A DNA stretch of 64,000 bases from Adineta ricciae (taxonomy: Eukaryota > Rotifera > Eurotatoria > Adinetida > Adinetidae), in assembly GCA_905250025.1 (NCBI GenBank), contig CAJNOJ010000010.1:858964-922963 (forward strand), in the 5' to 3' direction. Numbering within the stretch: position 1 is the first letter of the stretch; every line of letters begins with the position of its first letter. The notes under the pieces were generated by a model that saw nothing but the letters and a program-made list of their open reading frames with translations, was not told the origin of the DNA and did no database searches. Both the position numbers and the translations under genes were made by a program. Positions 1 to 64,000 of this stretch are shown here, piece by piece.

Positions 1-405
1 CGGAATCAATGTTAGACCGTCTCAAGAAGAAAAAAAAAACATCTCCCTCGAATAAGTTACATATGCAAAATAGTTTTTAAGTACTCAAGTGCTTGAATAC
101 GTAATCGTATGGATTAGGTCAGGATAAAAAATTTTAATCTTCACAATGAATTTGATCGCTGTATGTATCTTCACTTGAATTCTACAAGTGCTCACATAAA
201 AGTTCGATCGTTTCGTATTTTATTTTTGCCCATCAATTTTATTGAAAGCTAAGAAACAAAAATAGTTTCAACACTATTGTTTATGATTGAAATACACTTT
301 ACAACTGAAAGAATGAAAGAGAAAACCACCATCGAACAAATAAAATTCATCACTGCGTATTTTATGAACAATAGACAATTTGATAGAACAAGGCCGCATC
401 TACCA
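1..405. other. Intergenic, no gene seen
   Basis: AT-rich sequence lying downstream of the minus-strand ORF that ends at 406. No frame shows protein-like composition, and I see no RNA gene or repeat. Confidence 0.5.
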
Positions 406-756
406 TTATCTTTGTTCAAGCAGTGAATTTTCCAAACAGATAAGGACCATAAAAAGTGGTAGTAAACTTGTACAATATTCAAATTCTTTATGATTATTGA
501 AATCAACGATTTGTTCTCGTCGGATGAGTGTTAATATCATATGAAGAATATTTTTTCCACCAACTTTGTCTTCGAGATAAAGACGTAGTTTGAACATGAT
601 TTCTTCAGGTGATGCATTGACTTTTTGCGCTTCATGAACGCAGTGTAGACCATCGAGATAATCATCGGTTGTTAACATTGGCATCGGTGGGGTTGACGAT
701 GATGAACAACAAGCAGATGTATGAACACTTTCTGTTGATGAAGAAGGATCATTCAT
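406..756 (-). CDS. Hypothetical 116-aa protein
   Basis: I do not recognise this protein. It is an uninterrupted frame from ATG at 756 to the stop at 406. The N-terminal 25 residues are Ser/Thr/Cys-rich and look disordered. Residues 30-116 form a plausible folded, mostly helical region with a conserved-looking core (DYLDGLHCVHEAQK, then KLRLYLEDKVGG). The C-terminus is hydrophobic (LLPLFMVLICLENSLL), which could be a buried helix or a weak membrane anchor. The frame may be one exon of a longer gene because I cannot exclude introns at either end. It faces away from the plus-strand membrane protein at 1255, so the 500 bases between them may be a shared divergent promoter. Being open over 350 bases in this AT-rich DNA is moderate evidence of coding. 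Confidence 0.4.
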   Translation of the reverse strand: MNDPSSSTESVHTSACCSSSSTPPMPMLTTDDYLDGLHCVHEAQKVNASPEEIMFKLRLYLEDKVGGKNILHMILTLIRREQIVDFNNHKEFEYCTSLLPLFMVLICLENSLLEQR

Positions 757-1254
757 GTTAGGACTTAAAAAACAAGTTGAGTAATTAAGTAGTCTATTTT
801 CGGATTTTTCAAAAGAGAGTTACAGTCGTCAGATAAGCATAGACGACGATCATAGCGACACAAATGACTTCGCCAATAAACAGATAGCAAATGCAGATGA
901 CAGTAGAAGACGAACGACTATTGTTGACAGTATTCTCTTTAATCAAATTTTTATACAGAAAGCATGAATTAAATCATCATCGATCGCTTCGCTTCGCTTT
1001 GCGACATAATTCAAACGACGATTTTCAAAGAAACTGCCTTCTTCTATTCGACATACAATTCGAAACATTTTCGCCATTCTGTACAGCTAAATAGAGATAT
1101 CCATTTGACTCAACCTATTGTACTTCGCTATTATGAGTAAACGATCGTCGCGTACATATTCATTCAAGCATAACTCTATAACTGATCTGTCGTGTGTCTT
1201 TTTCTTTACAATTCAAAGAGTATACTCGTTGATATAGCATATACTACTTCATAT
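757..1254. promoter_or_regulatory. Probable divergent promoter region
   Basis: Five hundred bases between a minus-strand and a plus-strand gene facing apart. I see no clear TATA box. A short plus-strand frame (891-1094) looks like chance. The regulatory role is inferred from gene orientation only. Confidence 0.25.
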
Positions 1255-1832
1255 ATGTTCTTACATTCTCTTCGTGCATTGTTCATTTTGGCTTTTGCTG
1301 CCATTATTTTCGTACCGGCGTTAATTATTGGAGCAATCGGTGCTCGTAATCTACATGTTATTCGAGATGAACAACGAGTTTATACGAGCACCACATGTTT
1401 TGTTTCACAAATTTCTGACGAGCAACTTTCCTATGATTGTAATTGTGATGGATGTCATCCATCTACATGCTATGCTGAACATTTTTCTGTACGATATCTG
1501 ATTTTTAATGCAACATTTGTATCCAGCATGATTCACATCGACGAGATACCAACACGATTGCAGGTGAAGGTAAATACTTTCGTCTTTTTTTCTTTCGTCA
1601 CTTCTTTTTGACCTTTCTTATTTAAAAGGTGAACAATAGTTACACGTGTTTCTACGATCGAACGAATGTCCAAAAGGTACAATGGTTAAGACCTAATGAA
1701 CGACCAGCAATAACATTACTCGTCGTTGGTTTTAGTATCGCTGGTGTGATCACTATTGGAGTAGTTATCAGTCAAATATGGTGGTTGATACAACAGAGTC
1801 TCGTTTTACCAGTTGCACATGAACGACTTTGA
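1255..1832 (+). CDS. Two-pass membrane protein with Cys-rich loop
   Basis: Two exons, 1255-1569 and 1629-1832, joined in phase 0 by a 59-base GT-AG intron, giving 172 residues. A hydrophobic helix covers about residues 5-30 (ALFILAFAAIIFVPALIIG), followed by a loop of roughly 105 residues and a second helix near residues 130-160 (ITLLVVGFSIAGVITIGVV). The loop holds several cysteines, including a CNCDGCHPSTC cluster, and an N-glycosylation sequon (NAT), so it is probably extracellular and disulfide-bonded. This layout (short ends, two spans, about 110-residue Cys-bearing loop) matches auxiliary beta subunits of calcium-activated BK potassium channels. I see no diagnostic motif, so that identity is only a suggestion. 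The ATG at 1255 was chosen because it starts just before the first helix. Confidence 0.65.
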
Positions 1833-2349
1833 TTTCTGCATTTTTGCCTTGTTTTTGTTAAATAAATACATTTCGAGTTGAACTCCGTGTTAACAACGCT
1901 ATCGATACTTGGTTTTGGCGAAATAGATTTATCCTTGCTTTGAATACAAACTTTTGACATGTATAAAATTAATAATTGCTAATTCGAGCAAGATTTTCTA
2001 TCAGTCATTAATGATTATTTTAATGTTACAAATGCTATTCTTGAAAAAGACTTGAGTCGATACATGAGTAGTGCTACTCATCTTCTATATCGAATGAATC
2101 GGCGCTGGCGCCATCTTTGAGTACTTATGAGTAGTGGCTGGTGGCAGCTAATCGCAATGTTCTTTTACTAACTAACGGTTTTATTCCAGCTTCAAGATCA
2201 AATCGATAAACTAAAGCGATGGTATCTCCGCTCATCATTTTCTTGAAGGATCGATAGAGAGATGTGAGTTGAATATAATCATGTTTTTAATATATAGCTA
2301 TCTATATTTTAGGGCTGATTCTTTGAAAGATATTCGTAAGTATAAGCAG
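1833..2349. other. Intergenic, possible 5' exon of next gene
   Basis: No supported gene. A short plus-strand stretch near 2190-2245 follows a pyrimidine-rich acceptor-like signal and could be a 5' exon of the gene at 2350, but its frame closes and I cannot join it. A TA repeat lies just downstream, at about 2506-2524, inside the first intron of that gene. Confidence 0.3.
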
Positions 2350-4677
2350 ATAAATTTGTAGTTTATCGATTTAATAAATTCATTCATTTGAAAGAAGGTC
2401 AATTTCGAAGCAATGTTCAAACACAGGAGAACTTCTCTAGTCTTCCTGTTGTTTACGTGAAGAGCCATATTACCGAACAACGTAAGACAACTATGGGTCC
2501 TAATAGATATATATATATATATATTGTGTTCGTATTTTAGGTATTATATGGCCACAACAGCCCGGTGCTCAAACGGTTGCCAATGAAACTCCCAGCATAC
2601 AGCCAACTGATTCGTCACTGCAAAATGGTGAACCAGAATTGTTTCAAACCGCACAGATAACTTCTGACCGTAAGAGCAATCCAATCGTTTCTCAATCTTT
2701 CAATAACTTCTTTATAGACCCGTCAGTTGGGGTTCAAAGAGCAAATGTTCAAAATGGTAAAGCTATTTTTCATTTGATAATAAACAGTATCACTTATTCT
2801 ACCTTGAATTTTAGGAAATCTATCAGAGAATGATGCACCACCAGCGAATAGAAGCAAGAGACCCGCGTCTAAATGTACCAATGGCCATCAATCAAAGAAG
2901 AGACGTGCCACTGTGCCACACGCACCGACTCCAAGTAACATACTTTCTTTGCTTATAACAAGAGTCTGTTACTCACTATTTGCAGCTCACGAGATGGCTA
3001 TTGGTTTATTATTCCCATTGGAATCCAAAATAGACAAGCGTAATGAACGACCCAGTAAACTAATCGATTGTTTTGGATGGGTTCCCCGACTGATTTTAGT
3101 ACGAAATAATAACCTCATACCTTTGTTTGATATCTTAACTCTACCGTTTTAGTATGGTAATTCACTGCCCAGTGAAATTGATGTAGAACTGGCATCAATT
3201 AGTAAAAAAAGGGAAGGTGTTTATTACTACAGTGTCTATCCATTCGTGGAGTATCAAGAAAATCCCGTTCTCAAGAAGTTCGTGAGTAAAATACGTCGTC
3301 GAGTGGCAGTAGAAATGTTATGCGACGGTATTGGCATCATCCGGTGAGTTTTCATTTTGTAAAGCTAGTTAAAAAAAAACGATATCGTAAATTTCAACTG
3401 TGCAAGGCTTGACAATATCTCTGTGCAAAATCAAAGAAGCGAAATATTGGGAAAACCGAATAACAAAAAATTTCCATTAAAGAGCTATCCATCAGGTAAA
3501 AACATTTCTCTTAATGAAGTCGAATTTTGATTTTATTACTTATTAATAGATAAAGAAAAATACATTAGAGCCAAAGGTCCGACGGCTTTTGTCAAGAGAT
3601 ATAATCTAGCTAAGCCATGTCTAGCTATTCGTTTATTTCCTACGGGTTCATCGGTACCAATAAAAATCAATACTAGTGAAGAAGATCGTTACACTTTCTT
3701 TTCAAATATTCTTACTCCAGGTAACTATAGACCTCCTTACTTTCTGAATGATCTTCAAGGCTTATCAATAGTTCCGAATCTTTCACAGCCAAGACTGGAC
3801 GATCGCTCGAAAATAGAAGTTAAATATTGTAACTCAAGTGCATTTATTGGCTCTGATGGTCAAAACCGCTTTAATATCAATTTCGTTATCACAGTCTGTA
3901 TTTCAAAACCATGATAACTACTATAATAATCATCCTTCATACAAATATAGTTCCCTGAAGAAATGCTTGACGAGCTCAAAAGTAATGGGAAATGGTTAGA
4001 AATTTCATTGCCAGACGACCAAGAACTACACCACAGTTATTTTATCCAAACTGAAGATGGTGGTAGTAATTCAGTGTGTTTATATATTCAACACACAATC
4101 ATTTCGTAAGCAGCCGAAGTTTTCTAACATCAAACTGATATATCTTTTTTTAGGTTAACAGTTACCATCCTTGAGTGCAAGCTTCCAGCACCTGAAGAAG
4201 TTATTTCCACGGAATCAGCGGATGTTGTATCTACCGGTAATCTAGAAATGTTCTCAACTATGAATTTATTTTCCTTTACTTCTTAGATTTAGTATTGGCT
4301 CATTTAGCTAGTGTTCCTATTCGTACAACGAACGAAGTAATGCCAACGACGCCATTGAAAGTTCGCTTTCAGCTGGTACATACAAAGCCAGATGCTAATG
4401 GTCTCAGAAAAATTATTCGTTGTCCTGATATGCCAATATGGGAAAATATTATCAATATCGAACGTATGTCTATTAGTTTCATTTCTAAAAAAAAGTTGAT
4501 TTTACCTGTATAGCAGATACTGCTTACTGTGATATATCGAACAATCAATCCGATGCATCAAATGCTATTTTATCTGAGTAAATATAAAATTCAACATACC
4601 ATAATATTTTACTAAAATCTTGCATCATTTATAGACAACCGGTGATTCCATCAAGTGATGATTGCAATGAGCAATAA
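2350..4677 (+). CDS. Orphan nuclear-type protein, 12 exons, 5' end missing
   Basis: I do not recognise the family. Twelve exons join in one frame: 2350-2481, 2541-2756, 2815-2934, 2986-3080, 3153-3343, 3407-3495, 3550-3893, 3951-4105, 4154-4236, 4287-4463, 4514-4577 and 4635-4677, about 568 residues ending NEQ-stop. The first ATG must lie further upstream. All introns but one have ordinary GT-AG ends about 50-75 bases apart; the donor at 3081 (gttccc) is weak, and so is gtctgt at 3894. The N-terminal third is Gln/Ser/Asn-rich, and a basic KKRR cluster in the third exon suggests a nuclear localisation signal. Two folded regions follow, roughly exons 4-7 (with VLKKFVSKIRRRVAVEM) and exons 8-10. 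A DNA-binding regulator is a guess from this layout. The long exact phase agreement is the evidence that it is a real gene. Confidence 0.6.
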
Positions 4678-6153
4678 GCACTCAGTGACTATTTTTTGTC
4701 TTCTCATTTTAAACCTTTCCCTCTTTCGTTTTGTTCAGTCTAGTTTTACCTAAAACATAAGCTTTCTTTTACTAAAACATCCCCATCTTTATTAAACACT
4801 TTTCAACTCATATTTTTCACTCTCATCCTGTGCTCCAGCAAAAATCACAATAAAGATTTGATCTTCCACACCATGTCACTTGTGATTCGATAAAATGTGA
4901 ACCGTATTTGCACCATTCGATTTTCTGACCATGTGTGCGAATAGAGATTGTAGATTCGAGTCTGCTTCGTACACTATTTTCACAAGAGAATAATCGGATC
5001 AAATTCAAGTACTTGTTACACATATCACTCAGGTATTTTATTTTACGACTTAAGCATGTTATAAATCCTTGTACAAACGATTACATCTTATTCCACTTTG
5101 ACAGCATTCCGAAGTAAATTGATGAGCAGAATACGTGCCGAAAATTATTCACCTCATCGAAATTCTATCGGTCAATAGTACAATATCTACATTGATTGTT
5201 GTCGAAAACAAATATATTTTTCAATGGCCATACATCAATTATACGCCGTAACGACCAGTTCATGCGAATAACATAAAAGGAATCATCAATATGGTCAACG
5301 TAGGGGACAAATATACATGTTATAAGATATGTGTTGTTGCATTCAATCATAAATACAAATGATATTATGAACTGTCGTATAAAATATTCTCATTATCGAT
5401 TCATTTATCCGGATGATCAGTTACGTCAGCTTCCAACGTACATGAACTGGTCCGACGCTTACGCATGATTAACAAATGACAATACTGAAAATATATCGGC
5501 AAAATAGTTATTTGAAAGAAAACTATTCCTTCTCTCTTTCGTTATTCATTCATTTCAAAGGATACCAGCTGTGAGTGATTTGTTCTGATCAACATCTAGC
5601 GCTCTCTATGAACGTTCATATATGGATTGCTTCACCATTCGACCACTCTATTAAGAATTAACATGGCCGTTGTTGGTTATTATGTGCATGTATGCGCGAA
5701 AAACTCTCTCCCTCGCTATTCTCTTCTCTTTTTTTCTAAGGAAAGAGAATTTTGTTCTTCACCTCTCGTCGACCAGTGTTTGTTACTGCTCCTGATTTTT
5801 TTCTTCTTTTCTTCTATGTCTCTTTTTTACTTTCTTTCTTCGCTTTGGTAACAGAGCAGAATATATACCAGTGTTCGTTCGTTTGTCTGTCTCCTCTTTT
5901 GCGCCTCTTTATCCCTTTCGTTGACATTTGACATCTGCTGTTGCTTGATGCATACGTATGTAGAGATGTGTGCAGATATATACATGTACATTTACTTACT
6001 TTCGAACAAAAAAAAGAAGTAACTGGGTCACACTATACAATCGAAGGACAATGACGCAGCACATAATCTTTCGGTTTCTCTTTTCTTTACTCCATCAATT
6101 TCAGATTTATCTTCCAATGAACTAAGACGAAAGGACGTTATTATCAAAAAATA
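4678..6153. other. Intergenic and 5' leader of the SH3 adaptor
   Basis: About 1.5 kb without a supported coding region. The part near 5700-5900 is very pyrimidine-rich (runs of CTT and TTTC) and gives long but biased frames that I treat as chance. The last tens of bases up to 6154 are probably the 5' untranslated exon of the SH3 adaptor. Confidence 0.4.
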
Positions 6154-8957
<2,804 letters not shown>

Positions 8958-11083
8958 ACGAACCCCATCAACAAAGATCAAAAACAACCAAGCAAAGACT
9001 ATAAAAATTCAATGTGAATCCAATTTCTGTCTTCCTCTCGTTCTTCATACATCTCAAAGAGAATTTGTTTTGTTTCGTCCTCCTTCGCCTCTCAGATACC
9101 TGTTATGTCTTCTTCAATCATTGACTAATTTTCGAAAATTCTTTTTTGCTCTATATCAGACTGTAGTTCTTTATAACATTCCTCTTCTTTTTCTCTCGCT
9201 TTGTTCACGTGAGCCAGAAAATTGCGAACAGTTTTTTATGTTCATCTAGTTCAGTATGGACTGTTTGCGTAGTTGATGCATATGTCTTCTTTCTTTCGTT
9301 CTCCTTAGAAATTCTTCGCTTTAACACAATGTGAAAATAATCTATGAAGAAGAACACAAGCAGAAAGAGAAATCATTCGAACTAATTTCTTCTTTGTACA
9401 TGAGTATTTTTGTAAAAAGTTGTTTGTTGGTTTTTTTTTTCTAATCATATAGATTAAACATAACATACTTGATTATTTGTCATGTTATACAGTAATAGAA
9501 GAAGGACTTATTTCAAAAGAAAAAGCAATATATGCGTATCTATAAAATAATCAATTGTTTGTTTATTCGAACTTGACTTGTCATTTGGAATTAATTAGCA
9601 AATGTCAGGGATATATTTGCTCGTAATTCAATTTGCGAATGTGTTCAATTTCATTATGATTTCTGTCGGTGGTGAAGATGATAGTTTTCTTGACATTAAC
9701 ATATTCATTCGATTTATAATTGTCTTCTTTCATCATTCGGTACTTAACTTGTTATAGCTTCAGTTTCGTTATTCTAATCGAAGCTCTACATAGTTAGGAC
9801 ATTCATTCCCATAGGGATTCTTACTTACTTTAAACGAGTTTTTCTTTGTTTTCTCAAAAAACAACACATCTTATGTAATCATCGAGCGGAATGAGTGAGA
9901 TTTGACAAGGAAACATTCGATGAATTCCTAATAGACATGGCTATTATTTGTATAGTCTACTTTTGACTGTCATTTATCAGAAAAGATTTTTGACAGAAAT
10001 GCTATGCATCATCGATATGTTCTTCTTCGCATATCCTTCAGATAGTGTCATTGACTTCCATCTGTACTTTTTTTGACAAACTGCAAACATGTAGATAAAT
10101 CATTCGTCGAGACTCAGTATCGGTATTATCAAGTAGATCATTCGAGACGAAGCAGCTAGTTAAAATTAAGTTGAAAATTAAGAACGATTTTCTGCATCTG
10201 CACTTCTTTACAATCAACATTATCATTAGGACAATGTAGAAAATCAGTGAAGCACAACAGAATATGAGATAACCTTCGACAATTCTCGTTCGTACGCTCG
10301 AAAAAAAACCGTGTGAGCTATTGTGTTGTAAAACTTTCATGAACATAAGTGGCTCTTCACTTATGCTTACAACCAAATGTTTACTACAATAATTATAACT
10401 GTTTTCTGAGAGTTTTCAGAGTACATCCTCCGAAGGAAAGTAAATGACAGCGAATAAAAGCTTATACTAATCCAGGTCTTGCCATATATTCGCGAGGAAA
10501 TCATTTGATAACAATCATGTTTTGTCAGGTTTCTGCCGAATGTAAAAACATTCTATCTTATCTTTTTCTGTTATTGATAGAATATCTATTCTTAGACGAA
10601 GCCTATGCTGATTCGGTTCGACTCTTTGGATTCATATCGACGGAAACATCTTCTTTTTTTGTTTCTTTTATTGAAATGACTTTCTAGATCAAGAAAAACA
10701 AAACAAGAAGCGAGAATTTTTGAGAGAAATAAATGATAACAAAGGACACACAGAAAAACGTCGTCGAAAAAAAAACGAATCTTTTCTTTGTTTATGAATT
10801 GTACTAGAAAAAGAAAACAGACACTGGGTGAACAAAGGTAGATAATGATAATAATAATAGTATAACAATGATGATGCTATCAATCGCATATTGAAGAATA
10901 AAATCAATGAAAAGGAAAAAGATTATGCTCACAAATCATTTCTCTCGTTGTTATCCAGTTACGGTATGAGAAATAATCAAATATCATTACATGATTTCAA
11001 TGATTATGAGCAAATAAACGTAATGAATTGTTTTTTCTATATACATAATCAATGAAAGGAACAAATAAACAAATAGCATTGTT
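8958..11083. other. Convergent intergenic region
   Basis: Holds the 3' untranslated regions of the SH3 adaptor (plus) and PP1 (minus). A minus-strand frame of 112 residues at 10038-10376 contains one strong hydrophobic stretch followed by a basic CRCRK cluster; it could be an exon of an unrecognised membrane protein, but nothing joins to it and I do not call it. No repeats or RNA genes seen. Confidence 0.4.
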
Positions 11084-12661
<1,578 letters not shown>

Positions 12662-13211
12662 ATTCATAGAATCTAAAAATCAGAAGTCGTTCATGTTTTT
12701 CGCATATTTGAATGCATATCATTTTTAAGACAAATCGATTACTCTCAACGTTTTTCTTTTATTGGCGACTATGGTAACGTTTTGTAAGCATTTTTAATCA
12801 TATGAATGCTCTCGATTGGCAAAAGAAAGAGAAAATAAGTGTGCAATAATGATGCATGGCGATAGAAGGAAGGGTTTGCACTACACAACTATGCGCTACG
12901 TGCATGCATGAAGGGTATATGATATGATGATAGACGTATAGAGGGAGGGAGAACAAAAGTGATGAAGATGTCGTTGTTAGTTACATCGATCAAATAAAAC
13001 TCAAGAAAAAAATTTTAAGATTTCATTTCAATTCAAATTTTTCGGATAAAATTCAATTCGAAAACGGAAAGAATTGATGAACTGTCTCTCTTTAATGATT
13101 GGTCTATGACTGCAATCAATGAATCATGGAATAATTGTTACATTACACCATCGATACGACAGTATTTAGCTTACATCATTTATTTCGTTGTAAAAAAACA
13201 GACGCAATACA
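12662..13211. promoter_or_regulatory. Divergent promoter between PP1 and TMA7
   Basis: A 550-base gap between two housekeeping genes facing apart. The stretch at about 12840-12960 is enriched in ATG-containing and GA-rich words. No gene in any frame. A shared promoter is inferred from orientation. Confidence 0.35.
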
Positions 13212-13493
13212 ATGTCCGGACGTCAAGGTGGCAAATTGAAACCATTGTAAATTCTCATTTTGTATTGTTTTAAAATGATTTTACATTAATTTCTTTAGAA
13301 AACAACCCAAGAAGGACGATCGAGAGTTAGATGATGATGATAAGGCATTCAAAGAAAAACAACGTGAAGAACAAAAGAAGCTTGAAGGTAATTGAAAAGT
13401 CTTCCTCATGACCGTTCGTTTCACGTGATTTTCACTTATATAGATGCAAAAAAGAAAGCAGCTGGTAAAGGTCCAATGAAGTTGGGCAAATAA
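13212..13493 (+). CDS. TMA7: Translation machinery-associated protein TMA7
   Basis: Very small, highly charged protein associated with ribosomes in other eukaryotes. Exons 13212-13246, 13299-13387 and 13444-13493 join in frame to 57 residues (human TMA7 has 64). The family hallmarks are visible: start MSGRQGGKLKPLKQPKK, an acidic run (DDDDKAF), a Lys/Glu/Gln helix, and the end AAGKGPMKLGK. It is the first plus-strand gene of a tight cluster; the next start codon is 164 bases after its stop. Confidence 0.95.
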
Positions 13494-13657
13494 TCGACAA
13501 TAACTTCTGTTCATGAAAAGAACGACGACAGACTGAAACATTTTTTAATATCTATTGTGAATCAGTCTTTTTTGTTCATTGTCTAATAAACATTTGGAAA
13601 GATTCTGGGCCTTTATCTTGTGAATATTGTAGATAAAACTCTTGTTTTTCCAATTGA

Positions 13658-13928
13658 ATGGGATTTTTGAAATTTTATAGAACTCGCCTTTCGCCTATTG
13701 TTGCTTTCACAGCTCTCCTTATCGGTATTCATATATCTTGGTGGTCAATTCAACAAAAGTTCGTGACGAATTATTCAAAGGGAAAACATGAATCGAAAAA
13801 TTGACATTCCTCTTTTTTCTAGTCCAGCGTTAGTGCCACCTTCTGAACGTCGTCGTCATCTACTAGGTCTTCGCATTCCTTATTTATCGCCACCTGCTAA
13901 CGAGAAAGAAAAGCAAGATAGTGAATGA
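13658..13928 (+). CDS. Small single-span membrane protein, cistron A
   Basis: Exons 13658-13758 and 13823-13928 join in frame to 68 residues. A basic N-terminus (FLKFYRTR) is followed by one hydrophobic helix (PIVAFTALLIGIHISWW) and a basic, Pro-bearing tail with PPSERRRHLLGLR. This layout is typical of small mitochondrial inner-membrane proteins such as assembly factors of respiratory complexes, and the tail recalls the complex III factor brawnin/UQCC6, but similarity is too slight to name it. Its TGA stop overlaps the ATG of cistron B by four bases (ATGA at 13925-13928). Confidence 0.75.
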
Positions 13929-14227
13929 GTACACAATCATCCACCACAGGATACGATCCATTCAACGTTAAACCATTACAAACTCGAACACGGCGAATCT
14001 TTGCTCCTACTGGTGGATCCATTTCCTTCACAACTGCTTGTTTACTTATTGGAACTTTTTCAGCGTGTTTTTATTTATTAGTACCATTAGAATATATCAG
14101 GTAATGCAACATATCAAACGACATTATGTCGGATGAATCGCTGATTTGTAGACCACAAATTATTGGTTGGAATCGTACAGGACGTACACGTCAAGAACTA
14201 CTCACTAAGAAACAAGAACAGAAATAG
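13925..14227 (+). CDS. Small single-span membrane protein, cistron B
   Basis: Exons 13925-14100 and 14152-14227 join in frame to 83 residues. A polar, basic N-terminus (LQTRTRRIFAP) leads into one hydrophobic helix (ITFTTACLLIGTF-type segment, FSACFYLLVPL) and a basic tail (GWNRTGRTRQELL, ending KKQEQK). I do not recognise it. Size, single helix and charge pattern suggest a mitochondrial inner-membrane protein. The start overlaps the stop of cistron A; the stop lies 12 bases before the ATG of cistron C. There is no room for a separate promoter on either side, so it must share a transcript, unless alternative first exons exist. Confidence 0.75.
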
Positions 14228-14239
14228 AAACCTTTGACA

Positions 14240-14581
14240 ATGGGCTTAATTCGCGAAGGGCTGTTTGCATTTCGTGGTCGTCGATTTGTTGAATGGCTTT
14301 TTGTGGATCGTCCTCAAATTCCTCTTTCCCTTGGTTTAGCATTCTATGGTCTAATCTATCTCCAATATAAATATGACCTGTTGGCGCGATGGAAAAATGA
14401 ACCAACTTATAACGATTAGTATGTATCTTTTGCATTATTTGAGCACTTGTACATATGATGACATTTGAATGTTTTATTTAGTTCCTATGTTAGAGAGGCT
14501 GTTGAACGTGAACGAGCTCGTCTCGCTAAACTTTCATCGTCTCCGACACCCATCGAACCTTCATCCACCGGTGCCAAATAA
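14240..14581 (+). CDS. Small single-span membrane protein, cistron C
   Basis: Exons 14240-14418 and 14482-14581 join in frame to 92 residues. The N-terminus is Arg-rich and amphipathic (FAFRGRRFVEWLFVDRP). A hydrophobic stretch (IPLSLGLAFYGLIYL) is followed by YKYDLLARWKNEPTYNDYSYV, then a charged helix (REAVERERARLAKL) and a Ser/Pro tail. This again resembles an accessory subunit of a respiratory complex, but I cannot name it. It is the third member of the overlapping unit with cistrons A and B. Each of the three has one short intron, so the genomic unit is a spliced eukaryotic gene cluster and not a bacterial operon. Confidence 0.75.
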
Positions 14582-14824
14582 AAATGTCATCGTTTTGTTT
14601 TCTTCTCATCGGTGAACATTTGTCCTTCCTATAGAATTTATTAAAACATAGGATAGTTCAATGAGAATTTGACACATCAATAAACTAAGTTGCAACGAAA
14701 TGTTGAGTTGATCTATAAAAAGACTTGGACGTTCTTCTGTTTTGCTAATGATAATAATTTTTATCATCCTACGAAAGATAAATATTTCTATATCTTTTCT
14801 TACTTCATTTCAACGAAAACCACA

Positions 14825-15741
14825 ATGTCTAGTGCAACAAACCAAAACTCTCGGTGTGAACTCCCTGTTGCTGATCAGCATCTTCAAATCGTTCTTGACA
14901 GTCTTAATCATTTAATTAATCAATCGAACCAACAGATCATCGATGAAAAACAGTCAATGTCTGATGTTGAACAAAAAAAATTGGATCAAATTCAAGTTTT
15001 GCAGAGCGAAGTTCAACAAATAGAGAATCAAATTGCTTCTTTGCATAATGAAACTGAACAATTGACGCTTGAAACATGTTCAATGGTAGTCCGACAAAAT
15101 GAAACAGCCCTGATTCGTCATAATAAATTGTTGAAGGGAACGATCGAACATATCAATCATATTTTAGGTAAACGCTCGATCGTCAACGATCCACTGTTCG
15201 ATCAATTGAGAAAAGATTTAACGAGTCAACAGGAGAAATTATTTCTCATTCGTAACCAATTAGATATCGATCATAATCAATTAACAACAAATGTAAGTTT
15301 ATTAAAAGAATGTCAAGAGCAGCGAAAACAACTTGAACAAGTTATGTTAGAGAAACAAGCGGATTTACAAAGTATTCAGCAAAATCAAGGTAGGTGATTC
15401 TTCCTCTGTTCTCTCTCTCTCTCTCTCTCTCCCTAATTCATATTTACTCGATAATAGATGACTACGTACAAAAACAATTGAAATTGCAAAAACTGCAGTT
15501 TTTAATCCAGCAACAAACTCGAATTCGAAATGAAATACAACAATTAGAAGGATACATCGCACCAAAACAAGCTTCACCATCGGAAAATAATAGAAGACAG
15601 CCAGACGTGCAGCGAAATAAAACTCAACTTCGAGAAATTGTTGATGACAGTGATGAAGAAATAGTCAATGCTAGTAAAGTACAAGAATATCATACGAAAA
15701 GTCGCACATTTATGCGATTAAAAGACCATCAGGATAAATAA
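14825..15741 (+). CDS. Coiled-coil protein of unknown function
   Basis: Exons 14825-15389 and 15458-15741 join in phase 1 to 282 residues. Nearly the whole protein is Gln/Glu/Leu-rich heptad repeat, with three or four coiled-coil segments (for example IQVLQSEVQQIENQIASLHN and LKLQKLQFLIQQQ). An acidic patch IVDDSDEEIV sits near the C-terminus. No enzymatic motif is visible. A structural role in the cytoskeleton or centrosome is plausible from composition alone. The intron contains a (CT)n run at about 15410-15431. It lies 243 bases after cistron C on the same strand and might belong to the same transcription unit. Confidence 0.75.
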
Positions 15742-16962
15742 TTCCTTTTTTTAAATGGAGTTCTTTTCATAAAATCGAATTAAAAGTATTCAAAGCATTA
15801 TTTTTCTTTGTATTGGTGACTTTTACTTTATGACCTACATTATAAAGAGATCGATGCGGGAAAACAGTGATTTTTTAAAATTTCAGTAACAATAAAAGTA
15901 CCAAATCAATAAAATAGAATTTTTTATAACAACGCACGTATTGAATAATGGAAATTTCAATCAAGTCTAGGTATTTTTTGTATTTTACTTTGTCCGTTCT
16001 AATCGCCATGATATACGAATTAGTAGAGAAACGTTTTCTATACTAAATAACCGAATATCCATCGATGATTCATGTCAAATTGCAGTAGAGTTATTTGAAA
16101 TATTCGTAACAACTGTTGGAAAAACGATTTTCTTGTGAATCAATATTTGAATCCTATCAATTTTCCTTTTTTTCAGTTTGATTGATCAATAAACGAATTG
16201 GTTTTGTCGAGTAAGTGTATTTTTAAGTTGTTCTAATCATTTCTCATTTACATCTAATTCAAACTCGTTTCATATCACTTTGAAATAATTGATTCGAAAC
16301 AAATGAACGTTAACTAACGATTTGAGAAAGAGAATCAAAAGCATCTGAATGCCAAACTTCGAAATCTTCTTGGCATTGTGACTTAAATATATAGACATGG
16401 AAATGTTTGGCGAATATTCATTTGTTCAGTTTTCATTTCTATGAGATATAAATTTCGATTGTATCATGATTGGAATGAACCAATATGTTCTTTCGTCATT
16501 TAATGACGAAGAATGTGTTTTATTCGAATACCGAGCAAACAAGCGATTGTCCATATAGTTCGCCCGATTCCAATCAACTGATATTTCATTTTCAGCAATT
16601 CGACGTGTCATGAAGCAGCTGGAGGAATATCCAAAGAAGAAAAAAATTGTATCTAACGTTTAAGTTTGCAAAGCAATCTTATTAACTCACTCGTATTAAC
16701 AATGTATAAATCGACACTACTCTCCACTTGAGAATGACCACATATACCTAAAGCGAAAGGAAGAGAAAACGAGGCAGTAGTGGATACGGAGAACTCAACC
16801 TGCTGCCCAAAACAGCGAACGGTCATTTTTTCTTAGTGACTGGATCAATCATTCGACAAGATAGCGTAACGAAAGAGACGCATTCCTTATTTCTTCAAAT
16901 GAAGATTCTCACTAAGGATCAAACTATGTAGTTCGTTTAATCATAATGTTGACAAAGAATTT
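15742..16962. other. Convergent intergenic region
   Basis: About 1.2 kb between a plus-strand and a minus-strand gene that converge. AT-rich. I see no gene, RNA or repeat. Confidence 0.4.
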
Positions 16963-17787
16963 CTATTGAAATTTGCCTTCTTTTGCCTTGGTATTGTCAC
17001 TTTTTCATATCTTTCACCGAAATTTTGTTTAGATACTTTCCATAATCGATTCAACCTACTTACTTGATATTCTCTTAGTTCACCCGAACCATCAATGCTA
17101 TCCACTAATCTTTGTAATTCGGTTAACGGATTGTAACTTATTCTAACAGCGCGAAACTGAATACATTTCTGTTAGAAAACTCCGGTATCATGGGTATGTT
17201 TAGGATAAAACACACACCCTTCTTGAATAATGCGGTCTCTTCTTGCGTATAAAATATTTACAGGTACACTGGTCGTTATATTTCTGTACAACAAATAAAG
17301 AAATAAGAGAAAGGAAAAGTAAAACGAATCTATTTTCGTCTGATTTATTTTCTATATAATCATCATGATGATTCATACCTGGGTCATAAAACGAGATGAA
17401 GACATTACGCTATATATCACCATTCCAACCAATAAACTCTTTACAAACATTGAATACTTTAAATCGTCAACACCATTGAACTTTTCTGAAAGCTACACAA
17501 TGACAAATGTTCATTTGACATAAACACGATGAGATACACACTATCTGGTGTATGAGAAGAGTACTATAAAAGATCATTGTATAAGGATTTGTAATCACAT
17601 CTGTTGCCTTTATAAACTCAGATCCACCGGATCGGTGAACGATGAGCACATGTCTGTTTACATCCATAATATCTACGAAAACAAAACAAATCATAGATAA
17701 TATGAACCAGCATGAATAGAGAAACACACCCACACCCTCATGACTGAATTGCAACAGAAGACCGGAGTATCTTTTCATGAAAGTCAT
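16963..17787 (-). CDS. Hypothetical multi-exon protein
   Basis: I do not recognise it. On the minus strand the pieces 17736-17787, 17565-17672, 17379-17485, 17218-17283, 17064-17168 and perhaps 16963-16986 join in one frame to about 153 residues from ATG at 17787. Convincing coding stretches are DVNRHVLIVHRSGGSEF, a membrane-like segment (YSMFVKSLLVGMVIYSVM), and FRAVRISYNPLTELQRL. Introns are short GT-AG. The fourth exon (17218-17283) is open in two frames. The one that joins by phase is Lys/Cys-rich, while the other reads more like ordinary protein, so its boundaries may be wrong. The last exon is also uncertain: an alternative acceptor gives a shorter end at 16912. A small membrane protein is the best description. 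Confidence 0.5.
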
Positions 17788-20357
17788 TTGGTTCGAATAT
17801 GTGCAATCGAGTGAGTACTGCTCACTTCGTTGAAACTAGGTGAAATATGACCTATATTGTTTAGGTTCACTTTTCAAACTTTCCTCAAGTCCCTAACCAT
17901 TGATGTCAACGACGGGAAGACGTACGAGATCGTATTGAGGCTTATGTATGTTCTAAATTCAATTCGTGAGAGTACTGCTGCCATGGAAGCTTCAAAATAC
18001 GAAGAAACCGATCGCTCTCGTGCCGAATCCTTTGAACTGTAATATTTTACGTAAAAAAATCTTGCGATAGGTTCAGTACCAGGTAATTACGATTTTAAGT
18101 AATTCGTGTATTGTTATTTGACTTAATTGATGACAATCATAGCAAGTCAAATCTCTTTTTTTGTAGTAGCTATCTTTTATGGAAAAAAGAGAGTTCTCCC
18201 GATGGAATTAAAGAGCTTACCAATCAATTATGTGGCAATGACAAATATATGTAAATCCTGCTCGTTTCCTCAATCAATTTAAACAATTTATTCTTCAAAA
18301 TATTCGCTATTCGGTAAAATAACATTGACATTGAAATATTTTATTTATACTGGGCTTTTTCCCCCTAAAGATATTCATCCACTGGAATACTTGATAAACT
18401 ATGAACGGCACAGGTATCACTTCGAAAATAATATTCATTCAAAATTTGTCAATCAATAGATCTGTCAGGTAAGGTAAAAACCTATTGCATGAAAGCAAAA
18501 AAATTTAAATATGAAAAATGATTAGTGGTAAATGTTATCATTTGAGTTTCGCATAGTTTCTAATCATTAGACAGGTAGAAAATGAAGCCTTACAGGTTTT
18601 TTGAATACTGGAAGTACACAACTATTTTGTAGAAAACCATAGTTTTACTCCTTAACCTCACCATTGTTCTATGCTGGTTTATTTTATGAGTTTAATTTTA
18701 AGCCGACGGAATCATTCATTAAAAGAGTAACTTTTACAGGATTACAATAAAATTAGAAAGAATAAAATCGAGTGTCTCAAATGTAAATACTATTTAGAAA
18801 TTACCGATCATACGTTCATGTACTTAAACAGTGTAAAAGTATGAAGCACAACGTTTTTCTTCGAGTGACAGTGCTCACAATGAGAACAAAGGATTCTGTC
18901 GTGAATATTTTTCTTCGTAAAATAGAAAAAGAAAGATTAAAATTCTCTTATGGATATCGAAAATCGCGTTTTTACCATAATCACCATCCCATGAGCTACA
19001 AGAATAGCTTCATTCGTCGTTATTTCAATTGTAAATGCCGTGCGAATCTTCTATCGAGTTTTTCTGCATGTTGAAATCCTGCTGTAAACATCAGTCTATA
19101 TTAATATTATCTAATGTTTGTAAATACACGATGTAAGTATATGGTATAGTTCATTTCACCCACGAGGACATGTAATGTGTATATTATTTTTCAGCAATTT
19201 CTGTCCTTATTCAGTCTATGTCTTTTTCTGTAAAGAGATGACATATATGCCTATTTTGCTTTTCAGTTGATTAGTAATCGTCTGAAATAGATTACGGTTT
19301 GAGTTTTTTTTTTGGATAATTCCCATGTCGTGTTGTACAAAAGAAACGAGAATAATCATTTCTTTTCAAATAACGATATAACCTAGACTAGCTTTTCATT
19401 TGCGTACTCTCGAGAAATCTGTAATCGAAATGAAAATGATCAAAATGCGCGTTTCCCTTTAAAATAAGTCGACAAATACCAAAAATCTAGTATAGAGCCT
19501 GGGTTTTCTTTGTTTATCTTGATGGTTCGTAAGTACTCGATATCCCTAGATATACAAGGAACAACAACACAAGGAAATCCCTACAACAATGATCTTTTCA
19601 TTGTTTGTTGATACCCGTGAATTGAGTATGCTAAGGAGCATATTACACAGTTATGTTCTGTTGATGTTATCAGTAAAAACATGAGTTATACACGTAGTCT
19701 TTTCTTTCTTCAACAGTCTATTATCTCGAAATAATGTAATAGAAAAGACGATAGCAAGCAATTAAAACCGTTGCTTTGACAAAGAACACTCGCGAATGTA
19801 CTGTTTCAGATTGGTGTCATTATCATTCACAGTAGGCTTGCCTAATGAAGAAAGATCAATCAAATTCATGTACTTTAACAACACATAAGGTCTTAATTTT
19901 GGAGAAGTTTGTGAACGAGGAAAATGTCTGCAGTTCTCCGGGGGATACAAAAGCAAACAGTGAAGAAAGAAGTAAATCAGTCTCGGGAACGTAAAGGACA
20001 ACTAATACAGCAAGACGAACTCGTTTCAACCAGCTTGTCAATCGGAGATTAAAAGATATCGTCAATGAAGAACGTACGTGATGTTATTTTCTTTGAATTA
20101 GGATTTCTAACAAAGCAGGACATATGCTTCATTAGACATGCAATTTTCTGCTATTCAGATTAAGTTTGATGTGATACAAAAATATGTATCGAGATAGGGG
20201 AAAAGAAAAGACAAAACTAAATTAATCAGAGATTCCATTCTGGTTTAGAATATAGAGGATCAATTTAATATACGATTGATAGAGATATCTCTTTGAATAT
20301 GATTCCTTTCTTAACAAAATTTCTAGCCAAAGAACGTCGATCGTGGAGAATTAATTC
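17788..20357. other. Intergenic region, small candidate ORFs only
   Basis: About 2.6 kb. A plus-strand frame at 17857-18042 ends in a Glu/Arg-rich peptide and might be a lone exon, but no partner was found. A 49-residue plus-strand frame with ATG at 19845 and stop at 19994, and an overlapping 42-residue frame at 19924-20052, both look protein-like (charged, no low complexity); they may be exons of an unrecognised small gene upstream of the GPCR. None is firm enough to call. Confidence 0.35.
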
Positions 20358-21701
20358 ATGGTAATACTTACGAACTATCAAACGAAAAGTTTTCTGCCTT
20401 ATATCATCATGTGCAATTTGTTATTTATGTCTATTTAGGACAACGACTTCGATAATTTTGATGAGTCTCTTCCTATACTGTCTTTAATGTATGAAACCGA
20501 TATATTATCCCCAAATTATTCCCTACTTCTCGGACCAACATCGGTATTCAACAAGACTGACATATTCTTCTCAACTTCATCCAGTAATCATGTTCATCGA
20601 CATCCACTTCTCTACGGTGCAGCAATCTATGCACTTCTCTTGATCATCGTCGGAACTATTGGTGAGTAAATTATTGCTTCGATTGGCTCATTAATTGTGC
20701 CTTCTAGGTAACATGTTAACAATCATTATTCTTCTTCGAGCCAATCTACGTCAATATACAACAATGCGCTATTTGACTGCAGTTGCATCTGCTGATCTCT
20801 GTTCATTATATTCATGGAATTTGAACTTATTTTATAAGCATTTAATCAATCCTTATCAAAATGATTTAGAAGATTCATCCATATTTACATGCCGTTTAAT
20901 ATCATTTATTGCATTTGTTAGTTTACAGCTTTCATCTTGGTATTTAACATTAGTTAGTGTTGATCGTTGCCTGAATATACATTTCCTCTTTTGGAATCGA
21001 CAATTAGGTCGAGCAGATCGTTCGACCTATATCATTCTTACAATAACCATTATTATTATTTCATTAAATCTTCACTTATTATTTCTAAATGGTTATCGAC
21101 AACCGAACTGTACTCCATTTGCCAAACGTACATGTTATGTGTGTTACGCCCGTCCGAACGATCGACATTACATATTTCCAAAATGGGAAAAAATTCACGT
21201 GATTATATATAACTTTATTCCTTTCTCAATCATGTTAATTTCCAATTGTTTTATTATCCGTCGATCAATATTATCAACTCATCGGCAAAGATCCATGTCA
21301 GCAGTTGATTGCCGAAGAGTTTCAGTGAAAAATACATCAAATCGTCAACGTAAACAGCGGCAATTAACATATATACTTTTATCTGTCACATTTCTATTCG
21401 TTCTCTTGACAACACCGGTTATGATCTACAACGTTTTCTTACGAAACTACTTAAAGGATCGTAAACCATTGAAATACATTGTATTAGGCATACTCTTATG
21501 TATACAATTTACCAGTCATGCGGTAAGTTCGACAGAGATAAGAGAACGAACTCAAATTCTATTTTGATTTTGTAGATAAACTTTTTTGTTTATTGCTATG
21601 GTGCATCGAAATTTCGTCACGAACTAAGTGCATTCTTTTCATCGCTTTTACGACGAAAAGGTCAACTTGTTAATCAAGCAAGAGCAAGTGTTGGTTGTTA
21701 G
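20358..21701 (+). CDS. Rhodopsin-family (class A) G-protein coupled receptor
   Basis: Seven-helix receptor of the peptide-receptor-like group. Coding pieces 20358-20360, 20439-20661, 20708-21522 and 21576-21701 join in frame to 388 residues. The N-terminus carries sequons NYS and NKT. TM1 spans the second intron (AAIYALLLIIVGTIGNMLTIII, including the GN of the TM1 motif). TM2 has ASADLCS. A Cys before TM3 and Cys residues in loop 2 could form the usual disulfide. TM3 ends VDRCLNI, so the DRY motif is DRC. TM6 is followed by the last exon with TM7, where the NPxxY motif reads NFFVY. A basic C-terminal tail has FRHEL, like other class A receptors. The start is placed on an ATG that is the last three bases of an upstream exon; a later in-frame ATG at 20487 is the alternative. 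Ligand unknown. Confidence 0.88.
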
Positions 21702-22357
21702 GAAGAAGATTAAAATAACATGGATATTCGATCTTCCTACCGAATAACTCTTCTATTTTTCTATATGATTATCTTTTCATTTTCGAAGTATTGATACGTG
21801 AGAGAAAACAGATAATTGTCAGCATGATTTTGTCGTACGAGGACAACAACACATGAGATATTTCACATGTTACATGAGCATGGTACAAGGACTTTTGTTT
21901 GAAGCACGATGATGTAACATGTTCTATAAATATTACGTGCTTTTTCTTTTAAATCAATCAAAATTATACTGATCACGATATAATTTTGTTTTTCTTCTTG
22001 TCTGTTCGATTACCTATTGTTGTACGTGTACAGATAATTGTCAATGTAATACGATTGATTCTATGTTGTCACAGTTGTTCTTGTTGTACTTTCTTTATGC
22101 CAACGTACGACAGAGAGGAATAAATGCGTATTTTTTATGAAACTGATAAGAAATCTCGATGACTAAGCTGATTTCTCGTTTTTCTCTTCGTGGGAGAGAG
22201 GCCAAATGATGCGTTTCTCTCGGGACACGCCTTCGTGAGAACAACGAGCAACGCCTCCATGATAAAAATTGAATTGAAGGTTATACATATCAACTGAAGT
22301 TGCTTATTTATTTTTAATCAAACTCAACGAACAGACGTCTTCTATCCTAAGAACAAT
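21702..22357. other. Intergenic, arginase upstream region
   Basis: About 650 bases between two plus-strand genes, holding the GPCR 3' end and the arginase promoter. No coding or RNA feature seen. Confidence 0.4.
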
Positions 22358-23329
22358 ATGGCTTTAGATAATGTATCTGAATGGAAATACATTAGTAAAA
22401 GAGATATTGGTGTGACATGCGTGGCATTTAGTGGTGGTCAACCAAGAGAAGGAGTAGATATGGGCCCTGAATATGTCCTGAAAGCAAATTTAATTCAACA
22501 ACTTCAAGATATGAATTTCAATGTGATGTTAACAGATAATAAAATTCATACTTATAAAGAATTCTTTCCCGAATCAGATCAACCGATAGGTATTGTTAAA
22601 CGTCCGCGAACTGTTGGTGTTGTTAACAAAATTCTCACGACACAAGTTTATAGTCATGCCAAAGAAGGCCGATTAGCTTTACAAATAGGTGGTGATCATT
22701 CCATGGCTATTGGAACTATCAGTGGTATGTCACGAGCAATTAAAGAACGGTTCGGACGCGATTTAAAAGTTATTTGGGTTGATGCCCACGCTGATATTCA
22801 TACCGTTGAATCAACTGAAAGTGGCAATATACATGGAATGCCTCTATCGTTTCTTCTTGGTCTCGTCAAAAAAAGCATCGAAGGCTTGGATTGGATTGAG
22901 CCTTGCTTAAAGCCGGAAAATCTTACCTACATCGGTTTACGTGATGTTGACAAAGCGGAAAAAGAAACTCTAAAAAAATATAATATAAAAGCTTTTTCAA
23001 TGCATGAAATTGATCGGTACGGTATTGGCCAAGTTGTGGATATGGCTATTGATTATTTATCACAAGACGGCGATGGTCAAGGACCAATACATCTTTCATT
23101 CGATATTGATGCACTTGATCCATCTGTTGCTGCAAGCACAGGCACTCCTGTTCGCGGTGGATTAACGTTCCGTGAAGGTCATTATATATGTGAAGCTTTG
23201 CACAAAACTGGACGATTAGTTGGATTAGACATGGTTGAAGTTAATCCAGCTATTGGTAATCATTGTGAAGACACAGTTACGGTTGGATGCAGTCTTATTC
23301 GAGCAACATTCGGAGAATCTCTGTTGTAA
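22358..23329 (+). CDS. Arginase
   Basis: Binuclear manganese enzyme that splits arginine to ornithine and urea. One uninterrupted exon, 323 residues, the usual arginase length. The metal ligands are all present: GGDHS (about residue 112-116), DAHAD (about 143-147) and SFDIDALDP (about 248-256). The SGNIHG segment contains the serine and the catalytic-site histidine that correspond to Ser137 and His141 of human arginase I, and RDVD supplies the substrate-binding aspartate. The C-terminal LDMVEVNP is also typical. One key position differs: the motif usually DINT reads DIHT, so the residue matching human Asn130, which contacts the substrate carboxylate, is His. The lack of introns contrasts with every neighbouring gene and points to a retrocopy or a transferred gene. 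Agmatinase is less likely because the arginase TxxSGNxHG segment is intact. Confidence 0.93.
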   Translation: MALDNVSEWKYISKRDIGVTCVAFSGGQPREGVDMGPEYVLKANLIQQLQDMNFNVMLTDNKIHTYKEFFPESDQPIGIVKRPRTVGVVNKILTTQVYSHAKEGRLALQIGGDHSMAIGTISGMSRAIKERFGRDLKVIWVDAHADIHTVESTESGNIHGMPLSFLLGLVKKSIEGLDWIEPCLKPENLTYIGLRDVDKAEKETLKKYNIKAFSMHEIDRYGIGQVVDMAIDYLSQDGDGQGPIHLSFDIDALDPSVAASTGTPVRGGLTFREGHYICEALHKTGRLVGLDMVEVNPAIGNHCEDTVTVGCSLIRATFGESLL

Positions 23330-23647
23330 AATGCAAATACAACGGTCTACCGATGATTCCTCTACGAACGCTTTTTTCACATAGTTCAGCTGAGTAAGAA
23401 AAATTTATAATGGCTTTTTTTTATTTGTTCATGATTTTGCCATTGTTCGATAGGCAAAACCGATTTTGATTTTGATTATTTGTATGATACTTTAGATAAC
23501 GGGTGAATTACAAAACAAAAATAAAATAAATAACGAGTAGTAGAGATTCTCATGCTGAAACAAAAATAATGGCGGAATGAGAGAAGAATTTGAATGCTGA
23601 AATCAGGTTCTTGAATACGAGTTGTATTGTCGAGAATGATAATATAT
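23330..23647. other. Short convergent intergenic region
   Basis: Three hundred bases between the arginase stop and the nucleobindin stop, holding both 3' untranslated regions. Nothing else seen. Confidence 0.4.
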
Positions 23648-25249
23648 CTATTGTGTTTTCGCTGCAGGACGAGCGCGAGGAATATTCAATGGTTGATTTG
23701 CAGGAACGACTGATGATGCATTCGCTACTGTTTCCGATACTACCGGTGCTTGCACACTAGACGAGGATGTTGAAGGGGTTTGTTGAGGAGGAATTGACTG
23801 AAAAAGAACGAGTAGAATATATCTTATTTGAATTATTATCTAAATTCAATTACAGTTGAGATAGGGGGCATGTGTTCTGCGAAACGTTGGTATTCTTGAT
23901 CAGAGAAAACAGGATTGTCTTCAATCGACTAGAAGAAAATACGATTTAGGAAAAGCATTTCATTGTGAATATCTTACCTTCCATCCTTGATCGTTTTTGG
24001 CATCTTTCCCATCGATGCCATGTTCAAATTCTTCGAAGGATAACATTCGATCGTTATTTTTATCAAATTCTCTCATCACGTGCTGTCGCATTCGCTCCAT
24101 TTCTTCTTCTTTCTCAACGGGATCTGCATCTGCTGGACCGTCATGGATCTTCGCTGCCTAGAATCATAAAAGGGAAATGAACGAGAAGGAATTATCTTTC
24201 GTCTTCTGCAAACCTCTTGTAACATAATCGCTTCGATCTCTCCTTCATCTAAAAATCCGTCGCCATTTATGTCATGTAATTTGAAAAATGCTTTCGGCTT
24301 AAATTGGTTTGTTTCGAGCTTATCTACTTTTGTCCAAACTTCTTCCATTTGATCACGACTGCCAGGATGGTTCACTGGACGATGACGTTTCTTCTGTTCT
24401 AGCGCTTCATGGTGTAATTCTTCTAGTCGTTTTCGCTCGTCCTTAGTAAGTTTCTGTAAGAGAGAAACGATAATTGAGAGAAGATGAAGTCGAAACTTAC
24501 AGCTAACTTCGCTCGTCGTTGATATTCTTTACGTAGTTCGTATTGTTTGAATTCTTCTTCCCGTTGACGATCAATTTCATCAAGATCTTTCGATGCATGT
24601 CGGATCAACCGTTCAAGATCAGCTTCATTGAAGGTATCCGAATTGTCATGATCTAGATGTTGAGGAAGTAGTTTTCTTATTTGTTCTCCATTGGGATCAA
24701 TTCGAGCCAATGCATTACGTTGTTTATCTAGAAATAGATATTATCGAACTGATGATTACAAATCTCAATGAGTCTTACCACTTAGAGTGCGAATTTTTCT
24801 TCCGATTAATTGTCTCAATCGCGCCATTTCTCGTTGCTTTGCTTCGTCAAGTTGCGAACGAATATTGTGCTGAACAAGACTCAAATGTTCTGCAATGTTT
24901 CCCGACTGAAATTGAAGAAGATAGTGTTACGGCAAACTTCTGCTCATATCAAATACTTTAATATCATCGGCAGACGCTTTTTCGAGTTTCCTTTTGAAAT
25001 TCGGATCACTTTCCAGAATTTCCACAACTTCTTTTAAATAGCGTCCATATTCAAGCTTGTCTATCTAAAGAAAAATAACAGATAGATATTCGAAATTGAA
25101 GAATTCTTCAAAGATACCATATCATCAGAATCTTCATTATTACTTGAAGGTGCTGGCGCTTTTCCTCGTCTAGCATTTTCTACAACAGGTGGAGCACCAA
25201 CAGCAGCCAGAAGTACACAAACATGTAATAAATAAATTAATAATTTCAT
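23648..25249 (-). CDS. Nucleobindin (NUCB1/NUCB2 family, calcium-binding)
   Basis: Secretory-pathway/Golgi calcium-binding protein. Eight exons (minus) join in frame: 25118-25249, 24957-25064, 24779-24905, 24501-24727, 24214-24453, 23978-24157, 23854-23928 and 23648-23797, about 412 residues (mammalian forms about 420-460). The start MKLLIYLLHVCVLLAAVGAPP is a signal peptide. A charged helical region follows (LEYGRYLKEVVEILESD, then a basic RLRQLIGRKIR part in the DNA-binding-like region of the family). Two EF-hands are clear: DINGDGFLDEGEIE (about residue 260) and DKNNDRMLSFEEFE (about 315). The C-terminus is Ser/Pro/Gln-rich, ends in Gln, and has no KDEL-type signal. Confidence 0.93.
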
Positions 25250-25973
25250 GATTAATCTAGAAAATCTTGAAATTAAGTCATATGAACGATTTATTTTATG
25301 TTTGAAACAGAGAATTTAACAATGAACCGTTCGATTTGACATGAATTGATGTACAAGCCGTTTGTTTTAAATTTGGCGTTCAGTTTTTAAACATTACACT
25401 ACATGAGCGCTTATTCATCGTTCCTTTTCGCAGAATAGACGCCAATTGTCGTCAACATCCTTGATCAACTGTGGATTGCGTTGGATGCATTTTGCTGCGC
25501 CAATAAAGAACAGAAAACTTAGAGGCCGCTCAACGTTTTGACAAATTGGCAACTGATGTATTAGCAAAATATAATCAATGAGCATTCAGAGAAAATGAAC
25601 AAAAAAAAGCAAATACTGAGTTTACAAATCATCTAGGTTCGAGCATCTTTTACGAAAACTTCATTTCTAGATTAGAATTCTTATCGAAAAAGCAATTGTG
25701 AGAGAATTCAATACTTTCTATCAGTAAAAGTATGTCATGCATTTCTTTGTTTTGTTGCTGTTGTTTGCCTATAGATAAACTATTAATTAAATTTCGACCT
25801 TGACAACGAAACCAAATCTCACTTTACATATTTAGATGTTTTTTCGATATTAGAATTCGAGAAACATGTCAGTATATAAAGTGGGATAGTATAAACGAAT
25901 GTCAAATAGTATACATATCCCTCAATTTCTCAAGCGGACTTTATAGCGCGGATTGTACTCTCAGTCTATTTAG
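25250..25973. other. Intergenic, possible gene remnant
   Basis: Between divergently placed nucleobindin and the first antistasin/Kunitz gene. Near 25440-25582 two overlapping plus-strand frames read like protein (LDQLWIALDAFCCANKEQ and, one frame away, AAQRFDKLATDVLAKYNQ) and could be a frameshifted remnant or two exons. A TATA-like AGTATATAAAG lies at about 25870, roughly 100 bases before the next ATG. Confidence 0.3.
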
Positions 25974-26636
25974 ATGATTCGTATATTTTCATTACTTCTT
26001 GTTACTTCAGCATTCATTTATGCTATTGAAAGTAAGTATATGTGTTCAAACTACATATATCACTATGATAGATATTTAGGTGCGACAGATCATAAACCTG
26101 TAGCTGCTGGTGCAAAGGGATGCGCACCAGTCAAGTGTCATGGTAAAACGAAAACATGTCCCTATGGTTATGAAAAAAAGAATGGTTGTGAGATCTGCAA
26201 ATGTCATGATCCGTGTAACCCACAGGGAAAAGTATTGAACGAATTGTTTGTCTTTGCATAGAGGTGATCGGGTTTTGCGTCATTTTAGTCAAGAGTTTGT
26301 GGCAAAAAGGAACGATGTCACGTTGAAAAGAAACCTGATGGAACATTTGGAACTCGTTGCGATGCAGCAGCGAAAAAAACAGGCAAATCTGGAAAATTTG
26401 ATCCTAAAGGTAATTTTGTCCTTGCCATATTTCATCATAAATGAAACTTGTTCGTTATTTCTATCTCGATAGATTGCCATTTACCTTCAGCAGTCGGACC
26501 ATGTAGGGCAGCGATACCACGTTTTTATTATAACACAGCCGCGAAAACTTGTGAGGAATTCACCTATGGAGGATGTCTTGGCAACAAAAATAATTTCAAG
26601 TCGAAATCCGAATGTGAACGTTCATGCAAGCAATGA
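25974..26636 (+). CDS. Secreted antistasin-like/Kunitz protease inhibitor
   Basis: Small secreted protein. Exons 25974-26031, 26080-26231, 26289-26409 and 26473-26636 join in frame to 164 residues. Exon 1 is a signal peptide ([17 protein letters not shown]). Exon 2 carries an antistasin-like Cys pattern ([25 protein letters not shown]). Exon 3 has a short four-Cys module (RVCGKKERC then GTRCDAA). Exon 4 is a complete Kunitz/BPTI domain with all six cysteines, FYYNT, FTYGGC and NNFKS. The residue after the second Kunitz cysteine (P1 site) is Arg, which predicts inhibition of trypsin-like serine proteases. The next gene downstream is a diverged tandem copy with the same first-exon length. Confidence 0.9.
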
Positions 26637-27112
26637 TCAATCTTCATCGGAGTAGACTAAATATTTAGTTTGAGATTCCTACACTGATAGGATATTTCAT
26701 TTGTGTGTGTGTGTGTGTGTGTGTATGTCATATTAATACTTTGATTAATATTAATCTTTCTTTATGAAAATAATCATGCATTGATTTAGTTTTTCAAATT
26801 TCAGACTTTAGCTACTCATCTATAAGGGTGATGCTTTCACTTCGATATGTTTTGGTCATTTCCTTCTGCTTCTGTATTAATAACAAACATCTTGTGTCGA
26901 ATAAACGAAATTGCTATTCGTCGATAGGACGCCGTCAGAATATTCATATATATTTGAAGAATACAGGCGAGAATGTCCTTTGGAAAATGTCCGCGAACGA
27001 AAAGAAAAAGGACATTTCGTCCGAGGACATTCTGGACTGTTACCTATTTTTTGAAGAGCATAAACTTGTGCCGAAGTTGTAAATCTACTCCTACCGAATT
27101 TTTCTTTTCTAG
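26637..27112. other. Spacer between tandem inhibitor genes
   Basis: Holds a (TG)n run at about 26702-26725 and a two-stem inverted repeat at 26970-27033. An 84-residue frame at 26828-27082 crosses the inverted repeat; its composition is not convincing and I treat it as chance. Confidence 0.4.
26970..27033. repeat. Two-stem imperfect inverted repeat
   Basis: The outer arms AGAATGTCCT (26970-26979) and AGGACATTCT (27024-27033) are exact reverse complements. The inner arms AAATGTCC (26985-26992) and GGACATTT (27010-27017) are too. The loop is A-rich. It could fold as a hairpin, or be a regulatory palindrome upstream of the gene at 27113, or a worn mobile-element end. Confidence 0.6.
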
Positions 27113-28171
27113 ATGTTTCGTCTTTTGTCTTTGATCACTCTCAGTATAGTTTTATTCTATACTATTGGAAGTAAGTTATTTATAATCAAAACATATTCCA
27201 AATCTTGATCGATTTCATCTAGGTACTTTGGCTGCTGAACGATTTGTTACTGGAAAAATTACTCATGATGGTGTCAATCATATCGAAAAAAATTCCAAAG
27301 TTGAAGTTAGATTACAAGATATTAGTCTGATGGACGCAGCAGCAAAAGTAATTGCATTAGTAACTATTACCCAAGCTACCGAATTTCCCATTCCATTTAA
27401 AATCGAATATAATTCAGCAGAGATCAAATCTCATCGTAGTTATTCAGTAGCTGTTCGAATCAATGGTCCTAACAATCAACTTCAATTCATAAATGACATG
27501 AATATACGCGTTGATCTCACTAAACCATCACCAACAGCTGATGTTCCTGTTATTCGAAGTAACTGACTACAACATGTTGATGGGACAGATCTTCAATAAG
27601 AGTTATATTCTTGTAGTCGGTAAAGCCCCTAATATGGTGTCATCAAAAACAAAAGATAAGAAGGTATGCGGACCGGTGAAATGTCCCGGTAAATCCAGAG
27701 TCTGTCCATATGGATTTCAAAAGTTAGATGGCTGTGAAATTTGTAAATGTCACGATCCATGTAATCCACCAGGAAAGGTTCGAATTCACTGGAAAATGTT
27801 CTTCTCAAAAGAGTGTATGTTTATCTTTTAGCCAATACTATGTGGACCACATCAACGATGTTTCGTTCAAAAAAATGCTAATGGTACATTTGGTACACGT
27901 TGTGATACGGTAGCCAAGAAACATACTAAGAAGATAACCGATCCAAAAGGTACTTTGACTTTTCCTTTCAATTAGAATGAATATATCATCGTTCATTTTA
28001 GTCGTCTGTAAACAACCCTCAGTTACTGGTCCATGTAAAGCCTATTTTAAGCGCTTTTATTACAATTCATCAAAGAAATCCTGTGAAAATTTCGCTTACG
28101 GAGGATGTGCTGGCAACGAAAACAATTTTGCCACCAAAGCTGAATGCGAAAAAACCTGCAAACTTCAATAG
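27113..28171 (+). CDS. Secreted chimera: YbaY/YscW-like domain + antistasin-like + Kunitz
   Basis: Exons 27113-27170, 27223-27558, 27617-27777, 27832-27949 and 28002-28171 join in frame to 280 residues. Exon 1 (58 bases, as in the neighbour gene) codes a signal peptide. Exon 2 (336 bases, phase 1 at both ends) codes about 112 residues matching the bacterial YbaY/YscW domain (Pfam YscW): VTGKITHDG, VEVRLQDISLMDAAAKVIA, a FPIPFKIEY strand, HRSYSVAVRI, and a final strand. In bacteria this domain occurs in secreted lipoproteins. Exons 3-5 repeat the neighbour's antistasin-like module ([16 protein letters not shown]), four-Cys module (GTRCDTVAK) and Kunitz domain (FYYNS, FAYGGC), with Lys at P1. 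If the 58-base intron after 27558 were not spliced, translation would stop after two more codons, giving the YscW domain alone. Confidence 0.85.
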
Positions 28172-28386
28172 ATGAACAGCTACGAAGACTTTCATTTTCC
28201 CCTGCTGCTTTCGTCTCATTAAATAATCAACATTCATATTATTCTGAGTGTAATTAATCGTTTAATTCTTCAAATTTTCTCTCTCTTTTCCTCCATACAC
28301 ATTTCAAACGTATACTATTCGACTGCCGATTTTCTTTCTTTTTTCCTTCATTTATGCGTGCGTGTTATATATACCAATGAGTCATA
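28172..28386. other. Short intergenic region
   Basis: Pyrimidine-rich sequence between the chimeric inhibitor and the first U3 gene. Nothing called. Confidence 0.4.
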
Positions 28387-28474
28387 GTTAACAGAACGAA
28401 AAACACAACGATTTACTAAGCAATATTTGCTCCGTAAACGACTATAAAAACCCTGTTGCAGCACTGAAAACGTT
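28387..28474 (+). promoter_or_regulatory. U3 snoRNA promoter, copy 1
   Basis: Eighty-eight bases upstream of the U3 start that are repeated with two mismatches before copy 2, while sequence further upstream is unrelated. They include a TATA box (TATAAAA at 28443-28449, about 30 bases before the RNA start) and a conserved block near -70 to -40 that is placed like a proximal sequence element of small nuclear RNA genes. Confidence 0.7.
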
Positions 28475-28701
28475 AAGATTGTACTTCACAGGATCATTTT
28501 CTGTAGTACATATCGACAAAACACCCATAGCCAAAGAAGACCCAAACAACCCACGATGACGAGTGGCAGTGGTTCTTCTTGAGCGTGAAGTAGGATGGGG
28601 CTGCTCTCTTCTCGAGAGCTCGGCCTGCTTCCTTTGATGATCGCACCTTGTTGCGTCCTCGTGATGCGGCAAGGAGGGAAGCGACCACATTCAGAGTGGT
28701 T
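28475..28701 (+). ncRNA. U3 small nucleolar RNA, copy 1
   Basis: Box C/D RNA that guides early cleavages of pre-ribosomal RNA. The 5' end AAGATTGTACTTCACAGGATC and box A (GGATCATTTTCTGTAGT at about 28491) match U3 of other animals almost base for base. Box B (GAGCGTGAAG, 28581-28590) and box C (TTGATGATCG around 28635) are intact. The 3' end aligns with the known CTGAGTGGT terminus but reads CAGAGTGGT, so box D is CAGA in place of CTGA. Length about 227 bases, near the animal norm. A T-rich run (TTTTCTTTTT) follows about 11 bases later. GC content is clearly higher than in flanking DNA. Apparent reverse-strand reading frames here are artefacts of the RNA gene. Confidence 0.9.
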
Positions 28702-28721
28702 GGCTACGGGATTTTCTTTTT

Positions 28722-30570
28722 AAATCAAAAATAAAAGAAAAAAGTAGAGCCGGATAGAAATATACTGATCACGATATGTGCTTCGTTTTCAGCTGAGTGT
28801 TGTTTTAATTCTCATTGGCACACATAGTCTACGAATAGCAGAGATGGGGAAGTCAAGTCAAACTTAACTTGATTCGATTTAAAATTAGGCTACTAATTCA
28901 AATTCAGTAGGAGCCATAAAAGGAGCGGTTTTAATGAATATTTTGAACTTCTGTATCACTATCATGTTAGAAAAGTAACTTATATTGGCTTATGGTCAAA
29001 GCCAACTGGACTTCACGTTGTTAAATTTGACTTGACTTGCCGATATCTACTTTGTAGCCATTTATTTCAAAAATGTTTAGTGCTTTGTCGTTAGTTTCGT
29101 ACATTTTCATGTAAACGAATAACTTATCGTTGAATTATTGGCCTTATGACACTCTGATCAACAATTTATTCTCATGGACTTTTCTTTTACGAAATAACAA
29201 AGAGTTTATATGAAGTTGCAATGAACACTGGCGCTTGTCAAAGATGAGGATTACCAAAGGTCAGCACATTATTTGGCAGTAATTTGAAGCTTCACGTGGC
29301 GCTGAATGTTCGTCGACAAATCAGTCAATGATCGTTGAGCTACAGCTGCTAGTTTACCATTTCGTGTGGATGGTTCAAATGATAATCTGATATTTTATCG
29401 AGTGAGTGCGGTATTCATTAGCTCCTTCAAGACCGGATTATTTTCGTCTAATCAATTATAATCCATCAAATATAGAAAAATCTATCCAATGACTTGCATT
29501 CTTGGATTGAATTGTGCTTATTTGTCTTTGTAGAAACATGTTCGAACGCGCATATGCGTTTTCAAGTCTCGAAAGACTAAAACCCTTGCGGTTTATATTA
29601 TACATACTCGTTTTGTTTTACATTTTTATTTTAATTTCAGGAAAGAACAGAAGAAAAAATCGTTTCGTGTCAGTCCACGCTTGTTCATTTAAAAGAAGAC
29701 TTTTTCTCAATGACAAAAAAGGATATGGCCATGTTCTATTGATCAGAGTTATTCTTCACGGATACCTTCGCTTCATCTACAAATAAAAATGTTATTGTAT
29801 GCATGATTAGCATATTTAGATTTTAACTGCGCTACACACCCATAATAGTGTTCTCAACCATCACATTCGTTTAGTTTTCGCCGTATTCCATGTCGAAAAA
29901 TTCGATGATCAGATTTGGTAGGCTCCGTCTAGAATCGAGAAGTACCTGTCAGAACCGGTAACGGCCACTGGCTCCTTCAGCCAGATTTCAAGCATTTTCT
30001 GACCGTTTCGTGAATATATTTGCTTATTATCATGTTAGAATCCCACAACTCGTTCATTCTGAGCAGAGCAAGATTGCCTCTTTCACACATTCGGAAGCCA
30101 CTGAAAAGTCGTGTTCAATGATATAGATACAGAAACGGTGATATTGATTGGATGTGAGCAATATACTACGTTTTTTTTTCTTTCCTCTACTTCTTCACTT
30201 CATATAAAATTCACAATAGAAACGCAACTTAATGACATCATTTCATTTAGTGACTATACAGCCATAATTGAACGAAAGAGAAAAGAGAAGTATTCATAAT
30301 AAGAATTTATATCCGTTAGAATTGTAGTGTATATTATAATTTAAGTTCCACAGTCCACAAAAGTTACTCAGATAGTGCCTCATTCAGATCCCTCACATAG
30401 ATATGTAGTTTTTTTTAATCTGAACGCACTCTAGATGTACATCAACGTCTTAACGAAGTACGCGTGCGTCGCAGAAAAAGATAATAATGAATAGATCTAA
30501 AACGATTGTAAAAGACGCATTTGATGTCTTTGATTCGAACTAACTACATCTATACCGATGGATGAATATC
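28722..30570. other. Intergenic region between the U3 copies
   Basis: About 1.85 kb of AT-rich sequence separating the two U3 genes. A plus-strand frame at 29514-29786 is biased and unconvincing. I see no gene, tRNA or repeat in it. Confidence 0.4.
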
Positions 30571-30658
30571 GTTAACCGAACGAAAAACACAACGATTTAC
30601 TATGCAATATTTGCTCCGTAAACGACTATAAAAACCCTGTTGCAGCACTGAAAACGTT
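30571..30658 (+). promoter_or_regulatory. U3 snoRNA promoter, copy 2
   Basis: Same 88-base block as before copy 1, differing at two positions, with the TATA box at about 30627-30633. Upstream sequence is unrelated, so the conserved segment marks the promoter boundary. Confidence 0.7.
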
Positions 30659-30885
30659 AAGATTGTACTTCACAGGATCATTTTCTGTAGTACATATCGA
30701 CAAAACACCCATAGCCAAAGAAGACCCAAACAACCCACGATGACGAGTGGCAGTGGTTCTTCTTGAGCGTGAAGTAGGATGGGGCTGCTCTCTTCTCGAG
30801 AGCTCGGCCTGCTTCCTTTGATGATCGCACCTTGTTGCGTCCTCGTGATGCGGCAAGGAGGGAAGCGACCACATTCAGAGTGGTT
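30659..30885 (+). ncRNA. U3 small nucleolar RNA, copy 2
   Basis: Identical to copy 1 over the whole RNA by eye, with the same boxes A, B and C and the same CAGA box D. It lies 2184 bases further on in the same orientation. The identity extends about 20 bases past the 3' end through the T-run and then decays. Confidence 0.9.
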
Positions 30886-30921
30886 GGCTACGGGATTTTC
30901 TTTTTAAATTAAAAGTAAAAA

Positions 30922-32755
30922 TGACTGAGACATTCTAACTCGCACGAGTTATTCAGTCTAGTCGATGAAATTGTGTTTTCAATTGATTCAATAGGGTATA
31001 ATAAATCAACAGATCAGCCCAAAAGTATTTCGATTTTATGATCATCTACTCATTAAATATTAAACTCAATTATGAATAGTCTGTTCACGGCATGTAGAGT
31101 GATTTAAAATCGCTGGAACATTGAAACATTCTTTTTCTGTCTTGCTTCCGGAATAGTAATTTTCTTTCTTTCTTTCTCATTAAATTCTGATGGTCCATCA
31201 TACATGATGAATCGAAAGAGAAGAGACACAAGCATCTGATTCGATCCATTAACTTTCTGACAGATCAAAGTATTAACCATACGATGTGAACAAATGTATG
31301 AAAAATTATCAATTTTGCTTTTTGCATTTAATCAAGAAAAAAAAACACGACGAAGACCGATTACATTTATGTTCTAACTTTAGTCATAGTCTTGCAATAA
31401 ACTTAATTTCCAATCTGACATTGACATCAACAACGTATGTCTACTTGAACTCGAGGCGTTAATCAAGAAGTTGTGTCTAGAAGAAATCGAATGACCTCCA
31501 TCATATGACAGATGACATATCCCCTTTCTACTTATGCTTCATCTTCAGTTGTTCAGCATGTTTTTCCGGTCTCTCGTTCGTTCGTTTGACACATCACTAA
31601 TTCGATTCCATCGTTGTCTCATGTCATAGTGAGTTAAATTGAAAAGAAAGAAGATGATGGAGAAAATCAAACGGCTATCTTCATCGTTTGTCAATGTTCT
31701 TGAATTTGTCTTCGTTTTTTTTTGCTTTCTAAATCTAATCATGCGACAATGATAAAATGAGTGGGTGGTCGGCAGTTCACAAAAAATGAAACGCCCGTTT
31801 TGCATGTATACATATGTTCATCTATTTCACTTTCATGATAAGCCAAAGGCAAAGTTCGTTTGCAGTTTTATCAAGGACTTTCAATGACGTCGGCTACAGA
31901 AGTTGACAAAGAATGACTATTATTATGAATGGAAGCTCGATTACTTAAGGCGATGATAGATGAACTATGGAGAAAATCTTGTCGTGCGTTCAAATAGATA
32001 TATATGTTTGTTCAGTTCAAGGTTTTGTAGATCATAGCTAGCTGTATTTATCTAAGTGAATAGAGTAAAAAAGAAAGATCGGATGAGATTCTAAATGCTT
32101 TTACTCTTCTTTTCTTACAAATGCGGATGCCCTCGATGAGTAAGCTCGACAATGAATATGAGAAAGAAAGTCTAATTAGGGCGTGCCAACCATGTCAATT
32201 AAGTAGAAGGGCGACATGAAGCGCGCGCATGTGTGTGATTATAATGTTTCTCTTCTTCTCTCCTGTATACTGACCAGTCGAACACGCACATCTCCAAACA
32301 ACTGACACATATACGCGTGTGCTTCAAATCTTTTTTTCACATTACATCTGACCGAAAGAGATTGAAGAAGAGAGGCGGATGATCATGAAAATATAGTCCA
32401 TTAGCTAATGATGATGATCATCACTATTACTACCGGTAGAATGTCGAAAAATGATACTCCTACTTGTCACTGTTTCTAACAATAACAACAGTTTTCAGTT
32501 GTTCTCTTTTCTTCTACTTCTATGGCGTACGTTTGCGGTTTTATGCTCATCTTTTTTTCCTTCTTCGTTTCTCTTTCGCTTACTCTGTACGTCTCTCTCT
32601 CTTGTTCTGTTCATTCAATATACGGGGACGAGAAAAGGAGAGAGGCAGAGCGAGAAATGAATGGATGAACAAAATCGTCTCTCTCTCTCTCCTCCGTTTT
32701 CTTTATTACCACAATTAAGTTTAGTTCTGCGACATGATGAGAGAGAGGGAGACAG
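30922..32755. other. Intergenic and 5' region of the next gene
   Basis: About 1.8 kb. Near 32550-32700 the sequence is CT-rich and contains an ATG followed by a hydrophobic Leu/Ser/Phe run that could be the missing signal-peptide exon of the gene at 32756, but no clean donor joins it. Nothing else supported. Confidence 0.35.
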
Positions 32756-35230
32756 TGCAACAAAGACTATACTGATGCTTGTCGCTATTACGACGAACAA
32801 AATGACAAGCGTAAGTATATGGCACACACACATTTTCTATCAAAGTAACAGGTGTCTTGAGAAATGACAATAGGATAGACAGACATCTCAGCTCTCTTGT
32901 TCACCATAGGTGGGAGACAACAGTCTGATTCGACACAAACCATATTTCGTTTTAGATGTAAAATAATGAATAAGAAAGCAGTGACTTTTGTCGAAATCGA
33001 ATAATGNATCATCTACTCTTTGCTCGATTGATACTCGATAGTCACGTAGTGATGCTTACTTCCGTTCAACAACTGACTTATTTTGACAAAATGTCTTATG
33101 CAAGACTTTTCTTCTATTAACTTCCGTTGTCCTAATGATGACTTGTCGTTTTTCTTTCTTCTAGGTGAATGCTTCGATGCTGACGATGACAATGCTCGTA
33201 TTTGTGGATCAATCACGCCTGATACAGTTTTGTATACACTCTTCCGGGGTAAGATAATAAAATCAGAACAAGAATATGTAACCTGTCCATCACAATCGAC
33301 ATTAATTAACAGTAAAGAAAATCCGGTAGTGCGTGCGTGATAGGATAAAAAAAGAAAACGTCCATAGGCTATGATAATCTACTCTCTAGTGAACAGACAA
33401 AATACTGACCGACATAACACATACATGGAGCAGCTGAATGTTCACTGACCTAGATAAACACAGGAAATTAGCGAAGCTCCCGGCGCCGCCAGCTCGCCCG
33501 ATGAAAGTGAATTTACCACGAACGAAAAAGAAATGTTTGTATCGAGATGGACAAAGTCATCATACATATGTTATAATTCAATTACAAACATGAAGAAATA
33601 TTTGTGAACATGTTGTTTGATTAGATAATGCGGAATCAACTTCATGTCCTTTTGAACAATCATGGTATTTTGACAAAAATCGCCAACTATCGACATCGTG
33701 TCAACCAAAAGCATTTCAACATTGTTCTTCCTCGAATACATTCCAGTTAACGTACAACAGTCGATGTGCAGCAAATCAAAGTAAGAGAGCGATTGATTCG
33801 AAGATATTGTCTCATCGTGTGAAATAGATGTAAGAGCAACATGCTTCGCTCAATTCACTGATGGAAACGTCAATTATGTCGTGGCTCGAAGTCTCGATCG
33901 TCAACGATTCGTCTGTTTTGTAAGTTCGAGACTTTGTCACAAAATATAGTCATTGTCCGGTCGTTTTAGTCATATACGAAAACAAAACGTGATGAACAAC
34001 ATATTGCGCCTAATGAAGTTTATCTATCTGCTGATGATACATGTCGAGATCTACCAACAAGAGAGTCCGCTGTTGTGTTAAATGTGCTTCCAAGTATTAA
34101 CTTTCTCTATATTCTGCGAAATTTTTGTAAACGTGATATCCTATATAGGTTCGTATCAGCATCAATTAGAATCGAATATTCATTTACCCACATGGGTTCA
34201 CGGTCGCTGGTTAACTGTTGGAACAAATGGTTTACATGCCAATGTAGTTTATATCAATAATAGTCAATTGCTTGTAAAAAAGAATAATGATCAAACGGTT
34301 GTTCATGATTTGAAATTCACACGTTTAATGACCAGTAAACGACCCAACGAGCAGATCATTCGCATCAAAGCAAAATCTATGGAACAATGGTAAGAACTAT
34401 TATTCTTTGGGTTTTATGCATAATTAAGTGAAATTTTTAGTTCATCTATCTTTTATTGTATAAAAATTGTCCATCGCTCCTCATTCGTCATCGATCTTTC
34501 AATCGGTAAACGCTCTCTTTCTATCGATTGAAAAAAAATATCATATATTTTAGGTTTCGATGATCACGGATGTAAAGACACTCATTTGCATCAGACAATT
34601 TTCAGTAAGAACTTCCGCTATGAAATCATTCGTTATATATTCACCTTAAACTTCTAGAATCTTCCACGATCTCCAATGTTTCCTGTCCACAAATCGGTAT
34701 TTATAAATCTTCAAGTACTTATCGACCGCTTATCCCTGTTTCCACATGTACAACGGGTGTTTGGATCTTGTCAATTGGATGTGAATCAACAAATAAAAGT
34801 GAATTAACCTTTTCGTCCACATGTCGTCATGAAACTGTACCTGATGTTCAAATCATAACATCAATTAAAGGTGTATGTTTGGCATCATGGCGTACAGACC
34901 ATCGGTTTCAACGTACGATTATTCTTTACGAACAAAACCGAGCTTTTTGTCTGGTAACATCATTTCTCCATTTCTCTTTCCATTATAAAAGTTTCCTTTG
35001 CATAGATTCAACCATTGAAAAGTATGACAGCAAGTTGGATTATATCCGATTCGAGCTGTACACATTTCAGTGCATCATCAATCAATGTTGAGAATAGTCT
35101 CAGATATTCGGATACGTGTGAGCAATACAAGAGAACTTATCAATATTTAACAACAAATCATAGTTCAATGTCGAGAATATCATATTTATTGTTTTGTTTT
35201 TTATTTGTTCTTTTTCTATGCAAGTATTAA
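32756..35230 (+). CDS. Cys-rich cell-surface protein, probably membrane- or GPI-anchored
   Basis: Ten exons join in frame: 32756-32810, 33165-33248, 33625-33780, 33828-33919, 33970-34093, 34149-34389, 34441-34505, 34554-34604, 34658-34953 and 35006-35230, about 463 residues. The first exon, with the signal peptide, is missing upstream. Cysteines are regularly spaced through the chain. The middle has LPTWVHGRWLTVG and YINNSQLLV, like the [LF]P-x-W-x-G-x-W pattern of the invertebrate extracellular DUF7042-DUF7045 families; that match is from memory and tentative. Several sequons are present. The last 20 residues are hydrophobic (YLLFCFLFVLFLCKY), fitting a GPI signal or tail anchor. The intron at 33249-33624 is long and could hide one more exon. 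Function unknown. Confidence 0.65.
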
Positions 35231-35521
35231 AATAAATAAAAATAAACATGATTTTTTTTCTGTGAGATATTCTCTTTATTTCAAAAAAGAAATACACGAG
35301 TTCATATCCGAGAAAATCTTATATGAAAATGCATATTACACAAAATTTGACAGCTTGATTTCATATCTCATAGCACAAATGGATCTTTTTTCAACACAAA
35401 ATAGATATACGCCTAGTGTAAGAGCAGAAGAAAAGCAACCGTACAGAGAGATATATAAATATACACACTGTTTAGAAAATGAGAAGTATGTACAAAAGTA
35501 AAGGAAAACGATATGATGTTG
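35231..35521. other. Short convergent gap
   Basis: Under 300 bases between two converging genes; 3' untranslated sequence. Nothing else seen. Confidence 0.4.
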
Positions 35522-36462
35522 TTAACTGCTACAACACCCATTACGTCGTGGTTGGACATTCTGTGCGATTTCGATCGGTTGACTTTGATTGGAATTGGCA
35601 GATTTTGGACCTGTTTTCACTCCGTCCCATCTGAAGAGAAGAATATTCCGAAAACAAAAACGATTGAAGAGGAAATACATACCCGCTTTGAACATGTATG
35701 CGTCCTTCGGTGAGCATATCGTAGATTTCGCGAGCTATCATTGTGAATGCTTCTTGAACGTATAGAGATGATTTAGAAGACGTTTCAATAAATGAAATAT
35801 TATGGAAATCAGCAAATGCTTTGCCTTCTTCGGTTGTCACCTACGACAGAATAAGATTTTGTAAGAAAGAACTGAGTGAATGAGTTTATCTTTACTTGAC
35901 GTTCCGATTCGCGATCGATTTTCGTACCGACAAGCAGAAAGACTGAATGATAAGGTTGAATTTGTGCACGAGCTTCATTTAACCAACTTGTCACATGTGT
36001 AAAACTCACATAGTTAGTTGTATCATATATCAGAAGGACACCGACTGAATTTCGATAATACGCGCGTGTTATACTCCTACAAAATACAAAGTTTCATGTG
36101 TTTATTTCAATAAAACTATCATACCGAAATCGTTCTTGTCCAGCTGTGTCCCATAGCTGTAGTTTGACTTTGACACCAGGTTTAACTTCAACAATGCGCA
36201 CATTAAAATCAACACCAACAGTCGGATCCTATTCAGATGAATATCGTTTTCATCCAATTGGAATCGATATTCAACGATTTTACTTACGGGATCTTGAGAA
36301 AAGACGCCATCACAAAAGCTCCGTAATAGTGATGACTGAAATAAAAAGCGAAACTTGTCAAATTGTTGTCAATTCATTTAATATTGAACTTACCTTTCCA
36401 ACTGTTGAATCTCCCACAACTATCAGACGAAATTGATAATCATAACTGTACATATTATCCAT
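35522..36462 (-). CDS. Rab39-like small GTPase
   Basis: Membrane-trafficking switch. Six exons (minus) join in frame: 36394-36462, 36288-36335, 36125-36228, 35896-36076, 35683-35840 and 35522-35630, giving 222 residues. Nucleotide-binding motifs are present: GDSTVGKSS (P-loop), DPTVGVDF (switch I), [13 protein letters not shown] (switch II), GTKID in place of NKxD, and ETSSKSS in place of ETSAK. The start [16 protein letters not shown], the replaced NKxD motif, VFLLVGTK and the tail VQSGWDGVKTG all resemble Rab39. The chain ends NGCCSS, a double-cysteine geranylgeranylation site. The ATG at 36462 is followed closely by the first beta strand, as in Rab39. Confidence 0.92.
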
Positions 36463-38585
36463 TATACTATAGATATCTGGATTTTAATCGACATAAAAGA
36501 AGTTTGAAAACAAAATCTGAAATTTTTTTTCTAAAATGATATGCTTAGATACATCTCGTCCGGAATTGACGAATAAATAAGGAAAAAATCATGTTCCGCA
36601 TCGTTTTTTTCTCTTCCCAACAGATTCATAGAATTTCTCTGGAGAATTTTTTCGATAGACGTCAGTTCAATAATAAGAAGGAAACTCTTTGTTTCTTAAG
36701 ATATACTTTGCTATGTTGATTAGTCATCAAGTTTTCGAATGTTTTACAACGGAAGAAAATAGCTCGTCAAAATCATCTTGGAGAAGAAAAATACAAGGAA
36801 AGGATGTCAACAGCTGTATACAAAAGAACGAAGAAAACCGAGAGAGAGAGAACGAATCATTCGTTCTCTGACGTCACTAATCAAATTGCTCGATTTGAAT
36901 GCATAGAAGATAAACCCTCAATTCGAAACCTCTTAGATTTCATATTAGTAATGATAATTTCATATCGAATGACTAGTGAAGGTTATAAAAAGGATAAAAT
37001 ATCTTTCTTATGAACAAAAGCTGTCATAGTCAGGTATTTCATCGATTGTTGGACGTACATCACCCTTTTATTGTTCAACACATTTCAAATAACATATGAC
37101 GCTTGTCTGGAACATTCGCGTATGTTTGGAAAATTTCAATGAATAAATTGTTTGGCATATGCGTCGTATGCAACGTGATAACATGTATCAAATGATCTTA
37201 TGTTTTAAGAGGATTTGATTGATTAAGCCATTGTATCTCCTCACGTGCGAAATAAACTTTGTTGGAATTGGTTTATTTTTAAGCAATTAAAATGTGAATA
37301 CGAGTTTCGCTTGAGTACGTGAATAGATCAAAGATTCAAAATGGAAGGAAACTCCAGTTTTAAATGAATTATCGGATTTATGGATAATCAGCTAATTCGG
37401 AGTGGAATGATAGATGTCGATAATATCAGTATTTTTATGGAAGTGATGTTGTCACTGAAAATGAACGAATACGATGAAGTGAAGTGAAGTGAATGATTTC
37501 GAAGGGAAAAGAACATCTATTGTATTGAAAAACTGTCGGATTCTTTTGCGATGACGATAAATCATTCCGACAGAGTAAAAATCTATTTTTCTTCTGTTTC
37601 AACGAACATCAATGCTAAAATCGCAAGATTGATGGCAAAATTTCCAAGAGAACTCTTTCTTCTTCATCAGTGTAGCACTGGTAGAGAAAAGCAATAACAT
37701 GAAAACAGCAACCATTGATGATCTTTCGAATCTTATTATTATCAAAGGTGTTGACACATAGTACGTCAGAGCAGAAGTCTAGGATTAATGGTAGAATTAA
37801 CAAATCAACGATAGTCCATGATCTTTACCAATTCTGGATACGATTCATTGAAAAATGTCATTTTTACGATGATGTACTTGAGAAAAATATTTACTTTTCG
37901 TTTTTATCGCTTTGATGATATCTATTAGAAAACGGAAAACACAACATACGATTGTTTACATTGGTTAAGCAGATCCAGAGATGTGCTTTGAATATGGAAT
38001 GTTTATACTATGCCTGTTTTTTGTTTTCTATGTCGAAGTCAGACGGGTTTATCTATTAATAACAGAGTGTATACTGTTAATAGGTGTTCGGGAAGAATTT
38101 TTCCCTTTATTCAGGCAAAAAAAGAAAAAGAATAAAGAGAAATCAACAAATCGTGTCAGTGAAATATGCTAGAAAGTCCCATATGTTTATCTCTGGCTAG
38201 ACTATTTTGTTCTTGTATTTGTTTTCTTAAAGATATGAAGGCTTCAACAATTTACACACGTCAAAGAACACGCGGTTGCTTTGTCAAGAAATATAGATAG
38301 AGTACGATACTAGAAGAGAAGACGAAGAAGAACAGGTTAGGCAGTTAAATTTGTCTAAGTAGGAATAAACAGAGACATAGAAGAAGAAAACAAAGGTTGA
38401 GCTGCAAAGGTTTCTTTCCAAAAAAAAAATACAACTTGAAGAAATTAAATAAAACAAATAGATTTGTTTCGAGAAAATTTTCTTTGATTTTCACTTTTTC
38501 CACGCGGACACACACACGCACGCCAGGACAAATACGTATATATATTTATAATATGATTAGTGTTTATTTAACCATTTGTCTAATT
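36463..38585. other. Intergenic, Rab and twitchin flanks
   Basis: About 2.1 kb between two minus-strand genes; it holds the Rab promoter and the twitchin 3' end. A small tandem run of GAAGT units lies near 37475-37492. No gene or RNA supported. Confidence 0.4.
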
Positions 38586-59098
<20,513 letters not shown>

Positions 59099-60954
59099 TC
59101 GTCGCCTTTATCTCGTCAATGACCTACTTAATAATTATCTATTTCAAGATAACAAGAAAAAGAAAGTTAGTCGAATATGTTAGGGTAAAAGTAGTTTGAC
59201 AATCGATCGATCGAAATCAAAAGAAGCTAAGAAAGTGTAAATACTGCAAAGAAAAGAGAGAGTCATTGATTACTGTCTCGCGTGGATTTCCGATGTTGAT
59301 CATTTAGTGTCCCGATGAAAATATGTACACGCATCTGAAGTCGAAGGAAAACGAAGAATGGTACAATACAGTGGTAAATAAGAAGGCAGAACATGACGAC
59401 GAAAGTTTCCTTCTCCTTTTTCCTCTTCTTCGTCTGCTTATGTATGATAACTATTACATTCTAATGTGGTTTTTTTGGTACAAAGAACAGAAAAATATCT
59501 TCTAATGGATTCTAGTAGCCAATATTGGAAGTCGGATGTTTTTATTCGATGGCTCGGTAAATGGAAGAGATTTTCTAAAACACGCGAGACCAACGATGGA
59601 AAGATAATTGACAAGATAAAAAAAAACAACTAATTCGGTGATATATTCATCCATGACTAACGAGAAGAAAATGGTAAGTAGAAAACACGAACGTCTATTG
59701 TAATTCTATGATATCAACAGACAACGAGCAAATGTATTCCGATAAGCTGTACAATCTGATCGACATTCGGATGGCGATGAAGAAAGAAAGAGAATACTAA
59801 TCGTCCCTGAGTGTCTACAAACATAAATAATAGAAAAGGCTTCATCGCAATGATAATGACCAGTATAGACATCATTGCCTAACACTAATGTTACAATATG
59901 CTTTTGTATACATGAGAGAAATTATTTTCTTCTCTCTTGCTCTCTCTCTCTCTCTCTCTTTGACTATGTGCATGAATGAACAAATAGAGTAAATTTATAT
60001 CAAGAATAGAAATCAGATCGAGTTCATCGAAGTTATCTATGCATATCAATCTATTAACAAACGTTGATGGAGCAAACTCCTGTAGATTTCTGCCGAAACG
60101 GTTCTATCATACAATGAAAGCCTCATTTATTTTCTTCAGAACAAAGAAAAAAAGAGCTTGAGATGTGTATATTGTGATAAGCACAAAATTTACACAAACA
60201 CATTCGCCATCATCCAACGAATGCCTACTCGCTTCACATATACTATCAATGTGGATGTCTGCAATTGATGCGGATAATCATAGTAGTGCAAACATAAGAT
60301 GGCTGCACATTAACGTTGTCTTCATTAAAAGAATATTGTTGAAGAGCTGATGATGATGACGATGACGCGGTAATATTAGCTGCATATCAGAGATATTCTT
60401 ATGACAAGATTTTTCACACATCAAAATAGTATCAAAACAATCGTTTCAGATGAAATCTCTTGTGGATGTTATCATTGACGTAACTGAGACAGAAAGAACA
60501 ATGACAGTAGGAAAAAAACAAAGTCATATCTATTTCTTTGACGAAAGCGGCAATGTACGCACTAGTCGATTCCGATGGAAATGTAACAGATTAAAGTTCG
60601 GTCATATTTCCAGTTATCATATTCATCGGACACTTGCCAGAAGATGAAGGCCAATCAGAAAGATTTGCCTCTTCGAGCACACTCTCTAGCAAGCTTTCGT
60701 TTTCTTTTTTCCTTATAGAAACAAACAATCGGTCTATTACTCAAGGATCTGTACAATGTTTCTCTTGCACTAACAAATATTGATACCATTATCTAATGAC
60801 CTTCTGGAGTTAATCTTCGAGTTTTCTCTTTTTTTTTCATTCATCGACCGAACGACATACATGGGATACACATCGATATGTGTACGGATTGAGTAATCGA
60901 TCACCCACATTCAAGAATGTCGTACAAGAACAACAATAACAATAATATTTGTCA
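59099..60954. promoter_or_regulatory. Upstream region of the twitchin-like gene
   Basis: About 1.9 kb between the twitchin start and the 3' end of the TSP1 gene. It presumably contains the muscle promoter and 5' leader. A (CT)n run lies at about 59936-59961. No coding sequence supported. Confidence 0.35.
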
Positions 60955-61841
60955 TCAGCTCATGTTTATTCTACGTCTCTTGATTTCACAGTACTTTTGA
61001 CATAAGAAATATAGTTGGATAGTTGAAGCGTGTAATTTAAAATCAATTTCGTAAACATAATACAACACACAGATTGGCACACATAAAAGTGTCAAAAGAC
61101 ATGGAAAAACCAAAATTATAAGAAGAATCCAGTATTCATTGAGTGGTACATGATTATTCTCATGTAAGATAACATGTTTCTTCAATGTAGAAGATGCTAA
61201 ACATGACTGAAGAAAACAATGGCTCAATTCACTCTTCGTGAATGTATCGAAACAGTGATGTCGAGTCTGACATGAACGATTTCGTATTTTGTAACCTAAA
61301 AACACACAAAAATGTCATTCTATCTATTACAAAACTCAAATATTTTTCAGATATTATTTTGATAATATCAATCCTCAGACAATCTGACATAAAGATAATT
61401 GCCTTGATAAATGATATATTAACATGTGGTGAAATTGGATCAAAACAAATCTGACAAGATCATATCCTTTTTTCTGTGTTTTTACACCAATAGGAAATGT
61501 ATCTTACCCATCCCACATGTTACCGAACATGAGCTCCAATGTGACCATTTATACTTGATGTTATTCGACAAACATGTTCGTGAATGAATGAAACAATCAA
61601 TTAAGTAGTTTAATCTATTTTTCAAATCCTTATCATTGATATAACGTCGAAAAAACCGGAATGTTCTTTGCCGTTTGCATTTCTCAAGTTGCTGCGAACA
61701 GAGATATTGCAATCTTCGTCGAATCATCGGATATCGTGATAAGGCTTGTAAGATTAATTCAAACTGATATCGATCATTCTCATTTGAACGGCATCCATTG
61801 ATTATCCAAAGAAGTTCAATAAGAACAAATGAATTATACAT
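60955..61841 (-). CDS. Single-pass membrane protein with one TSP1 domain
   Basis: Exons 61508-61841 and 60955-61295 (minus) join in phase 1 to 224 residues. A short hydrophobic start (FVLIELLWIINGC) is a likely signal peptide. A basic helical region with several Cys follows. Residues about 98-145 form a thrombospondin type-1 repeat: WSHWSSCSVTCGMG, then KIRNRSCQTR and later cysteines. A transmembrane helix comes next (YWILLIILVFPCLLTLLCVPI), then a cytoplasmic tail of about 45 residues ending in a basic KRRRINMS. The intron splits the TSP1 domain. It could be a small adhesion or guidance protein, but no named family has this exact layout to my knowledge. Confidence 0.82.
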
Positions 61842-62341
61842 AATATCGAGTTAAGTGCGCGCTAAATATCCATGGAAAGTTGTGTTTTTTTAGACTACAT
61901 GAAACTGTCTTCTTTTATTTTCTTCGAAGAAAAGAAAAGAAACAACAGGACACACGATACAAAGAATTAATACATATATATTATGAATAAAGTTCAATAA
62001 AATACGAAGGTAAAGGAGTGCGCATGTACACCAAAAAGCTCATTTATCAGTCTAACCGACAAAGAACAAGAAAAGACTAGATTAGATATCAAGACAACAT
62101 ATTCGCGTGATTTTCTCTTTTGATTTGCAAGACAAGTTAATGTAAAATATCTGAATCCTATGATGTCATTGATTAGCGTAAGAAAAACTAACCCTAAGAA
62201 GATAAAATATAGACAAAAGTCCAGAAAACATGCACAATATATAAAAGAAAAGAACGAAAGAATCACCACAGTACAAAAGCACACAAACATAAATAGCGAA
62301 AGATTAGTAAATATGACTATATGAGAAGCAAATAATTCGTG
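61842..62341. other. Intergenic between two minus-strand genes
   Basis: About 500 bases. A minus-strand Phe/Leu/Cys-rich frame here (61994-62290) lacks protein-like composition and is treated as chance. Confidence 0.4.
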
Positions 62342-64000
62342 TCAGCATGGGCACAGAACATTGAGAATGTACTTGGTTAGCAGGTCTGGAACTTGAGGAC
62401 TATCTTCATTAATTGCATGAAGAACTAGGAAAAAAAAGAAACACATCGACATTCCCACAAAGGAATCTTTTTCTCCACTGACTTTTATTTAAACTTTGCA
62501 AATGATCGACAGACAAATAAGTGGGATGTTCGCGGTCATATGGTATCACCGTGGTTAAATACTAAAATAGACACAAAGAAACGTTGAAATGATTAGTGTT
62601 CTATTAATTCTTCACTAAATTTAAATTCGCATATATACATAGCATGAAAAGCATATGAAAACAACAACATGTATTGATTATATAAATATATGAATAACGG
62701 TTTTGTTAACCTGAGTCTTTGGAAATATTTCATGCCAGCTAGTTGTCAAAGCTTTGAATACGGGATGCATCGTAGTCTATAAACGAAATTCACTTTCGAT
62801 TTTGTGTTTTCGATCGAACAAATCTCGAGCATTTGCCAACTGTTTTTGTGACAATGATCAACAATATCTCATAAGCTATTCTCGTGTTGTTCGCTTATTG
62901 ATGTAAGCCTATTAATCATCCAGGTGGACAAAGAAAATAGCAATATGCTTTCTTTCAGCTATTGTTTAGTAGTTTCTATATTTAGATGAAGAAGTTTTCT
63001 TTCGATTATCTCCGACGATTTGTATGGATTTTGTAGAAATAGATTGCTCACGTTTTCATCAATTGATATGAATAAGAAATCAAATGATTTCTTTTTCTCT
63101 CGTTCAAAACAAAGAATTTATTTAATCAGACAAACTAATCGAATTGTTTGCCCTCTCTTTCATTAGTTACTCTGATCAGACAAATATGAACTGATGACCT
63201 CATTTCATTCTCTGCACTTCATCCATCCTAATCCAATTATGAACCATGGGATAGAAGAAGACGAAGAAGGAAAAAACGTTTGCGTTTACAGTCAGCTCTT
63301 TAATAATAAATATTCATCTAACGTCCTTCTCGTTCTCTCTTTCAAAACAGGACAATTCTTCGGGGATTCGGCTCATACGTTCATATTAATTGTATCTGCA
63401 AGTGAACAAATCATACAAACTATTGGATTTTATTACTCGCTAGCAATTATACGAGACGCAAGAGAAGGAAATATGAGTTTATGGAATATTTACCGTTCCC
63501 GGTTCGACATAATTGCTGTTTCCCAATAACGAACGACGTTTCGGACGTTTCTCTCCCTGGTGATGATGTCGACGTTTATTCTAAATGAGAAACACGCTTG
63601 TCATTTTTCTAATCAAAAGCAAACAATTCTCCTAATGATTTTACTTGAATGCTCAAGACTAATGAAATAAACGTATTTTTGGTTTCTTTTTCAAACTCAA
63701 GTTCATCCCGGACAGCTAATTCCTAAAATTGAAAGAATAGATTAAAAAAAAACGAACAAACAACGATGTGTTCAATGTACTTGAACAAGTAAACTTGACA
63801 ATTCTTTCACAGATGCATTCAGTTCATCATAGAGTTCATTTAATGAATAAATCGTTTGTGATTTCAAATCGAATTCATCATTCTGCACACTTGCTGATAA
63901 GTATTTCACACGTCGTGTACAAATATCCAGCATATCTGTTGGCGATTGATCATCACAATAACCCGAATCAGGTGTCATGTCTTGCAACATGAAATCAATT
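62342..64000 (-). CDS. FEZ/UNC-76 homologue, C-terminal part (runs off the window)
   Basis: Kinesin-1 cargo adaptor needed for axon growth and transport in other animals. Visible exons (minus): 63781-64000 (continues beyond the edge), 63645-63722, 63494-63580, 62711-62776, 62495-62561 and 62342-62424, in one frame, about 200 residues. Family hallmarks: LNELYDELNASVKELSSLL, then LAVRDELEFEKETKNTFIS (the conserved coiled coil), a basic linker (KRRHHH, KRPKRRS), YLTTVIPYD, and the end VPDLLTKYILNVLCPC. These follow FEZ1/FEZ2 closely. The 717-base intron between 62776 and 63494 is unusually long here but the joined frame is what the family predicts. The N-terminal half lies outside the window. 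Confidence 0.92.

Follow-up and report, generated by a model that had tools for sequence, protein, structure and literature searches.

The closest described relatives of the domain considered here are the secretin pilotins and YscW-family lipoproteins of bacteria (PF09619; PDB 5wec and 2yjl), and the closest relatives of the gene that carries it are the animal multidomain inhibitors built from antistasin and Kunitz modules. The shuffling of extracellular modules between animal genes on exons bounded by phase-1 introns is likewise well established. In the rotifer Adineta ricciae these systems meet in one gene (gene 2, 27113-28171), the downstream member of a tandem pair with gene 1 (25974-26636) in the window, the 64,000-nucleotide stretch of contig C10 that was analyzed. 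Gene 2 shares with the bacterial lipoproteins their domain and its modelled fold, but it lacks a lipidation site, is a spliced-type gene with a signal peptide, and joins the domain to inhibitor modules. With the animal inhibitors it shares, as do gene 1 and a homologue on a partner contig (C29), the order of an antistasin-like module followed by a six-cysteine Kunitz domain, yet an N-terminal YscW domain is present in gene 2 and absent from the other two. Its likeness to animal phase-1 shuffling lies in a symmetric 1-1 module exon set within the phase-1 intron that follows the signal-peptide exon; the difference is a module from a family of which only bacterial members are described here. Potato inhibitor I (eglin-type, PF00280) is joined to YscW at six loci in the same genome and is absent from gene 2. 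The locus is of interest because a domain known mainly from bacteria appears to have travelled between animal genes on a symmetric exon, while the tandem copy and the partner contig still preserve the unoccupied site.

The exon models give the two genes the following layout.

25974..26031, + strand: gene 1 exon 1, signal peptide, 58 bases, phase 1
26032..26079, + strand: gene 1 intron 1, 48 bases; the YscW exon occupies the equivalent place in gene 2
26080..26636, + strand: gene 1 exons 2-4 with their introns, encoding antistasin, four-Cys and Kunitz modules without YscW
26080-26231, + strand: gene 1 exon 2, 152 bases
26289-26409, + strand: gene 1 exon 3, 121 bases
26473-26636, + strand: gene 1 exon 4, including the stop codon
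27113..27170, + strand: gene 2 exon 1, signal peptide MFRLLSLITLSIVLFYTIG, 58 bases, phase 1 at its end
27171..27222, + strand: gene 2 intron 1, 52 bases, GT-AG
27223..27558, + strand: gene 2 exon 2, YscW (PF09619) domain, 336 bases, phase 1-1
27559..27616, + strand: gene 2 intron 2, 58 bases, weak donor GTAACT
27617..27777, + strand: gene 2 exon 3, antistasin-like module, 161 bases
27832..27949, + strand: gene 2 exon 4, four-Cys module, 118 bases
28002..28171, + strand: gene 2 exon 5, Kunitz domain (72.9 bits) and stop codon

These models agree with the original prediction that two tandem genes follow a common plan of signal peptide, antistasin-like module, four-Cys module and Kunitz domain. 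They also reproduce its 58-base first exons ending in phase 1 and its extra 336-base exon, in phase 1 at both ends, at the place where gene 1 has an intron (27223-27558 against 26032-26079). The predicted gene 2 protein of 280 residues matches the Pfam models for YscW (63.4 bits) and Kunitz (PF00014, 72.9 bits against a cut-off of 21), the six Kunitz cysteines being residues 227, 236, 252, 260, 273, and 277. Its antistasin module (PF02822) scores 17.2 bits in the whole protein (cut-off 21.2) and 24.4 bits in a six-frame search, and its four-Cys module has no Pfam match in the whole-protein search. The gene 1 protein matches antistasin (21.7 bits) and Kunitz (75.9 bits) and no other Pfam model. 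Among the eight other signal exons compared, that of gene 1 is nearest to exon 1 of gene 2, the two agreeing at 36 of 58 bases. A search of the assembly gave no second copy of gene 2.

The identity of the extra exon had been proposed from sequence patterns of the YbaY/YscW type, including PIPFKIEY, which are indeed present in its translation. The exon alone matches the Pfam YscW model at 66.8 bits (E 2.5e-18), far above the cut-off of 22.6, and its protein matches PDB 5wec at E 4.2e-12; these strong matches rule out a chance open frame, against which the identical phases of the nine other modelled inhibitor-linked YscW genes also speak. The fold is modelled as a beta sandwich of the secretin pilotin type (a single-sequence AF2 model, with a pLDDT of 43.7, was set aside). 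As the gene 2 protein has its first cysteine at residue 149, the lipoprotein cysteine that would stand behind the signal peptide is absent, and the domain cannot be lipidated as in its bacterial relatives. Neither the BFVD viral models, at E 0.001 or better, nor the viral contigs searched with the exon's protein gave a match, a single-protein scan of prokaryote genomes confirmed no relative, and NCBIfam holds no family for it. In 80 bacterial YscW relatives (loci L065-L144), Pfam detects no inhibitor domain; a META domain match is found in 11 of the 80 frames.

Evidence on the direction of the change comes from the empty site. Across the genome, a search at E 0.1 gives two relatives for the gene 2 antistasin module, gene 1 and one gene on C29. 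The latter has the 58-base, phase-1 first exon common to all three, followed by a 49-base intron leading directly to the antistasin exon, so that the place filled by the symmetric 1-1 exon in gene 2 is a phase-1 intron in both relatives. No YscW match above chance occurs in C29:19000-38800; the best candidate for a relic at the C29 locus, 22 residues at E 0.067 on the strand opposite to the gene, is taken as chance. As gene 1 and the C29 homologue have only an intron at this position, the YscW exon appears to have been gained in gene 2; its loss from both of the others is a less simple account.

The surroundings of the two loci correspond. On C29, counterparts in the same order are found for four features of the window: a gene at 20695-21564, another at about 23963-25064 (presumably nucleobindin-like), a U3 RNA, and the coding matches at 33016-35227. 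Contamination is ruled out, the YscW exon being flanked by spliced-type exons on a contig whose partner has matching gene order. An intronless forward-strand gene at about 22360-23329, which from its DAHAD motif we take to be arginase-like, has no counterpart in the C29 stretches compared. Two U3 small nucleolar RNA genes lie 3' of gene 2 (28475-28700 and 30659-30884, + strand, 128.8 bits each) against one at the matching place on C29, and gene 2 and the extra U3 gene thus look like duplications on the C10 side. Taken with the empty C29 site and the gene 1-like first exon, this makes entry of the YscW exon into intron 1 of the duplicate the most likely course.

The YscW domain of gene 2 is not alone in the genome. 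Searches of 130.5 Mb in 1033 contigs give 23 YscW loci, 21 by the Pfam model and 21 by the exon's protein, with 19 common to both; the two found by protein search alone (C10:692608, E 0.03; C29:201954, E 0.07) are weak. A lone bacterial insert is ruled out by this number. In 10 of the 23, PF00280 and PF00014 searches show YscW followed on its own strand, after 81-447 bases, by an inhibitor match: potato inhibitor I at six (L010-L015), Kunitz at three (L016-L018), and antistasin with Kunitz at gene 2. The claim that gene 2 represents a new domain combination must accordingly give way to a recurrent pairing of YscW with an inhibitor. Random scatter of the 23 YscW loci and 83 inhibitor matches (46 for PF00280, many of them half domains, and 37 for PF00014) would yield only about 0.015 such pairs within 2 kb. 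Because three pairs of linked loci are near-copies (L010/L011, L012/L014, and L016/L017), the ten represent seven distinct genes in three architectures rather than ten independent events.

All nine modelled paralogues share the arrangement of gene 2, with a signal-peptide exon, a phase-1 intron, a YscW exon of 342-372 bases, a second phase-1 intron, and one or more inhibitor exons, the introns (48-63 bases) having been placed by eye and frame and phase checked by script. Of the nine spliced models six were submitted to Pfam, which recovers both domains in every one, and in L018 YscW and inhibitor stand in a single open frame of 238 residues, where the join is visible without any intron. Within the three near-copy pairs dN/dS is low for both the YscW exon (0.14, 0.22, and 0.11) and the inhibitor part (0.21, 0.20, and 0.19), which indicates that both halves are maintained by selection in those pairs. 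Compared with L010, L012, and L013, the gene 2 exon has pS of 0.64-0.77, at or near saturation, and pN of 0.44-0.48, with no stop or frameshift. Six potato-inhibitor-I loci without YscW (on C45, C14, C71, C132, C69, and C235) have no YscW within 330 bases upstream or elsewhere on those contigs. The repeated pairing with different protease-inhibitor folds suggests that the YscW module works in extracellular protease control or defense.

Phylogenies were built with 25 of the 80 bacterial loci, which had been retained from 117 and were found in a prokaryote-only collection with patterns derived from two rotifer exons and one Vibrio pilotin; the 80 come mostly from Vibrio, Pseudomonas, Phenylobacterium, and Mesorhizobium. 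A 41-row tree included 16 rotifer rows, the long-branched L015 and L020 among them; a 40-row tree left these two out and added C4:510081. L023, L026-L029, and the C21 locus are in neither tree. The 40-row tree places gene 2 in a group with five rows linked to potato inhibitor (support 88/97), nearest to L012/L014 (96/84) and not inside the 25 bacteria. In that tree C4:510081 stands apart on a very long branch, so that the bacteria do not lie on one side of a branch, and all 14 rotifer rows other than C4:510081 fall together (84/86). With L015 and L020 included, the bacteria do lie on one side of a branch (89/88), support for gene 2 with L012/L014 is 93/31, and the exons linked to potato inhibitor do not form one group. 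Constraining gene 2 with the Kunitz-linked YscW exons costs 1.34 log units (AU p 0.40), and constraining the nine inhibitor-linked rows together, without L015, costs 0.36 (AU p 0.43); neither is rejected. As a single origin of the inhibitor-linked exons is thus compatible with the data, what look like three captures may be partner swaps within one lineage. Given the moderate support, the long branches, and the 41-row result, a source close to the YscW exons that this genome pairs with potato inhibitor I is probable rather than proven.

These comparisons favor, with reasonable confidence, a reading in which exon shuffling brought a YscW exon into intron 1 of an inhibitor gene that had been duplicated, giving a secreted serine-protease inhibitor with the order signal peptide, YscW, antistasin-like module, four-Cys module, and Kunitz domain. 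The antistasin/Kunitz gene would have been duplicated in tandem on C10, and a phase-1-ended exon resembling those of the YscW-potato-inhibitor-I genes would then have been inserted into one copy; both the direction of the move and its source are judged from sequence comparison. The protein is presumably secreted, and its inhibitor modules are predicted to block serine proteases. The Kunitz P1 residue is lysine, which by the usual rule indicates trypsin-like specificity. YscW would serve as a putative carrier or targeting module at the N-terminus, with no catalytic role, and would keep the inhibitor at a given site or on a given partner. In a bolder extension, which must be considered unlikely, a pilotin-type domain of bacterial ancestry would be a mobile phase-1 front module, captured by three unrelated inhibitor architectures to direct inhibitors against microbes or the secretion machinery of microbes, perhaps by binding secretin-like targets in the manner of its bacterial relatives.

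How the domain reached the animal lineage is a separate matter. The original prediction combined exon shuffling into an animal gene with receipt of the domain from bacteria. The first part is supported by the symmetric exon with its frame kept and the phase-1 intron in gene 1 and the C29 gene; the second, as a direct event, is not supported, given the 23 YscW loci and the tree. Direct transfer of a bacterial gene fragment into gene 2 is very improbable. The exon's best bacterial match (66.6 bits) nearly equals that to its best rotifer paralogue (68.2 bits), and a constrained placement with the 25 bacteria, for which AU p is 0.072, is disfavored without being rejected at 0.05. Set against this are the nine other loci with the same exon form and the grouping of gene 2 with rotifer exons, which is 11.85 log units better than with bacteria. 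A more credible possibility, though one held with less than even confidence, is that YscW is an old animal or eukaryotic family with no horizontal acquisition, the exon move then being ordinary shuffling of an animal module; the rotifer copies are many, intron-bearing, and strongly diverged, and none falls inside the sampled bacteria.

Alternatives of another kind concern the transcript. At 2.6 bits, the donor at 27559 (GAA|GTAACT) is outscored by 17 of the 18 training donors, and 21% of GT dinucleotides in the window score as high; all other gene 2 junctions, among them the donor (6.8 bits) and acceptor (9.0 bits) of intron 1, fall within the training range. Retention of intron 2 would end the frame two codons on, at TGA 27564-27566, leaving a YscW-only protein, and skipping of the 336-base exon would preserve the frame and yield the plan of gene 1. 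A somewhat unlikely but tangible possibility, then, is that the YscW exon is a cassette exon or has a leaky 3' end and that gene 2 gives two or three products: full length, exon-skipped, and YscW-only. Since the genome also has YscW genes that lack an inhibitor and whose products are apparently secreted (C4:510081 and L020), the last of these is conceivable. The phase-1 arrangement shared by nine paralogues speaks against this account, as does the lack of AATAAA or ATTAAA in 27500-27700; in any case it refines the shuffling reading more than it contradicts it. The stop and weak donor could also be explained by two overlapping genes, one YscW-only (exons 1-2, ending at TGA 27564) and the other an antistasin/Kunitz remnant or a trans-spliced gene starting at 27617, where the acceptor at 27616 could act as may those abutting the start codons of genes 1 and 2. 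This is quite improbable, for the downstream cysteine-rich modules have no signal peptide of their own, no poly(A) signal intervenes, and joining 27558 to 27617 gives the phase-1 fit seen in the nine paralogues. In the favored reading the YscW exon is probably spliced into the gene 2 mRNA.

Trans-splicing of messages occurs in bdelloids, and a pyrimidine-rich AG acceptor stands immediately 5' of both ATG 25974 and ATG 27113, as if each were preceded by a 5' intron or received a trans-spliced leader.

Further variation is seen among the YscW genes. On C81 (254000-263500), about 4 kb separates two YscW-potato-inhibitor genes of opposite orientation, L013 and L015; an intron within the inhibitor is absent in L013 and present in L010, L011, L012, L014, and L015. 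Four YscW proteins (L019, L021, L022, and L024) have no evident signal peptide or downstream inhibitor match and are apparently intracellular. The C21 locus (L148, 1185-3962) has a 925-residue open frame in which two YscW stretches pass separately (64.1 bits in all) among further similar-looking repeats; ahead of it lies a separate frame that encodes a signal peptide and a charged region.
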